From contig NZ_QYUK01000011.1 of the NCBI RefSeq assembly GCF_003590945.1, forward strand, positions 3,256,909-3,320,908: a DNA stretch of 64,000 nt, in the 5' to 3' direction. The position numbers and the translations under genes were made by a program. Of this stretch, positions 1 to 64,000 are shown in pieces. This DNA comes from Oleomonas cavernae. Lineage in GTDB: Bacteria > Pseudomonadota > Alphaproteobacteria > Zavarziniales > Zavarziniaceae. A model generated the notes under the pieces. It was not told where the DNA came from and searched no databases. It was given only the letters and a program-made list of their open reading frames with translations. Within the stretch, counting starts at the first letter, position 1; the number at the start of each line of letters is the position of its first letter.

Positions 1-630
1 AACCGGGCGGCGGAACGCTCGCCCCCCATCAAGCGCATGCTCGAGGCCGGCGTGAAGGTCGGCGCCGGTACCGATGCGACCCGCGTCGCCTCCTACAACC
101 CCTGGGTCTCGCTATCCTGGCTGGTGACCGGCAAGACCCTGGGCGGCCTTGCCCTCTACCCCGCCGCCAACCGGCTGGACCGCGAGGCGGCGCTGCGCCT
201 GTGGACCCTGGAGAACACCTGGTTCTCGACCGAAGTGGCCAAGAAGGGCCAGATCAAGGTGGGCCAACTGGCCGACCTGGCGGTGCTGTCGGACGATTAT
301 TTCGCGGTGCCCGAAGACGAGATCCAGGACATCACCTCGGTCCTGACCCTGCTGGGCGGCGAGCCGGTCTACAGCGACGGCGAGTTCAAGGACCTGGCCC
401 CGGCCCTGCCCCCGCCCATGCCCGACTGGTCGCCGGTGCGGCCCTACGGCGGCTATCAGAAGCGGGCGGGCAAGCCCGGCCGGCCCCAGGCCTTTGCCGC
501 CGCCTGCGGCTGTGCCAAGGCTTGCGGGGTCCATGGCCATGGCCACGCCGCGGTCCTGGCCACGGCGGCGCCCGCAGCCGATGAAGCCTCGTTCTGGGGC
601 GCGCTGGGCTGTTCGTGCTGGGCCTTCTGA
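1..630 (+). CDS. YtcJ-like metal-dependent amidohydrolase, C-terminal part
   Basis: The reading frame is open from base 1, so the true start lies outside the window. The visible 209 residues are the end of an amidohydrolase TIM barrel: a GTDAT motif supplies the usual metal-site/catalytic Asp, followed by the last strand region and the small beta-sandwich closing with KVGQLADLAVLSDDYF. This matches the YtcJ/Amidohydro_3 family, which hydrolyses C-N bonds in small amides; the substrate is unknown. After the normal family end there is an extra tail of about 45 residues rich in Cys and His (CGCAKACG, HGHGH, CSCWAF) that could bind metal. DoxX follows 10 nt after the stop. Confidence 0.8.
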   Translation, partial: NRAAERSPPIKRMLEAGVKVGAGTDATRVASYNPWVSLSWLVTGKTLGGLALYPAANRLDREAALRLWTLENTWFSTEVAKKGQIKVGQLADLAVLSDDYFAVPEDEIQDITSVLTLLGGEPVYSDGEFKDLAPALPPPMPDWSPVRPYGGYQKRAGKPGRPQAFAAACGCAKACGVHGHGHAAVLATAAPAADEASFWGALGCSCWAF

Positions 631-640
631 GGAGATGACG

Positions 641-1054
641 ATGAACCCGCCTGCCCCGATCGCCGCCCTCCTGGCCGTGCCCGGCCTGCAATTCCTGGCC
701 CGTCTGGCCCTGGCCTCGCCCTTCGCCATCAGCGGCCTGGTCAAGCTGACCGATTTCGCCGGGGCGACGGGCGAGGTTGCAGGCCTTGGCCTGGCGTCGC
801 CCGAACTGGTGGCCGGGGCGGTGATCGCTGCCCAGCTCGGCGGCTCGATCCTGTTCCTGACGGCAAGCTACTGCTGGCTGGGCGCCGGCATCCTGGCCGG
901 CTTCACCGTGGTGGCAACCCTGCTGGCCCATCCTTTCTGGGCCTTCGAGGGGCCCGAGCAGGGGCACCAGACCGCGACCTTCTTCGAGCATGTGGCGATC
1001 GTCGGCGGCTTTGCCGCGGCGGCCCTGCTGGTCAACGGCGGCCGCAGGTCATGA
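641..1054 (+). CDS. DoxX family membrane protein
   Basis: 137 residues with four hydrophobic segments, an early RLALASPFAISGLVKL segment typical of DoxX, and an HPFWAF motif. DoxX proteins are small inner-membrane proteins linked to redox or oxidative-stress functions; no reaction can be assigned. I chose ATG 641 over ATG 635 because the TGAGGAG ribosome site (628-634) abuts 635 but is well spaced from 641. The stop overlaps the next start as ATGA, so it is probably translated with the downstream MFS gene and co-transcribed with the amidohydrolase. Confidence 0.8.
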   Translation: MNPPAPIAALLAVPGLQFLARLALASPFAISGLVKLTDFAGATGEVAGLGLASPELVAGAVIAAQLGGSILFLTASYCWLGAGILAGFTVVATLLAHPFWAFEGPEQGHQTATFFEHVAIVGGFAAAALLVNGGRRS

Positions 1055-2649
1055 GCGCCACCCCGGTGCCCAAGCCCCCCGGCGCCTTCGCGCCGCTGCG
1101 CCATGGCGTTTTCACGGTTCTGTGGGTGGCCACCATCCTGGGCAATTCCGGCACCTTCATGCGCGACGTCGCCAGTTCCTGGCTGGTCGCCGACATGTCG
1201 GCCTCGCCGGCCGCGGTGGCCCTGGTCCAGGCCGCCGGCTCGCTGCCGATCTTCCTGCTGGCGATCCCCGCCGGTGTCCTGTCGGACATCCTGGACCGCC
1301 GACGCCTGCTGATCGCCATCCAGGTCGCCCTGACCGCGGTCAGCGCCCTGCTGATGCTGTTGGCGGCCACCAACGAGCTGACGGTCGAGATCCTGATCAG
1401 CCTGACCTTCGTCGGCGGCATCGGCGCCGCCCTGATGGGCCCGACCTGGCAGTCGATCGTGCCGGAACTGGTGCCCAGGGCCGACCTGCGCAGTGCCGTC
1501 GCCTTGAACTCCTTAGGATTCAACATCGCCCGCTCGATCGGCCCGGCCGTGGGCGGTCTGCTGCTGGCGAGTTTTGGCGCGGCGCTGACCTATGGCGCCG
1601 ATGTCGCCAGCTACCTGCTGGTGATCGCGGCCCTGGTCTGGTGGCGGCGCGCGCCCAAGACCGACGATGCCCTGCAGGAGCAGTTCGGCGGCGCCCTGCG
1701 CGCCGGCCTGCGCTATGCCCGGGCCAGCCGCGAGCTGCATGTGGTGCTGCTGCGCGCCGTGGTGTTCTTCGCCTTCGCCAGCGCCGTCTGGGCCCTGCTG
1801 CCGCTGATCGCGCGCAACCTGCTGGGTGGCGATGCCGGCTTCTACGGCCTGTTGCTGGCCGCGGTCGGGGTCGGTGCCATCGCCGGCGCCCTGGTGCTGC
1901 CCGCCGTGCGGGCCAGGCTGGACGGCGACGGCCTGCTGCTGGCGGCCGCCTTGATCGCGGCGGGCTCGATGGCGATCCTGGCCTTAGGCCCGCCGCAATG
2001 GCTGGCCATCGTGGTGCTGCTGATCCTGGGGGCCGGCTGGATCGCCGCGCTGACCACGATCAACGGCACGGTGCAGGCGATCCTGCCCAACTGGGTGCGC
2101 GGCCGCGGCCTGGCGATCTACCTCACCGTCTTCAACGGCGCCATGGCCGCCGGCAGCATCCTCTGGGGTGCCGTCGCCGACGGCGTCGGCGTGCCGGTAA
2201 CCCTGTACATCGCGGGCGGCGGCCTGACCCTGCTGGCCCTGGCCGCCCACCGCTTCAAGCTGCCCGGCGGCGAGGCCGACCTGACCCCGTCCAATCACTG
2301 GCCCGAGCCGCTGGTCGCCACCCCGATCGAGGGCGACCGCGGCCCGGTGCTGGTCACCATCGAATATCTGGTCGACCAGGCACAGCGCCCGGCCTTCCTC
2401 AAGGTCCTGCATCGCCTCTCGGCCGAGCGGCGGCGCGACGGCGCCTATTCCTGGGGCCTGACCGAGGATGCGGAGGACGCGACCCGCATCGTCGAATGGT
2501 TCCTGGTCGAATCCTGGATCGAGCACCTGCGCCAGCACGCCCGCGTCTCCAAGGCCGATGCCGACCTGCAAGGAGAGGCCCGCCGCTTCCACACCGGCGA
2601 CCAGCCCCCGGTGGTGCGCCACCTGCTGGGTATCACGGCGCGGCGCTGA
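1051..2649 (+). CDS. MFS transporter of the transmembrane secretion effector type (MFS_3)
   Basis: 532 residues. Residues 1-400 carry about twelve membrane segments with the MFS loop motif (DILDRRRLL). The last 120 residues form a soluble domain resembling an antibiotic-biosynthesis-monooxygenase fold (ending near RHLLGITARR), the arrangement typical of PF05977. These are inner-membrane exporters of siderophores or drugs; the substrate is not predictable. The start overlaps the DoxX stop (ATGA). The 3' end overlaps the convergent regulator gene by 17 bp. One Leu codon is TTA at 1513 and one at 1984, both followed by GG (see findings). Confidence 0.85.
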   Translation: MSATPVPKPPGAFAPLRHGVFTVLWVATILGNSGTFMRDVASSWLVADMSASPAAVALVQAAGSLPIFLLAIPAGVLSDILDRRRLLIAIQVALTAVSALLMLLAATNELTVEILISLTFVGGIGAALMGPTWQSIVPELVPRADLRSAVALNSLGFNIARSIGPAVGGLLLASFGAALTYGADVASYLLVIAALVWWRRAPKTDDALQEQFGGALRAGLRYARASRELHVVLLRAVVFFAFASAVWALLPLIARNLLGGDAGFYGLLLAAVGVGAIAGALVLPAVRARLDGDGLLLAAALIAAGSMAILALGPPQWLAIVVLLILGAGWIAALTTINGTVQAILPNWVRGRGLAIYLTVFNGAMAAGSILWGAVADGVGVPVTLYIAGGGLTLLALAAHRFKLPGGEADLTPSNHWPEPLVATPIEGDRGPVLVTIEYLVDQAQRPAFLKVLHRLSAERRRDGAYSWGLTEDAEDATRIVEWFLVESWIEHLRQHARVSKADADLQGEARRFHTGDQPPVVRHLLGITARR

Positions 2650-3607
2650 ACCGGCGGCGATAGTCGCCGGGCGACAGGCCCGTCACCTTGTGGAACACCT
2701 TGCGAAACGCGCCCGGATCGGCATAGCCGACGCTCCAGGCGACCTGGTCGACGGTGCGGCTGGTAAACTCCAGCAGCTCACGGGCCTTGCCGACGCGCAG
2801 TTGCTGGCAGTATTCGGTGGGCTTCAGGCCGGTCGCCTTGTGGAAGCGGCGCAGGAAGGTGCGCTCGCCCAGGCCGGCACGCTGCGCCATTTCGAGGATC
2901 GTGACCTGTGCCATTCCCTGCGCCTGAAGCCAGTGCTGGACCTTCAGCACCGCCTCGTCGCCATGGCGCAGGCGGGGGGCGAAATTGCTGTAGTAGCGCT
3001 GCTCACGCCCCGGCGGATCGACCAGCAGGAAGCGCGCGGTCGCCATCATCACGGTCGGGCCCAGCAGCCGGTCGACCAGGCGCAGCCCCAGGTCGGTCCA
3101 GGCCATCACCCCGCCCGCGGTGATGACGTCGCCGTCGTCGATGATCAGCTTGTCGGTATCGACCAGGACCGCGGGAAAACGCTGGGCCAGCACGTCGGTA
3201 TAGCTCCAGTGCGTGGTCGCCGCGCGGCCGTCCAGCAGGCCGGTCTGCGCCAGCAGGAAGGTCCCGGCGCAGACCGAGCACAAAATGCTGCCGCCGCCAT
3301 GGCGCTCGCTCAGCCAGCGGGCCAGCGGCGCGGCATCGTCCGGCGGGGCGCCCAGGCTGGGCGGCACGACGATCACGGCCGGGCCGCTGGGCAAATGGGG
3401 ATGGCTATCGGCGACGCAGGCCACGGCGCCGTCCGGCGGCCTTGCGCACCATTGGCTGACCCGCAGGCCGGGCAGGCTGCGGCCGGCGCGCTCGCCCGCC
3501 AGCCGGCTGGCCACGGTGAACAGGTCGGTCAGGCCGTGAATCGCCGCGAGCTGAACCCCCGGATAAAGCAGGAGGCCGATTTCGGCCGGATCGCCGTCCA
3601 CGGTCAT
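2633..3607 (-). CDS. GlxA family transcriptional regulator (DJ-1/PfpI plus AraC HTH)
   Basis: 324 residues. The N-terminal half is a class-I glutamine amidotransferase-like (DJ-1/PfpI) domain with the nucleophile-elbow cysteine in SVCAGTFLLAQTG. The C-terminal 100 residues are an AraC double HTH (LGERTFLRRFHKATGLKPTEY, then VAWSVGYADPGAFRKVFHKVTG). This architecture defines GlxA-type activators sensing small amine or amide metabolites. It is divergent from the isochorismatase-like hydrolase at 3714 (106 bp between starts), its most likely target. The effector is unknown. Confidence 0.88.
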   Translation of the reverse strand: MTVDGDPAEIGLLLYPGVQLAAIHGLTDLFTVASRLAGERAGRSLPGLRVSQWCARPPDGAVACVADSHPHLPSGPAVIVVPPSLGAPPDDAAPLARWLSERHGGGSILCSVCAGTFLLAQTGLLDGRAATTHWSYTDVLAQRFPAVLVDTDKLIIDDGDVITAGGVMAWTDLGLRLVDRLLGPTVMMATARFLLVDPPGREQRYYSNFAPRLRHGDEAVLKVQHWLQAQGMAQVTILEMAQRAGLGERTFLRRFHKATGLKPTEYCQQLRVGKARELLEFTSRTVDQVAWSVGYADPGAFRKVFHKVTGLSPGDYRRRFSAAP

Positions 3608-3713
3608 TTGTCAGTTTTGCCCTGAATAATGTCGGTTCCGCCAATCCGCAGCATGCGCCGTTCCGGCTATTCCTGCCAGCACCAGTAGATGGCAAGGCAC
3701 AAGGAACAGACAC

Positions 3714-4262
3714 ATGACCAAGCAGGCCCTCATCGTCGTCGACATCCAGAACGACTACTTTCCCGGCGGCAAGTGGCCGCTGCACGAGATGGACGCGGCC
3801 GCGGACAATGCCGCCCGCCTGATCGCCGCCGCGCGCGCCAAGGGTGACCTCGTCGTCCACGTCCGCCACGAATTCGCCACCGCCGAGGCGCCGTTCTTCG
3901 CGCCGGGCTCGCCGGGGGCGGCGATCCACGCCAAGGTGCACAACCAGGACAGCGAGCCGGTGGTGCTGAAGCACCAGGTCAATGCCTTCCGCGATACCGG
4001 GCTCGAGCCCCTGCTCGATGCCGCCGGCATCGAAGAGGTCGTGATCTGCGGCGCCATGAGCCACATGTGCGTCGACGCCGCGACCAGGGCCGCCGCCGAC
4101 CTGGGCTACAAGGTCACGGTCATCCACGATGCCTGCGCCTCGCGCGATCTCGACTTCAACGGCGTCCAGGTGCCGGCCGCCCAGGCCCATGCGGCGTTCA
4201 TGGCGGCGCTGGGCTTTGCCTATGCCACCTTGTCCTCCACCCGCGACCATCTCGCCGCCTGA
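3714..4262 (+). CDS. Isochorismatase-family cysteine hydrolase
   Basis: 182 residues. The Asp-Lys-Cys triad of the family is visible: D10 in LIVVDIQNDYF, Lys in VVLKHQVNAF, and C119 in SHMCVDAATR. The family includes nicotinamidase, N-carbamoylsarcosine amidase and biuret or ureide hydrolases, so the substrate is probably a small amide. AAGGAACAG upstream provides a ribosome site. Divergent pairing with the GlxA-type regulator suggests inducible expression. Confidence 0.86.
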   Translation: MTKQALIVVDIQNDYFPGGKWPLHEMDAAADNAARLIAAARAKGDLVVHVRHEFATAEAPFFAPGSPGAAIHAKVHNQDSEPVVLKHQVNAFRDTGLEPLLDAAGIEEVVICGAMSHMCVDAATRAAADLGYKVTVIHDACASRDLDFNGVQVPAAQAHAAFMAALGFAYATLSSTRDHLAA

Positions 4263-4272
4263 TCGCGGCGGG

Positions 4273-5121
4273 TCAATCCTTCAGGAAGGCGGCGAAGGCC
4301 TGGGCGTGGTCGGGGTGCCAGCGTGACAGGGGCGGGCGATTTTCCACGATGTCGCCCGCCGCCCACAGGATGCGCCGCTCATCGAGCGCACGGGGCACCT
4401 CGTTGTCGGGACACAGGATGTAGAAGTCGCCGGCCTCGAGCCTCGCCAGCATGAAGTCGACGGTTTCCTCCGCCGTCCAGGCCCCGGCGGGCTTCTCCGT
4501 CCGGCCCTTGGCCGTCAGCCCGGTGAAGACGAAGCCGGGGATCAGCAGGTGGGCGCTCAGCCTGGCACCGGGGGTGTTGCGCAACTCGTGCTGCAAGGCC
4601 TCGGTAAAGGCCTTCACCCCGGCCTTGGAGATATTGTAGGCGGGATCGCCCGGCGGCGTGGTGATGCCCTGCTTGGAGCCGGTGTTGATGACCAGGCCGG
4701 GGCGGCCGCAGGCGATCATGCCGGGCACGAAGACCTGGGTGCCGTTGATCACGCCCCACAGGTTGACCTCCAGCACCCGCTGCCAGTTCTCGCGCGGGCC
4801 GGTGATGGTGCTGCCCGGCTGGACACCGGCATTGTTCATCAGGATGTCGGTGCCGCCGAAGCGCGCGTTCACCGCGGCCTCCAGCGCCTGGAGATCGTCA
4901 AGCTTGCCGACATCGGTAGCGCAGGCCATCACGCTGTCACCACCCCCGGGTGCTGCGGCGGCCACGGCCAGCGCCGCCTGGGTCAGCCGTTCGCCGCCCA
5001 GATCGGCGAGGCAGACCTTCAGGCCAAGGCCGGCAAAGCGCGTGGCGGCCGCAAGGCCGATGCCGCCGGCCGCCCCGGTGACGACGGCGACGGCATTTTC
5101 TGTAAAGGCTGGATGGGCCAC
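4273..5121 (-). CDS. SDR family oxidoreductase
   Basis: 282 residues with the Rossmann motif TGAAGGIG near the N terminus, the NNAG motif, a catalytic Ser in TGSKQ and the YNISK catalytic Tyr/Lys pair: a classical short-chain dehydrogenase. The substrate is unknown. I start it at GTG 5121 because a perfect AGGAGG lies six bases upstream; a longer ORF running to 5226 has no such site and adds residues foreign to the family. It converges on the isochorismatase-like gene (10 bp gap) and is divergent from the SRPBCC gene. Confidence 0.87.
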   Translation of the reverse strand: MAHPAFTENAVAVVTGAAGGIGLAAATRFAGLGLKVCLADLGGERLTQAALAVAAAAPGGGDSVMACATDVGKLDDLQALEAAVNARFGGTDILMNNAGVQPGSTITGPRENWQRVLEVNLWGVINGTQVFVPGMIACGRPGLVINTGSKQGITTPPGDPAYNISKAGVKAFTEALQHELRNTPGARLSAHLLIPGFVFTGLTAKGRTEKPAGAWTAEETVDFMLARLEAGDFYILCPDNEVPRALDERRILWAAGDIVENRPPLSRWHPDHAQAFAAFLKD

Positions 5122-5225
5122 GCAAACCTCCTGCGTCCGACGCGAAAAAATCGGGGCAACCTGTCGGAACCCGTCCCCCGGCCGCGTCCTTGGGCTATGA
5201 AACCACTTGGGCCCGGAGAATGCCA

Positions 5226-5687
5226 ATGACCACCACCGACCGCGACCTGATCCTGACCCGCCTGATCGATGCCTCGCCCGACAAGCTGTTCCGGGCCTGG
5301 ACCGAACCTGAACTGATGAAACAGTGGTTCGCCCCGCTGCCCTGGACCACGCCGCATGCGGAAGTGGATCTCCGTCCGGGCGGCAGCAGCCTGGTGGTGA
5401 TGCGCGGGCCCGACGGCACCGAGTTTCCCAACCCCGGCGTCTACCTCGAGGTGGTGAAGAACAGGCGCCTGGTCGCCACCGACGCCTATACGCAAGCCTG
5501 GGTGCCGTCGGCCAAACCGTTCATGACGCTGGTGCTGACCTTCGAGGAGGAGGGCGGCAAGACCCGCTACACCGCCCTGGCCCGGCACTGGACGGTCGAA
5601 GACCGTGAAGCCCACGAGAAAATGGGCTTCCACGAAGGCTGGGGGATCTGCACCGACCAGTTGGAAGCCCTGGTCAAGACCCTGTAA
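5226..5687 (+). CDS. SRPBCC domain protein (AHSA1-like)
   Basis: 153 residues beginning with the family pattern TRLIDASPDKLFRAWTEPELMKQWFAP and ending with a helix after GWGICTDQLEAL. The START/Bet v1-like fold holds a hydrophobic ligand; many members have no assigned ligand. GGAG at 5215-5218 favours ATG 5226 over ATG 5220. A hairpin terminator follows directly. Confidence 0.85.
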   Translation: MTTTDRDLILTRLIDASPDKLFRAWTEPELMKQWFAPLPWTTPHAEVDLRPGGSSLVVMRGPDGTEFPNPGVYLEVVKNRRLVATDAYTQAWVPSAKPFMTLVLTFEEEGGKTRYTALARHWTVEDREAHEKMGFHEGWGICTDQLEALVKTL

Positions 5688-5692
5688 CGCAA

Positions 5693-5716
5693 AGGGGGAC
5701 GGCATGCCGTCCCCCT
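5693..5716. terminator. Bidirectional hairpin between convergent genes
   Basis: A 24-bp perfect palindrome (AAGGGGGACGGC-type arms meeting at GCATGC without a loop spacer) lies 5 bp after the SRPBCC stop and 20 bp before the stop of the convergent DUF2076 gene. There is no long T tract. Position and symmetry fit a shared transcription stop. Confidence 0.6.
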
Positions 5717-5736
5717 CGCGATGCGACGGATGCCGC

Positions 5737-6252
5737 TCAGAACTCGCCGCCGCCGAAGTCGCCGCCGTCATCGAAGCCCGGGTCTTCGGCGCCGGGATCC
5801 TCCGCCCCCGGATCTTCGGCGGCCTGGGCCTCACCGCCCAGCATGCCGGCGATGGCGTTGCCCAGCAGGACACCGCCGGCAACCCCCATCGCGGTCTGCG
5901 CGGCCCCTGCCAGGAAGCCGCCGCCGCCCCGCTGCATCTCGCCCGGCGGATAGGGCTGCTGCTGGGCCCGCCGCGGCCGCGGCGGCTGGCGGCTGCTGCC
6001 GCCGAACAGGGCCGAAAACAGCCCGCCCGAGGGCCGCGCCTGTTCGAGTTCCTCGATCCGGGCCTGGGCGGCTTCGAGCGCCTGTTCCTGAACCACGATG
6101 GTCTGCGCCATGTAGTAGGGCGCCGCCGGCTGGGCGGCGACCTGTTCGCGGATATAGGCCTCGGCCTGGGCGTCGCGGGGCGGCGCTTGCCGCTCCACGT
6201 CGGCAAGCTTGCCGAACAGCGATTGAATCGCCTGCTGGTCGTTCTTGTCCAT
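5737..6252 (-). CDS. DUF2076 domain protein
   Basis: 171 residues. The N-terminal part (DQQAIQSLFGKLADVE, then a coiled segment with EQALEAAQARIEELEQ) matches DUF2076/COG3416. The middle is Arg/Gln/Pro-rich, followed by a Gly/Ala hydrophobic stretch (GGVLLGNAIAGMLGG) and an acidic tail containing the repeat AEDPG three times. The function is unknown; the family is probably periplasmic or membrane-attached. It lies 21 bp after the BI-1 gene and is probably in the same transcript. Confidence 0.82.
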   Translation of the reverse strand: MDKNDQQAIQSLFGKLADVERQAPPRDAQAEAYIREQVAAQPAAPYYMAQTIVVQEQALEAAQARIEELEQARPSGGLFSALFGGSSRQPPRPRRAQQQPYPPGEMQRGGGGFLAGAAQTAMGVAGGVLLGNAIAGMLGGEAQAAEDPGAEDPGAEDPGFDDGGDFGGGEF

Positions 6253-6273
6253 GGCTGCGCGTACTCCTTGCCG

Positions 6274-6990
6274 TTACTCCCGCTCGCCGGTCAGATTCAG
6301 CAGAAGCTGGAAGATGTTGACGAAGTTGAGGTAGAGCGAAAGCGCGCCGAAGACGGCCAGCTTCTGCTGTGATTCCGCGTCCTGGTGCTCGGCATACTGC
6401 TCCTTGATGGTCTGGGTGTCCCAGGCGGTGAGGCCCAGGAAGACCAGGATGCCGGCGACCGAGACGATGAACTGCAGCATGGTCGAGCCGATGAAGATAT
6501 TGACCACGCTGGCGATGATCACGCCGATCAGGCCCATGATCAGGAACGACGAGAACTGCCGCAGGTCGCGCTTCGTCGTGTAACCATAGAGGCTCATGCC
6601 GCCGAACATGCCGGCCGCGATGAAGAAGGTGCGCGCGATCGAGGTGCCGGTGAAGACCAGGAACACCGCCGACAGCGACAGGCCCATCACCGCGCAGAAG
6701 GCCCAGAACATGGCCTGGGCGCCCGCCGCCGACATGGTCTGCATGCGGAACGAGAACAACAGGATGAAGGCCAGCGGCGCCAGCATCACCACCCACTTGA
6801 GCGGGGTCGAGAAGATCGGCACATAGAGGGCGGGGACCGAGGCCACGGTGAAGGCCACGAGGCCGGTCAGTACCAAGCCCAGGGCCATGTAGTTGAAGAT
6901 GCGCAGCATATGCTTGCGCAGGCCCTCGTCGAACAGGGCGGTCTGCCGGGCGGCATAGTCGGTACGCGTACCGAAATTGGGTGAATTCAT
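6274..6990 (-). CDS. Bax inhibitor-1 (BI-1/YccA) family inner-membrane protein
   Basis: 238 residues with seven hydrophobic segments and BI-1 signatures (GLSLSAVFLVFTGTSI, GYTTKRDL, a C-terminal FVNIFQLLLNL). Bacterial members are inner-membrane proteins, some modulating FtsH or acting as Ca2+ leak channels. The start at 6990 is set by AAGGAG eight bases upstream; the longer ORF reaching 7575 is out-of-frame shadow of the anti-sigma gene. 19 bp separate it from that gene. Confidence 0.88.
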   Translation of the reverse strand: MNSPNFGTRTDYAARQTALFDEGLRKHMLRIFNYMALGLVLTGLVAFTVASVPALYVPIFSTPLKWVVMLAPLAFILLFSFRMQTMSAAGAQAMFWAFCAVMGLSLSAVFLVFTGTSIARTFFIAAGMFGGMSLYGYTTKRDLRQFSSFLIMGLIGVIIASVVNIFIGSTMLQFIVSVAGILVFLGLTAWDTQTIKEQYAEHQDAESQQKLAVFGALSLYLNFVNIFQLLLNLTGERE

Positions 6991-7009
6991 CGCAAGCACT
7001 CCTTGGGGG

Positions 7010-7783
7010 CTAGTAAAGTGAATCGGCAAGCCGCGCGGCGGCGCGGCCCAGTTTCTCGGCATCGGTCCGGGCGACCAGGGCATAGGCGACCTCGCCGACC
7101 TGGAAATACGAGGCGGCGGCATCCCCGGCCTCGAGATCGGTGGGCGGGACGACGTCGAAGCTGCCGGGCCGAACCGCGAACAGGGACAGGATGCCGAAGT
7201 CGTCGGTCTCGAAGGACATCTCCACGCTGGGGCCGAACTGCGACGGGTAGATCTGCACGTCGCGCACGCGCCAGTCCTGCGGCAGGGCGGGCATGACGAT
7301 GCCGGTCGCCGTGCGGATCTCGGCCGGGTCATAGGCCGCGACCCGCGGCTGCGAAGCCATCGCGGCCCGCACGGTCGAGGTCTTGTGGGCGCGCAGCGCA
7401 TCCTCGACATAGGCCGGCGTCGGGGTCGAGGCCACCACCGGGGAAATCGAGGCCGGCCCCAGCACGCCATGGGCCAGCCAGCCAGCCCCCAGCAGCAGGA
7501 AGACCGCGGCCATGCGCCGAAGCCGCTCCAGCATGCCGCCGGCCGCCAGGCCCCGCTGCAACCGCCGCGCCGCATCGCCGGTTGCCGGCCGGCCGCTGCC
7601 GCCCTGCCCCGCCAGCGCCACGCGCAACTCGTCGCGGGCCCGCAGGTCCGCCATCACCCGGGCAGCGTCGCCCGGGTGGGCCGACAGGAAGGCTTCGACC
7701 TCGATGCGCCGCGTCACCTCGAGCTGATCATCGACATAGGCGTCGAGGTCGCCCTCAACCACGGGATCACGGGGTTCTGTCAT
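7010..7783 (-). CDS. Anti-sigma factor, membrane-anchored
   Basis: 257 residues. An N-terminal cytoplasmic domain (LDAYVDDQLEVTRRIEVEAFLSAHP) has the form of a ZAS-like anti-sigma domain, but its zinc Cys/His are not obvious. One transmembrane helix (MAAVFLLLGAGWLAHGVLG, about residues 110-128) is followed by a periplasmic domain. It overlaps the upstream ECF sigma gene by 17 bp, the usual coupling of a sigma factor with its inhibitor. GGAGG precedes ATG 7783. Confidence 0.8.
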   Translation of the reverse strand: MTEPRDPVVEGDLDAYVDDQLEVTRRIEVEAFLSAHPGDAARVMADLRARDELRVALAGQGGSGRPATGDAARRLQRGLAAGGMLERLRRMAAVFLLLGAGWLAHGVLGPASISPVVASTPTPAYVEDALRAHKTSTVRAAMASQPRVAAYDPAEIRTATGIVMPALPQDWRVRDVQIYPSQFGPSVEMSFETDDFGILSLFAVRPGSFDVVPPTDLEAGDAAASYFQVGEVAYALVARTDAEKLGRAAARLADSLY

Positions 7784-8327
7784 CACGGCCTCCGACAATC
7801 CGCAGATGGCTGGTCGATGTGTCGCCCCCGGCATTCTCTCCCCCGGCATCCTCCATCGCGCGCAGGGCGGCGCGCGCGCGCGCGATGCGGGACATCAAGG
7901 TGCCCAGCGGAATGGCCAGCGCCTCGGCCGCCTCCAGGTAGGACAGGCCTTCGATGGCGACGAGGTGGAGCGCTGCCCGCTGTTCCGGGGGCAATTGATA
8001 GAAAGCGTCGCGCACCTGGGCCAGGCGCACGGCATGGTCCTGCGGCGGGGCGACACTGGTACCGGCCAGTTGCCCGGCTGCATCCTCGCGCGCCGCCTCG
8101 GCCTGGCGCGCGCGCTGCCTGTCGATGAAGACATTGTGCAGGATCGACAGCAGCCAGGCGCGCAGGTTGCCGCCCCGCCGGAACGAGCCGCGGCGCTCGT
8201 AGGCGCGCAACAAGGCGTCATGCACGAGGTCTTCGGCCTCGCCGGCATCGCGCGTCAGCGCTCGGGCATAGCGCCGCAGCGAGCCGAGCTGGCCGATGAC
8301 ATCGAAACGGGACTTGGGCGACACCAT
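7767..8327 (-). CDS. ECF-type sigma-70 family RNA polymerase sigma factor
   Basis: 186 residues. Region 2 is visible as YARALTRDAGEAEDLVHDALLRAYERR ... NLRAWLLSILHNVFIDRQR. Region 4 is visible as LPPEQRAALHLVAIEGLSYLEAAEALAIPLGTLMSRIARAR. It presumably directs RNA polymerase to envelope or stress genes and is held by the anti-sigma factor encoded directly downstream. No clear ribosome site distinguishes ATG 8327 from ATG 8345. No GGAAC-type autoregulatory promoter was recognised upstream. Confidence 0.88.
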   Translation of the reverse strand: MVSPKSRFDVIGQLGSLRRYARALTRDAGEAEDLVHDALLRAYERRGSFRRGGNLRAWLLSILHNVFIDRQRARQAEAAREDAAGQLAGTSVAPPQDHAVRLAQVRDAFYQLPPEQRAALHLVAIEGLSYLEAAEALAIPLGTLMSRIARARAALRAMEDAGGENAGGDTSTSHLRIVGGRDDRTP

Positions 8328-8372
8328 GCTTGATATACGGAGCACGGCGGCGTTTTCATCCCCGGGCGCCAG

Positions 8373-9134
8373 CTATTTTCCGCTGAACACCGGTTTGCGC
8401 TTCTCGGCGAAGGCCTTCAGCCCTTCCTGGTGATCGGCCGAGGCCCAGCAGGCGGCCACCCGCTCGGCGGCGGCGCCGGCATCCAGGGTGCCGCGGGCAA
8501 TGCCGTTCAGCGTCTGCTTCATGCCCTGGACGGCCAGGGGTGCCAGCCCCTCGATCCGGGCGGCCAACGCCGCGACCTCGATCTCCAGGGCATCGCGATC
8601 GGCCACCAGGCGGTCGAGGAAGCCGACCGCGAGCAACTGGCCGGCGTCGAATTCCTCGACCGACAGGATCAGGCGCTTGGCGACGTTCAGCCCCAGGCGT
8701 TCGACCAGGCACTTGAGGCCCAGCACGGAATAGTGAATGCCCAGCCGCGCCGGCGGCACGAACAGGCGCATGCCCGAGACGCCGATGCGGAAATCGGCAA
8801 CCAAGGCGATTTCCACGGCGCCGCCGAAAATGCCGCCGTTCAGGGCGGCGATGATCGGCAGGTTCAGGGCTTCGAGCTTGTTGACCAGCCGCTCCAGCGG
8901 GCCCTCGCGCTGGCCGCCGGCGGCAAGATCGGTGATCGAGACGCCCGAACAGAAGCTCTTGGCCGTACCGCCCGACAGGATCAGGACACGCAGGTCCGGG
9001 TTGGCGGCAACGGTATCGAGGTGCGCGCCGAACTGCTCGAGGTCGGCGCGTTCCAGCGCATTATGCCGCTCGGGCCGGTTCAGGGTGATGGTCGCGCGGG
9101 GGCCATCGATGGTCAGGAGCACGGTATCGGTCAT
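8373..9134 (-). CDS. Enoyl-CoA hydratase/isomerase family protein
   Basis: 253 residues of crotonase fold: ATITLNRPERHNALE near the N terminus, the oxyanion-hole region SGGTAKSFCSGVSITDLAAGG, and AALNGGIFGGAVEIALVADFRIG. Crotonase members act on acyl-CoA thioesters; the exact reaction cannot be assigned. In the second active-site region it has PPARLGIHYSVLG, where hydratases commonly carry Glu, so it may be an isomerase or unusual member. It follows the half-glycosyltransferase gene by 11 bp. Confidence 0.85.
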   Translation of the reverse strand: MTDTVLLTIDGPRATITLNRPERHNALERADLEQFGAHLDTVAANPDLRVLILSGGTAKSFCSGVSITDLAAGGQREGPLERLVNKLEALNLPIIAALNGGIFGGAVEIALVADFRIGVSGMRLFVPPARLGIHYSVLGLKCLVERLGLNVAKRLILSVEEFDAGQLLAVGFLDRLVADRDALEIEVAALAARIEGLAPLAVQGMKQTLNGIARGTLDAGAAAERVAACWASADHQEGLKAFAEKRKPVFSGK

Positions 9135-9145
9135 GGCGCGGCACC

Positions 9146-9706
9146 TTACAGAAGCGGTTGCAGCGCAGCAACGGTCCCGGCAACCCCGTCGGCGCCGGCA
9201 TAGCGCAGGCGGCCGGCCAGATCGGCCAGGGCCGGCACCTGGGCCTCGAGCGGCGGGGCCGCGGGATCGCCCTCGACCAGGATCAGGTCGGCCCAATCCC
9301 GGGCGAAGGCGGCCGCGTCGCGGTCCAACGCCGGATCGCGCGGCGGCGCCAGCGTGGCCGGCAGGGTCACGGCGATGTGCCCACCCCGGGCCGCCACGAT
9401 CTGGATCAGCGGGGTCAGCTCGAAGGCCAGGTCCCGGCGGCCGAAGGGAAACAGCTCGACGATCAGCAGGTCCGGCCGCAGCTCAGCCGCCAGGCGATGG
9501 GTGGCGGTCCAGCGCAGCGCCTCCCAATCGCCGTCGGACGGCGCCGCCGGGGCGTTGGGTAACGGGACAAGTTTCACCCCGGCGAGTCCCCCGTCAGGCC
9601 TGCCGCCATGGGCCACGGTCACCTCATGCCCCGCGGCGGCGAGATGCTCGGCAAGCGGGCCGCAGCCGGCGGGATGCTCGACATGGATCAGGATGCGTGA
9701 CGGCAC
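9146..9706 (-). CDS. Short GT-B N-terminal-domain protein (glycosyltransferase-like)
   Basis: 186 residues starting [32 protein letters not shown], the first Rossmann half of a MurG/COG4671-type glycosyltransferase, with LRPDLLIVELFPFGRR typical of that fold. The nucleotide-sugar-binding C-terminal half is absent and there is no room for it before the next gene, so this is either a single-domain derivative or a remnant. GTG 9706 is preceded by GGAGGG. It lies 28 bp after the stop of the GT4 gene, in the same direction. Confidence 0.6.
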   Translation of the reverse strand: MPSRILIHVEHPAGCGPLAEHLAAAGHEVTVAHGGRPDGGLAGVKLVPLPNAPAAPSDGDWEALRWTATHRLAAELRPDLLIVELFPFGRRDLAFELTPLIQIVAARGGHIAVTLPATLAPPRDPALDRDAAAFARDWADLILVEGDPAAPPLEAQVPALADLAGRLRYAGADGVAGTVAALQPLL

Positions 9707-9734
9707 CGGGCCCTCCGTCCAAAAGTGCGATGGC

Positions 9735-10952
9735 TCATCGCCGGCCCACCACCAGCGGCCGCAGCCGGGCGGCCAGGCGGTCGAAGCCCGACTGGGCATC
9801 GAACTCCAGGGCCACCCTGGCCGCCCCCGCCGCCGCCAGGGCCTGGCGCTGCACCGGATCGACGATCAGCGCGGCAATCGCGCGGGCCAGGCCTGCCCGG
9901 TCGCCCGGCTCGACCAGCAGGCCGGTGACGTCATGCTCGACCAGTTCGGCGATAGCCGGCAGGCGGGCGGCGACCACCGCCAGGCCCACGCCCTGCGCCT
10001 CGACCACGGCCTGGGGCAGGCCGTCGCCGGCGTTGCGGCCGGCCAGCACGGCGAGATCGCTGCAGGCATAGGCGGCGGCGACATCGCCCAGCACCTTGGC
10101 ACCGTGGAAGGTTACCCGGCCGTCGAGCTTCAGGCGGCGCGCCAGCGTGGCCAGCTTGCCGCGCAGCGGGCCGTCGCCGATTAGGTCCAGGCGCCAGGCC
10201 AGGCTGCCGGGTAACTGGGCCAGGGCGGCGAGCAGATCCTCGTGACCCTTGCCGGCCACCAGGCGGGCGACGCACAGCAGGCGCACCGGGTGGCGCGGAT
10301 CGGTGCCGTCGCGCGAACTGGCCGCGGCCCGCTCGAAGGTGTCCGCCGCCAGGCCGTGATGCTGGCAGGTTACCGGCTTCATCGACAGGTCCTGCAGGGC
10401 CGCCGTTTCCTGCCGGGTGCAGCAGACGGTGAAGGCCGCGGCCTCCAGCTTGTCGCGCAGCTCCCAGGCCGGGCCATCGCCGCCATGGGCCGACAGGCTG
10501 AAGCCGATGCCGCGCAGCAGGGCGGCATCACGGCCGACCGTGGCCGTCGCCGCCAGCCCGTGAACATGGATATGGGGCACCGCCGGCGGCAGCTCCGCCG
10601 CCATGATCATGGCCTGATTGAAGCAGCGCCGGCGCCGGCGGCGGTCCCGCCCCGCCAGGCGGGCCAGATCGGCCTGCAACACGGCCCGCGCCGCGCGATA
10701 GCCAGGCCACCGGCGCACCACGCACCACGCCCGCCACCAGCGGCGGGGAGCAGCAAGCGGGCGCCCCGGCAGCAGGGTCAGCGGCGCCCGCACGGCCCCG
10801 TGCACGGGATGGCGCAAGGCGGTCACGGCCGGGTGCAGCGAGACCAGGTGAATGTCGAAGCCCCGCGCCTCCAGCCCGGCAATCTCATGGGCGATGGCCG
10901 TGGCGTACAGGCAGGGCCAAGTCTCCACCACCACCGCCAGGCGGCGACTCAT
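9735..10952 (-). CDS. Glycosyltransferase family 4 protein
   Basis: 405 residues. A GT-B enzyme with an N-terminal acceptor domain (MSRRLAVVVETWP) and a C-terminal donor domain carrying LLCVARLVAGKGHEDLLAAL, LIGDGPLRGKL and AGDGLPQAVVEAQGVGLAVVA (the Glu-rich donor motif is EAQ). It probably transfers a sugar to a surface polysaccharide or lipid. The start is at ATG 10952; a longer ORF to 11090 adds unrelated residues. It may form a pair with the short GT-like gene downstream. Confidence 0.85.
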   Translation of the reverse strand: MSRRLAVVVETWPCLYATAIAHEIAGLEARGFDIHLVSLHPAVTALRHPVHGAVRAPLTLLPGRPLAAPRRWWRAWCVVRRWPGYRAARAVLQADLARLAGRDRRRRRRCFNQAMIMAAELPPAVPHIHVHGLAATATVGRDAALLRGIGFSLSAHGGDGPAWELRDKLEAAAFTVCCTRQETAALQDLSMKPVTCQHHGLAADTFERAAASSRDGTDPRHPVRLLCVARLVAGKGHEDLLAALAQLPGSLAWRLDLIGDGPLRGKLATLARRLKLDGRVTFHGAKVLGDVAAAYACSDLAVLAGRNAGDGLPQAVVEAQGVGLAVVAARLPAIAELVEHDVTGLLVEPGDRAGLARAIAALIVDPVQRQALAAAGAARVALEFDAQSGFDRLAARLRPLVVGRR

Positions 10953-11075
10953 GACAGGCAACGCGTGAAAGGAATGACGGAGGGCAAGGTCGCGGACCGG
11001 GAGAACAGGAAGCCTTGCCCGATCTTGGCATGGCCGCCGCGATCGACAAAGCAGCCTCCATCGCTCAGGATCGGC

Positions 11076-11102
11076 TTGCAGCCTCCGCACTTCTTGGATA
11101 AT
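11076..11102 (+). promoter_or_regulatory. Possible tRNA-Thr promoter
   Basis: TTGCAG at 11076-11081 and GATAAT at 11097-11102 resemble -35 and -10 boxes with a slightly short 15-bp spacer, about 30 bp before the mature tRNA. Placement is the main support. Confidence 0.35.
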
Positions 11103-11131
11103 AGAGGCGGTCCCAAGGTCACCCGCCCAAT

Positions 11132-11206
<75 letters not shown>

Positions 11207-11324
11207 GCGCCCAAGCCATCGAAATCATTGCGGTTTTCGGCACTTTCTGGCGGCCGATTTTGCCGTGAACACAAGGCGAACGTTAGACTTTTGCCAGGGG
11301 CACCCGTTGGACTTTTCCTCCGCC

Positions 11325-11732
11325 CTAGCGCCTGACCCGGCGCAGTTTGGTGCGGTGCCCGTCTACGCCGTCGATGATCCGGCGCAGGAACGGATAGCTG
11401 ATCCGTCCATAAGCGAATTCATTGGGCCTGCCGGGCACCGGTTCCAGCCCCTGGGCCCACTGATCGATGTTGATTTCATCGAGCATCACCCATGACCGCT
11501 GGTCGTCCAGGCCCAGGCGACGCTTCTCGTCAGCCGGCAATTCCAGGGCGGCGCGGTCGGGCGCCGGCGGCCTATGGGTGATGGCGACATAGATCACCTG
11601 GCCGGCTTCATCGGCCAGCACGATGCAGGCGGGCCGGCTTTTGCTGGCCTCGACGCGGCCGCCTTCTTGCTCGCGGTGCCACAGATAGTCATAGCGGACG
11701 ACCAATCCCGCCACCGGCTTGGGTAACGGCAC
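11325..11732 (-). CDS. PemK/MazF-like plasmid-maintenance toxin family protein
   Basis: 135 residues. The start of the protein (VAGLVVRYDYLWHREQEGG, then SKSRPACIVLADE) follows the family pattern in which a conserved beta strand leads into an R-P-x-x-I-V-L segment; later AITHRPP and LGLDDQRSWVMLDEIN also fit. Such proteins are usually ribonuclease toxins, but activity here is inference. The start is GTG 11732, six bases after the stop of a 58-residue partner gene, a typical antitoxin-toxin spacing. It contains a TTA Leu codon (CCG-TTA-CCC), rare in this genome. Confidence 0.6.
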   Translation of the reverse strand: MPLPKPVAGLVVRYDYLWHREQEGGRVEASKSRPACIVLADEAGQVIYVAITHRPPAPDRAALELPADEKRRLGLDDQRSWVMLDEINIDQWAQGLEPVPGRPNEFAYGRISYPFLRRIIDGVDGHRTKLRRVRR

Positions 11733-11737
11733 CGGCC

Positions 11738-11914
11738 CTACTCGTCGTAGGGCGTCTGTGCCACCTTGTGCAACGCGTCCATGACCTCGTCCGGCAGGTC
11801 CTCGGTTCGCCAGACTTTCTGGCTCGGCCGGTTGCCGGGCAGCGGCCCGCCAGCCGCCGGCGGGCCGGCCGGTGGCTTGGGAGGACGGGCCTTGCTGGTG
11901 CGTGCGCTATTCAT
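11738..11914 (-). CDS. Small putative antitoxin partner of the PemK-like protein
   Basis: 58 residues from ATG 11914 (59 if ATG 11917 is used). The first half is Pro/Gly/Lys-rich and disordered; the second half (SQKVWRTEDLPDEVMDALHKVAQ) is amphipathic. There is no recognisable DNA-binding fold. The assignment rests on context: it immediately precedes the toxin-like gene and its ATGATGA start overlaps the stop of the truncated antidote ORF upstream, so all three could be translated from one message. Confidence 0.5.
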   Translation of the reverse strand: MNSARTSKARPPKPPAGPPAAGGPLPGNRPSQKVWRTEDLPDEVMDALHKVAQTPYDE

Positions 11915-12069
11915 CATACAAAGATGGCTAACCCTCCCAGCCAGGTCAAGGCCGCCACAGTGATCACGGCCGGATCGCCGTCTTCGAAGGCGGCATCGAG
12001 ATAGGCGGCGATCATTTCAGGACTGTCCAGGTAATCGCTAGCATTCCAAGGGGTGGTTTCGGTGGCCAT
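11914..12069 (-). pseudogene. Truncated addiction-module antidote (COG3636-like)
   Basis: 51 codons. The first 36 or so residues (TPWNASDYLDSPEMIAAYLD, then AFEDGDPAVIT) match the N terminus of HigA-like addiction-module antidotes. The expected HTH is missing: the frame switches to VAALTWLGGLAIFV and ends. It is a decayed antitoxin, or a short protein with a new hydrophobic C terminus. It starts 9 bp after the stop of the killer-protein fragment, keeping the original toxin-antitoxin gene order. Confidence 0.55.
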
Positions 12070-12078
12070 GTCTCTCTC

Positions 12079-12150
12079 CTATTTCGACGTCTTGAGCTTG
12101 GCGACGGTCTTTTCCCGCGTACTCTTGTCGCCGTCCGCAGGCAGCACCAA
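12079..12150 (-). pseudogene. Remnant of addiction-module killer protein (COG3657-like) C terminus
   Basis: About 23 codons ending LVLPADGDKSTREKTVAKLKTSK-stop resemble the conserved C-terminal GGDKSTQ...DI..A segment of RelE-like killer proteins. No start codon or upstream toxin body was found in frame. Its position immediately before the truncated antidote supports a decayed toxin-antitoxin pair. Confidence 0.4.
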
Positions 12151-12214
12151 ACCACCACCGGCCGCCGAATTCCATGATAGAACCCGCCGGGTTTATCGCA
12201 CCCCGAGGGACGAC

Positions 12215-12430
12215 ATGAGCGAGACAAAAGACAGCAACGGCAACAAGTTGAGCGACGGCGATTCGGTCACGCTGATCAAGGACCTGAAGGTCAAGGGCAC
12301 CTCGGTCACCCTGAAGCGCGGCACGGTGGTCAAGAATATCCGCCTGACCGACGACCCGGCCGAAATCGAATGCAACGCCGAAAAGGTCAAGGGCCTGGTG
12401 CTGCGCACGGAATTCCTCAAGAAAGCCTAG
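12215..12430 (+). CDS. PhnA/YjdM family protein, C-terminal domain only
   Basis: 71 residues closely following the C-terminal half of E. coli PhnA/YjdM (DSNGNKLSDGDSVTLIKDLKVKG, VVKNIRL, LRTEFLKKA), an SH3-like beta domain. The N-terminal zinc ribbon of the longer family members is absent, which is a common short form. Despite the phosphonate name, its biochemical function is unknown. GAGGG precedes the ATG. Confidence 0.85.
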   Translation: MSETKDSNGNKLSDGDSVTLIKDLKVKGTSVTLKRGTVVKNIRLTDDPAEIECNAEKVKGLVLRTEFLKKA

Positions 12431-12474
12431 AGCGCCTCGGCCGTCGCGGTCGGACGCCGCGTTTTCGCCCGCTT

Positions 12475-12504
12475 AAATAACACATAACTTCTGTAATGTT
12501 ATTT
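12475..12504. promoter_or_regulatory. Inverted repeat upstream of ssuA
   Basis: Arms AAATAACA and TGTTATTT, perfect over 8 bp with a 14-bp spacer, in an AT-rich island in otherwise GC-rich DNA between the PhnA-like gene and ssuA. Candidate operator or terminator; T-richness after the second arm is weak. Confidence 0.4.
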
Positions 12505-12546
12505 GTTGACGCGCCGGCGAATGTGAATCGATTGTGTTGAAGGACG

Positions 12547-12573
12547 ATGTGTTGATAAATTTTTATCACACAT
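12547..12573 (+). promoter_or_regulatory. Near-perfect palindrome upstream of ssuA, candidate operator
   Basis: Left arm ATGTGTTGATAA and right arm TTATCACACAT match as inverted repeats apart from one extra T, 35 bp before the ssuA start. Its size and AT-richness suit a LysR-type (CysB/Cbl/SsuR-like) or other dimeric regulator site. The regulator gene is not in this window. Confidence 0.45.
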
Positions 12574-12607
12574 AAATCGAGTTAATTCAGCACAGGCGGA
12601 CCGTGTC

Positions 12608-13576
12608 ATGACCACCCAGATCACCAAGCGCAGCTTCCTGGCCGGTACGGCGGCCGTGGGCCTCGGCCTTGCCGCCGGCCTGAAGGGCGGCAGCGCCCGC
12701 GCGGCAGGCGACAAGGTTCTGCGCATCGGCTTCCAGAAATACGGCACCTTGACCCTGCTGAAGGGCAAGGGCGGCCTCGATGAGAAGCTCAAGCCCCTGG
12801 GCTTCACCGTCACCTGGACCGAATTCCCGGCCGGGCCGCAGTTGCTGGAAGCGCTGAATGTCGGCGCGGTCGATTTCGGCACCACCGGCGAAGCGCCGCC
12901 GATTTTCGCCCAGGCCGCCGGTGCCCCCCTGCTCTATGTCGGTCACGAGCCGCCGGCGCCGGCGGGCGAGGCGATCATCGTGCAGAAGGACAGCCCGCTG
13001 AAAACTGTGGCCGAGCTCAAGGGCAAGCGCGTCGCCCTGAACAAGGGCTCGAACGTGCACTACCTGCTGGTCAAGGCGCTGGAGGCCAACGGCGTCGCCT
13101 ACAAGGACATCGAAACGGTGTTCCTGCCGCCGGCCGATGCCCGCGCCGCCTTCGAGAAGGGCGCGGTCGATGCCTGGGCGATCTGGGATCCGTTCCTGGC
13201 CGCGGCCGAGGCGGCGACCGGCGCCAAGACCCTGGCCAATGGTACCGGCCTGGTCTCCAACCATCAGTTCTACCTGTCGGAACAGAAGTTCGCCGCCGCC
13301 AACCCGGCGGTCATCGATGCGCTGCTGGCCAGCCTCTACGACATCGGCGAATGGGCCAAGGCCTCGCCCGCCGATGCGGCCAAGGACCTGGCACCGATCG
13401 TCGGCATTCCCCAGCCCATCCTGGCGGTCGCGATCGGGCGGCAGGGCTACGGCGTCAAGGCGCTGGCCCCCGAGGTGGTGGCCGAGCAGCAGAAGATCGC
13501 CGACACCTTCTTCGGCCTGGGGCTGATCCCCAAGCAGCTCGTCATCGCCGACGTCGTGCGCAAGAGCAATACGTGA
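12608..13576 (+). CDS. ssuA: Aliphatic sulfonate ABC transporter substrate-binding protein
   Basis: 322 residues. The signal peptide TKRSFLAGTAAVGLGLAAGL...ARA has a Tat-like KRSFL motif. The mature protein is an NMT1/SsuA periplasmic binding fold: IGFQKYGTLTLLKGKG, LNVGAVDFGTTGEAPPIFAQAAGAP, LKGKRVALNKGSNVHYLLVKAL and FEKGAVDAWAIWDPFLAAAE. It captures alkanesulfonates or taurine for sulfur scavenging. Its GTGA overlap with ssuC makes an operon. No desulfonating monooxygenase gene (ssuD, tauD) is adjacent. Confidence 0.93.
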   Translation: MTTQITKRSFLAGTAAVGLGLAAGLKGGSARAAGDKVLRIGFQKYGTLTLLKGKGGLDEKLKPLGFTVTWTEFPAGPQLLEALNVGAVDFGTTGEAPPIFAQAAGAPLLYVGHEPPAPAGEAIIVQKDSPLKTVAELKGKRVALNKGSNVHYLLVKALEANGVAYKDIETVFLPPADARAAFEKGAVDAWAIWDPFLAAAEAATGAKTLANGTGLVSNHQFYLSEQKFAAANPAVIDALLASLYDIGEWAKASPADAAKDLAPIVGIPQPILAVAIGRQGYGVKALAPEVVAEQQKIADTFFGLGLIPKQLVIADVVRKSNT

Positions 13577-14370
13577 CCGCGCGACGAACCGCCAGACGCC
13601 TGGGCGGCGCCCTTGCCGCCTGGGCCCTGCCTGTCGCCCTTGTGGTGCTGTGGGAGATCGCGGCGCGCAGCGGCCTGATCGAACAGCGCACCCTGCCGGC
13701 GCCCAGCGCCGTCGCCCTCGCCTTCTGGGACAGCGTCCAGAACGGCACCCTGTTCGTGCACACCTGGGTCAGCACCGAGCGGGCGCTGAAGGGCCTCGCC
13801 ATCGGCGGCGGCATCGGGCTGGTGCTGGGCGTGCTGACCGGCGCCCTGCCCGTGGCCGAGAAATTCCTCGACAGCTCGATGCAGATGCTGCGCAACGTGC
13901 CGCATCTCGCGATCATCCCGATGGTCATCCTGTGGTTCGGCATCGACGAGGAGGCCAAGATCTTCCTGGTCGCCATCGGCGTGATGTTTCCGATCTACCT
14001 CAACACCTTCCACGGCATCCGCACGGTCGACCGGGGCCTGATCGAGATGGGCCGGGTCTACGGCCTGTCCCAAGGCGAGCTCTACTGGCGCATCGTCCTG
14101 CCCGGTGCCCTGCCCTCGATCCTGGTCGGCCTGCGCTATGCCCTGGGGATCATGTGGCTGACCCTGATCGTGGCCGAGACCATTTCGGCCTCGGCCGGCA
14201 TCGGTTACATGACCATGAATGCGCGCGAGTTCCTGCAGACCGACGTCGTGCTGCTGGGCATCATCGTCTACGCCCTGCTGGGCAAGCTGGCCGATGTGTT
14301 GACCCGCCTGCTCGAACATTGGGCGCTGGCCTGGCACCCCGCCTATCAGCCCCCGGCGGAGGCCGCATGA
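13573..14370 (+). CDS. ssuC: Aliphatic sulfonate ABC transporter permease
   Basis: 265 residues, starting at GTG 13573 that overlaps the ssuA stop. About six membrane segments and the BPD_transp_1 EAA loop (EMGRVYGLSQGELYWRIVLPGALPSILVGLRYALG). MLRNVPHLAIIPMVILWFGI is characteristic of SsuC/TauC. It forms the inner-membrane channel with SsuB and overlaps the ssuB start by ATGA. Confidence 0.93.
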   Translation: MTARRTARRLGGALAAWALPVALVVLWEIAARSGLIEQRTLPAPSAVALAFWDSVQNGTLFVHTWVSTERALKGLAIGGGIGLVLGVLTGALPVAEKFLDSSMQMLRNVPHLAIIPMVILWFGIDEEAKIFLVAIGVMFPIYLNTFHGIRTVDRGLIEMGRVYGLSQGELYWRIVLPGALPSILVGLRYALGIMWLTLIVAETISASAGIGYMTMNAREFLQTDVVLLGIIVYALLGKLADVLTRLLEHWALAWHPAYQPPAEAA

Positions 14371-15170
14371 TGACCGCCGTGCTCAACCGCCTGGAACGGA
14401 CCATCGTCGACGACCTGCCCGTGCCGGCGCGGCCGGCCCCCCGGCCGGCGGCGGCCCCCACCGGCCGTGGCCTGGCCATCACCCTGTCCAATGTGCGCAA
14501 GGCCTTCGGCGAGCGCGAGGTCCTGCACAATCTCGACCTGCACGTGCCGGCCGGCCAGTTCATCGCCGTGGTGGGGCGCTCGGGCGGCGGCAAGTCGACC
14601 CTGATGCGGCAGATCGTCGGCCTTGACGCGCCCACCGCCGGCACCGTGCGCCTGGACGAGCGGCCAGTCGACGGCCTGCAGCCGGATGTCCGCCTGCTGT
14701 TCCAGGAGGCACGCCTGCTGCCGTGGAAGCGGGTGCTCGACAATGTCGGCATTTCCCGCGGCGCCCATTGGCGCGAGGACGCCCGGGCGGTATTGGCGGA
14801 CGTGGGCCTGGCCGAACGGGCGCACGACTGGCCGGCGGTCTTGTCGGGCGGCCAGCGCCAGCGCGTGGCCCTGGCCCGTGCCCTGGTCTCCAAACCCGGC
14901 GTGCTGCTGCTGGACGAGCCCTTCGGCGCGCTGGATGCCCTGACCCGGGCTGAAATGCACACGCTGCTGCTGCGCATCTGGGCGGCGCGCGGCTTCACCA
15001 CCGTGCTGATCACCCACGACGTGGGCGAGGCGATCACCCTGGCCGACCGGGTGATCGTGCTGCGCGAAGGCAGTATCGCGCTCGACGTCGACGTCGACCA
15101 CGCCCGCCCGCGCGGCCATGGCGACCCGCGCCTGGCGGCGCTGGAGACCCGGATCCTGGCGGCGGTCTGA
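14367..15170 (+). CDS. ssuB: Aliphatic sulfonate ABC transporter ATPase
   Basis: 267 residues. Walker A GRSGGGKST, Q-loop LLFQEARLLPWKRV (the LLPW sequence is typical of SsuB/TauB), signature LSGGQRQRVALARAL, Walker B VLLLDEPFGALD and switch His in LITHDVGEA. There is a 30-residue Pro/Ala-rich N-terminal extension. A hairpin terminator begins 20 bp after the stop. Confidence 0.93.
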   Translation: MMTAVLNRLERTIVDDLPVPARPAPRPAAAPTGRGLAITLSNVRKAFGEREVLHNLDLHVPAGQFIAVVGRSGGGKSTLMRQIVGLDAPTAGTVRLDERPVDGLQPDVRLLFQEARLLPWKRVLDNVGISRGAHWREDARAVLADVGLAERAHDWPAVLSGGQRQRVALARALVSKPGVLLLDEPFGALDALTRAEMHTLLLRIWAARGFTTVLITHDVGEAITLADRVIVLREGSIALDVDVDHARPRGHGDPRLAALETRILAAV

Positions 15171-15190
15171 TCCCCTGCCTGGACCCTGAG

Positions 15191-15211
15191 GGCGGGCGCA
15201 CGGCGCCCGCC
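15191..15211 (+). terminator. Hairpin after ssuB
   Basis: Perfect 9-bp arms GGCGGGCGC / GCGCCCGCC with an ACG loop. There is no T tract, but the position just after the ssu operon fits transcription termination. Confidence 0.55.
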
Positions 15212-15262
15212 GATCCGCCCTAACACCTACGTATAAATTTTGCCGATCACCGATCAGCATAA

Positions 15263-17573
<2,311 letters not shown>

Positions 17574-17586
17574 TCTTGAGGAAGCT

Positions 17587-17726
17587 CCCTCTCCGCCCTT
17601 CAGGGGGAGAGGGGTGGGGTGAGGTGGTTTGCCGGCAAAAGATACGCATTCGCCGGCTAGCCACCTCACCCTTCCCATCGCTTCGCGATGGGCCCCTTCC
17701 CTCTCCCCCGCAAGCGGCGGAGAGGG
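17587..17726. repeat. Intergenic palindromic repeat, family A copy 1
   Basis: Outer arms CCCTCTCCGCC (17587-17597) and GGCGGAGAGGG (ending 17726). Each end folds on itself through GGGGGAGAGG and CCTCTCCCCC, and inner arms TGGGGTGAGGTGG / CCACCTCACCC pair. The 140-bp element lies between convergent katG and the isomerase gene. Related copies are at 34592 and 61157. Confidence 0.75.
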
Positions 17727-17728
17727 AA

Positions 17729-18562
17729 TTACAGGGACGCCCAGATCTCCCGGGCGTAGTGTTTCAGCATCAAGGCTTCCTGCGCCCGGTCCGACAGTTC
17801 CTTGCCGTCGCCGTCGGTGATCGCATAGTCGCGCGGACCCAACTCGCACAGGAAGATCAGCCTGTCGTCCGCCCCGGCGCGCGCCTTCCAGCGGGCGAAG
17901 CCGTCGCGCCACCAGGCCAGGAACACGTCCAGCCATTTGCCGTGTTGCGGAAAGCCGATCGGCACCTGCACCTGCTGGCGCGTGGCGATGCGGCCCTGGA
18001 ACGAGTCCGAGCGCGCCAGGATGCGGCCGACCTGCACCTGCAATTCCGCCGGGATGGGATAGGGCATCTCCCGGTCGACCACGTAATGCGACAGGTCCGC
18101 CGCCATGCGCATCTCGGGGATGGCGTCGAGCAGTTGCAGCGCCGTGAACAGGTCGTTGGTGATGCAGTTGCGATGGGTCTCGAACTGGATCGGCACGCCT
18201 TCCTGGGCCGCAACGGCCAGCCACTCGCGAATGACCGGGATCATGCCGTCCAGCGACAGCGGCATGACCTGGCCGACCACCACGACGAAGGGCGCGCCGA
18301 TCTCCTTGGCCAGGTGCAAGGCCGGGCGCAGGTCCTCGATCGATTTGGGGAAGGCGGTCAGCAAGCCGCCCAGGCCGTAACGGGCGAAATAGGGCACCGT
18401 GGTCTTCGCGGTGGCGAGATCCAGCGCCCCCAGGTCGACGGCCATGCCGTCGAAGCCCGCCGCCTTCACCTGTTCGAAACGGGCCTCGATCGGGGCCTCT
18501 TCGATGCCGGGAATACGCTGTTCGGTGGCCCAAAGCGACTGGTAGACGGCAAGTTCAGGCAT
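17729..18562 (-). CDS. Sugar phosphate isomerase/epimerase-like TIM-barrel protein
   Basis: 277 residues of the xylose isomerase-like AP_endonuc_2 fold. Likely metal ligands are the Glu in IQFETHRN, the Asp and His in MAADLSHYVVD, and the Glu in FLCELGPRDY. The substrate is unknown; many homologues are annotated only by fold. Its start overlaps the upstream desaturase stop by 8 bp, so the two are translationally linked. That pairing is not a recognised pathway. Confidence 0.75.
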   Translation of the reverse strand: MPELAVYQSLWATEQRIPGIEEAPIEARFEQVKAAGFDGMAVDLGALDLATAKTTVPYFARYGLGGLLTAFPKSIEDLRPALHLAKEIGAPFVVVVGQVMPLSLDGMIPVIREWLAVAAQEGVPIQFETHRNCITNDLFTALQLLDAIPEMRMAADLSHYVVDREMPYPIPAELQVQVGRILARSDSFQGRIATRQQVQVPIGFPQHGKWLDVFLAWWRDGFARWKARAGADDRLIFLCELGPRDYAITDGDGKELSDRAQEALMLKHYAREIWASL

Positions 18563-19547
18563 TCACCGCCACCTTGGCCGGCGGCAGATCCTGCGGTTCC
18601 GCGATCCAGGCGCGGTCGGCGGGGTAGTCGGCTTCCGTGCGGCCGCCCGACAGGGCGCGCCAGACCTGGCGCTGGAAACCCCAATAGGTCATGGCATAGG
18701 GCTTCAGGCCGTTGTCCTCGAAGATTTCCTTGTGCAGCACCGGCAGCTTGTAGAACGGCACGCCGGGGAAGGCATGGTGCGCCGTGTGATACTGCATGTT
18801 CCAGCACAACCAGCGCAGGAAGGCGTTGGTGCGGGTGGTGCGGGTGTTCTTCAGGATGTTCTGCTCGTGGGTCAGGCCTAAATGCTCGATCGTGTTCTGC
18901 AACTGGTGCAGGCACTTGGTGGCGACCAGCGGGGCGAGCCACAGGATCACCGCGGCCCAGCTCTGCAAGGCCACCGAGGCGGCAGCGATGGCGGCGTAAC
19001 CGGCCAGGTGCAGGCGGGCCTCCAGGATCACGTCGGCCCGCCGCTCGGCCGGGATATAGGGCTCGATCACGATCCCCGCGCTCATGCGCAGGATGCGGGC
19101 GACGCGCGAATACCAGTAGGTCGGGCCGAAGAACCACAGCAGGTAGCTGGACAGGGTATAGCGATCGCGTGCCAGCTCGCCGTCCAGGGCCCAGTCCTGG
19201 GTGTGGCGATGATGGGCGGTGTGCTGGATCTGATCGAAGCTGCGCGGGTAGAGCAGGATGAAGCCGAAAATCCGGCCGAAGAAGGCGTTCAGGCCCCGGG
19301 TCTTGAACGGGGTCCAGTGGCTCAGTTCATGCTGGCCGGCATAGAGGAAGTTGAGCAGCGCGCCATGCAAGACAAACACCGGCACCGCCCACCACGTGCC
19401 CCAGGTCAGCCACAGGGCGGCACCGCTGGCGACGATGGCGGCCAGGTGACTGCCGACCTGGAGGAAGCCGGCGAGATCCGAGCGCGCGCTCAGGGCATGG
19501 AGCCGCCCCGGTTTGATCAGGTTCTTGCGCGCAAAAATCTCGTCCAT
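18555..19547 (-). CDS. Fatty acid desaturase family membrane protein
   Basis: 330 residues with three histidine boxes: HELSH, HTAHHRH and (near the C terminus) HTAHH, plus hydrophobic segments between them. These bind the di-iron centre of membrane desaturases and hydroxylases. Substrate and position of oxidation are unknown. GGAAGG lies 9 bases before ATG 19547. It contains a TTA-GG Leu-Gly pair at 18879. Confidence 0.82.
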   Translation of the reverse strand: MDEIFARKNLIKPGRLHALSARSDLAGFLQVGSHLAAIVASGAALWLTWGTWWAVPVFVLHGALLNFLYAGQHELSHWTPFKTRGLNAFFGRIFGFILLYPRSFDQIQHTAHHRHTQDWALDGELARDRYTLSSYLLWFFGPTYWYSRVARILRMSAGIVIEPYIPAERRADVILEARLHLAGYAAIAAASVALQSWAAVILWLAPLVATKCLHQLQNTIEHLGLTHEQNILKNTRTTRTNAFLRWLCWNMQYHTAHHAFPGVPFYKLPVLHKEIFEDNGLKPYAMTYWGFQRQVWRALSGGRTEADYPADRAWIAEPQDLPPAKVAVNA

Positions 19548-19645
19548 GCCCCGGCCTTCCGCCAATCCATTGGCCTCATTGATGCCGCAGGACCGGGCCT
19601 GAGCAAATTTGCACTGCGATAATCTTGGTTGAGGAAATGCTGAAC

Positions 19646-20605
19646 TTAGCGGCTTGCCGCCCGGTCGCGGTGCAACTGTGCCATCCACGAGAACAGTTCG
19701 AGGACGTTGGGCGGGTTGGTGTCGCCCGAGAATTCGCGGTACAGCGTCGCCACGTTGACCGCGATACGCTCGGCATCGCCCCAGTCGGACCATTGGTCGA
19801 GCGCGATCGAGCGCGCCGCCTCGAAGGCACCCAGGCCGGCGTCATAGCGGGCCTTGGCCGCGTCGCGGATATGGCCCAGATAGTCGCGCAGGCGGGCAAC
19901 GTGGGCCTTGGTCGCGATGGGCCCATGCCCCGGCACCACGGTATCGACCTCCAGGCCGATGATGTGGTCGCAGGCCGCAATCCAGTTGCCGACGGGGCCC
20001 GCCCACATCACCGGGTGGCCGTTGGCGAACAGGATGTCGCCGGTGAACACGGTCCTGGCATCGGGGACATGGACGATGATATCGCCCTTGGTGTGGGCCG
20101 GCCCCACCTCGATGCATTCGATCCGGCGGTTGCCCACGGTCAAGGTGCAGCGCTCGCAGAAGGTGCGGGTGGGCGCCCGCTCCTCGATCCCGGCGAAATC
20201 GAAACTGCCGAAAATGGTCTTGAGGTAGTCGCCCAGCGGTCCCATCTGGTCGGCCGCCGCCAGCATCGAGGCCAGCATGGCGGGCGGCACCTCGGCCATT
20301 TCCTCGGCGCTGGCCCGGCTCGCCACGATCTGCGCCCCGTCGACCAGGGCATTGCCCCAGCAATGGTCGCCATTGGCATGGGTGTTCACCACCGTGCCGA
20401 TGTTCGCGGCGGCCGGCACGGCATCGCGCATGGCCGCCAGCATCTCGCGCGTCAGGGTCATGTCGAACAGGGTGTCGATCAAAATCGCCTCGTCCCCGTC
20501 GGTGATCAGGCCGGCATTGGACCAGCCCCAGCCGCCGTCGGGCTGCAACCAGGCGAACAGGCCGTCGCCCAACCCGTGCAATCCCCTACGGTAAGTCTCA
20601 GCCAT
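19646..20605 (-). CDS. MBL-fold metallo-hydrolase
   Basis: 319 residues. The metal motif is THANGDHCWGN (H-x-N-x-D-H, the first box His replaced by Asn as HANGDH), followed by GPAHTKGDIIVHVP and a final VVPGHGP His. This is a metallo-beta-lactamase-fold hydrolase of the glyoxalase II-like/SoxH type. The substrate is unknown. GGGGAGA precedes ATG 20605. It is divergent from the thioesterase pair. Confidence 0.82.
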   Translation of the reverse strand: MAETYRRGLHGLGDGLFAWLQPDGGWGWSNAGLITDGDEAILIDTLFDMTLTREMLAAMRDAVPAAANIGTVVNTHANGDHCWGNALVDGAQIVASRASAEEMAEVPPAMLASMLAAADQMGPLGDYLKTIFGSFDFAGIEERAPTRTFCERCTLTVGNRRIECIEVGPAHTKGDIIVHVPDARTVFTGDILFANGHPVMWAGPVGNWIAACDHIIGLEVDTVVPGHGPIATKAHVARLRDYLGHIRDAAKARYDAGLGAFEAARSIALDQWSDWGDAERIAVNVATLYREFSGDTNPPNVLELFSWMAQLHRDRAASR

Positions 20606-20742
20606 GACCAGATCTCCCCTCGGCGGCGCGGATTGTCGGTCGCCGGCCATTCATGCGGCAATGCAAAATTGACTGTTTTCAAGCACCGGCCGGGCATTTA
20701 ATGACAATTGAACAGATTGTCATATTGCTGCCGAGGAAAGCC

Positions 20743-21162
20743 ATGGCCCTCCCCCAGACCGCGCCGGCGCAAGAGCCGGGTGTCCAGTTCAATCAGCCGG
20801 GCTTCCTCGCCCTGATCGGGCCGGTGCGCACCGAAAAGAACAAGGACGCCAGCTGGACCTTCTCCTTCGTGGTCGGCGAAGAGCATCTCAACCCGGGCGG
20901 GGTCTGCCACGGCGGCATGCTGATGAGCTTTGCCGATCATGTCCTGGGCACCGTGGTGTGGGAGGCGATCGGCTTCAAACCCTGTTCCACCATCACCCTG
21001 AACACCGATTTCGCCCTGGCTGCCAAGCTGGGCGACGTGATCGAGGGCGAGGCCCGCGTCACCCGCGCCACCCGCTCGCTGGTCTTCGTCACCGGTGCCC
21101 TGACCTGCCGCGGCAAGGTCGTCCTCCAGGCCAACGGCATCTGGAAGGTCCTGGGGGCATGA
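20743..21162 (+). CDS. PaaI family hotdog thioesterase
   Basis: 139 residues with the PaaI pattern LNPGGVCHGGMLMSFADHVLG and STITLNTDFALAAKLGD. It hydrolyses acyl-CoA thioesters; the acyl group is unknown. ATG 20743 is preceded by GAGGAA; an in-frame ATG 20701 has weaker support. The stop overlaps the next thioesterase start (ATGA). Confidence 0.85.
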   Translation: MALPQTAPAQEPGVQFNQPGFLALIGPVRTEKNKDASWTFSFVVGEEHLNPGGVCHGGMLMSFADHVLGTVVWEAIGFKPCSTITLNTDFALAAKLGDVIEGEARVTRATRSLVFVTGALTCRGKVVLQANGIWKVLGA

Positions 21163-21614
21163 GCGAGGAGACCGGCGCGCCCGAGGGCTGGGCGCCGATC
21201 GAAACCCACGACCCGTTCGAGCAGGATGTCTTCGGCGCTCGCGGCCCGGGTGCCGAGGGCGGCACCATCAGCTTTGCCTTCTACGACCAGGTCGAGGATG
21301 GCCAGCGCGTCTTCGCCTTCCGCCCGGAACTGCGCCATGCCAACGGCCTGGGCATCGTCCACGGCGGCGCGATCATGACCTTCTTCGATGCGAGCTTAGG
21401 GTCAGCCGCCTGGGACGCGGTCGGCCGCAAGCCCTCGGTCACCCTGTCGCTGACCTCGGAATTCCTCTCGCCCGCGCGCCCCGGCGAATGGCTGATCTGC
21501 CGCCCGACGGTCACCCGCAAGGCCCGCTCGGTGATCTTCGTGCGCGGCGAAATCACCGTCGACGACCGCCTGATCGCCACCGCCAACTCGATCTGGAAGG
21601 TGCTGGGGACCTGA
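21159..21614 (+). CDS. Second PaaI family hotdog thioesterase
   Basis: 151 residues. ELRHANGLGIVHGGAIMTFFDASLG and SVTLSLTSEFLSPARPGEW mark the hotdog fold. It is paralogous to the preceding gene and translationally coupled to it, so the two may form a heteromer or act on different chain lengths. There is a TTA-GGG Leu-Gly pair at 21396. Confidence 0.85.
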   Translation: MSEETGAPEGWAPIETHDPFEQDVFGARGPGAEGGTISFAFYDQVEDGQRVFAFRPELRHANGLGIVHGGAIMTFFDASLGSAAWDAVGRKPSVTLSLTSEFLSPARPGEWLICRPTVTRKARSVIFVRGEITVDDRLIATANSIWKVLGT

Positions 21615-21617
21615 GGT

Positions 21618-21935
21618 TCAGGCCGCCTTGGCCGCGGGCCTGGCCTTCGGCCGGCCGACTTTCACCGCAATTTCGAGACCGGCACGCCCTGCAAGGTCGA
21701 CAAGGCTGTCCAGGCTGAAATCGTTGATATGCCCCTTGAGCAACTTGTTCAGCCGGGGCTGCGTGACCCCCAGGCGCTTCGCCGCGGCGACCTGGGTGAG
21801 ATTCCATCGCTTGATTTCCTGGCCAAGCGCCATCAGCAGGGCGCTGCGCAGCTTCATCGTGGCGGCTTCTTCGGGCGTGTCGCTGAGCGCATCCCAGACG
21901 CTGGCAAAGCGGGCACCGCTGGCGGCCTTGGTCAT
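21618..21935 (-). CDS. XRE/HigA-like antitoxin
   Basis: 105 residues. The HTH is visible as LTQVAAAKRLGVTQPRLNKLLKGHINDFSLDSLVDLAGRAGL, matching the COG5606 HTH_37 group paired with Gp49/RelE-like toxins, with a Lys/Ala-rich tail. It overlaps the toxin stop by ATGA, the toxin-first order typical of higBA. It probably binds the toxin and represses the operon. Confidence 0.85.
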   Translation of the reverse strand: MTKAASGARFASVWDALSDTPEEAATMKLRSALLMALGQEIKRWNLTQVAAAKRLGVTQPRLNKLLKGHINDFSLDSLVDLAGRAGLEIAVKVGRPKARPAAKAA

Positions 21936-22288
21936 CGATCGATTCCCTTCTCCTTGCGCTCGCGGACCAGATCGGCGAACCGCTGTTCGATAAGCGACTT
22001 GTCCTTGGGCGAGGTCTTCTGCGTCTTCTTCTCAAAGGCGTGCAGGACATAGATGGCTTCGGCGAAACGGGCAATGTAGGCGACGCGATAGGCCTGCTTG
22101 TCCACCCGCGCCCGCAGTTCATAAACGCCTTCGCCAATCCCGGTCATCGCTTTCCAGTCTTCGGGCTCCTCACCCACCTGGACCCGGTCCAGATTATGTC
22201 CAAGGGACGCGCGGGCCGGCTTGGGAAAGGCGATCAGCCGTTCCAAACTGTCGCCCCTGAAGATAGCGTCCTTGGGTTTTCGCGTCAC
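21932..22288 (-). CDS. RelE/HigB-like (Gp49 family) toxin
   Basis: 118 residues from GTG 22288. The core EEPEDWKAMTGIGEGVYELR, YRVAYIARFAEAIYVLHAFEKKTQKTS matches phage-derived Gp49-like toxins (PF05973), presumed ribosome-dependent mRNA interferases. The open frame extends to ATG 22327, but that would place coding sequence over the operator and -10 box, so I prefer GTG 22288. Confidence 0.82.
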   Translation of the reverse strand: MTRKPKDAIFRGDSLERLIAFPKPARASLGHNLDRVQVGEEPEDWKAMTGIGEGVYELRARVDKQAYRVAYIARFAEAIYVLHAFEKKTQKTSPKDKSLIEQRFADLVRERKEKGIDR

Positions 22289-22292
22289 CTGC

Positions 22293-22318
22293 CAATTATA
22301 TCGGCATGGATATAATTG
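22293..22318 (-). promoter_or_regulatory. Operator palindrome overlapping the toxin-antitoxin promoter
   Basis: Perfect 10-bp arms CAATTATATC / GATATAATTG around GGCATG. On the minus strand the second arm reads TATAAT as a -10 box only a few bases before GTG 22288, suggesting a leaderless or nearly leaderless message whose promoter is blocked by the antitoxin. Confidence 0.65.
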
Positions 22319-22328
22319 TCGAGGCACA

Positions 22329-23060
22329 TCAGCCTATCTCGAACAGCGCTGCCTCGAGATCGGCGACGCTGTCCAGGCACAGGTCGCTGGACGGCGTCAG
22401 GCTGGCGCGGGTGCCGGTGCCGGTGAGCACGCCGATGCTGAGGCCCGCGCCGCCGGCCCAGCCCATGGCGACGTCGTGCGTGTTGTCGCCGACCATCGCC
22501 ACCTGCGACGGAACAAGGCCGGTTGCCGCGCAGAAGGCGGCCAGCACGGCCGGGTCGGGTTTCGCCGCGTAACCGCTGTCGTAACCGGCGATGAAATCGA
22601 GCACCCCGCCCAGGCCGAAGGCGGCGAGCAGGGCGTGGATCGAGGCTTCGTTGTCGCTCGAGGCGATCCCCAGCTTCAGGCCGCGCGACTTGAGCCGGGC
22701 GAACAGGGCGGCGAGGTCGGTCACCGGCACCATGTGCGCGGCGGAGTCGCGAAACAGCGTGTCCAATTCGCCGGTCAGGTCGGCGACCGTGAACGGCGCC
22801 CCGCCCGCCACCCAGGCGGTTGCAATGGCCAGCGTCGTGCCCGCCGCGATGATGCTGTCGGCGACGGCGCGGCCGTTGTGCGGATCGGCCCCGACCTGGG
22901 CCAGCAGGCGGCCGGCCAGGGCGGCGTCGCCGCGCGCCGCCAGCCGCGCGGCACGGCGGTTGACCGGGTTCCAGCTGGCCTCGTAGTCGACCAGGGTGCC
23001 GTCCTTGTCGAACAGGATGCCCCGGATGGGGCTACGCGATGACATGGGACTCACGGTCAT
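22329..23060 (-). CDS. HAD family hydrolase (phosphoglycolate phosphatase-like)
   Basis: 243 residues. Motif I is GILFDKDGTLVDY, motif II LGIASSDN, and motifs III/IV KPDPAVL and MVGDNTHDVAMG. It is a phosphatase of the Gph-like HAD subclass with a helical cap; the substrate is unknown. AAGGG lies 4 bases before ATG 23060. It is divergent from the YeeE/YedE pair (52 bp between starts). Confidence 0.87.
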   Translation of the reverse strand: MTVSPMSSRSPIRGILFDKDGTLVDYEASWNPVNRRAARLAARGDAALAGRLLAQVGADPHNGRAVADSIIAAGTTLAIATAWVAGGAPFTVADLTGELDTLFRDSAAHMVPVTDLAALFARLKSRGLKLGIASSDNEASIHALLAAFGLGGVLDFIAGYDSGYAAKPDPAVLAAFCAATGLVPSQVAMVGDNTHDVAMGWAGGAGLSIGVLTGTGTRASLTPSSDLCLDSVADLEAALFEIG

Positions 23061-23112
23061 GACCCTTGCACTCGATTTTCACACCATTAGTATTAAGATC
23101 GAATAATTGCAC

Positions 23113-23544
23113 ATGGAAATCATGCAACAATATCTGCCGGCCGCCTTGGGCGGCGCCTTGATCGCGATCTCGGCCGTGCTGCTGATGGGCACGCTGGGAC
23201 GTATCGCCGGGATCAGCGGCATCGTGGGGCGCCTGCTGCCGCCCAACGGCGTGTCGGGCAGTGAGGCGGGCTGGCGCATCGCCTTCTTCGCCGGCCTGCT
23301 GCTGGGGCCGCTGGCGGTCGGGCTGGCGACCGGTTCGACCGGTATCGGCGCGCCCGTGGTCGGCCTGCCCCTGGCGATCATCGCCGGCCTGCTGGTGGGG
23401 GCCGGGACCAGCCTGGGCAATGGCTGTACCTCGGGCCACGGCATCTGCGGGCTGTCGCGCCTGTCCGTCCGCTCGGCCGTCGCGGTCGCGACCTTCATGG
23501 CGACGGCGATCGTCACCGTCTTCATCACCCATCACCTGGGCTGA
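23113..23544 (+). CDS. YeeE/YedE family membrane protein, first half
   Basis: 143 residues, four membrane segments, with the diagnostic cysteine motif GTSLGNGCTSGHGICGLSRLS. In full-length YeeE (TsuA) these cysteines pass thiosulfate through the membrane; this organism has the split two-gene form. ATG 23113 chosen; TTG 23107 is in frame. The partner starts 14 bp after the stop. Confidence 0.85.
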   Translation: MEIMQQYLPAALGGALIAISAVLLMGTLGRIAGISGIVGRLLPPNGVSGSEAGWRIAFFAGLLLGPLAVGLATGSTGIGAPVVGLPLAIIAGLLVGAGTSLGNGCTSGHGICGLSRLSVRSAVAVATFMATAIVTVFITHHLG

Positions 23545-23557
23545 GGCGGGCCGCGCG

Positions 23558-23974
23558 ATGACCAAGCTGTTCTTCGGCCTGCTCGCCGGCCTGATCTTCG
23601 GTGCGGGCCTTGCCCTCGCCGGTATGACCGATCCGGCCGTGGTGATCGGTTTCCTCGATGTCGCCGGGGCGTGGAACCCGGCCCTGCTCTTCGTCATGGG
23701 CGTCGGTGTCGTGGTCACCTTCATCGGTTATCGCCTGGTGCTCCGGCGCAAGGCGCCGCTGTTGGCCGATCGCTTCATCCTGCCCACGGCAACCGTGATC
23801 GACCGCGACCTGGTCCTGGGCGCCGCCCTGTTCGGGATCGGCTGGGGCTTGGCCGGCTACTGCCCCGGCCCGGCGCTGGCCTCGCTGGCCGCCGGGCGGA
23901 TCGAACTCATCGCCTTCGTCGCCGCCGCGGCGTTCGGCACCATCGGGGTCCGCGCCCTGCGGCGCCCTCAGTGA
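23558..23974 (+). CDS. YeeE/YedE family (DUF6691-like) membrane protein, second half
   Basis: 138 residues, four membrane segments, with LLAGLIFGAGLALAGMTDP and the second signature GWGLAGYCPGPALASLAAG containing the conserved Cys. It probably assembles with the preceding protein into a sulfur-compound channel. Its 3' end overlaps the convergent DUF3422 gene by 7 bp. Confidence 0.85.
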   Translation: MTKLFFGLLAGLIFGAGLALAGMTDPAVVIGFLDVAGAWNPALLFVMGVGVVVTFIGYRLVLRRKAPLLADRFILPTATVIDRDLVLGAALFGIGWGLAGYCPGPALASLAAGRIELIAFVAAAAFGTIGVRALRRPQ

Positions 23975-25248
23975 TGCCCGTTGTGCAGGCGCCGATGGAG
24001 CCGCCGCGATAGCAGGTAGACCGCGCCGACCACGAACGGCAGCAGCACGGCCAGGCTGATGCTGGGCTTGGGCAGGCCCGGCATCACGTCCTCGAGGCCT
24101 TTCAGCAGATAGCCCGAGAGGCCGATCAGGTAGTAACTGATCGCGACCACCGACAGGCCCTCGACGGTTTCCTGCAGGCGCAGTTGCAGGCCGGCGCGCT
24201 TTTCCATCGAGCGCAGCAGGGCCTGGTTCTGCGCCTCCAGGGCGATTTCGATCCGGGCGCGCAGGATCTGGCTGGACCGGGCCACCCGCTCCGACAGGCT
24301 TTCCTGCCGGTCGGCGGCGGAACGGCAGGTGCGCATGGCGGGCGTCAGGCGCCGCGCCATGAAGAAGCCTACCGTCTCCAACCCGCTGACCGATTCCTCG
24401 CGCATATCGGCAATCCGGTCTTCGACCAGGGCGTGATAGGCCGCCGCCGCGCCGAAGCGCCAGGTGCTCTCGGCCGCCAGATGCTCGACCTCGCTGGCGA
24501 TGGCGCCCAACTCGCCCATCAAGGTCTCGTCCGCCACCCGCTCGCTGCCCGCGGCGGACGGGGCAAAGGCGGCGGTCAATTTCGCCAGGCGGCGGTCCAG
24601 CACCGTGGTGCGCTGGTTGACCGACTGGGCCAGCGGCAGGGCCAGCAGCGCCATCATGCGGTAGGTCTCGATATCCAGGAACCGCTGGACGACATTGCCG
24701 ATGGTGCGCGGCACCAGGTCCTCGCGCACGCCTAAGATCAGCTTGACCTTGCCGTCCTCGCCCAGGCGAAAATCGCTCCACATGGTGGCGCGGCCGCCCC
24801 CTAAGTTGCTGGCAACCAGGTTGCTCCAGTCGAAACGGGCTTCTGCCGCCGCCACCGCCGGCTCGATGCCGCGGTAGAGTTCGAGGTCGACCGCCGCCAG
24901 GGTCAGGCCCGGTGCCTGATTGATCGCGTCGCAGACGGCCGGCGGCATGGCGCCGAAATCGGCGCCGGGGACGACGACGGTCCAGGCGCAGAATTCGGTA
25001 TAGCGCTCCCACTTCACCACGGCGCCGTCCAGGCTCAGGCGAAACTGCCGCGTCCCCGCGGGCGGCGCCTCGTGGCCGATCCGAAGGCACAGCGCGGTGA
25101 GATAGGCAAGATCCGCCGCCGGGTCGACTTCGCTGTGGCGGGCCATGTGGAAGATCCGCGCCGGCGCCTCCACCGGCAGGGTCGGGCGGGCATGCAGTTC
25201 ATCCGCCAGGCGGCGGCGCAGCGGGTGGTCGGCAGCAATATCAAACAT
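23968..25248 (-). CDS. DUF3422 family membrane protein
   Basis: 426 residues. N-terminal DHPLRRRLADELHARP followed by HMARHSEVDP is the DUF3422 signature. The middle is helical, and two membrane segments near the C terminus (SVVAISYYLIGLSGYLL and AVLLPFVVGAVYLLS) precede a His/Arg-rich end. Function unknown. Two TTA-GG Leu-Gly codon pairs occur (24733, 24802). Confidence 0.88.
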   Translation of the reverse strand: MFDIAADHPLRRRLADELHARPTLPVEAPARIFHMARHSEVDPAADLAYLTALCLRIGHEAPPAGTRQFRLSLDGAVVKWERYTEFCAWTVVVPGADFGAMPPAVCDAINQAPGLTLAAVDLELYRGIEPAVAAAEARFDWSNLVASNLGGGRATMWSDFRLGEDGKVKLILGVREDLVPRTIGNVVQRFLDIETYRMMALLALPLAQSVNQRTTVLDRRLAKLTAAFAPSAAGSERVADETLMGELGAIASEVEHLAAESTWRFGAAAAYHALVEDRIADMREESVSGLETVGFFMARRLTPAMRTCRSAADRQESLSERVARSSQILRARIEIALEAQNQALLRSMEKRAGLQLRLQETVEGLSVVAISYYLIGLSGYLLKGLEDVMPGLPKPSISLAVLLPFVVGAVYLLSRRLHRRLHNGHH

Positions 25249-25383
25249 CAGTGTCGACCTGCCCGGTGCTGAAGAAGATGCCTGCTCATGCCGATTTGCC
25301 CCGGTCTTGCCTGACCGCCCCGATCATGGCCCAGCTCCGCCGCCAGCAAGATGCGGCCGATCGAAGCGCCCGCCGACGCAGCG

Positions 25384-26453
25384 TCAATCGAGCGCCCGGC
25401 TCTTGACGATGGCATAGATCGACCGGCCGGGGGCCAGCGACAATTCCTGGATCGCCCGCCCGGTGACCCTGGCGATCAGCCTGTCGCCGCCACAGTTCAG
25501 CGCCACATCGCCGCCGCCGCCCTCCCGCGGCACGATGGCGTCGATGGTGGCGGCCACGATGTTCTGTGCGCTCAACCCCATCGGCCGATCAACCGCCAGG
25601 ATGACATCCCGGGCATGAACCCACAGCCGCCGGCGCGCGCCCACCGCCGCCTCGATCCGCGGCACGCAGATGACGCCCAGCCGCCCCTCCAGCCGGGTGA
25701 TCCCCCGGCCGCGTCGTGGCCCGCCACCGTCAGGTCCAGGACCGCGCCGGCATCGCGCCGGCGGGCGAAGGGGGCGAAATCGACCCGGCTCATGATCTCT
25801 TCGACCGGGCCGCTGCCGGCGACCCGGCCCGCCTCCAGCACCACCATGTGGCTGGCCAGGCGCAGGACCTCGTCCAGGCTGTGGCTGACATAGACGATCG
25901 GCACCTCGACCTCGTCGCGCAGCCGTTCCAGGAAGGGCAGCACCTCGGCCTTGCGGGCCTCGTCCAGCGCCGCCAGCGGCTCGTCCAGCAGCAGCACCCG
26001 GGGATTGGCCAGCAGGGCACGGCCGATCGCCACCCGCTGCTTCTCGCCCCCCGACAGGCCCGCCGGCCGGCGCGCCAGCAGGTGGCCGATGCCCAGCATG
26101 GCGACCACGCTGTCGAGGTCGGCCACCGCTTCCGCCGTGGGCGCGAAGAAACGGCCATAGAGCAGGTTCTGGCGCACGGTCAGATGAGGAAACAGGCGGC
26201 CTTCCTGAAAGACATAGCCGACACGCCGGCGATGGCGCGGCACCTCGATGCGGGCCCGGGTATCGAGCAGCACCGTCCCGTCCGCGACGACCCGGCCCCG
26301 CGCCGGCCGCACCAGGCCGGCGATGACATTGATGATCGTGGTCTTGCCCGAACCCGACGGCCCGAACAGCGCGGTCACCGGCCCGTCGATGGCAAAGGCG
26401 GCCTCCAGCGTGAAGCCGCCCACGGTGTGACGGATGTCGACGACCAGGCTCAT
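25384..26453 (-). CDS. modC: Molybdate ABC transporter ATPase, one apparent frameshift
   Basis: After correction about 356 residues. The ATPase part has Walker A GPSGSGKTT, Q-loop VGYVFQEGRLFPHLTV (the QEGRLFPHL sequence is typical of ModC), LSGGEKQRVAIGRAL and LLLDEPLAALD. The C-terminal 90 residues are the molybdate-binding TOBE/MOP domain (LSAQNIVAATI...RVTGRAIQELSLAPGRSIYAIVKS). The frame breaks in the C run 25702-25706; one more base joins the two parts. ATG 26453 overlaps the modB stop. No modA is present. Confidence 0.87.
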
Positions 26454-27139
26454 TCGACCCGCCGCCCCAGGCGCCGCGCCAGCCATTCCGAGACGATCAG
26501 CGCGCCCAGCGAAATGACCACGGCCACGCCCACCAGGCGGAACACCGCGGCATCGCCGCCGGGCACCTGGGTCAGGGTGTATATCGCCGTGGGCAGGGTC
26601 TGGGTTTCGCCGGGAATGTTCGAGACGAAGGTGATGGTCGCGCCGAATTCGCCCATCGCCCGGGCAAAGGACAGGATCACCCCGGCCAGGATGCCGGGCA
26701 GCACCAGGGGCAGGGTGACGGTCAGGAACACCCAGGCGGGACTGGCGCCCAGCGTGCCTGCCGCCTGCTCGAGCCGGGCATCGACCGCATCGAAGGACAG
26801 GCGAATCGCCCGCAGCATCAGGGGAAAGCCCATGACCGCGCAGGCCAGTGCCGCCCCGGTCCAGCGGAAGGCGAAGACGATGCCGAACTGCTCGTCCAGG
26901 AAGGCGCCGATCGGCCCCTTGCGCCCGAACAGGATCAGCAGCGCCCAGCCGGTCACGACCGGCGGCAGGGTCAGCGGCAGGTAGGTCAAGGCCTCCACCA
27001 CCGCCCGCCCCGGAAAGCGCTTGCGCGACAGCAGGTAAGCCAGGGCAATGCCGAACGGCAGGCTGGCGGCCACGGCCCAGAAGGAAACCCGCAGGGAGAG
27101 GAGGATCGCCGTGGTCTCGTTGGGCGTCAGATCGAACAC
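26450..27139 (-). CDS. modB: Molybdate ABC transporter permease
   Basis: 229 residues from GTG 27139 (an ORF to 27196 adds non-conserved residues). Five membrane segments; ModB signatures LTYLPLTLPPVVTGWALLILFG, EQAAGTLGASPAWVFLTVTLPLVLPG and ARAMGEFGATITFVSNIPGETQTLPTAIY. It forms the inner-membrane channel with ModC. The divergent neighbour is an oxidase gene, so the usual modA start of the operon is missing here. Confidence 0.88.
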   Translation of the reverse strand: MFDLTPNETTAILLSLRVSFWAVAASLPFGIALAYLLSRKRFPGRAVVEALTYLPLTLPPVVTGWALLILFGRKGPIGAFLDEQFGIVFAFRWTGAALACAVMGFPLMLRAIRLSFDAVDARLEQAAGTLGASPAWVFLTVTLPLVLPGILAGVILSFARAMGEFGATITFVSNIPGETQTLPTAIYTLTQVPGGDAAVFRLVGVAVVISLGALIVSEWLARRLGRRVE

Positions 27140-27204
27140 ACGCGCATCCCGCAGACAGATAGGGCGCAGGATGGCCGCATCGGCCGCGGCTTGCAATCGG
27201 CGAC

Positions 27205-28328
27205 GTGCCAGACCAGATTAGCCCCATCTTGCCTCAGACAGCCCTGATCATCGGCGCCGGCGTCATCGGCCTGGCCATTGCCCGCGAATTGGCCCGCCGG
27301 GGCTGCGAGGTGATCGTCGCCGAGCGCACCGCCGGCATCGGCAACGGCGTCTCCTCGCGCAACAGCGAGGTGATCCATGGCGGCATGTATTACCCCACCG
27401 GCTCGGCCCGCCACCGCCATTGCGTCGCCGGCCGCCGCGCCCTCTATGATTTCTGCGCCAGCCACGGCGTCGCCCATGCCAGGGTCGGCAAGCTGATCGT
27501 CGCGACCGATGGCGCGGAAGCCGCCAGGATCGAAGCCATTCACGCGACGGGACTCGCCAACGGGGTCGAAGACCTGGCCCTGATCGACGGGCCAGCCGCC
27601 CGCGCGCTGGAACCCCAGCTTGCCTGCAGCGCCGCGGTGCTGAGCCCGCAGACCGGGATCGTCGACAGCCACGGCCTGATGCTGGCCCTGCAGGGCGAGC
27701 TCGAGGATCACGGCGGGGCCATCGCCTTCAACACGCCCATCAGCCGGGTCGAGCAGGCAAATGGCTGGACGGTGCATTTCGGCGGGGCCGACCCGGGGTG
27801 ATGGCGGTCGATATCGTCGTCAACGCCGCCGGCCTGGGCGCCCAGGCTATCGCCGCCCTGACCCCGGCCTATCCGGCCGCGCGCATCCCGCGCCTGGTCC
27901 TGGCCAAGGGCAACTACTTCGGCTTCGCCGGCCGTCCGGCCTTCACGCACCTGATCTACCCCGCCCCGGTCGACGGCGGCCTGGGCGTCCATGTCACCCT
28001 GGACCTGGGCGGCCGCATGCGCTTCGGCCCCGATGTCGAGTGGCTGGACCGCGAAGACTATGTCGTCGACCCCGGCCGCGCGGCGGCCTTCGAGGCACGC
28101 ATCCGCGGCTATTGGCCCGGCCTGCCGGCCGGCGCCCTGGTGCCCGACTATGCCGGCATCCGGCCCAAGCTGACCGGCCCCGGCGAGCCGGCGGCGGATT
28201 TCCGGATCGACGGCCCGGCCGATCACGGCCTGGACGGGCTGGTCCAGCTCTTCGGTATCGAAAGCCCCGGCCTGACCGCCTGCCTGTCGATCGCCGCCGC
28301 GGTGGCGGAGATGGTCACAAGGCTCTGA
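27205..28328 (+). CDS. FAD-dependent L-2-hydroxyglutarate oxidase-like protein, one apparent frameshift
   Basis: After correction about 374 residues. Rossmann FAD motif [21 protein letters not shown], then the family signature [18 protein letters not shown], and a second half containing [31 protein letters not shown] and [20 protein letters not shown]. It is in the DAAO superfamily, closest in pattern to LhgO and related proteins that oxidise 2-hydroxyglutarate. The frame breaks at G run 27795-27798; adding one G gives [15 protein letters not shown]. Start is GTG 27205. Confidence 0.83.
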
Positions 28329-28331
28329 CTG

Positions 28332-29030
28332 TCACCGCGTGCCGGTGTAACGCTCGTAGGCGTCCTCGACCAGGGTGATGTGGCCGCGCATGGCGGCTTC
28401 GGCGGCCGCCTTGTCGCCGCGCAGGATCGCGGTCACCACCCGCTCGTGTTCAGCATGGGACAGGGCCAGGCGGCCCAGGGTGCGGAACTGCGCCCGGCGG
28501 AAGGGGGAGAGCCGGGCCCTTGTGGCAAAGGTGATCTCGGCCAGATATTCATTGTGGCTGCCGGTATAGATCGCGCCGTGGAAGCGCTCGTTGACCTCGT
28601 GATAGCGCTGCGGGTCGCCCCGGCGCACCAGATCGGCCAGGGACTCGTGCAGGCCCTGCAGGCCCTGGCGTTCGGTCGAACTCATTTGCACGGCGGCCAG
28701 CCCGGCGCAAATCGCCTCCAGCTCGGCCATGACGTCGAACATGCCGCGCAGCCGCTCCAGCGACGGCAGGGCGACAAGGGCGCTGCGATGCGGCCGCGCC
28801 TCGACCAGGCCCGACGCCGCCAACTCGCGAATCGCCTCGCGCACCGGCGTCCGCGAGACCCCGAAACGCTTGGCGATCTCGACCTCTTCGAGCGGCGTGC
28901 CCGGGTGCAGGCGGCCCTGCACGATCTCGTCGGCCAGGGTCAGGCGCAGTTCCTCGGTGCGCGTCGCCGACTTGCGCGCCGCCTTTGTCGTGCCCCTGGG
29001 GGCTGATTCTGACACCTGGGAGGTCGACAC
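28332..29030 (-). CDS. GntR family regulator (FadR subfamily, FCD domain)
   Basis: 232 residues. Winged HTH with LRLTLADEIVQGRLHPGTPLEE, RFGVSRTPVREAIRELAASGLVE, then an all-helical FCD effector domain with the metal-binding His pattern (ERFHGAIYTGSHN, HAEHERVVTAILRGD). It lies between the oxidase-like gene and the oligopeptide transporter in the same direction as the transporter, so it may respond to that substrate. Start is GTG 29030. Confidence 0.87.
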   Translation of the reverse strand: MSTSQVSESAPRGTTKAARKSATRTEELRLTLADEIVQGRLHPGTPLEEVEIAKRFGVSRTPVREAIRELAASGLVEARPHRSALVALPSLERLRGMFDVMAELEAICAGLAAVQMSSTERQGLQGLHESLADLVRRGDPQRYHEVNERFHGAIYTGSHNEYLAEITFATRARLSPFRRAQFRTLGRLALSHAEHERVVTAILRGDKAAAEAAMRGHITLVEDAYERYTGTR

Positions 29031-29086
29031 GCTTCCCCGCTCACCACTTTACCTGGGCGAAAGCCTAGGGGGACCGCCCCGCGGGA

Positions 29087-30775
29087 TCAAGCCGGCGGAT
29101 GGGGAATCGCCGACAGGAGCTCGCGGGTATAATCCGCCTTGGGCGCTTCCAACACCTCTTGCGCCGTACCTTCCTCGACGATGGCGCCCTGGCGCATCAC
29201 GATCACCCGGTCGCACAGCAGGCGCACCACATGGAGGTCGTGGCTGACGAAGAGGTAGCTCATGCCCAGCGTCTCCTTCAGGTGCTGCAGCAGGTTGAGC
29301 ACCACCGCCTGGACCGAGACGTCCAGCGCCGCCGTCGGCTCGTCCAGGATCACCAGGTCGGGGTTGAGGGCGATCGCCCGGGCGATGCCCACGCGCGCCT
29401 TCTGGCCCCCGGACAATTGGTGGGGGAAGCGGTCTAGCAGGTCGTGGGGCAGACCGACCATGGTCGCCAGCGCCTCGACCTTGTCGCGCAGCTTAGCCCC
29501 GCCGCGGAACCCGCCCATGCGCAGCAGGGGATCGGCGATGGCACGGGCCACGGTGTAACGCGGGTTGAGGCTTTCGGTCGGGTCCTGGAACACCATCTGG
29601 ATCCGCTTGCGCAGGGGCGAGGCGGCGAAGCCCCGCGCCGGCACGGCGGCGATATCCTGGCCGTCGAAGGTGATGCGGCCCTGGGTGGGGTCGATCAGGC
29701 GCATCACCATCATCGAGGTGGTGGACTTGCCGCAACCAGACTCGCCCACCAGGCCGACGCTCTCGCCCCGGCGCACGGCAAAGGAGATGCCGTCGACCGC
29801 GCGGAAGGGCGGCAGGGGTTCCGCCTTCTTGGCAAACAGCTTGGTCAGGCTGCGGCCCGCCTCTTGGCGCTTGTATTCCTTGACCAGGCCCTCGACCACC
29901 AGCAGCGGCTCGCCGATCGCCGCCGGGGCGGCGGATCGGTCGGGCAGCGGCGTGTCGGCGGGGAGGAGGTCGTGCAGGGTGATGCCGGGCCGCGGCGTCG
30001 CCCGCATCAGCTTCATCGTATAGGGATGTTCGGGCGCCTTGAAGATCGCGGCCGAGGCGGCGGTTTCGACCACCCGGCCCTTCTGCATCACCACCACCTT
30101 GTCGCAATAGGCCGCGGCCAGGCCCAGATCATGGGTGATCAGGATCGCCGACATGCCGCGCGCCCGCACCAGGTCGACCACCAGGTCCATCACCGCCTTC
30201 TGGGTGGTGACGTCGAGGCCCGTCGTCGGTTCGTCGGCGATGAGGAGTTGCGGCTGGCAGGCCAGGGCCAGGGCGATGACGATACGCTGGCACATGCCGC
30301 CCGACAGTTCGAAGGGATAGGCGTGGTAACGCTCCTCGGGCCTGGCGATGCGCACCTGTTCCAGCAGGTCGATCGCCTTCTGCTTCACATTGTCGGGCTG
30401 GGCCTGGAGGTGTTGCAGCAGCACATCCTCGATCTGCCGGCCGACCTTGCGGATGGGGTTGAGCGCCAGGCGCGGATTCTGGAAGATCATCGACATTTCG
30501 CGCCCGCGCAGGTCGCGCATCTCGCCCTCGCCGGCCGCCAGCAGGTCGATGTTGGTATAGGCGATGGCACCCTTGGCGATGCGCCCGGCCCGATCGAGGA
30601 TGCGCATCACGGCATAGGAGGTGACCGACTTGCCCGAGCCGGACTCGCCCACCACGCCGACGATTTCGCCCTTGGGCACCGTCAGGTTCAGGTCGATCAC
30701 CGCCTGCACGGTACCGCGGCGGGTGGCGAATTCGACGGTGAGGTCGCGCACGTCGAGAAGCGGGAGAGCGGTCAT
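29087..30775 (-). CDS. Dipeptide/oligopeptide ABC transporter, fused double ATPase (DppD-DppF type)
   Basis: 562 residues containing two complete ATPase domains. Domain 1 has GESGSGKSVTS, LSGGMCQRIVIALAL and LLIADEPTTGLD. Domain 2 (from about residue 280) has GESGCGKSTTS, LSGGQKARVGIARAI and LVILDEPTAALD. The linker carries the oligopeptide-transporter YTMKLMRATPRPG element. A single chain replaces the DppD and DppF subunits. It is the last gene of the transporter operon, 14 bp after the second permease. Confidence 0.9.
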   Translation of the reverse strand: MTALPLLDVRDLTVEFATRRGTVQAVIDLNLTVPKGEIVGVVGESGSGKSVTSYAVMRILDRAGRIAKGAIAYTNIDLLAAGEGEMRDLRGREMSMIFQNPRLALNPIRKVGRQIEDVLLQHLQAQPDNVKQKAIDLLEQVRIARPEERYHAYPFELSGGMCQRIVIALALACQPQLLIADEPTTGLDVTTQKAVMDLVVDLVRARGMSAILITHDLGLAAAYCDKVVVMQKGRVVETAASAAIFKAPEHPYTMKLMRATPRPGITLHDLLPADTPLPDRSAAPAAIGEPLLVVEGLVKEYKRQEAGRSLTKLFAKKAEPLPPFRAVDGISFAVRRGESVGLVGESGCGKSTTSMMVMRLIDPTQGRITFDGQDIAAVPARGFAASPLRKRIQMVFQDPTESLNPRYTVARAIADPLLRMGGFRGGAKLRDKVEALATMVGLPHDLLDRFPHQLSGGQKARVGIARAIALNPDLVILDEPTAALDVSVQAVVLNLLQHLKETLGMSYLFVSHDLHVVRLLCDRVIVMRQGAIVEEGTAQEVLEAPKADYTRELLSAIPHPPA

Positions 30776-30789
30776 GGGACGAGCCTCCG

Positions 30790-31677
30790 TCAGGTGCGGC
30801 GCTGGGGATCGATGATGTCACGCATGCCATCGCCCAGCAGGTTGAAGCAGAACACCGCCAGCATCAGGGCGATGCCGGGGAAGAAGGCGATCCACCATTC
30901 GCCCGAGACGATGAAGCCCGCCCCTTCGGCGACCATGATGCCCCACTCAGGCGTGGGCGGCCGCACCCCCAGCCCGATGAAGGACAGGCCGGCGGCGTTG
31001 AGGATGGCATAGCCCATGGTCAGCGACATCTGCACCATCATGATCGGCATGATGTTGGGCACGATCTGGGTCAGCAGGGTGCGGATCTCGCTGTTGCCGG
31101 TCAGGCGCGCGGCCTGGACGAAGCCCGCCTCGCGCCGCACGTTCGCCTCGGCCCGGGCGACCCGGGCATAGAGCGGGAAGTTCACGATCGCGGTGGCGAT
31201 GACGATGTTGGTGACGGTGTTGCCCAGCGCCGCGACAATGCCCATGGCCAGCACGAACAGGGGAAAGGCCATGATCGTATCGGCCAGGCGGCCGACGATG
31301 CGATCGGTCCAGCCGCCGAAGAAACCCGCCGCGACCCCGGCCAGGCCGCCCAGCACGAAGACCAGGGCGACGGAGAAGACAGCGATCGCCATGTCGAGCC
31401 GGGTGGCCGCCACCACCCGGCTGAAGATGTCGCGGCCCAACTGGTCGGTGCCGAACCAGTGGGCGCCCGAGGGGGCCTGGAGCGCGTTCATGGTATCGCT
31501 GGCCAGCGGGTCGTAGGGCACCAGCCAGGGCCCGAAGATCGCGGCCAGCACCAGCAGCGCGAACAGGCCGAAGGAGAAGCCGGTGACCGGGTTCTCGCCG
31601 ATCACATGGCGGGCATGGCGCAGGGTGGCGCCAAGGCCGGTGGCCGGGCGGACGGTCGTCTCGGTCACGGCGCTCAT
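30790..31677 (-). CDS. Dipeptide-type ABC transporter permease (DppC-like)
   Basis: 295 residues. N-terminal region with FGPWLVPYDPLASD and HWFGTDQLGRDIFSRVV, the classic OppC/DppC signature, then the EAA loop (REAGFVQAARLTGNSEIRTLLTQIVPNIMP) and SFIGLGVRPPTPEWG. ATG 31677 overlaps the DppB-like stop; the longer ORF to 32310 is out-of-frame shadow. Confidence 0.9.
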   Translation of the reverse strand: MSAVTETTVRPATGLGATLRHARHVIGENPVTGFSFGLFALLVLAAIFGPWLVPYDPLASDTMNALQAPSGAHWFGTDQLGRDIFSRVVAATRLDMAIAVFSVALVFVLGGLAGVAAGFFGGWTDRIVGRLADTIMAFPLFVLAMGIVAALGNTVTNIVIATAIVNFPLYARVARAEANVRREAGFVQAARLTGNSEIRTLLTQIVPNIMPIMMVQMSLTMGYAILNAAGLSFIGLGVRPPTPEWGIMVAEGAGFIVSGEWWIAFFPGIALMLAVFCFNLLGDGMRDIIDPQRRT

Positions 31678-32687
31678 CCTTCCATCCTCACGCGGGGGTC
31701 GATGACCCCGTACAAGAGATCGATCAGCAGGTTCAGCAGGACATAGAGAATGGCCATGGCCAGCACGAAGCCCTGCACCGGCGCGAAATCGGACGCGATC
31801 AGCGCCTCGACCGCGTAGGAGCCGATGCCGGGCCAGGCGAAGACTTTCTCGACCAGAACATTGGCGCCCAGCAGGAACGAGAACACCATGCCCAGGGTGG
31901 TGATCACCGGCAGCATGGCGTTGCGGAAGGCATAGGTGACCACGACCTTGTAGGGCGACAGGCCGCTGGCCCGGGCCGTGCGGACGAATTCCGACGACAG
32001 GACTGAGAGCATCGAGGCACGGGTCATGCGGGTGATCGGCGCCAGGGCGAAGATCGCCAGGGTCGCCGCCGGCACCGCAAGCTGGGCCAGGGCCGCCCAG
32101 AAGGTTTCCAGGTCGCCCACCAGCAGGGTGTCGATCAGCAGGAACCCGGTGATCGGCTCCGGCGCCGAAAAGAACACGTCGAGCCGGCCCAGCGGCGCGG
32201 GCGCCCAGCCCAGGATGAAGTAGAAGACGTAGACCAGCAGCAGGCCGGTGAAGAACACCGGCAGCGAGACGCCGGCGGTGGCGACGATGCGGCAGGCATG
32301 GTCGATCCACGAGCCCTGTTTTACCGCCGCGACGATGCCCAGCGGCACCGCGATCAGCATCGCGACCACCAAGCCGAACAGGGTGAGCTCGGCCGAGGCC
32401 GGCAGGCGCGTGATGATATCCTCGATCACCGGCTGCCCGGTGGTGAGCGAGACCCCCAGGTCGCCCGAGAACAGGGCGCCGATATAATCGACGAATTGCT
32501 CGTAGAGCGGCTTGTCGAGCCCCAGCTTCACCCGGATTTCCTCGATCGCCTCGGCCGAGGCCGCCGGCCCGGCGAAATAGGCCGCCGTGTCGCCCGGCAG
32601 CACCCGGGTCAGCAGGAAGGTGACGATGATGACGCCGATCAGGCTGGGTATGGCGGTCGCGAGCCGTTTCGTAAGTTGGGTAAGCAT
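31674..32687 (-). CDS. Dipeptide-type ABC transporter permease (DppB-like)
   Basis: 337 residues, six membrane segments. TFLLTRVLPGDTA and LGLDKPLYEQFVDYIGALFSGDLGVS at the N terminus and EFVRTARASGLSPYKVVVTYAFRNAMLPVITTLG as EAA loop are standard DppB/OppB features. Together with the DppC-like permease it forms the channel. Confidence 0.92.
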   Translation of the reverse strand: MLTQLTKRLATAIPSLIGVIIVTFLLTRVLPGDTAAYFAGPAASAEAIEEIRVKLGLDKPLYEQFVDYIGALFSGDLGVSLTTGQPVIEDIITRLPASAELTLFGLVVAMLIAVPLGIVAAVKQGSWIDHACRIVATAGVSLPVFFTGLLLVYVFYFILGWAPAPLGRLDVFFSAPEPITGFLLIDTLLVGDLETFWAALAQLAVPAATLAIFALAPITRMTRASMLSVLSSEFVRTARASGLSPYKVVVTYAFRNAMLPVITTLGMVFSFLLGANVLVEKVFAWPGIGSYAVEALIASDFAPVQGFVLAMAILYVLLNLLIDLLYGVIDPRVRMEG

Positions 32688-32714
32688 GGCACCCCCTGCA
32701 TTTCGCCCATAGGG

Positions 32715-32738
32715 CCCTCTCCTCCCAGGAGGAGAGGG
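32715..32738 (-). terminator. Hairpin between the binding-protein gene and permease operon
   Basis: Perfect 11-bp arms CCCTCTCCTCC / GGAGGAGAGGG with a 2-nt loop, 62 bp between the genes. The next bases contain CACCTCAC, so it looks like a short relative of repeat family A. Between a binding-protein gene and its permeases such a hairpin often stabilises the upstream mRNA and lowers permease output; that role is inference. Confidence 0.55.
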
Positions 32739-32749
32739 TTCACATCACC

Positions 32750-34375
32750 TCACGCCTTGACCAGGCTGCGGTAGTCCAGCCGGCGGTGGAACCAGTATTG
32801 ATACCCGCTGACCCGGGGCTGCATCGCCACGTTCACGTAAGGCTGGTAGAGCGGGATGCGCGGAATATCCGTGAAGGCGAGGTCGACGAAGCCCTTCACG
32901 TCGGTGTCGTAGCTCGCCATGTCGCCGTTGGCGGCGGCAGTGCGCGCGCCTTCGATCAGGGCATCCATCGCCGGCGACTTGTAACTCATGGTGTTGAACA
33001 CGGAATTCTGGCCGTGATAGCACCAGAAGAAGAAATATTCCGGATAGTCGAGCCAGCCCGAGAAGACATTGGTATAGAGCGGCATCTCTTTCTTGTTCAG
33101 CTCGGTGCGCCAGTTGGCGCCGGGGATCTTGTTGATCGTCGCCTTGATGCCGATCTGGCCCAGGCTCTCCTGGACCAGGATGCACAGGGGCTCGTTCACC
33201 CCGGCAAAGCCCAGGTCGAACGACAACGTGGTTTCGAACCCGTCCGGGAAGCCCGCCTCGGTCAGCAGTGCCTTGGCCTTGGCCATGTCGGTGTTGAACT
33301 TGTGGGGTTGCGGCCAGGCGACCTGGGTCGCGCTGTCGGCCGGCGCGCCGAACATCGGCTTGGCCAGGCCGAACATCACCGCGTCGATGATCTTCTGGTA
33401 GGGGATGGCATAGGCCACGGCCTGGCGCACCTTCGGGTTGTCGAAGGGCGGCTTGGTCACGTTCATGCCGATGTACTGGATGCCGTTGGAATAGGGCGTC
33501 GAGACCAGCGACAGCTTGCCCGCCGCCTTCATCTCGGCGAAATCCTTGGTCGGCAGGTCATAGGACAGGTCGGCATCGCCGCGTTCCAGCAGGGCACGGC
33601 GGTTGCCCGCCTGCGGCACCATGCGCCAGATCACCCGGCGGATCTTCGGCAGCGGCCCGCCCTTCCAATCCTCGTTGCGCTCCAGCACCACCTCGGTGCC
33701 CGCGGTCCACTTGGTCACCTTGTAGGCGCCGCTGCCTGCGGTGTTCTGCTTGGTGTATTCCAGGCCCCACGGATCAGCGTCGGTCGCGTTCTTCTTCACC
33801 AGGCCCGAATTGAGGATGCCGGGCACGATCACCGCCAAATCCGGCACGGTCAGCCGGTCCTTGCGCAGGAAATCGATGCGCACCGTGTGATCGTCGACGA
33901 CCACGAACTGTTCCGGCTTTTCCAGCGAACCGGCCTTCATCTGGAAGGTCGGGAAGCCGCCCACGGTCACCGCCCGGTCCAGCGACCATTTGACATCGGC
34001 CGCGGTCACCGGCGCGCCGTCCTGGAAGGTTGCATCCTTGCGCAGCTTGAAGGTCGCCGACATGTCGCCGACGGCCATGTCCTCGGCCAGCTCCGGCTTG
34101 AACTTGGCGCGGTCGTAATAGGGGATGCCGTTGTCGCCGGTCTTCATCTCGTGGGAGATCAGCCGGTCGTAGCAGTTCCAGCTCACCTCATAACCCGGGA
34201 CATTGGTGCCCACGCCTTGGATGTCGAGATTGTTCGGCCCGCTTTCGGAGACGATCAGCAAGGTCTCGGAGCGGGCATCGGCCCTGGCCGGCGAGAAGAT
34301 CGCCGGGGCGGCAATGCCGCTGCCGGCGGCCACCGCGGTGGCGGATGCGGTTTTCAGAAACTCCCGGCGATTCAT
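32750..34375 (-). CDS. ABC transporter substrate-binding protein, family 5 (dipeptide/oligopeptide type)
   Basis: 541 residues. Tat-like signal peptide NRREFLKTASATAVAAGSGIAAPAIFSPARA. The SBP_bac_5 fold is clear from RLISHEMKTG, KLRKDATFQDGAPVTAADVKWSLDRAV, NTAGSGAYKVTKWTAGTEVVLERNEDWKGG and YIGMNVTKPPFDNPKVRQAVAYAI. It binds the imported peptide or other ligand in the periplasm. It is the first gene of the operon; the promoter presumably lies in the AT-rich region upstream. Confidence 0.92.
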   Translation of the reverse strand: MNRREFLKTASATAVAAGSGIAAPAIFSPARADARSETLLIVSESGPNNLDIQGVGTNVPGYEVSWNCYDRLISHEMKTGDNGIPYYDRAKFKPELAEDMAVGDMSATFKLRKDATFQDGAPVTAADVKWSLDRAVTVGGFPTFQMKAGSLEKPEQFVVVDDHTVRIDFLRKDRLTVPDLAVIVPGILNSGLVKKNATDADPWGLEYTKQNTAGSGAYKVTKWTAGTEVVLERNEDWKGGPLPKIRRVIWRMVPQAGNRRALLERGDADLSYDLPTKDFAEMKAAGKLSLVSTPYSNGIQYIGMNVTKPPFDNPKVRQAVAYAIPYQKIIDAVMFGLAKPMFGAPADSATQVAWPQPHKFNTDMAKAKALLTEAGFPDGFETTLSFDLGFAGVNEPLCILVQESLGQIGIKATINKIPGANWRTELNKKEMPLYTNVFSGWLDYPEYFFFWCYHGQNSVFNTMSYKSPAMDALIEGARTAAANGDMASYDTDVKGFVDLAFTDIPRIPLYQPYVNVAMQPRVSGYQYWFHRRLDYRSLVKA

Positions 34376-34754
34376 GGACTGGCCCCCTGGCAAGTGAATG
34401 CCCGCCGGTCCTTACAAGCATCGTGCCAGTTTTACAGCCATTCGGTAGATTAGCATAGCAAACTGATTTTATTATAACTTTTCCGCCGAAGCAGGCCGGC
34501 TAGGCCCGAAATGCGCAGCGTGGTTAGCAAGGATTGACTATAAATTAATCATACTGATCAACTTGCATACATTAAACCCGCCGCAAAAATACCCTCTCCG
34601 CCGCTTGCGGGGGAGAAGGAGGGGCCCGACGCGAAGCGGCGGGAGGGTGAGGTGGTGGCTGGGTCGAGCGCACGCTACGCCGCCGACCCACCTCCCCCAG
34701 CCCCTCCCCCGCAAGCGGGCGGAGGGGGCTTTCCTGGTTACGCGAAAAACCCGC
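34376..34754. other. Intergenic region with AT-rich promoter segment and repeat
   Basis: No gene is seen. Bases 34430-34570 are AT-rich (TTTATTATAACTT, GACTATAAATTAATCATAC), unlike the surroundings, and probably hold the promoter of the minus-strand oligopeptide transporter operon. The rest is repeat family A copy 2. Confidence 0.6.
34592..34728. repeat. Intergenic palindromic repeat, family A copy 2
   Basis: Begins CCCTCTCCGCC and ends GGCGGAGGGGG, with inner GGGTGAGGTGG and CCACCTCCCCC arms, as in the copies at 17587 and 61157. It lies between genes transcribed in the same (minus) direction, downstream of the secreted-protein gene. Confidence 0.75.
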
Positions 34755-35150
34755 TCAGGGCTTGCGGGTCCAGTCCTCGGTGCCGGCGCTCTCTGCGCCG
34801 AGCGGGGCCCAGCGCCCCTTCAGGCCGCCGTCGGGCATGATGATATAGACGGCGATGGCGCTTTCCTTGCTCTTGGGGTCCTGCCAGGTAACGGCAAAGG
34901 TATCGCCCAGGCGCAGGCCGCTGCCCACCGCCTGCTGGTCGCCGCTGGCCCAGGTCAACTGGTAGACCTCGCCGACCATCTTCACCGTGATGTCGGCGCC
35001 ATAGGTGCCCTGGCCGCTGCCCGGGTTCTGGCCCTGCACTTGGTAGGTGCCCGACAGGTCGTCGGCCCCCTGCGCCAGGGCTGCCCCCGCCAGCCCCATG
35101 GCCAGGGCCGCGCCCAGGACCGTGCGACGCATCATGGTGGCGACCGGCAT
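34755..35150 (-). CDS. Small secreted protein, unrecognised family
   Basis: 131 residues with a Sec signal peptide (MRRTVLGAALAMGLAGAALAQG). The mature 105 residues are rich in beta strands: LSGTYQVQGQNPGSG, ITVKMVGEVYQLTWASG, GDTFAVTWQ and GGLKGRWAPLG, suggesting a lipocalin-like or small beta barrel. Function unknown. GGAGG 9 bases before ATG 35150 decides the start. It follows the XpaC gene by 23 bp on the same strand, so it may belong to the TelA/XpaC unit. Confidence 0.65.
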   Translation of the reverse strand: MPVATMMRRTVLGAALAMGLAGAALAQGADDLSGTYQVQGQNPGSGQGTYGADITVKMVGEVYQLTWASGDQQAVGSGLRLGDTFAVTWQDPKSKESAIAVYIIMPDGGLKGRWAPLGAESAGTEDWTRKP

Positions 35151-35173
35151 GTTTCTTTCCTCCCGCAACGTGT

Positions 35174-35764
35174 TCATTTGAGCTCGGCTTTCAAGGTGCG
35201 TTCCAGCACCGTCAGTTCGGTTTCCAGATCGGTGATTTCGGCCTCGACCGCTTTGTCGGCATGGTGCGTGAAGGCCTGTTCGACGCCGTCCAGTATCGCC
35301 CAGACTTTGGCAAGACTGGGGTCGCCCGGGCCTCGGCGCTGCCGGACCGCCGCATAATGTTCGATGATGCGCAGGGTGGCATCGAGGTAGAAGGTCAGGG
35401 GCCGGCGCGCCTGCATCGCCTCCGCCGGATGCTGAACGATGCGCTCGACCAGCGTGCCGGCCGTCTCGATCAGCCGGTCGAGGCGGGCGGCCATCACGGC
35501 GTCGCCGGCCCGGGCCAGGACATCGAGCCGGGCAAGCTTGGCCTGCGCGCCCATGACCAGTTCATGGGCCAGCGACCCGGGCAGCAGTGCATCGGTCGTC
35601 GCATGCCCGGCCAGGCCATCGGCACGCAGCACGAGCTGCAAGCCGATGAAGCCGACAACCCCGGCCAGGACGGAGAACGACGGCCAGGCATCCAGGCCCA
35701 GGTGAAAGGCCAGGAAAATGCCGCCGCCGCCCAGGCCCGCCACAATATGGCCCCAGAGCTTCAA
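35174..35764 (-). CDS. XpaC-like (5-bromo-4-chloroindolyl phosphate hydrolysis) family protein
   Basis: 196 residues. Two N-terminal membrane segments (WGHIVAGLGGGGIFLAFHLG and FSVLAGVVGFIGLQLVL) are followed by a helical domain with PLTFYLDATLRIIEHYAAVRQR, typical of PF10112, and a coiled-coil end (EITDLETELTVLERTLKAEL). XpaC proteins are regularly encoded beside TelA, as here (15 bp gap). Despite the name, no hydrolase activity is established. Confidence 0.78.
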   Translation of the reverse strand: MKLWGHIVAGLGGGGIFLAFHLGLDAWPSFSVLAGVVGFIGLQLVLRADGLAGHATTDALLPGSLAHELVMGAQAKLARLDVLARAGDAVMAARLDRLIETAGTLVERIVQHPAEAMQARRPLTFYLDATLRIIEHYAAVRQRRGPGDPSLAKVWAILDGVEQAFTHHADKAVEAEITDLETELTVLERTLKAELK

Positions 35765-35779
35765 GCCGCGCGCCCTGCC

Positions 35780-36898
35780 CTAGCCGCGGGCCAGCCGGGC
35801 CTTCAGCTCGTTCTCGATGGTGACCAGTTCGGTTTCGGCCTGTTTGCGCTTGGTACGGCCCTCGGCCTGGATCTTCAGGACCTCGTCGATGGTCGAGATC
35901 AGGTCGCGGTTGACCTGCTGCAAGGTGCCGATGTCGACGATACCGCGTTCGGCCTCGCGCGCCACGTCGATCGAGCCCTGCTTCAGCAATTCGGCATTCT
36001 TCTTCAGCATGGCGTTGGTGGTGTCGGTCACCTCGCGCTGCAAGGCCAGGGCGCCCTGCTGGCGGGCGATGGAAATGCCGATCACCATCTGGTTCTTCCA
36101 GATCGGGATGGTGTTGAGGACCGACGACTGGATCTTTTCGACCAGCACCGTGTCGTTGCCCTGGATCAGGCGGATCTGCGGCATGGTCTGCAGGGTCACG
36201 GTCTTGGACAGGCGCAGGTCCTGGAGCTTCTTCTCGAAGCGGTCGAGGGCCTGGCGGGCATCGTTCAGCTTCTGCGCCGCGATCTGGGCCATGGTCGGGT
36301 CGGGGTCGGCCGCGGCCTTTTCCAGGTCGGGCAGCACGGCCGCGCGGGTTTCGGCGATCAGTTCCTCGCCCGCCCGGATGTGCAGGTTCAGGGCGCGGAA
36401 ATTCTCCAGGTTCTTCTCGAACAGCATGTCCAGCATGACCACGTCGCGCAGCAACTGGTCCTTGGTCTGCTCCAGTTGCAGGACGATGCGGTCGATCTGG
36501 CTCGAGACCTTCTCGTAGCGGCCCAGGAACTTTTCGACCTCGCGCCTGGCCGAGCCGAACAGCCGGCCCAGGAACCCCGGCGTCTTGGCCAGCGACTCAG
36601 CGTCCAGGCCCTTCACCTTCATCAGGAGGTCGGACAGGGTCTCGCCCACCTCGCCGGAATCCTTGGCGGCGACGGTCTTCAGCACGCTGTCGGCGAAATC
36701 GGCGATGCCGTTCTGCACCCGGGCGCCGTATTGCAGCACCGCGGCGCTGTCGGCGATGTTGATGCCCGACTTGATCTCGGCGACGGCTTTCACCTCGCCG
36801 TCATCGAGCGGCACCACCGGCGAGGCACTGCGGGAAAGCTCGGCCTGCGCCAGCTCGATGTTCTTCGTAGGCTGCGTCACGATCGCCGTTGTCGACAT
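35780..36898 (-). CDS. Toxic anion resistance protein TelA/KlaA family
   Basis: 372 residues, mainly helical with long coiled-coil stretches. Family signatures include FLGRYEKVSSQIDRIVLQLEQTKDQLLRDVVMLDMLFEKN, RAGEELIAETRA and IRLIQGNDTVLVEKIQSSVLNTIPIWKNQMVI. TelA is associated with tellurite and membrane-stress resistance; its biochemical role is unknown. No terB/terD genes are in the window. It is the first gene of the XpaC/secreted-protein set. Confidence 0.9.
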   Translation of the reverse strand: MSTTAIVTQPTKNIELAQAELSRSASPVVPLDDGEVKAVAEIKSGINIADSAAVLQYGARVQNGIADFADSVLKTVAAKDSGEVGETLSDLLMKVKGLDAESLAKTPGFLGRLFGSARREVEKFLGRYEKVSSQIDRIVLQLEQTKDQLLRDVVMLDMLFEKNLENFRALNLHIRAGEELIAETRAAVLPDLEKAAADPDPTMAQIAAQKLNDARQALDRFEKKLQDLRLSKTVTLQTMPQIRLIQGNDTVLVEKIQSSVLNTIPIWKNQMVIGISIARQQGALALQREVTDTTNAMLKKNAELLKQGSIDVAREAERGIVDIGTLQQVNRDLISTIDEVLKIQAEGRTKRKQAETELVTIENELKARLARG

Positions 36899-36971
36899 CC
36901 ACTATCTCCGAAAGGCCCGCCGGGGCCGCCACTATAGCGAGACCGGGCTCCTTAAGCGATACGGCGGCTGA

Positions 36972-37610
36972 TCAGGCGGCGATCAGCGGCAGGAGTGCGG
37001 CCGGCGGCGTCGGTCGCCCCGAGGGGTCGCAGAAGCCGCCATCGACCAGCAGCGTCAGGAAGCGGGCGAAATGCCGCGCGGCCGAGGCACGGGCATAGCC
37101 TTCCAGCCAGTTCTGCTCGAGGAAGGCGGCGATGCCCGGCTGGCCCATCTCGACCTCCCACAGGATGCCCAGCAGCGAGGCGAGCGTTTCCTCGGTCTCG
37201 CGGGTGGCGAAATCGACACAGGCCACGGCTTCCGCCTCCTCGACCCGGCCGGTCTCCGGCCCGGCCCCCAGGCCGAAATCGAGCAGGAAGCGGCGCTGCG
37301 GCGGGGCGACCAGGTAGTGGGCGACTTCGTGAACGATGACATAGGATTCCGAGCGGCAGCGCAGCACCCGGCCATCCCAGGAGAAGGCCACGGCCGGCTC
37401 CTCGTCCAGGGTCGCCATGCCGAAAGCCTGGGCCAGGGCCACGGCCTGGGCCCGGTGGGCGGGCGTGTCGACACCCCCGGCCGCCAGGTCGGCGCTGGCC
37501 ATGATCCGGGCGAAGGCCGCACGCGCCCAGGGCGCTTCGGCGGCCAGATGGCCGTCGAATACCAGGGCGACTTGGCTCAAGTCGCCGATGTCGAGCGCGG
37601 TCAGGATCAT
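36972..37610 (-). CDS. Hypothetical protein with HExxH zinc-protease-like motif
   Basis: 212 residues, no signal peptide. VIVHEVAHYLVAP carries an HExxH motif (H-E-V-A-H), and EEAEAVACVDFA about 40 residues later could supply a third ligand. The remainder (ALDIGDLSQVALVFDG, FLEQNWLEGYARASAARHFARFL) is not a family I recognise. It could be a small metallopeptidase or a degenerate relative. It lies 73 bp upstream of telA in the same direction. Confidence 0.6.
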   Translation of the reverse strand: MILTALDIGDLSQVALVFDGHLAAEAPWARAAFARIMASADLAAGGVDTPAHRAQAVALAQAFGMATLDEEPAVAFSWDGRVLRCRSESYVIVHEVAHYLVAPPQRRFLLDFGLGAGPETGRVEEAEAVACVDFATRETEETLASLLGILWEVEMGQPGIAAFLEQNWLEGYARASAARHFARFLTLLVDGGFCDPSGRPTPPAALLPLIAA

Positions 37611-37711
37611 GGGCCCGTGCTTTACGCCGAAGGGCCATGCGCGCGCAAGTCTGGCGGGGGCCGGGCCGGTGCGGCTAATTTGGGGCCCGAACCGGTTCTG
37701 GGGGATGATTC

Positions 37712-38137
37712 ATGGCATTGCCGGACAAGGTCGCGATGAGCGCCGCGGAAGTTCAGGCCTTCATCGAACAGGTCTTCGAACAGGCGACCCATATCCGCAT
37801 CGAGGAAACCGCGCCCGGCTTCTCCCGCTGCCGCCTGCCCTTCGACACCCGCCACCTGCGCCCGGGCGGCACGATCTCCGGCCCCAGCATGTTCCAACTG
37901 GCCGACTGCGGCCTCTACGCCATGATCCTGAGTACGCTGGGGCCGATCGCGCTGGCCGTGACCACCAACCTCAACATCAACTTCCTGCGCAAGCCCGCCC
38001 CTCGTGACCTGATCGCCGAATGCCGCGCGCTCAAATTCGGCAGGCGCCTGGTCATCGGCGAGGTCTCCCTGTTCTCCGCCGACGACCCCGAACTGGTCGC
38101 CCACGCCACCGGCACCTATTCGATCCCGCCGGGTTAG
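37712..38137 (+). CDS. PaaI-like hotdog thioesterase
   Basis: 141 residues. RHLRPGGTISGPSMFQLADCGLYAMIL replaces the usual HGG with ISGP, and TTNLNINFLRKPAPRDLIAECRAL completes the hotdog fold. It resembles the group of small acyl-CoA thioesterases where the catalytic region starts at G-G-T-I-S-G-P. The substrate is unknown. Confidence 0.8.
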   Translation: MALPDKVAMSAAEVQAFIEQVFEQATHIRIEETAPGFSRCRLPFDTRHLRPGGTISGPSMFQLADCGLYAMILSTLGPIALAVTTNLNINFLRKPAPRDLIAECRALKFGRRLVIGEVSLFSADDPELVAHATGTYSIPPG

Positions 38138-38190
38138 GCGAGGCCACTCCCCTGGAACTCTGCCCAAAACCGTCATGAGGGATTGGTCCG

Positions 38191-38823
38191 ATGCGCACCG
38201 TCTTGCTTTTTCTTCTGTTCGGCGTCTTCGCCTCGGCCGCCCAAGCGGCGGAATTGGCGATAAGCGAGATCGCCATCATCCCGATTCATGGCGGCTTCAA
38301 CACCGTGGAACATTTCGCCGCGGACGACCGAACCGCCACCGTTATCAGAGCTTGGCGCGGCAACGGGAACGCCCATGGCCACTACAGTTACCTCGTGCTG
38401 CTGCCGCTGGTGGAAAGCCGGGGCACTGACGGCGAGATGGGCGTGGTCGCCTTCGACGATGGCGTGAGCCCGCTCAAAGACACGGCGAGCGTCTCGCCCT
38501 TTGATGGCGAGCGGGTGCTTGGTGCATTACGTTTCGCGCGGGCAAAACTCGACGGCGTCGCGGCAACCGTGGTTATTCGCGCCGACCTCGGCGAGTCCGA
38601 CAGCGGCATTCTCGCGGACCACGCTCCTGTGGATATCAGTATCTACAGGCTGGAACAGCCAGACACCGGCGCCGGGACGACGCCCGATGTGTTCCGTATC
38701 GTGAGCAAGGCGCGGCCCACGGCCCGGTTCTGCAACGCCGACATGGCGTTGACCACGATCCTGCATCTGCCGCTGCCTGCCGACTACGCCGGCGGCGCGG
38801 GACCGAGCGGCTGCGGCGACTAG
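38191..38823 (+). CDS. Secreted protein of unknown function, possibly CarG-like
   Basis: 210 residues with a clear signal peptide (MRTVLLFLLFGVFASAAQA). The mature start (GGFNTVEHF...ATVIRAWRGNGNAHGHYSYLVLLPLVE) loosely resembles the CarG-type pattern G-x-N...a-W/R-x-N-x-N-A-H. That similarity is weak. Codon use is less GC-biased than in neighbours: it uses GCA, TTA (not followed by GG), GGT and CGT. It probably came by transfer or is weakly expressed. Confidence 0.5.
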   Translation: MRTVLLFLLFGVFASAAQAAELAISEIAIIPIHGGFNTVEHFAADDRTATVIRAWRGNGNAHGHYSYLVLLPLVESRGTDGEMGVVAFDDGVSPLKDTASVSPFDGERVLGALRFARAKLDGVAATVVIRADLGESDSGILADHAPVDISIYRLEQPDTGAGTTPDVFRIVSKARPTARFCNADMALTTILHLPLPADYAGGAGPSGCGD

Positions 38824-38840
38824 GTTGAAGAAGATTATAT

Positions 38841-38920
38841 CGTCATCCCGGCGCAGGCCGGGATCCATTCTGGGGCAGCGCGCGATGTCGCAATGGATCC
38901 CGGCCTCCGCCGGGATGACG
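38841..38920. repeat. 80-bp palindromic repeat, family B copy 1
   Basis: Arms CGTCATCCCGGC...GGCCGGGATCCATT and AATGGATCCCGGCC...GCCGGGATGACG around a CTGGGGCAGCGCGCGATGTC core. It lies between two convergent genes. The copy at 44488 is in the opposite orientation. Confidence 0.8.
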
Positions 38921-38946
38921 GCTGAGGTGAAACAGGGCTGACCTCG

Positions 38947-40536
38947 TTAGACCCCCTCGGGCTCGCACAGGACCAGGGTTTCGTCCGCTTCATCCTCGTC
39001 CTTCACCTCGTGGCGGCGGACGAAGACGATGGCGATGAGGGCGGCGACCAGGGTGATCGCGGCCAGCACCAGCATCGCCGCGGAAAAGGCATCGGCATAG
39101 AGCTGCGTGAGCAGGCCGGTCCCCAGCGACGGGGCCGCCAGCGCCGCTTCGCCCAGCTTGCCGCCAACCATGCCGTTGGCCGTGGCGATGACGGCGTCGG
39201 GCGCAAGCTTGCCGGCCCGCACCAGGCCCGCCTGGGCAAAGCCCAGCAGCACCGCGCCCGTTACCGCGATGGCGATGCTCTCGCCGGCCACGCGGGCGGT
39301 GGCAAAGATGCCGACCGCCATGCCCGCCCGCTCCTTGGGCACCACGGAAACCGCCAGGTCGTCCATCAGGCCCCAGGGAATCGCCGCCCCCACGCCGATC
39401 AGCAGCAGGGGCAGCACGAAGGCGACGGGCCCGGCCCCCGGCGCCACGAAGGCCAGCAGGCCGAGGCCGACGGCGCCGATGATCAGGCCCAGGCCCGACA
39501 GGGGGCCGGCCGGCACCCATTTGGTCAGCAAGGCGCCCAGGAAGGGGATGATCGCGATCGGCGCGCTGAGCGGCAGCATCAGCAGGCCGGCCTCGGCGGC
39601 ACTCATGCCCTCGATCCCGACCAGGCGCGCGGGGAGGACGAACAGCACCACGATGAAGCTGTAGGCGACCGCCACCGGCAGCGACTGCACCGCCAGGAAG
39701 CGCGGATAGGTGAACAGAGTCACGTCCAGCATCGGCCGCTCCTGCGCCCGCTCGATCGCCAGGAAGGCACCCAGCATGACGACGAAGCCGCCGATCAGCG
39801 CCAGCACCAGCGGGCTGGACCAGCCGCTTTGCGGGCCTTGCATGATCGCCAGCGTCAGCAGGGTCAAGGTCACGGTGAAGGCGACGACGCCCCAGATGTC
39901 GAAGCGCTTGGCATCGGGGTCGCGCGATTCGCGCAGGCGCGGCACGCCCACCGCCAGCACACCCAGGCTGAGGATGGCAACCGCCACGAAGATGGCGCGC
40001 CAGCCCAGGCTGCCGATCAGGGCGCCGCCGATGATCGGGCCGAAGGCGATGCCGATGCCAAAGCCGGTGCCGAGGATGCTGAAGGCCCGGGTGCGGGCCC
40101 GGCCCTCGAATTCCTGGGCCAGGGCGGCAAAGCCGGCGATCATGGCCAGGGCGCCCGCCGCCCCCTGGAGGGTGCGGGCAATGTCCAGCACCAGCAGCGT
40201 GGGCGAAAAGGCCACGATCAGGGACAGGATCGTGTAGGCGACGAGGCCGATGCCGAACAGGCGCTTGCGCCCGAACATGTCGGCCAGGGCGCCGGCCGCC
40301 ATCACGGCACTGCCGAAAGCCAGGAAGGCGCCGTTGACCACCCAGTTCAGCGCCACCGCGCTGCCGCCCAGCTCGGCGCCGATGGCCGGCAGGGCGACGA
40401 CGGGGGCGACGAAGCCCAGCGGCATCATCACCGCGGCGAGGAAAACCGCGCCCAGCACCAGCCATTTTTCCGGCGCGATGCGGGCGTCATCGAGGGGAAC
40501 GGCCGGACCGGCCGTGCGGAGAATATCCTGCGACAT
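38947..40536 (-). CDS. MFS drug-resistance transporter (DHA2, 14-segment type)
   Basis: 529 residues with about fourteen hydrophobic segments, the motif LADMFGRKRLFGIGLVAYTI after segment 2 and GTGFGIGIAFGPIIGGALIG (motif C of antiporters). It is probably a proton-driven exporter of cationic or hydrophobic compounds. The divergent TetR gene 119 bp away is its probable repressor. Confidence 0.88.
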   Translation of the reverse strand: MSQDILRTAGPAVPLDDARIAPEKWLVLGAVFLAAVMMPLGFVAPVVALPAIGAELGGSAVALNWVVNGAFLAFGSAVMAAGALADMFGRKRLFGIGLVAYTILSLIVAFSPTLLVLDIARTLQGAAGALAMIAGFAALAQEFEGRARTRAFSILGTGFGIGIAFGPIIGGALIGSLGWRAIFVAVAILSLGVLAVGVPRLRESRDPDAKRFDIWGVVAFTVTLTLLTLAIMQGPQSGWSSPLVLALIGGFVVMLGAFLAIERAQERPMLDVTLFTYPRFLAVQSLPVAVAYSFIVVLFVLPARLVGIEGMSAAEAGLLMLPLSAPIAIIPFLGALLTKWVPAGPLSGLGLIIGAVGLGLLAFVAPGAGPVAFVLPLLLIGVGAAIPWGLMDDLAVSVVPKERAGMAVGIFATARVAGESIAIAVTGAVLLGFAQAGLVRAGKLAPDAVIATANGMVGGKLGEAALAAPSLGTGLLTQLYADAFSAAMLVLAAITLVAALIAIVFVRRHEVKDEDEADETLVLCEPEGV

Positions 40537-40549
40537 GCGCGTGGCTCGT

Positions 40550-40575
40550 ATTTATGTGTTGATTGATATATAAAT
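40550..40575. promoter_or_regulatory. AT-rich inverted repeat between the MFS and TetR genes
   Basis: ATTTAT and ATAAAT arms separated by 14 bp, in an AT-rich 119-bp divergent intergenic region. Candidate TetR operator, close to the MFS start (40536). Confidence 0.4.
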
Positions 40576-40655
40576 AGCTAGACCACTTGCCGCTGCACCG
40601 CAACAAGATTATTTAACGATCACTACACAAAAAAACATGGGAAAGAGGTGGAGCC

Positions 40656-41276
40656 ATGGCCCAGCGCGGCCGCCCTCGCTGTTTCGACCGTACCCAGGCC
40701 TTGCAACAGGCGATGGAAGTGTTCTGGGCGCGCGGCTACGAGGGCACGAGCATGGCGGAACTGACGGCGGCGATGGGCATCGCCTCGCCCAGCCTCTATG
40801 CCGCCTTCGGCAGCAAGCAGCAGCTTTTCCGCGAGGCGACGGAATTGTATGCCCAGACCGAGGGTTCGGGCACCTGGGCGACCTTCGACGGCCATGCCAC
40901 GGCGCGCGAGGCGATCGCGGCGCTGCTGCGCACGACGGCGGAGAATGTCACCGCGCCGGGCAAGCCGCCGGGCTGCTTTACCATTTTCGCGGCCGCCAAC
41001 TGCGCACCCGAGAACGACGAGGTCCGCCGCGACATGGCCCAGCGCCGGCTCTCGGTCTGCGATCACGTCCGCCTGCGCCTGGAACGCGCCATCGCCGAGG
41101 GTGAACTGCCGCCGGGGACGAACGCCCGGTCGCTGACCTCGTATTTCATGGCGGTCCAGCAGGGCATGTCGATCAGGGCGCGCGACGGCGGCAGCCGGGA
41201 AGAACTCCTGGACGTCGCCCGCCACGCCATGGCGGTGTGGAACGGCCTGACGGCGCCGAGCGCCACCGGCACTTGA
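40656..41276 (+). CDS. TetR/AcrR family transcriptional regulator
   Basis: 206 residues. Typical N-terminal HTH: RTQALQQAMEVFWARGYEGTSMAELTAAMGIASPSLYAAFGSKQQLF. The C-terminal ligand domain includes PPGCFTIFAAANCAPENDE, with two cysteines near residues 108 and 116. AGAGGTGG precedes the ATG. It is divergent from the DHA2-type exporter, which it probably represses. Confidence 0.9.
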   Translation: MAQRGRPRCFDRTQALQQAMEVFWARGYEGTSMAELTAAMGIASPSLYAAFGSKQQLFREATELYAQTEGSGTWATFDGHATAREAIAALLRTTAENVTAPGKPPGCFTIFAAANCAPENDEVRRDMAQRRLSVCDHVRLRLERAIAEGELPPGTNARSLTSYFMAVQQGMSIRARDGGSREELLDVARHAMAVWNGLTAPSATGT

Positions 41277-41464
41277 TCGCTCCCCGCCTGTTGATTTCTC
41301 GACGAGGGCTGCGAAGGCATGTTGCGCGCATCATTTCTTTACGATCTGGTGACATTGCTAGCCGGTGCGCTGCGACCGATTGCCTAGTTCCATGGTCGAA
41401 GAGGCAATCCCGGCATCAAGGCGTATGGTCTGAAAAAGGGGCCTCCCGGCCCGGAGTGTAGTTG

Positions 41465-42709
41465 ATGCTCTATCATTTGTTCGAGATGACTCATGCCGCC
41501 GTGGCGCCCCTGCGCTACATGGCCGAGACCACCAAGGCGGCGCTGGACAACAGCTTCAATCCCTGGGGCGAGACGCCCGGCGGCAAGGCCCTGTCGGCCG
41601 CCTGCGAGATGATCGAGCGCACCACGCGGCGCTATGGCAAGCCGGCCTTCGGCCTCGACACCACCATGATCCACGGCCAGCCGGTACCGGTGACCGAGGT
41701 GGTGGTCGCCGCCAAGCCGTTCTGCAACCTGATTCACTTCAAGCGCGACGCCGCGGTCAACCCGCGCCAGCGGCCCGACCCCAAGGTACTGGTCGTCGCC
41801 CCCCTGTCGGGCCACTACGCCACCCTGCTGCGCGGTACCGTGTCGGCGATGCTGTCCGAACACGAGGTCTATGTGACCGACTGGGCCGATGCCCGCCTCG
41901 TGCCCCTGTCCGAAGGCAAGTTCGACCTCGAGACCTACACCCAGTACCTGATCGACTTCCTGCAACTGCTCGGCCCCGGCACCCATGCCATGGGCGTGTG
42001 CCAGCCGGGCGTGCCGCTCTTGATGGCGACCGCGGTGATGGCGCAAGACGACGATCCCTGTGCGCCCGCCTCGATCGTCATCATGGGCAGCCCGATCGAC
42101 ACCCGGCGCAGCCCGACCGTCCCCAACAAGCTGGCGACGCAAAAGCCCATCGAGTGGTTCCGCGACAATGTGATCACCGCCGTGCCGTGGCCTCACGCCG
42201 GCTTTACCCGGCGGGTCTATCCGGGTTTCCTGCAACTCACCGGGTTCATGACCATGAACCTGGAACGCCACATGGACGCCCACCAGTCGCTGTACAAGAA
42301 CCTGGTCGCCGGCGACGGCGATCCGGTCCAGGCGCACCGCGAATTCTATGACGAATACCTGGCCGTCCTCGACCTGACCGAGGAATTCTACCTCCAGACC
42401 GTCGCCCAGGTGTTCCAGGAGCACGCCCTGCCCCTGGGCAAGATGATGTTCAAGGGCCGCACGGTGAACCCGGCCGCCATCACCAAGACGGCGCTGATGA
42501 CCGTCGAGGGCGAGAACGACGACATCTCCGGCATCGGCCAGACCCAAGCCGCCCACGACCTGTGTCCCAACATCCCCGCCGCGAAGAAGTTCGACTACAT
42601 CCAGCCCGGCGTCGGCCACTACGGCGTCTTCAACGGCACCCGCTGGCGCACCGAAATCCAGCCCCGCGTGCGCGATTTCATCAGGAGCAATCTGGCCAAG
42701 AAATCCTGA
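41465..42709 (+). CDS. phaZ: Intracellular polyhydroxyalkanoate depolymerase
   Basis: 414 residues, alpha/beta hydrolase fold without signal peptide. The cysteine nucleophile box of intracellular PhaZ is present (MGVCQPGVPLL, C179), with the Asp near 352 (VEGENDDISG) and the His near 385 (PGVGHYGVFNG), spacing as in R. eutropha PhaZ1. It mobilises stored poly(3-hydroxybutyrate). I start at ATG 41465; TTG 41462 is also in frame. A GGGCC-CTCC-GGCCC-like hairpin lies just upstream. No phaC or phasin gene is adjacent. Confidence 0.9.
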   Translation: MLYHLFEMTHAAVAPLRYMAETTKAALDNSFNPWGETPGGKALSAACEMIERTTRRYGKPAFGLDTTMIHGQPVPVTEVVVAAKPFCNLIHFKRDAAVNPRQRPDPKVLVVAPLSGHYATLLRGTVSAMLSEHEVYVTDWADARLVPLSEGKFDLETYTQYLIDFLQLLGPGTHAMGVCQPGVPLLMATAVMAQDDDPCAPASIVIMGSPIDTRRSPTVPNKLATQKPIEWFRDNVITAVPWPHAGFTRRVYPGFLQLTGFMTMNLERHMDAHQSLYKNLVAGDGDPVQAHREFYDEYLAVLDLTEEFYLQTVAQVFQEHALPLGKMMFKGRTVNPAAITKTALMTVEGENDDISGIGQTQAAHDLCPNIPAAKKFDYIQPGVGHYGVFNGTRWRTEIQPRVRDFIRSNLAKKS

Positions 42710-42719
42710 AGCCGGCCGT

Positions 42720-42938
42720 CTAGCGGAACGCCCGCAGCGCCAGCCAGGCGCAGACGACCACGGCACCCACGACAATGAGGCCGTGGGTGGTCTGGGCGGC
42801 ATCGACCAGGTCCCAGAACGAGCTTTCGAAATCGGGCATGCTGACGGCGGCCCGCATCGTGGTCGCCTGCACCGTGACCGCCTGAATCGTGACCGGCGGC
42901 ACTGTGAGGCTCAGGAAACTGGTGAACAGGTCGACCAT
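42720..42938 (-). CDS. Small single-pass membrane protein, unknown
   Basis: 72 residues from ATG 42938. A hydrophobic start (FTSFLSLTVPP) leads into a Thr/Val pseudo-repeat (VTIQAVTVQATTM), then an amphipathic segment and a C-terminal membrane helix (GLIVVGAVVVCAWLALRAF). Function unknown. It is convergent with phaZ (10 bp gap). The ORF remains open to 43115, but no ribosome site supports that. Confidence 0.45.
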   Translation of the reverse strand: MVDLFTSFLSLTVPPVTIQAVTVQATTMRAAVSMPDFESSFWDLVDAAQTTHGLIVVGAVVVCAWLALRAFR

Positions 42939-43145
42939 GGCCACGTGCTTGGGTACCCTCGATATGACGGAAAAATCCCCCAAATAGGGCCCAAACACAA
43001 GGATAGATGGCCCCAGCTTCCGGGCTGAAATGTCCCCGCGGGGCAAGCCGCCACGGGCTTTCGGGTCATTGTCACGAGGCTTTTGTTGCGCCGGCCGGAC
43101 CGGCATGATGAGCACCGTTCACATCCGGGGGCCATCGGGGGCTTG

Positions 43146-44480
43146 ATGACGTCGCGTTGCCTTGCTGCCTTTCCACCGCCGCCCTGGGCCGCGCTGCCGC
43201 CCGACCGCCCCCTGAACTTCTGGCGCCGCCTGGCCCTGGTCCTGCTGTTCGCCCTGGTCGGCCTGGCGTGCCTGGGCCTGGTCGGGCTGGCCGGGTATTC
43301 GGCGCATCGCGAGCACCTGTGGCAGGACACGCTGGCGACCATCGGCCTGGGCGAGGCCGTGGCCAACGGCGAGGCCCAGGTGGCCTGCCAGTACGAGCCG
43401 GGCGGCCGGCGCAGCCTCGGCCGCTATGCCTGCCACGTCCGCCTCACCGTGGGCAGCGGCGCGGCGGCCGTGGCCGAATGGGATTTCTCGACCCATTGGG
43501 GCCTCTACGACAATTCGGCCGACCTGGGGCGAGGCGTGCGGCGCCTGTCCCTGTCCCCCGACGGTTATGCCATGGTCACCACCTGGGCCGGCCTGCTGGA
43601 CCGCGCCGGCGGGGCCTTCATCGGCCCCCTGGTCATGATCGCCTTCTGCTCGATCCCGTTCTTCATCACGGCCTGGCAGCGGCGCGGGCAACGGAAACTG
43701 GAGGCCGCGGCGGCGGCCGGCCACCTGATCGAGGTCGACATCCTGCGGCGCACCAAACAGACCGGGCGCTACAACAGCGTCATCTGGGCCTGGGAGGTCG
43801 CCTATGACGATCCGGCGAACGGGGCGCGGCGGCGTTACTACGCCTACTACGGCGAGGGCACCGTGCCGTTGACCATCGACTGGGCGGCCAGCCGGGGGAT
43901 CGCCCTGATAGGCCCCCGCAAGCCCGTCGCCCTGCTCACCGAGCGGCTGTGGCCGCTGGACCTGGACCCGACCGATTACACCAGGATCGTGGCGGCCGCG
44001 GCGGTCGACCGCGAGAGCGACCATGACGCCCGGCGCAACACCGGCGAGTACCGCGACTGGACGAGGGAAGCCCCCAGTTTCGCCGCCCAGTTCGACCGGG
44101 CGGTGGCCCTGGGCGAGGCGGGCGACGGCGACGCCTGCTATACCGTGGGCTGGCTCATCTTCCACGGCCAGGGCGTGGCCCGCGACAGCGCCGTCGCCGC
44201 CCAATGGTTCGAGCGCGGCGCCCTGGCCGATGATCCACGGTCCCAGCACAATCTGGCCCACCTGCTGCATCACGGCGACGGGGTGGTGAAGAACGATCGC
44301 CTGGCCACGTTCTGGGCCCAGGTCGCGGCCAGGCGCTATGCCATGCCGCAGGACGGCCAAGCCGCCCTGGCCCTGCGCAGCAATGCCGCGGAAAAACTGT
44401 CGCCGCGCGAACTCGACGCGATCATCCAGGATGCCCGCGCCTGGCACCCGGGCGTCGCCCCGCTGGCATCACTGTCATAA
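43146..44480 (+). CDS. Membrane protein with DUF3592-like domain and C-terminal Sel1-like repeats
   Basis: 444 residues. Membrane helix 1 (RRLALVLLFALVGLACLGLVGLAGY) and helix 2 (GGAFIGPLVMIAFCSIPFFITAW) flank a soluble segment resembling DUF3592 (AVANGEAQVACQYEPGG). A second similar segment follows. The end has Sel1-type repeats: GEAGDGDACYTVGWLIFHGQGVARD and ALADDPRSQHNLAHLLHHGDGVVKND. Sel1 repeats bind proteins; role unknown. Confidence 0.65.
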   Translation: MTSRCLAAFPPPPWAALPPDRPLNFWRRLALVLLFALVGLACLGLVGLAGYSAHREHLWQDTLATIGLGEAVANGEAQVACQYEPGGRRSLGRYACHVRLTVGSGAAAVAEWDFSTHWGLYDNSADLGRGVRRLSLSPDGYAMVTTWAGLLDRAGGAFIGPLVMIAFCSIPFFITAWQRRGQRKLEAAAAAGHLIEVDILRRTKQTGRYNSVIWAWEVAYDDPANGARRRYYAYYGEGTVPLTIDWAASRGIALIGPRKPVALLTERLWPLDLDPTDYTRIVAAAAVDRESDHDARRNTGEYRDWTREAPSFAAQFDRAVALGEAGDGDACYTVGWLIFHGQGVARDSAVAAQWFERGALADDPRSQHNLAHLLHHGDGVVKNDRLATFWAQVAARRYAMPQDGQAALALRSNAAEKLSPRELDAIIQDARAWHPGVAPLASLS

Positions 44481-44487
44481 CCTCCAG

Positions 44488-44567
44488 CGTCATTCCGGCG
44501 AAGGCCGGAATCCATTGAGACGTCGCGCGCTGCCCCAGAATGGATTCCGGCCTTCGCCGGAATGACG
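44488..44567. repeat. 80-bp palindromic repeat, family B copy 2 (inverted)
   Basis: Arms CGTCATTCCGGC...GGCCGGAATCCATT and AATGGATTCCGGCC...GCCGGAATGACG around a core that is the reverse complement of the core at 38841 (reads GACGTCGCGCGCTGCCCCAG here). Same length of 80 bp, again between convergent genes. Confidence 0.8.
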
Positions 44568-44583
44568 ATAGAGGGTGGCGTTG

Positions 44584-45492
44584 CTAGTCGAGCGGCTGTT
44601 CGAGCAGCTTGAAGCCTCGGGGCAGCTTGGCACGGGTGGTGTCCAGGCGGCCTGAAACCAGGGGGATCTCCAGCCGGCTGGGCTTTTCCATCGGGTAATC
44701 GGCGATGATCCAGACCAGGAGCGGGTCGGCCGCCTTGTTGCCCGGCACCTCGACGACCGGCTTGGCCTCGCCGCCGGCCTTGAGCGCCCAGCCCATGACA
44801 TGCTCCAGCGCCGGCATGTCGTCGACCGTCCGCCCGGTGGCGACCGACTCCAGGCGCAGCCGCTGTACCGGCCTGCCGTCGCCCAGCAGGATCATCTGGG
44901 CCACGGTCTTGTTGTCCTCGCCCAGGATATCCACATCCAATTGCGCGCCGACGGTCAGCACCTCCACCGTCCAGGCTACCGTGTCGCGGCCGAACAGCCG
45001 GAGCACCGGGACCGGCACATTGTCCGAGCGTACCGACAGCATCTTGCCGGTCAGCAGATCCAAGCTGCGCAAGGTCCGAAATGAATCGCAGCAGCCATAG
45101 TTCTCGGCGATCACCGGTTCCTGCGCGAATTCCGGCACGGTGATCGCATCGGCTTCGACCGTCCATTGTGCCTTGACCGGCCCCAGGCCCGCTGCGGCGG
45201 CATCGCGGATGCTGAGCACACGTTGCGCCGTGGGCGGATAGCTGCTCTCGCTCGAATAGAGGTCGTGCAACTGGGTGGTTTCGACCTCGACCAGCAGATA
45301 GCGCTGGTCATCGGCACCGCCATAGTAGTAGGCGCGGTGGTAATCCCGGCTGACGGTCTGCATGCGCGGCCCGGTCTCGCCCACTGCCGGCACGATCGTC
45401 ACCGCCGTCTGGCCGTCCAGCCGGTTCGCGTCCTGCGCCCAGGCGGGGGCGGCCCCCGCCGCGATCAGGAGGCCGAGAGCGGCAAGGCGCAT
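44584..45492 (-). CDS. Secreted protein of unknown function (paralogue of the upstream gene)
   Basis: 302 residues with signal peptide MRLAALGLLIAAGAAPAWAQ. The best conserved block, shared with the neighbour at 45497, is ENYGCCDSFRTLRSLDLLTGKMLSVRSD, containing adjacent cysteines. The earlier block TVSRDYHRAYYYGGADDQRYLLVEVETTQ is also shared. No family recognised. It is probably periplasmic. It starts 4 bp after the stop of the paralogue. Confidence 0.6.
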   Translation of the reverse strand: MRLAALGLLIAAGAAPAWAQDANRLDGQTAVTIVPAVGETGPRMQTVSRDYHRAYYYGGADDQRYLLVEVETTQLHDLYSSESSYPPTAQRVLSIRDAAAAGLGPVKAQWTVEADAITVPEFAQEPVIAENYGCCDSFRTLRSLDLLTGKMLSVRSDNVPVPVLRLFGRDTVAWTVEVLTVGAQLDVDILGEDNKTVAQMILLGDGRPVQRLRLESVATGRTVDDMPALEHVMGWALKAGGEAKPVVEVPGNKAADPLLVWIIADYPMEKPSRLEIPLVSGRLDTTRAKLPRGFKLLEQPLD

Positions 45493-45496
45493 GAGG

Positions 45497-46372
45497 TTAC
45501 TCCACCTTGCGGTCGGCGGCGCTGATTCCGGCTGGCAGGGCAGCGTGTGCCACGTCCAGCTTCTCGCCGGTGAAGGGGATGGTGATCCGGGTCTTCTCGT
45601 CGAGCGTCCAGACCAGCGACATGGTCGAGGCTTCCTCCGGCTTCAGCACGAAGTGATCGGTCAAGGCGCCCTTGCCCGGGGTCACCCAGCCGATCTCGTT
45701 GGTCCAGTCCACCGGCGTGTTGGCGTCGCCGTCCTTGGCGGTGGCAAAGCGCAGGAGCACTTGCTGCACCGGCACGTCCTCGCGAATCAGGGTGATCAGG
45801 CCGAAAGCGGTCGGATCATTGCCCAGCATTTCCGTGCCCAGCGGCTCGACACCGCGGAACACTTCCACCCGCCAGCCCACGGCCGGGCTGCCGGTGCGCG
45901 TGAAGGTCGGCACCGCCAGGTCGCTGGAACGCACCGAGATCAGCCGGCCGGTGAGCAGGTCGTAAGAGCGCAGCGTATTGGACTGGACGCAGCAGCCCCA
46001 GTTTTCCACCACGGCCAAGGGCATGCGGTCGACCTTCACCGCATGGGCATCGACGCTCAGCCTGGTGGTAACCGGCCCGATGGCACCCGCGACCACTTCC
46101 CGCAGGCTGACCACCTGGCGGCCCGTCGGCACACCGTCGTCGCTGTCGATCAAGGCGTCCTGGCGCGTGGTTTCGGTCTCGATCACGAACCAGCGGGTCT
46201 TGCCATCCGGCACGTAGAGGTTCTCGAGTTCGAAAGACCGGCTGACCGACTTGAGGCTCGGGCTCTCGCCCGGGACGAGCTGTGCCGAGGCCGGCCCGCT
46301 GATCGAGGTCTCGGCAACCGCCGGCATTGCCGCCAGGCCCAAGAGCACGGCAGCAGCGAACACGACACGCAT
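45497..46372 (-). CDS. Secreted protein of unknown function (paralogue of the downstream gene)
   Basis: 291 residues with signal peptide MRVVFAAAVLLGLAAMPAVAE. It shares SVSRSFELENLYVPDGKTRWFVIETETTR and ENWGCCVQSNTLRSYDLLTGRLISVRSSD with the next gene, so the two arose by tandem duplication and then diverged substantially. The CC pair after Trp/Tyr-Gly is kept. Function unknown. Confidence 0.6.
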   Translation of the reverse strand: MRVVFAAAVLLGLAAMPAVAETSISGPASAQLVPGESPSLKSVSRSFELENLYVPDGKTRWFVIETETTRQDALIDSDDGVPTGRQVVSLREVVAGAIGPVTTRLSVDAHAVKVDRMPLAVVENWGCCVQSNTLRSYDLLTGRLISVRSSDLAVPTFTRTGSPAVGWRVEVFRGVEPLGTEMLGNDPTAFGLITLIREDVPVQQVLLRFATAKDGDANTPVDWTNEIGWVTPGKGALTDHFVLKPEEASTMSLVWTLDEKTRITIPFTGEKLDVAHAALPAGISAADRKVE

Positions 46373-46508
46373 GATATCCCCCCTCAGGCGGCCTTGCCGG
46401 CCAGTGCCGCCTTCGCGGCGGTGACCCCATCATTGAGCGGCGGCGCCAATTCTGCAACCGGTGGCAACGGCCTCGCCTCCGACGTCGCGGCAGGCTAGCC
46501 TGACCCGC

Positions 46509-47120
46509 ATGTCGACCGATGGGCCTCGCCTCAGCTTCTGGTTCGAGTTCGCCTCGACCTATTCCTATCTCGCCGCCGCGCGCATGGGCGCCGCCGCGCA
46601 CGCCGCGGGGATTGCGATCGATTGGCGGCCCTTTCTGCTGGGCCCGATCTTCGCCGACCAGGGCATGACCGACTCGCCCTTCAACCTGTTTGCGGCGAAG
46701 GGCGCCTACATGTGGCGCGACATGGCCCGCCTGGCCGGCGATCTCGGCCTGCCCTTCCAGCGCCCCAGCCAGTTCCCGCGCAACGGCCTGCTGGCCGCCC
46801 GGGTGGCGACCGCCGGGCTGGGCGAGGCTTGGGCGCCGGGCTTTGTCGTCGCGGTCTACCGGGCCAATTTCGGCGAAGACAAGGATATCGCCGACCCTGC
46901 CCTGCTGGCCGCCCTGGTCACCGCGGCCGGCGGCGACGGTACCGCGGCACTGGCAGCCGCGGCGACCCCGGCCGTGAAAGACCGCCTGCGCGCCTCGACA
47001 CAGGCGGCAAAGGCCCTGGGCATCTTCGGCGCGCCCTCGTTCACGACCCCGGACGGCGAGCTTTTCTGGGGCAACGACCGCCTGGAACAAGCCTTTGCCT
47101 GGGCGCGACGGGGATACTGA
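46509..47120 (+). CDS. 2-hydroxychromene-2-carboxylate isomerase-like protein (DsbA fold)
   Basis: 203 residues. LSFWFEFASTYSYLAAARM has the Ser-centred glutathione-binding N-terminal motif; WRPFLLGPIF and GIFGAPSFTTPDGELFWGNDRLEQ are typical of the HCCA isomerase/kappa GST group. It probably uses glutathione for isomerisation of an aromatic or other intermediate; the substrate is unknown. Start at ATG 46509. Confidence 0.83.
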   Translation: MSTDGPRLSFWFEFASTYSYLAAARMGAAAHAAGIAIDWRPFLLGPIFADQGMTDSPFNLFAAKGAYMWRDMARLAGDLGLPFQRPSQFPRNGLLAARVATAGLGEAWAPGFVVAVYRANFGEDKDIADPALLAALVTAAGGDGTAALAAAATPAVKDRLRASTQAAKALGIFGAPSFTTPDGELFWGNDRLEQAFAWARRGY

Positions 47121-47326
47121 ACAGCCAGCATTCCCCTGCGTCAAATCGGCTCATACCAAGGTCGAATGGTAGTCAAAGCAGAATCGGCTTCATATGGTTG
47201 CGTACCGATTGGCGATGCGATCTCTCCTCCGCCTTGACGATCGGAACGGCCGCAGCGCAACGTCGAATGATTTGCCCCGTGATGCTTATTTCACCCGGGC
47301 CTCTCGTTCACGCGGCCTTCACTTCA

Positions 47327-47371
47327 GGCCCGCCGTTCACCCTGGCCCTCGAACGGCGGGCCGATTTTTTT
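47327..47371 (+). terminator. Strong intrinsic terminator
   Basis: Perfect 12-bp arms GGCCCGCCGTTC / GAACGGCGGGCC with a 12-nt loop, then GA and seven T (47365-47371). It is the clearest Rho-independent terminator in the window. It ends either the isomerase transcript (stop 207 bp upstream) or a separate small RNA encoded in 47121-47371, in which I see no convincing gene. Confidence 0.8.
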
Positions 47372-47406
47372 CCGGATAGCCTCGAAATCGCTTGGCCCTA
47401 GAGTAC

Positions 47407-47730
47407 CTATGGCTTTGGCGTCACGAGCCTGATCTCGCCCTTTTCATCCAGTTCGGCATAAGCGTGCCCCTCCGCCTCGAAGACCTCGGCGAGGTTGAGT
47501 GCTGCGCGCCGCTCAGCAATCACTTCCGCCCAGGCGGTACGCACGATCGCCTGCTCGGGCACGTTCAGGGCATCGTAGTTCGCCTGGCCCCGCAAGACGG
47601 CTTGGACCTGGGACAAGGACACGTCGGGGCTGCTTTGTTCGGCGACGTTGCGACTCATCAAGCGGGCTTCGTCGCGCGCCGCAGCGTCGATCTCGCTGTC
47701 CAATTGAACCAGTGTCGATGCCGTCGCCAT
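47407..47730 (-). CDS. ParD-like antitoxin family protein, orphan
   Basis: 107 residues. The N terminus STLVQLDSEIDAAARDEARLMSRNVAEQ resembles the ribbon-helix-helix start of ParD_like (PF11903) antitoxins, and the C terminus (AYAELDEKGEIRLVTPKP) suits that family. The linking segment normally containing E-x-W-A-R-x-G appears to be missing between AEQ and SSPDVSL. No toxin gene is adjacent. It could be a solitary regulator or relic. Confidence 0.5.
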   Translation of the reverse strand: MATASTLVQLDSEIDAAARDEARLMSRNVAEQSSPDVSLSQVQAVLRGQANYDALNVPEQAIVRTAWAEVIAERRAALNLAEVFEAEGHAYAELDEKGEIRLVTPKP

Positions 47731-47890
47731 CGGGTCTCTGCGTCATCTGCAGCGAAATGCTATTCCCCTCGCCTGCCCGGCGGCAAGCCCCCTCCATGTC
47801 GGATTCGTACAACGCTTCGGACGCTTGTATTCTCGCGACACTCATGTCGGCGGATGACAATCACCTATCGTCGCGGCGGGACCCGGCACC

Positions 47891-49144
47891 ATGCAGAAAT
47901 TCTCCGGCTTCAATCTCTTCGCCAAGGCGCTGGGCGGTCATCAGGACTGGCAGGCGCAGTGGCGCTCGCCCGAGCCCAAGGCGGCTTACGATGTCATCAT
48001 CATCGGCGGTGGCGGCCACGGCCTGGCGACGGCCTATTACCTGGCCAAGGAGCACGGCATCCGCAATGTCGCGATCCTGGAAAAGGGCTGGATCGGCGGC
48101 GGCAATACCGGACGCAACACCACCATCATCCGCTCCAACTACCTGTTCGACGAAAGCGCCGCGCTTTATGACCACGCGGTCAAGCTGTGGGAAGGCCTGT
48201 CGCAGGAACTGAACTACAACGTCATGTTCTCGCAGCGCGGCGTGATGATGCTGGCGCACACGGTCCACGATGTTCAATCGTTCAAGCGCCATGTCCATGC
48301 CAACCGGTTGAACGGCGTCGACAATGAATGGCTGACGGCGGAGCAGGCCAAGGAATTCTGCCCGCCCCTGAACATCAGCCCGAACACCCGCTATCCCGTG
48401 GTCGGCGCCGCCCTGCAGCGCCGCGCCGGCGTCGCCCGCCACGATGCGGTCGCCTGGGGCTATGCCCGCGGGGCCGATGCCCTGGGCGTCGACATCATCC
48501 AGAACTGCGAGGTCACCGCCATCCGCCGGGATGCGAGCGGCGCGGTGTCAGGCGTCGAGACGACCCGGGGCACGATCGCTACCAGGAAGATCGGCGTGGT
48601 CACGGCGGGCAGCACCAGCCTGCTGATGTCGATGGCCGACGTGCGCATGCCGCTGGAAAGCTATCCGCTCCAGGCCCTGGTGTCGGAACCGGTGAAGCCG
48701 GTGTTCCCCTGCGTGGTCATGTCCAACACGATCCACGCCTATATCAGCCAATCGGACAAGGGCGAGATGGTGATCGGCGCCGGCACCGACGCCTATGTCT
48801 CCTACAGCCAGACCGGCGGGCTGCACATCGCCACCCACACCCTGGATGCGATCTGCGAACTGGTGCCGATGTTCCGGCGCCTGCGCATGCTGCGCAACTG
48901 GGGTGGCATCGTCGATGTGACGCCCGACCGCTCGCCCATCCTCGGCGGCACCCCGGTCCCCGGCCTCTATGTCAACTGCGGCTGGGGCACCGGCGGATTC
49001 AAGGCGACGCCCGGCTCCGGCAATGTCTTTGCCTGGCACATCGCCAAGGGCGAGCCGCACAGGATCAATGCCCCCTTCACCCTGGACCGCTTCCGCGACG
49101 GCCTGATGATCGACGAGGCCGCCGCCGCGGCCGTCGCCCACTGA
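47891..49144 (+). CDS. soxB: Sarcosine oxidase, heterotetrameric type, beta subunit
   Basis: 417 residues. FAD-binding motif [41 protein letters not shown]; and the [14 protein letters not shown] segment whose His (about 184) matches the covalent FMN attachment site of the family. C-terminal [14 protein letters not shown] closes the FAD site. It oxidises sarcosine to glycine, releasing formaldehyde or 5,10-methylene-THF and hydrogen peroxide. First gene of soxBDAG. Confidence 0.95.
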
Positions 49145-49157
49145 GAAGGCGCCGACC

Positions 49158-49460
49158 ATGCTCCTGATCCGTTGCCCCTACTGCGGCGAACGCCCCGAGA
49201 CCGAATTCCGCTATGGCGGCGAGGCGCATATCGCCCGTCCGGCCGACCCATCGGCACTCGACGACGAGGCCTGGGCCGACTTCCTCTACAAGCGCACCAA
49301 CCCGCGTGGGCTACATGTCGAACGCTGGCGCCATATCCATGGCTGCGCGCAATTCTTCAATGCCGTGCGCCACACCGTCTCGGACGCCTTCGTCGTGATT
49401 TATAAAAAGGACGATCCGCGCCCCGATCTGAGCCAACTCATCCCGGGAGGTGGCAAATGA
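49158..49460 (+). CDS. soxD: Sarcosine oxidase delta subunit
   Basis: 100 residues. The zinc-binding CPYCGERPETEF N terminus, YKRTNPRGLHVERWRHIHGCAQFFNAVRHT and IYKKDD complete the family pattern (Cys-Cys-His-Cys type site). It stabilises the complex. It is 13 bp after soxB and overlaps soxA by ATGA. Confidence 0.95.
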   Translation: MLLIRCPYCGERPETEFRYGGEAHIARPADPSALDDEAWADFLYKRTNPRGLHVERWRHIHGCAQFFNAVRHTVSDAFVVIYKKDDPRPDLSQLIPGGGK

Positions 49461-52456
49461 GCGCCTTCCGTCTGGGCGGCGGGGGCCGCATCGACCGCAC
49501 CAAGCCGATCAACTTCAGCTTCGACGGCAAGGCCTACCAGGGCTATGCCGGCGATACCCTGGCCTCGGCCCTGATCGCCAACGGCGTCCACCTGATCGGC
49601 CGCTCGTTCAAGTACCACCGGCCGCGCGGCATCATGAGTGCGGGCTCGGACGAGGCCAATGCCCTGGTCGGCGTCGGCCGCGATCAAGCGCATTACACGC
49701 CCAACCTGCGCGCCACCCAGGTCGAACTCTACGAGGGCCTGGTGGCGGAGAGCCAGAACCGCTGGCCGTCGCTGGCCTTCGATGCCGGCGCGGTGAACGA
49801 CCTGCTCTCGCCCTTCTTCCCCTCGGGCTTCTACTACAAGACCTTCATGTGGCCGGCGGGGGCCTGGAAGCGCCTGTACGAGCCCAAGATCCGCGCCATG
49901 GCCGGCCTGGGCAAGGCGCCCACCGCCGCCGATGCCGACCGCTACACCCAGCGTTACGCCCATGCCGATGTCCTGATCGTCGGTTCAGGCCCGGCCGGCC
50001 TGGCCGCGGCCCTGGCGGCCAGCGATTCCGGCGCCCGGGTCATGCTGTGCGACGAACAGGCGGAATTCGGCGGCTCCCTGCTGGGCGACGATCAGTCGTC
50101 GATCGACGGCAAGCCCGCTGCCCAATGGCTGGCCGATGTCCTGGCGACCCTGGCGGCGCGCGAGAATGTCACCCTGCTGTCGCGCACCACCGCCTTCGGC
50201 TTCTACGGTCACAATTTCTTAGGCCTCGCGGAGCGTGTAACCGACCATCTGGCCAAGGCCGATCCGCGCCTGCCGCGCGAGCGGCTGTGGCAGGTCCGCG
50301 CCAGGCAGGTGGTGTTCGCCGCGGGCGCGATCGAGCGCCCGCTGGTGTTCCCCGAGAACGACCGCCCGGGCGTGATGCTGGCCGATGCCGCCCGGCTCTA
50401 TGCCACCCGCTATGGGGCAAAGCCCGGCCGGCGCGCGGTGATCGCCACCGCCGCCGACGAGGCCTACCGCGCCGCCCTGGCCCTCCATGCCGTGGGCGTC
50501 GAGATCGCCGCCATCGTCGACCTGCGGCCGAAGGTGGAAGGGCCGCTGCCCGACGCAGCTCGCGCCGCCGGCCTGAAGATCCTCACCGGTCACGTTGTCG
50601 TCGGAACCCGGGGCCGCCTGCGCGTCTCGTCGGTCGATATCGCCCCGGTGAGCGGCGATACGGTCGGCAAGTCGTCCCGCCTCGCCTGCGACCTAGTTGC
50701 CATGTCCGGCGGTTTCACGCCGTCGCTGCACCTGTTCTCGCAATCGCGCGGCAAGCTCAAATACGACCCGCTGACCCAGAGCTATCTGCCCGGCACCTCC
50801 GCCGCGGCGGAGCGCTCGGCCGGCGCCTGCCGCGGCATCTTCTCGCTTTCCAGCGTGCTCGCCGACGGCCATGCGGCTGGCAGCGAGGCAGCGCAGAAGG
50901 CGGGCTTTGCCCCCAAAGGCCTGCGTTCCTTCGCGGCCTCGGCGCTCGATGCCGGGGCCGGCGGTTTCGTCGGTGCCGTGCCGCATGCCCGCAACCCGGC
51001 CACGGTGAAGGCCTTCGTCGATTTCCAGAATGACGTCACCGCCAAGGACATCAAGCTCGCCACCCGCGAGGGCTTCAAGTCGATCGAGCACATCAAGCGT
51101 TACACCACCACCGGCATGGCGACCGACCAGGGCAAGACCTCGAACATGAATGCCCTCGGCATCGTCTCGAAGGCCCTGGACAAGCCGATCCCGGAAATCG
51201 GCCTCACCACCTTCCGCCCGCCCTATACGCCCACCACCTTCGGCACCTTCGCCGGCCTCTCGCGCGGCGACCTGTTCGATCCGGTGCGCACCACGCCGAT
51301 CCACGACTGGGCGGTGGAACAGGGCGCGGTGTTCGAGGATGTCGCCCTGTGGAAGCGCGCGCGCTTCTTCCCCCGTGGCGGCGAAGACATGCACGCGGCG
51401 GTGAACCGCGAATGCGTCGCCGTGCGCGCCGGTGTCGGCATTTTCGACGCGACCACCCTGGGCAAGATCGAAGTGGTCGGCCCGGATGCGGCCGAATTCA
51501 TGAACCGCATGTACACCAACGCCTGGCTGAAGTTGGAAGTCGGCCGTTGCCGCTACGGCGCCATGCTGCGGGAAGATGGTTTCGTGCTGGACGATGGTGT
51601 CGTCGGCCGGATGGCCACCGACCGCTTCCACGTCACCACCACCACGGGCGGCGCGCCACGCGTGCTGAACATGATGGAGGATTACCTCCAGACCGAATGG
51701 CCGGACCTCAATGTCTGGCTGACCTCGACCACCGAGGAATGGGCGGTGATCGCCCTCCAGGGCCCCAATGCCCGCAAGGTGATCGAGCCCCTGGTCGAGG
51801 GCATCGACCTGTCCCCCGCCGCCATGCCGCACATGAGCGTGCGCGAGGGCAGGATCTTAGGGGTTCCCACCCGCCTGTTCCGGGTCTCCTTCACCGGCGA
51901 ACTGGGCTTCGAGATCAACGTGCCCGCCAGCTACGGCCGGGCCGTGTGGGAAGCGGTCTACGAGGCCGGCAAGGCCCATGGCATCACCCCCTACGGCACC
52001 GAGACGATGCACGTCCTGCGCGCCGAGAAAGGTTACATCATCATCGGCCAGGAGACCGACGGCACCGCCGGGCCGGACGATGTCGGCCTGGGCTGGGCCG
52101 TGGGCAAGACCAAGAAGGATTTCGTCGGCAAGCGCTCGCTCGCCCGGCCCGAAATGTCCAACCCCAACCGCAAGCAACTGGTCGGCCTGCTGAGCCTCGA
52201 CGACAAGGCCGTGCTGGAGGAAGGCGCGCAGATCGTCGCCGATCCCGCGCAAGCCATCCCCATGACCATGATCGGCCATGTCACCTCGTCCTATTGGAGC
52301 GCGGCGCTGGGCCACCCCATCGCGCTGGCCATGGTCGCCGGCGGCCGCGCTCGCATGGGCGAGGTGCTGCATGTCCCCATGCCGGGCGGGACCATCGCGG
52401 TCAAGGTGACCGAGCCGGTCTTCTATGATCCCAAGGGAGTGCGCCTCGATGGCTGA
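49457..52456 (+). CDS. soxA: Sarcosine oxidase alpha subunit
   Basis: 999 residues. N-terminal Fer2-like domain without iron cysteines (INFSFDGKAYQGYAGDTLASALIANG), then an NAD-binding pyridine nucleotide-disulfide oxidoreductase domain (DVLIVGSGPAGLAAALAASDSG, about 173-195; a second dinucleotide region near AVIATAADEAYRAALAL), and a C-terminal folate-binding GCV_T domain from about residue 610 (GVGIFDATTLGKIEVVGPDA, SFTGELGFEINVPASYG, GTETMHVLRAEKGYIIIGQETDGT). Two TTA-GG Leu-Gly codon pairs (50219, 51857) occur. Confidence 0.95.
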   Translation: MSAFRLGGGGRIDRTKPINFSFDGKAYQGYAGDTLASALIANGVHLIGRSFKYHRPRGIMSAGSDEANALVGVGRDQAHYTPNLRATQVELYEGLVAESQNRWPSLAFDAGAVNDLLSPFFPSGFYYKTFMWPAGAWKRLYEPKIRAMAGLGKAPTAADADRYTQRYAHADVLIVGSGPAGLAAALAASDSGARVMLCDEQAEFGGSLLGDDQSSIDGKPAAQWLADVLATLAARENVTLLSRTTAFGFYGHNFLGLAERVTDHLAKADPRLPRERLWQVRARQVVFAAGAIERPLVFPENDRPGVMLADAARLYATRYGAKPGRRAVIATAADEAYRAALALHAVGVEIAAIVDLRPKVEGPLPDAARAAGLKILTGHVVVGTRGRLRVSSVDIAPVSGDTVGKSSRLACDLVAMSGGFTPSLHLFSQSRGKLKYDPLTQSYLPGTSAAAERSAGACRGIFSLSSVLADGHAAGSEAAQKAGFAPKGLRSFAASALDAGAGGFVGAVPHARNPATVKAFVDFQNDVTAKDIKLATREGFKSIEHIKRYTTTGMATDQGKTSNMNALGIVSKALDKPIPEIGLTTFRPPYTPTTFGTFAGLSRGDLFDPVRTTPIHDWAVEQGAVFEDVALWKRARFFPRGGEDMHAAVNRECVAVRAGVGIFDATTLGKIEVVGPDAAEFMNRMYTNAWLKLEVGRCRYGAMLREDGFVLDDGVVGRMATDRFHVTTTTGGAPRVLNMMEDYLQTEWPDLNVWLTSTTEEWAVIALQGPNARKVIEPLVEGIDLSPAAMPHMSVREGRILGVPTRLFRVSFTGELGFEINVPASYGRAVWEAVYEAGKAHGITPYGTETMHVLRAEKGYIIIGQETDGTAGPDDVGLGWAVGKTKKDFVGKRSLARPEMSNPNRKQLVGLLSLDDKAVLEEGAQIVADPAQAIPMTMIGHVTSSYWSAALGHPIALAMVAGGRARMGEVLHVPMPGGTIAVKVTEPVFYDPKGVRLDG

Positions 52457-53015
52457 TACCGCCCTGCGCCGCCTGGGCGCCTTCGACCCCCTGGCCGCGG
52501 CGGCCAAGGCGGCCCCGGTTGCCGAGATGACCCCGCTGCCCCCGACTGCCGCCTTCATCCTGCGCGCCAAGGCGAGCGCGATCGAGGCGGCGGGCGCTGC
52601 TTTCGGCGCCGCCCTGCCGACTGCCGCTTACGGTGTCGCCGGCAATGGCGAGCGCCATGCCCTGTGGCTGGGCCCCGACGAATGGCTGCTGCTGGCGCCC
52701 GAGGCGGAAGGGCCGACTATTACCGCCGCCTTCGCGCTGGTCGACACGCCCCATTCGCTTGTCGCCGTGGGAGAGCGTACCGTGGCCCTGGAGATCGCCG
52801 GCCCGAAGGCGCAGGCCGTCCTGAATGCCGGTTGCCCGCTGGACCTGCACCTGCGGCACTTTCCGGTGGGGGCCTGCACCCGCACCCTGTTCGGCAAGGC
52901 CGAGATCATCCTGTGGCGCCTGGAGGCGACGCGGTTCTACGTCGGCACCTGGCGCTCCTTCGCTGCCTATGTCTGGGGCCTGATGACCCAGGCCCGCCTC
53001 GAACACGAAACGTAA
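52449..53015 (+). CDS. soxG: Sarcosine oxidase gamma subunit
   Basis: 188 residues. ATG 52449 overlaps the soxA stop by 8 bp. LWLGPDEWLLLAPE, VDTPHSLVAVGERTVALEIAGPKAQAVLNAGCPLDLHLRHFPVGACTRTLFGKAEIILWR and FYVGTWRSFAAYVWGLM are typical SoxG sequence. It is a structural subunit of the sarcosine oxidase tetramer. Confidence 0.94.
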   Translation: MADTALRRLGAFDPLAAAAKAAPVAEMTPLPPTAAFILRAKASAIEAAGAAFGAALPTAAYGVAGNGERHALWLGPDEWLLLAPEAEGPTITAAFALVDTPHSLVAVGERTVALEIAGPKAQAVLNAGCPLDLHLRHFPVGACTRTLFGKAEIILWRLEATRFYVGTWRSFAAYVWGLMTQARLEHET

Positions 53016-53033
53016 GAGGCAAGGGAGACGGCA

Positions 53034-54401
<1,368 letters not shown>

Positions 54402-54411
54402 GTGGTATGAT

Positions 54412-54435
54412 GCCCACCCCGACGGCGGGGTGGGC
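54412..54435 (+). terminator. Hairpin after sdaA
   Basis: Arms GCCCACCCC / GGGGTGGGC with a 6-nt loop, 10 bp after the sdaA stop, followed by CTTGG rather than a T tract. A likely end of the soxBDAG-sdaA transcript. Confidence 0.55.
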
Positions 54436-54451
54436 CTTGGAATGGCATCGT

Positions 54452-54562
54452 GCGTCCTTCGAGACGCCGCTCTTCGCGCGGCTCCTCAGGATGAGGCAAG
54501 TCTTTTTGCCATAAAGATTTTCCTCATCCTGAGGAGGCCCGTAGGGCCGTCTCGAAGGACGC
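54452..54562. repeat. 111-bp palindromic repeat, family C
   Basis: Outer arms GCGTCCTTCGAGACG / CGTCTCGAAGGACGC and inner arms CTCCTCAGGATGAGG / CCTCATCCTGAGGAG, with a short AT-rich loop (TTTTTGCCATAAAGATTTT). This is the pattern of a repeat common in alphaproteobacterial intergenic regions. Only one copy lies in the window, between sdaA and the first regulator. Confidence 0.75.
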
Positions 54563-54590
54563 AGGTCGCCGATGCAGGCGAGGGTTGACG

Positions 54591-55640
54591 ATGATCGTGA
54601 CGAAATCGGGCGAGATGGAACGACAGGCGGTCGCCACACGGCCGCCCTTGTCCGTCGGCTTCGTCCTGGCCGACAATTTCACCCTGTCGGCCTTCTCGCT
54701 GCTGGTCGACCATTTGCGCCTGGCCGCCGACGAGGGCGACCGCAGCCGGCCGATCCTGTGCCGCTGGTCGATCATGTCGAACCGCCAGGAGCCGGTGCGC
54801 GCCAGTTGCGGCGTCTCGGTCGGGCGGACCAGCGAATTCGTCGAGCCCAGGGAATTCGACTACATCGTCGTGGTCGGCGGCGTGCTCCATGCCGGCCGCC
54901 AGCTCGACGAGGAAACCATCAACTACCTCAAGCGCGCCGCGGCCGCCGGGGTCACCCTGGTCGGTGTCTGCACCGGCTCCTTCGTGCTGTGCCGGGCCGG
55001 CCTGATGACCGGGCGGCGCTGTTGCGTGAGCTGGTACCACTACAAGGATTTCCTGGACGAGTTCCCGCACCATCACCCGGTGGCCGACCGGCTCTATGTC
55101 GTCGACGGCAACCGCATCACCTGTTCGGGCGGCGGCGGCGTGGCCGATCTGGCGACCTTCCTCATCGAGCGCCACATCGGCAAGTCGATCGCCCAGAAGA
55201 GCCGCCACGTCCTCCTGCTCGACAAGGTGCGCGCCGGCACCGATGCCCAGCCGCACCCGCCCACCGCCGACGGCGTCGCCGACGACCGGGTGCGCCGGGC
55301 CCTGCTGCTGATGGAACAGCATTTCGCCGATCCCCTGCCGATCGCCGACATCGCCATCCGCCTGAAACTCTCGACCCGGCAGTTGGAGCGCCTGTTCCTG
55401 ACCGCCGTGGGCAAGCGCCCGGCCGCCTATTACCGGTCGCTTCGCCTGCGCTACGCCCGCTGGCTGCTCGACACGACCGACCGCACGGTGACCGATATCG
55501 CCCTGGAATCCGGCTTTTCAGATTGCGCCCATTTCTCGCGCCAGTTCAAAGCCATGCACGGCTACACGCCGACCGACGCGCGTAGCGGGACCAAGGATTC
55601 CGGCGCCGGTTCGATCGCGGCCAGCCGGCTGTTCGACTAA
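54591..55640 (+). CDS. GlxA/GbdR-like GATase1-AraC transcriptional regulator (first of two)
   Basis: 349 residues. DJ-1/PfpI-type domain with the nucleophile-elbow region LVGVCTGSFVLCRAGL and a C-terminal AraC HTH pair (IADIAIRLKLSTRQLERLFLTAVGKRPAAYY; VTDIALESGFSDCAHFSRQFKAMHGYTPTDA). In Pseudomonas this clade includes GbdR (betaine/dimethylglycine), SouR (sarcosine) and CdhR (carnitine). Location beside the sarcosine oxidase and serine dehydratase genes makes a SouR-like role plausible but unproven. GAGGG precedes ATG 54591. It probably regulates the sox or gbc genes. Confidence 0.85.
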   Translation: MIVTKSGEMERQAVATRPPLSVGFVLADNFTLSAFSLLVDHLRLAADEGDRSRPILCRWSIMSNRQEPVRASCGVSVGRTSEFVEPREFDYIVVVGGVLHAGRQLDEETINYLKRAAAAGVTLVGVCTGSFVLCRAGLMTGRRCCVSWYHYKDFLDEFPHHHPVADRLYVVDGNRITCSGGGGVADLATFLIERHIGKSIAQKSRHVLLLDKVRAGTDAQPHPPTADGVADDRVRRALLLMEQHFADPLPIADIAIRLKLSTRQLERLFLTAVGKRPAAYYRSLRLRYARWLLDTTDRTVTDIALESGFSDCAHFSRQFKAMHGYTPTDARSGTKDSGAGSIAASRLFD

Positions 55641-55731
55641 TGTCGCAATTTCTAAAATTCACGTCGAATCTGATAATGCTTGGCGATCGCGGCAGCGTCA
55701 CAATCGCCTATCCGAACACGAGGTGTGGTCC

Positions 55732-56991
55732 ATGCTGGATGTGGTGCAGACTCCGCTGAAATCGCTCATCGCGCGGCGCCGGCCGGGCTACACGCTCGAG
55801 GCGCCGTTCTACACCAGCCCGCAGATCCTGCAGACGGATCTCGACCTGATCTTCGGCCATCACTGGATCTATGTCGGCGTCGAGCCCGACGTGCCGGAAC
55901 CCGGCGACGTCATGGTGGTCGACATCGGCGCCAATTCGGTCCTGATCGTGCGCGACGACGACTTAGGGGTTAAAGCGTTCCACAACGTCTGCCGCCATCG
56001 CGGCGCCCGCCTGGTGCACGAGCCCAAGACGACCGTGGGCAACCTCGTCTGCGGCTATCACCAGTGGACCTACAATCTCGAAGGCAAGCTGGTTCACGCC
56101 GACCACATGGGCAAGGATTTCGATCCCGGTTGCCACGGCCTGAAGCCGGTTCACCTGCGTTCGCTGGCCGGCCTGCTGTTCATCTGCCTGAGCGACGATC
56201 CGCCGGCGGATTTCGACGAGATGGCGGCGGTGATGACGCCCTATATCGCGCCCCACGACATCGCCAATTGCAAGGTGATCCACCAGAGCGACCTGATCGA
56301 ACTGGGCAACTGGAAGCTCACCATGGAAAATAACCGGGAGTGTTACCACTGCTCGGCCAACCACCCGGAACTGACGATCCCGCTCTTCGCCTACGGCTTC
56401 GGCTTCTCGCCCGACTCGGTCGACGAGACGGAATTGAAGCAGGCACAGCGCTACGAGCAGATGGTCTGCGATCTCGGCGCCCAGTGGGAGGCCGACGGCC
56501 TGCCCTCGCGCGAGGTCGACCGGCTGGACGACATGGTCACCGGCTATCGCACCCAGCGCCTGCCGATCGACCGCGACGGCGAATCCCAGACCATCGACAC
56601 CAAGGTCGCCTCGAAGAAACTGCTGGGCCAGTTCACCAATTCCAAGCTGGGCGGCCTGTCGTTCTGGACCCAGCCCAATTCCTGGCACCATTTCATGAGC
56701 GATCACATCGTCACCTTCAGTGTGATCCCGCTCGATGCCGAACGCACCCTGCTGCGCACCAAGTGGCTGGTCCACAAGGACGCGGTCGAAGGCGTCGACT
56801 ACGATCTGGAAAACGTCATCGGCGTGTGGGTCGCGACCAACGACCAGGACGGCACCCTGGTCGGCTGGGCCCAGGCGGGGGCGCGCAGCCAGGCCTACGA
56901 GCCCGGCCCCTATTCGCCCTATACCGAGATGCTGGTCGACAAGTTCTGCAACTGGTACATCGGGCGTCTCAACGCCCTGCTGCCGCGTTGA
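55732..56991 (+). CDS. gbcA: Glycine betaine monooxygenase, Rieske oxygenase subunit
   Basis: 419 residues. Rieske [2Fe-2S] motif C87-x-H89 ... C107-x2-H110 (VCRHRG; CGYHQWTYN). The mononuclear iron region is ENNRECYHCSANHPELT, followed by the catalytic-domain C-terminal half ending YIGRLNALLPR. It demethylates glycine betaine to dimethylglycine, using electrons from GbcB. CGAGG precedes ATG 55732; a GATAAT-like -10 element lies about 60 bp upstream. The GbcB gene follows by 5 bp. It contains one TTA-GGG Leu-Gly pair at 55963. Confidence 0.92.
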   Translation: MLDVVQTPLKSLIARRRPGYTLEAPFYTSPQILQTDLDLIFGHHWIYVGVEPDVPEPGDVMVVDIGANSVLIVRDDDLGVKAFHNVCRHRGARLVHEPKTTVGNLVCGYHQWTYNLEGKLVHADHMGKDFDPGCHGLKPVHLRSLAGLLFICLSDDPPADFDEMAAVMTPYIAPHDIANCKVIHQSDLIELGNWKLTMENNRECYHCSANHPELTIPLFAYGFGFSPDSVDETELKQAQRYEQMVCDLGAQWEADGLPSREVDRLDDMVTGYRTQRLPIDRDGESQTIDTKVASKKLLGQFTNSKLGGLSFWTQPNSWHHFMSDHIVTFSVIPLDAERTLLRTKWLVHKDAVEGVDYDLENVIGVWVATNDQDGTLVGWAQAGARSQAYEPGPYSPYTEMLVDKFCNWYIGRLNALLPR

Positions 56992-56996
56992 GCGCC

Positions 56997-58094
56997 ATGG
57001 GCCATCCCGATCCCGTCGCCCCGCATCTGGCCCAGGGCCTGGCACCCTGGAACGCGGATGAGGACGACATCCTGGTCTGCCGCCAGGTGCGGGCGGAAAC
57101 CGCGGATGTGAAGAGCTTCATCTTCGCCGCCCGCACCCCGCGCCTGTTCCATTACCGGCCGGGCCAGTTCCTGACCTTCGACTTCGAGATCGGCGGCGAG
57201 ACGGTCAACCGCTGCTACACCATCTCCTCCGCCCCCACCCGGCCGCACTTGGTCTCGATCACGGTGAAGCGGGTGCCCGGCGGGCCGGTCTCGAACTGGC
57301 TGCACGACCATATGGCGCCCGGCCGCGAAATCCGCGCCACCGGGCCGATGGGCGAATTCTCCACCAGCACCCACCCGGCGCCCAAGTACCTGTTCCTGTC
57401 GGGCGGCAGCGGCATCACGCCGCTGATGTCGATGGCGCGCAGCCATCACGACCTGGCCCTGCCCGTCGACATCACCTTCGTCCACAGCGCGCGCAGCCCG
57501 GCCGACATCATCTTCCGCGACGAGCTGGACCTGATGGGCCGCAACCTGCCCGGTTTCAGGGCGATCTCGATCTGCGAGGCCGACAGCCCGGGCGAGCGCT
57601 GGGGCGGTTTCCGCGGCCGCCTGAGCCTGGACGCGCTGAGCGTCATCGCCCCCGATTTCCGGACACGGGAAATCTTCACCTGCGGCCCGGCACCCTACAT
57701 GGCGGCGGTGCGCGGGATTCTGGGCCAGGCGGGCTTCGACATGGACCGCTACCATGAGGAAAGCTTCGACTTCGGCACGCTGACGGGTGCCGAAGACACC
57801 GCGACGGCGGTCGCCGTGGCGGCGCCGGGCCTGAGCTACCGCGTCGAATTCACCAAGAGCCGCCGGGTCATCGACTGCCCGGCCGACAAGCACATCCTGG
57901 ACGCCGCGCGAGAGGCGGGCATGCGCCTGCCCTCGTCCTGCACCAAGGGCCTGTGCGGCACCTGCAAGAGCAAGATCGTCTCGGGCAAGGTCGAGATGAA
58001 GCATGCGGGCGGCATCCGCCAGCGCGAGATCGACATGGGGCTGGCGCTGATCTGCTGCTCCAAGCCGCTCGGCGACCTCGTGATCGAGCGATAG
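56997..58094 (+). CDS. gbcB: Glycine betaine monooxygenase, ferredoxin reductase subunit
   Basis: 365 residues. FAD-binding reductase domain (FHYRPGQFLTFDFEIGG, RCYTISSAPTRP), NAD-binding domain (LFLSGGSGITPLMSMARSHHD, IFTCGPAPYMAAVRGIL), and a C-terminal plant-type [2Fe-2S] ferredoxin domain with CTKGLCGTC (C315, C320, C323) plus a downstream Cys near ICCSKP. It passes electrons from NADH to GbcA. Confidence 0.92.
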   Translation: MGHPDPVAPHLAQGLAPWNADEDDILVCRQVRAETADVKSFIFAARTPRLFHYRPGQFLTFDFEIGGETVNRCYTISSAPTRPHLVSITVKRVPGGPVSNWLHDHMAPGREIRATGPMGEFSTSTHPAPKYLFLSGGSGITPLMSMARSHHDLALPVDITFVHSARSPADIIFRDELDLMGRNLPGFRAISICEADSPGERWGGFRGRLSLDALSVIAPDFRTREIFTCGPAPYMAAVRGILGQAGFDMDRYHEESFDFGTLTGAEDTATAVAVAAPGLSYRVEFTKSRRVIDCPADKHILDAAREAGMRLPSSCTKGLCGTCKSKIVSGKVEMKHAGGIRQREIDMGLALICCSKPLGDLVIER

Positions 58095-58103
58095 GAGACG
58101 GCG

Positions 58104-59090
58104 ATGGTGGACCTGGCCCGGCTGGACCGCATCGGCTTCCTGACTCTGCCCGACTATTCCCAGATCGCGGTCGCCAGCGCCATCGAGGCCTGCCGCATGG
58201 CCAACTATGTCGCCGGTCACGAGAGCTATACCTGGAAGGCGGTCAGCCTGGACGGCAATCCCGTGGCCGCCAGCAACGGCTTTAGCCTGGCGCCGACGAT
58301 GAGCCTGGAGGCCGCCGGCCAGCTCAACTGCCTGTTCGTCTGCGGCGGGGTGCGTGTGCGCGAGGCGGTCGACCGGCGCGTCACCGATGCCCTGCGCCGC
58401 CTGGCCCGCCAGGGCGTCGCCTTGGGCTCGCTGTGCACCGGCACCTTCGCCCTGGCCGAGGCCGGCCTGCTCGACAACTACCGCTGCGCCGTCCATTGGG
58501 AGAACCTGGACGCGGTACGCGAGGAGTTTCCCGAGATCGACATCTGCGACGATCTCTTCGTGATCGACCGCGACCGCCTGACCTGCACCGGCGGGGTGGC
58601 GCCGCTGGACCTCATGCTGGCCCTGATCGAGCAGCGGCTGGGCCGGGGCGTGGCCAGCAAGGTCTCCAAGCAGTTCATCCAGGAGCGTATCCGCGCCGCC
58701 AGCGAGCGGCAGCGCCCGAACCCCTGGGGCGAATATCCCGACAAGATCATCGGCCTCGCCCATCAGCTCATGCAGACCACGATCGAAGTGCCGGTGACCA
58801 TTCCCTATATCGCGCGGGCGATGGGCATTTCCCGTCGCCAGTTGGAGCGGGTGTTCAAGCGGCACACGGGCAAGTCGCCGGCGGAATACTACCTCGACCT
58901 GCGCCTGACCAAGGCGCGGGAATTGCTGCGCCTGACCAACATGCCGATCACCGATATCGGCATCGCCTGTGGCTTCCAGTCGTCGGCCCATTTCTCGACC
59001 GCTTTCAAGTCGCAGTACGGCCGGCCGCCGCGGGCCGAGCGCGGGGCGTCGGTCCTCGCGCCTCATGAACGCGTGGAGATGCACCTGTGA
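58104..59090 (+). CDS. gbdR: GbdR-like GATase1-AraC transcriptional regulator (second of two)
   Basis: 328 residues. It opens with DRIGFLTLPDYSQIAVASAIEACRMANYV, the start pattern of the GbdR/CdhR clade. The elbow SLCTGTFALAEAGLLD keeps its Cys. The AraC HTH pair is IPYIARAMGISRRQLERVFKRHTGKSPAEYYLDLR and ITDIGIACGFQSSAHFSTAFKSQYG. As it sits inside the gbcAB-dgcA operon, it is the best candidate for the glycine betaine/dimethylglycine-responsive activator. AGGAGA precedes ATG 58104; its TGA overlaps dgcA. Confidence 0.82.
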   Translation: MVDLARLDRIGFLTLPDYSQIAVASAIEACRMANYVAGHESYTWKAVSLDGNPVAASNGFSLAPTMSLEAAGQLNCLFVCGGVRVREAVDRRVTDALRRLARQGVALGSLCTGTFALAEAGLLDNYRCAVHWENLDAVREEFPEIDICDDLFVIDRDRLTCTGGVAPLDLMLALIEQRLGRGVASKVSKQFIQERIRAASERQRPNPWGEYPDKIIGLAHQLMQTTIEVPVTIPYIARAMGISRRQLERVFKRHTGKSPAEYYLDLRLTKARELLRLTNMPITDIGIACGFQSSAHFSTAFKSQYGRPPRAERGASVLAPHERVEMHL

Positions 59091-61125
59091 TCGCCAATGC
59101 CGATGCCCTGCTCAAGCCCCTGAAGATCAAGGGCCTGACCATCCGCAACCGGGTGATGAGCACCAGCCACGCCCCTGGTTATGGCAAGGACGGCAAGCCG
59201 CAGGAGCGCTATCAGCTCTATCACGAGGAAAAGGCCAAGGGCGGCATCGGGCTGACCATGTTCGGCGGCTCCTCCTCGGTCGGCCTGGACAGCCCGGCGA
59301 CGCCGTGGAACCAGATCTCGGTCGCCGACGATTCGATCATCCCCTATTTCCAACACTTCGCCGAGCGGGTACACCGCCACGGTGCCAAGCTGATGATCCA
59401 GCTCACCCACATGGGCCGGCGCACCAAATGGGATACCGACAACTGGTTTCCCACCGTTTCCTCCTCGCCCCGGCGCGAACCCGCCAGCCGGGCCATCCCC
59501 AAGGCGATGGAGGACGAGGACTTCACCCGCATCATCGCCGATTACGCCGCCGCCGCCAGGCGGGCCAGGGAGGGCGGCCTGGACGGGATCGAACTATCGT
59601 CGGCCCACGGCCACCTGATCGACCAATTCTGGAGCCCGTCGGTCAACCAGCGCACCGACAAATACGGCGGCCCGCTCGAGAACCGCATGCGTTTCGGCAT
59701 CGAGGTGCTGGAGGCGATGCGCGCCGCGACCGGCGACGATTTCGTCATCGGCATGCGCATGTCGGCCGACGAACTCTATGCCCAAGGCCTGTCCCACGAG
59801 GATTGCCTGACCATCGCGACCGACTATGCCGGGCGCGGCCTGGTCGACTTCCTCAACATCATGGGCGGCCAGGCCCGGGACCACATGGCCCATGCCGTGG
59901 TCCTGCCCAACATGTCCTTCCCCGTGGCGCCCTTCGTCTACCTCGCCAGCGCCGTAAAGCGCGAGGTGGATGTGGCGGTATTCCATGCCCAGCGCGTGAC
60001 GGATCTTGCCACCGCCGCCCGCGTGGTCGCGGAAGGCCATGTCGACATGGTGGCCATGACCCGCGCCCATATCGCCGACCCGCACCTGGTGCGCAAGCTG
60101 ATCGAGGGCCGCGACGACGATATCCGCCAATGCGTCGGGGCCGGTTACTGCATCGACCGCATCTATGTCGGCGGCGACGCCCTGTGCATCCAGAACGCGG
60201 CCACGGGCCGCGAGGCCTTCATGCCCCATGTCATCGCCAAGGCGCCCGCCCCGCGCAAGGCGGTGGTGATCGGCGCCGGCCCGGCCGGCCTGGAAGCCGC
60301 CCGCGTGCTGGCCGAGCGCGGCCACAAGGTGGTGCTGTTCGAGAAGGAGCCCCAAGTCGGCGGCCAGATCAACATCGCCGCCAAGGCGACCTGGCGTGAG
60401 GCGCTGTCGGGCATTCCCCGCTGGCTGCTGGGCCAGGTGCAGAAACTGGGTGTCGACCTGCGATTGGGGACCGCCGCCACCGCGGATATCGTCAATGCTG
60501 AGAACCCCGATGTGGTCATTGTCGCCACCGGCGGCCGGCCGGGCGACATCCAGGTGCCGGGCGCCGAACATGCCGTCTCCACCTGGGACGTGCTTACGGC
60601 TAAGATTCAGCCCACGGGCAGCGTGCTGCTCTATGACGAGACCGGGCAGCACCAGGGCTCGTCCGTCGCCGAGGTCCTGGCCAAATCAGGCTGCCTGGTG
60701 GAAGTCGCCACCCACGACCGCATGATCGCGGAGGAAGTGGGCACCACCAACCAGCCGATCCACCTGCGCGAACTCTACCGGCTGGGCGTGATCCAGACCC
60801 CAACATGGAACTGGCCGAAATCTACAAGGAGGGCAACCGCATGGTCGCCGTCCTGCGCAACACCGTGACCGACCAGGAAGAGGAACGCCTGGTCGACCGG
60901 GTGGTGGTGGAGGTCGGCACGCTGCCCGTCGACGCGCTCTATTTCGACCTCAAGGCCCGTTCGGTGAACCGCGGCCAGACCGACCAGCACGCCATCGTCG
61001 AAGGCCGGCCCCAGCCCCATGCCGATGAACCGGGCCTGAAACTCTACCGCGTCGGCGACGCCGTCGCCGGCCGCAACATCCACGCCGCGATCTACGACAG
61101 CTTGCGCCTGTGCAAGGACATCTGA
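59087..61125 (+). CDS. dgcA: Dimethylglycine demethylase subunit DgcA, one apparent frameshift
   Basis: After correction about 679 residues, the family length. Residues 1-380 are an old-yellow-enzyme barrel (LKIKGLTIRNRVMSTSHAPGYGK, MIQLTHMGRR). Then comes a cysteine region C349...C355...C367 and a pyridine-nucleotide half (KAVVIGAGPAGLEAARVLAERGHKVVLFEKEP). It is a TMADH-family enzyme, oxidising dimethylglycine to sarcosine. The frame breaks at C run 60797-60800; one more C joins it to NMELAEIYKEGN. Start is GTG 59087, overlapping the gbdR stop. Where TMADH has its second cluster cysteine this protein has Ala352. Confidence 0.9.
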
Positions 61126-61156
61126 GCGATGGCGCCGCGCCGCCGTCCTGGACCCG

Positions 61157-61299
61157 TGCCCTCTCCGCCGCGTGCGGGGGAGAGGGAGGGGACCCGTCGC
61201 GTCAGCGATGGGGAGGGTGAGGTGGTCGTCGGGCCAAGCCTCGCTTTACGCCATCCACCCACCTCACCCCACCCTCTCCCCCCTGAAGGGCGGAGAGGG
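61157..61299. repeat. Intergenic palindromic repeat, family A copy 3
   Basis: CCCTCTCCGCC at 61157 and GGCGGAGAGGG ending at 61299, with inner GGGTGAGGTGG / CCACCTCACCCC arms. It sits inside the putative dgcA-dgcB operon (239 bp gap), so the RNA would form a long hairpin between the two genes. Confidence 0.75.
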
Positions 61300-61364
61300 C
61301 TACCCTTTGCCGCCATCCTGCCCTTCGCCGGGATGACGATTGAGATTGCCGTGGGGCTTTCCCC

Positions 61365-63253
61365 GTGACCGCCGGCGTCGCCCTTATCGCATCGGTGCTG
61401 GTCCTGGCCGTCCTCGGCGCGATCGAGGCCGGGCGCCGCGCCGTCCTGTGGCGGGCAGGCCAGCCGGCGACCGTCAACTGGATCGGCGGGATCATCGCCT
61501 TGCCCCGGCGCTACCTGGTCGACGTCCATCACATCGTCGCGCGCGATCGGGCGGCGGCGCGGATGCACATGCTGGTCGCGGGCGGCCTGCTGGGCGGATC
61601 GGTGCTACTGGCCCTGGGCATCGTGCCGGGACTTGCTGCATCCCACTTTTACTGGGCCCTAGTCGCGCTGCTGTTCGCGGTGATGATTGCGGGCAGCATG
61701 CTGGTCGCCCGGCGCCGCCTGCCCCGCCGGCCCCGGCATCTGTCGGCCGGGCGCTTCCTGGTCCTGCCCTGGCTCCTCGCCGCCTATGCCGTCGGCTGTT
61801 TCCTGGTGGCCGCCGATGCGGCCTTCGGCGGCTCGGCCTTCGGCTACGCCGGCCTGATGCTGGCAATCGGCGGCGGTGTCGGCCTGGTCCTGCAATTGCG
61901 CGCGGGGCCGCTGCGCCATGTCATCGCCGGCACCATCCACCTGATCGCCCATCCCCGCGCCGGCCGGTTCGCCGGCGAACGGGAAACCGCACTCGCCCCC
62001 CTGAACCTCAATGCCGAAAAGCTGGGGTGGAGCGGCCGCAGGACCTGGCCTGGAACCGCCTGGCCAGCTTCGATGCCTGTATCCAGTGCGGTCGCTGCGA
62101 ACAGGCCTGCCCGGCCTTCGCCGCCGGCCAGCCGCTGAATCCCAAGCGCCTGATCCAGGACCTGGCGGCGGCGACCCAGCCCCAGGGCAGCAACGCCGCC
62201 TATGCCGGCAGCCCCTATCCCAATGCCCCGATTGTCGCCGGCGTCGGCGGGCCGGACCTGCCGATCATCGGCACGGACGGGATGATCCACCCCGACACGC
62301 TGTGGTCCTGCACCACCTGCCGGGCCTGTGTCGAGGAATGCCCGATGATGATCGAGCATGTCGACACCATCATCGACCTGCGCCGCTTCCAGACCCTGGA
62401 ACGCGGCGCCATGCCGGGGAAGGCGGTGGAACCGCTGGCGGAACTGCGCCTGGCCGACGATCCCGGCGGCCGGCCCTTGAGCGCCCGAACCGATTTCGTC
62501 GCCGGCCTGGACCTGCCCCTGATCGCCGACAAGGGCACGGCGGAGGTGCTGCTGTGGCTGGGCGAGGGCGCTTTCGACCTGCGCTACGGCCGCTCGCTGC
62601 GCGCCCTGGTCAAGCTGCTGCACCTGGCCCACGTCGATTTCGCCGTGCTGGGCGCCAGTGAAAAGGATTGCGGCGACCTGGCCCGGCGACTGGGCGACGA
62701 GGTGACCTTCCAGCGCCTGGCGCGGGAGAATATCGCCACCCTGAAATCCTATCGCTTCCAGCGCATCGTCACCGCCGACCCCCATGCCCTGCACGTCTTG
62801 CGCAACGAATACCCGGCCTTCGGCGGGCAGTTCGAGGTGATGCACCACACCGCCCTGCTCGACCGCCTGGCCGCCGAGGGGCGCATTCCTTTAGGCGCCG
62901 GCAGCGGCGAAAGTGTGACCTATCACGACCCCTGCTACCTCGGCCGCTACAACGGCGAGTTCGAGGCCCCGCGCCGCCTGCTCGACCGGCTGGGCCTCAC
63001 GCGCATCGAGATGGAGCGCCACGGCCGCCATTCCATGTGCTGCGGCGGGGGCGGCGGCGCCCCGGTCAGCGACATCCAGGGCACCACCCGCATTCCCGAC
63101 CTGCGCATGGCCCAGGCCCGCGAGACCGGGGCCGCCATCGTCGCCGTCGGCTGCCCCGGCTGCACCGCCATGCTGGAAGGCGTGGTCGGCGGCGGGGCCC
63201 AGGTGCGCGACCTGGCCGAGCTGATGCTGGCCAATGTCGAGGCGGCGGCATGA
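61365..63253 (+). CDS. dgcB: Dimethylglycine demethylase Fe-S subunit DgcB, one apparent frameshift
   Basis: After correction about 629 residues. Several N-terminal membrane segments (SVLVLAVLGAIEAG, GGSVLLALGIVPGLAA and others up to about residue 180), then two four-cysteine cluster motifs (CIQCGRCEQACP and CTTCRACVEECP), and two C-terminal CCG-type domains (CYLGRYNGEFEAP...SMCCGGGGG...CPGCTAM). It is an HdrD/GlpC-like quinone-linked subunit, passing electrons from DgcA via the flavoprotein to the membrane. The frame breaks at G run 62024-62027; adding G gives EKLGVERPQDLAWNR. Start is GTG 61365. Confidence 0.89.
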
Positions 63254-64000
63254 GCCGGCGGCGCATCGACCCACGGGCCGGCCTCGATGCCCGGCGGGTA
63301 TCGGGCGGCGCCAGGGCGCGTTTCACCATCGAGGCGGCGGCCCGCCCCGAAGGCGATCGGCCACGCCGCGACCCGCGGGCCGAACGCGCGGCGCAAACTA
63401 CGGCCACCGGCGCCCGCCTGCGCCTGGACCGCAGCCTGCCGCTGGCCGGCGGCCACGCACCAGTAGCGCAGGCCATCCAAGCCACCAACCAGCCCGCGCC
63501 CGAGCGGGTGATCATCGACGATCCCGCCTTCCTGGTCCTGGTGGTGGCCGATGCCGCCAATGACCGGCTGTTGCCCCACGACCGGCAAATCCTGGGGCAG
63601 CGCGTCAACTCGCCACCGGCGGCGGGGCGGTGGTGCTGGCCGGCGCCGTGGCAGCCGAGGAAGCCGGTGCCGCCGGCGCCGACCGCCTGATCGCCCTCGA
63701 GCGCGACTGGGATCCTGAAGGTCGCACGGCCGACCTGGCAGGCCTGATCGCGACCCTGGCGCCGCGCCATGTCCTGTTTCCCGAGACGCAGACCGGCGGC
63801 GATCTCGCCCGCCGTCTGGCCGCGGCGAGCGGCGAGCCCCTGTTCCCGGGTGCCGAGTCGATTTCGCCGCAGGCGGTGGGGCGTCCGGCCAAAGGCCACA
63901 GGGTCGAACAACGCTGCCGCCCGCCGCGCCTGATCACCATCGTGGCCGACGTGGTCGCGGCCCATGGCGGCAGGGTCCACGAGGCACGCCCCCTCGCGGC
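63250..64000 (+). CDS. EtfA-like electron transfer flavoprotein subunit (dgc-linked), 5' part, one apparent frameshift
   Basis: The gene starts at ATG 63250, overlapping the dgcB stop, and runs out of the window. The early residues (RRRIDPRAGLDARRVSGGARARF) and the block PAFLVLVVADAANDRLLPHDRQILGQ match the EtfA-like protein encoded after dgcB in Pseudomonas aeruginosa (PA5400 type). The frame is lost near 63607-63610 (AACTCG); with one more base it continues LATGGGAVVLAGAVAAEE... into a normal ETF alpha domain. It would accept electrons from DgcA. Confidence 0.8.

Follow-up and report, generated by a model that had tools for sequence, protein, structure and literature searches.

CGTC-1 REP dimers of Oleomonas cavernae and a suggested pairing with small GIY-YIG nucleases

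The closest described relatives of the elements studied here are the REP sequences of the CGTC-1 class, described by Di Nocera, De Gregorio and Rocco (2013, PMC3733652). The parts of that paper used here report CGTC families in all alphaproteobacterial orders, treat the repeats as lacking association with transposase genes, and leave open which enzyme, if any, moves them; they also class the dRS3 repeats of Neisseria as CGTC-1. By their sequence, the 80-bp elements of Oleomonas cavernae are CGTC-1 REP units joined as inverted dimers; they are short, non-coding and dispersed, and their tag-outward arrangement is taken here to be the HH class of the paper. The sighting made in the initial annotation is correct, although the class of repeat was already known. 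Of greatest value is the pairing with a nuclease: comparison with other bacteria suggests that the repeats go together with a small GIY-YIG nuclease whose gene sits among the copies.

The two copies in the window and the repeat family

In the window, which is the whole stretch of 64,000 nucleotides analysed here, two elements of 80 bp with CGTCAT and ATGACG ends lie at 38841-38920 (copy 1) and 44488-44567 (copy 2), with the coordinates and sequences first annotated. Each consists of two 27-nt hairpin units, with the CGTC tags outward, around a 26-nt spacer, and each unit is made of CGTC, an 8-bp stem, a 4-nt loop and CCA. In copy 1, unit 1 (38841..38867, + strand) carries the CGTC tag, the 8-bp stem, a GCAG loop and the CCA tail, the spacer that forms the core (38868..38893) is in the CTGGGGCAGCGCGCGATGTC orientation, and unit 2 is inverted (38894..38920, - strand). 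In copy 2, unit 1 (44488..44514, + strand) is of the T-A type with a GAAG loop, the spacer (44515..44540) is in the opposite orientation to that of copy 1, and unit 2 is again inverted (44541..44567, - strand). The two cores had been described as reverse complements, which holds for 19 of the 20 bases and fails at one (GATGTC vs GACGTC). The matched changes reported in the arms are a paired C-G/T-A swap located inside each hairpin; over 206 units, this stem pair (7/22) is CG in 131, TA in 74 and TG in 1, and the remaining stem pairs hardly vary. Convergent ORFs, here from our own ORF caller, surround both copies as reported, and the repeats are separated from the ORF ends by 7 to 26 bp: the ORF at 38191..38823 (+) ends 17 bp upstream of copy 1 and the ORF at 38947..40536 (-) converges on it with a 26 bp gap, and the corresponding ORFs of copy 2 are at 43143..44480 (+, 7 bp) and 44584..45492 (-, 16 bp).

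The half-unit pattern matched 4 times in the window (≤3 mismatches; 0.01 expected from shuffles) and 319 times (156 + 163) in the 5.64-Mb genome, where the control gave 0. A strict pattern found 84 tag-outward dimers in the whole genome. The dimers described below are a sample drawn from the matches listed and the window, not all genomic copies; it comprises 101 tag-outward dimers, 100 of them with ≤3 mismatches per unit, against few tags-inward pairs (at L007 and L037). The spacer is 26 nt long in 57 of these 101 and 25 to 63 nt in the rest. Over the 206 units, the first tag position is C in 189, T in 12, A in 4 and G in 1, followed by a nearly invariant GTC; the stem begins with AT in every unit, the loop is GAAG in 156, GCAG in 32, GGAG in 13 and another sequence in 5, and the unpaired tail is mostly CCA in the host-genome units. 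An unpaired CGTC tag, an AT-first 8-bp stem, a 4-nt loop, a mostly CCA tail and one predominant dimer type, all features of the CGTC-1 class, are found together. Among 97 dimers, 62 join like units, 34 join a CG with a TA unit, and one involves the TG unit.

A 4-bp direct repeat was found at the ends of none of the 97 dimers, with a shuffle mean of 0.36, and a classical MITE of a DDE transposase was rejected on this absence of target-site duplication. The outer flanks of the same dimers are biased on both sides, reading outward R-Y-N-G-N-G-G (approximately CCNCNNY before CGTC), which suggests that the recognition site is longer or that certain targets are preferred.

Several other observations were made around these repeats. 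Three dimers about 1 kb apart (L052:1456, 2500 and 3383) share a nearly identical 28-nt spacer. The host genome (G000) also holds a second CGTC family, whose loop is CTTG (CGTCATGGCCGGGCTTGTCCCGGCCATCCACG); it scores 15 matches and forms dimers in the examined stretches (L221-L225; C8:57770, C11:173767 and others). A small contig (G000:C19:1-4596) holds two inverted copies of about 2.3 kb of window 38978-41304, listed as 100% identical, and the duplicated sequence begins just past copy 1; it is either an assembly artefact or a recent duplication. The sole Rfam match over threshold within the window is a tRNA gene at 11132-11203.

Structural constraint and position relative to genes

The structure of the dimers was compared in 57 aligned 80-bp copies, 56 of them distinct. 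In the two-hairpin structure 99.7% of cells are paired and 40 cells are changed on both sides, compared with 14.5 in shuffles, and none of 500 shuffles reached 40; all 40 stem from one pair per hairpin. Since only one pair per hairpin varies, two further measures of this structure did not rise above shuffles, namely pairs changed on both sides (2 vs 2.0) and further pair types (3 vs 4.0). The palindrome of the entire 80 nt is 96.6% paired compared with 96.1% in shuffles, a value reached by 9 of 500 shuffles, and its pairing is far above that of slid versions; at its pair 7/74, 13 of the 56 distinct rows are unpaired and a further 12 have G-U. With pairing only slightly over shuffles, the 80-nt palindrome was rejected as the main constraint. 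The constraint acts on each 27-nt hairpin with its unpaired CGTC tag, more than on the dimer palindrome. As there is only one both-side-varying pair per hairpin in this genome, a few master sequences and their descendants, not a series of independent events, may account for much of what had been called compensatory variation. Structural constraint gains further support from units of sister genomes, where both partners of pairs 5/24, 6/23 and 7/22 vary and 6 of 608 cells are not Watson-Crick, one of them G-T.

The position of the repeats is biased. Among 100 dimers placed by our own ORF caller, 53 lie between convergent genes, 39 between genes on the same strand, 2 between divergent genes and 6 inside ORFs. 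Repeat-free gaps of at least 50 bp from the same loci number 13 convergent, 79 same-strand and 73 divergent, so the convergent share is 53/94 vs 13/165 (p 1e-17), a comparison conditioned on nearby repeats. A dimer lies within 60 bp of 90 of 106 convergent-gene ends and of 34 of 39 upstream genes in same-strand pairs. As single strands (DNA parameters), both 80-mers of the window form much more stable folds than their shuffles (z -8.3 and -11.0), as do the single 27-nt units (z -3.7 and -3.9). Convergent position, closeness to 3' ends and stable hairpins all speak for repeats selected as RNA elements, that is, bidirectional 3'-end hairpins that would protect or end both convergent transcripts. 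Against such a role, the six intragenic dimers are in frame and encode VIPAKAGIH...GLRRDD or near it, one of them VIPAQAGIH, and copies in coding regions were the very observation that the initial annotation had named as speaking against structural constraint. One of the six lies in an error-prone polymerase gene at a stretch that varies among three homologues, and three lie in ORFs of one locus (L064), which we take from their appearance to be cobalamin-pathway genes. Furthermore, four terminator-like sites were found in 38500-44900 (3.0 expected) and none at either window copy, and an intrinsic terminator in the form of a G+C-rich hairpin followed by a T run was rejected for both. The in-frame dimers and the lack of terminator-like sites at the window copies speak against a dedicated function as RNA or terminator; in addition, the long hairpin is barely above shuffles, the gap comparison is conditioned as stated, and a clade-linked pairing with a nuclease gene (below) would not be expected of RNA elements. 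We consider this explanation very unlikely. Of the selection on RNA or DNA structure that had been proposed from the two copies, structural constraint and the 3'-end position are supported, the 80-nt palindrome as the constrained unit is not, and a dedicated RNA or terminator role is disfavoured. To annotators, a tie of the repeats to a nuclease (below) would also signal that in-frame VIPAKAGI... stretches in proteins are insertions of the repeat.

Small GIY-YIG nuclease genes among the repeats

While the tags-inward units were being checked, an ORF of 95 amino acids with a GIY-YIG domain was met between two CGTC pairs (L037:8212-8676). The host genome holds four GIY-YIG matches: this gene, with CGTC pairs on both sides (C11:1183477-1183761), a second gene with a CGTC pair just upstream (C11:69069-69353), a third small gene (L112) with a palindrome of another family, the CCTCAGGATGAGG type, downstream, and a 634-aa open frame that we take to be UvrC. 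A palindrome similar to the CCTCAGGATGAGG type was also seen between CGTC units at L007:2569-2720. The right flank of the gene at C11:1183477-1183761 resembles the dimer spacers: 38 of 200 spacer readings agree with it at 14 or 15 of 16 bases, compared with 12 for the best of 4000 shuffles, and the left flank of this cassette is not above shuffles; one reading is that dimers and nuclease cassette share an origin.

The nuclease matches Pfam GIY-YIG (E 5e-14). Among 35 proteins, Y8, G16, Y19, G21, T23, E66 and N85 are invariant and R29 is nearly so, residues that we presume to be the catalytic set. The AlphaFold model of one homologue (L116; pLDDT 95.9) has UPF0213 BH0048 and the Slx1 nucleases as its nearest structures; the scores are weak, with a best E of 1.1e-3. 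NCBIfam gave the nuclease no family name over cut-off, a PDB sequence search returned no relative at E up to 10, and homologues are often annotated just as GIY-YIG nuclease family protein.

Homologue loci in other bacteria show the same neighbourhood. A first collection of 39 loci, from one scan, has 51 CGTC hairpins no more than 250 bp from the ORF (29.8 kb in all with the ORF; 17 per 10 kb) vs 25 in the remaining 274.5 kb. A CGTC hairpin lies ≤400 bp from the gene in 23 of the 39 loci, on both sides in 9 of these, and nearly all of the remaining 16 have palindromes of other sequence when the flanks are read by eye. In a sequence-blind test, 25 of 39 loci had 300-bp flanks with at least 14 bp in common; of the control placements made within these loci, 68 of 3900 did (Fisher 8e-33). 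From a second collection, of plasmids, 34 records matched and 18 loci were examined, some of them close relatives, with a detector widened to CCTC tags: CGTC, TGTC or CCTC hairpins lie ≤400 bp from the gene in 15 of the 18, on both sides in 12, at 26 per 10 kb near vs 2 far, and flanks share at least 14 bp in 14 of 18 loci vs 34 of 1080 controls. The other three loci (Planktothrix, Novosphingobium, Spirosoma) have tagged palindromes by eye. In both collections the effective numbers of loci are smaller, because several are near-duplicates or close relatives. Among the 15 loci of the second collection is that of Neisseria gonorrhoeae, whose homologue is bracketed by CGTC-1 units, which we take to be dRS3. 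In Azospirillum lipoferum (L210) an annotated GIY-YIG gene lies between sufB and sufC, and in Shinella sp. PSBB067 (L211) the flanks of an unannotated one suggest that it occupies the same site, though the hairpins there are of another type.

Hairpin type was compared with a tree of 42 proteins, for which the flank classes were assigned by hand from a DNA scan and four unclassed proteins were left out. On the 38 rows, hairpin type changes 7 times vs a shuffle minimum of 13, and after thinning to 25 rows the observed number is equalled by 3 of 1000 shuffles; for the two commonest classes alone (GNAR vs CTTG, 20 thinned rows), clustering is not beyond chance (144 of 1000 shuffles). Proteins with CATTGCGAG palindromes at their flanks group in a single clade (support 100/98), which by record titles comes from Rhizobium, Rubellimicrobium, Erythrobacter and Qipengyuania and shares an IKAGxRxKK-like sequence; most others have IKxWxRxWK. 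Hairpin type largely goes with protein clade.

Repeat copies were counted over 35 genomes, a set that leaves out G000, G002, G003, G004 and the genome of L144, and a type was called cognate where it was the class assigned to the flank of the nuclease gene. The GGCCGGGCTTG pattern scored in 6/6 cognate vs 1/29 other genomes, the CATTGCGAG pattern in 4/4 vs 12/31, and the CCGGC type in 9/11 vs 7/24. Copy number in the genome tends to go with the type at the flank, and does so strongly in one case; non-cognate exceptions are G013 (37 CATTGCGAG), G041 (29 CCGGC and 15 CATTGCGAG) and G009 (12 CATTGCGAG).

Among related genomes, that of a sister genus (G001) has both the nuclease gene and CGTC units. 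In G002 the nuclease gene, itself flanked by CGTC units, has an in-frame stop. G004 (100% complete) has the repeats, with both units in 18 of 20 places examined, and no GIY-YIG match to the nuclease alignment. G005 and G006 likewise gave no such match, in genomes only about 75% complete. In G003 the repeat pattern had 0 matches, none of the 4 listed of 8 DNA matches covers a repeat, and no nuclease gene was found. Units of G002, G004, G005 and G006 keep the stem core unchanged, and their tails are not CCA, mostly CT[TC]; the CCA-tailed pattern accordingly finds 0-5 matches in the sister genomes, and the idea that sister species nearly lack the family was rejected, as their dimers mostly carry the tail that this pattern misses.

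The repeats of G004, where no nuclease gene was found, and the targeting of REPs by insertion sequences in general (PMC1525189, in the part used) would both suit a nuclease gene that is a passenger landing in REP target sites, with the REPs spread by another enzyme, e.g., a RAYT. However, one Y1 transposase gene was found in G000, and its 3.3-kb locus has no CGTC unit (≤3 mismatches); this gene, which is flanked by other inverted repeats, was rejected as repeat partner. Moreover, the parts of PMC3733652 used here tie no transposase to CGTC repeats, and copy number tends to follow the flanking type. A passenger gene seems to us unlikely, with a better claim than selection as RNA. The Y1 gene (L001, G000:C11:1056441-1056770) has AAAAATAGGGGACGGACCACG-like inverted repeats and resembles the TIR-flanked kind mentioned in PMC3733652.

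The proposed pairing and known systems

As a whole, the best explanation, which we hold to be probable with some reserve, is that CGTC REP dimers are paired with a small GIY-YIG nuclease acting on their hairpins. The nuclease would recognise its cognate hairpin, probably where replication, recombination or DNA uptake exposes it as single-stranded DNA, and would cut there. Less certainly, repeated cutting and repair might copy dimers around the genome, the 80-bp dimers perhaps being non-autonomous partners of the nuclease-bearing cassette, and the 3'-end position would reflect where insertion is harmless. GIY-YIG enzymes cut strands but, as far as we are aware, do not join them. Points against a role as mobiliser are the repeats of G004 with no gene found, the in-frame stop in G002 and the lack of target duplication (0/97); further points against the pairing are the CTTG-loop family, for which no matching GIY-YIG gene was found in G000, and the non-cognate high-copy genomes G013, G041 and G009. 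Repeats can outlive their enzyme, and the sister comparison covers one genus.

More tentatively, and with less confidence than in the pairing itself, the whole CGTC REP superfamily might be the DNA partners of clade-matched small GIY-YIG nucleases in Proteobacteria, Cyanobacteria and Bacteroidota, with the 80-bp dimers as miniature derivatives of a REP - GIY-YIG - REP arrangement. If true, bacteria would have, in addition to RAYT/REPIN and IS/MITE, a third kind of mobile system that combines a repeat with a nuclease. Nuclease-repeat pairs are at hand in Azospirillum, Sinorhizobium, Shinella and Novosphingobium.

One system is reportedly very near. A GIY-YIG enzyme of Neisseria, one of the site-specific single-stranded nucleases called Ssn, is said, in a paper of about 2025 by Chenal, Veyrier and others, to cut single-stranded DNA at the NTS repeat, which reportedly occurs in hundreds of copies, many homologues having targets of their own. 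By this account, it is like the present case in its small GIY-YIG enzyme, its high-copy target repeat and its occurrence in Neisseria, where the gonococcal homologue is bracketed by CGTC-1 units; judged by sequence and predicted model, the REP-associated nuclease too has a GIY-YIG fold with a conserved active site. Among the titles listed in literature searches, none links GIY-YIG to CGTC-type repeats. The Ssn paper may cover part of the tie between nuclease and repeat; in that case the link would be known, and what remains would be the identity with the CGTC REP superfamily.

GTAG REP/REPIN elements with their RAYT are similar to the present elements in that short hairpins form inverted dimers which are dispersed and non-autonomous and have a tie to a small nuclease gene (in part after PMC3733652). 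However, the tag here is CGTC and the partner is GIY-YIG, not HUH/Y1, and membership of the GTAG system, with its GTAG tag and flanking Y1 transposase, was rejected on the tag and on the absence of CGTC units near the one Y1 gene found in G000. The dRS3 repeats differ in arrangement, lying mostly in large clusters in Neisseria according to the parts of PMC3733652 used here, compared with mostly simple dimers in O. cavernae. With the CGTC-1 REPs of the same parts of that paper, the present elements share the tag, the stem length, the loop length, the tail and the dimer geometry, as well as the 3'-end and convergent bias and intragenic copies, including those in DnaE2 genes. A clade-linked tie to a nuclease makes the question of the mover enzyme, as it stands in those parts, a testable pairing. 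The present case differs from that account, which reports no associated transposase, in the small GIY-YIG genes that CGTC hairpins bracket time and again.
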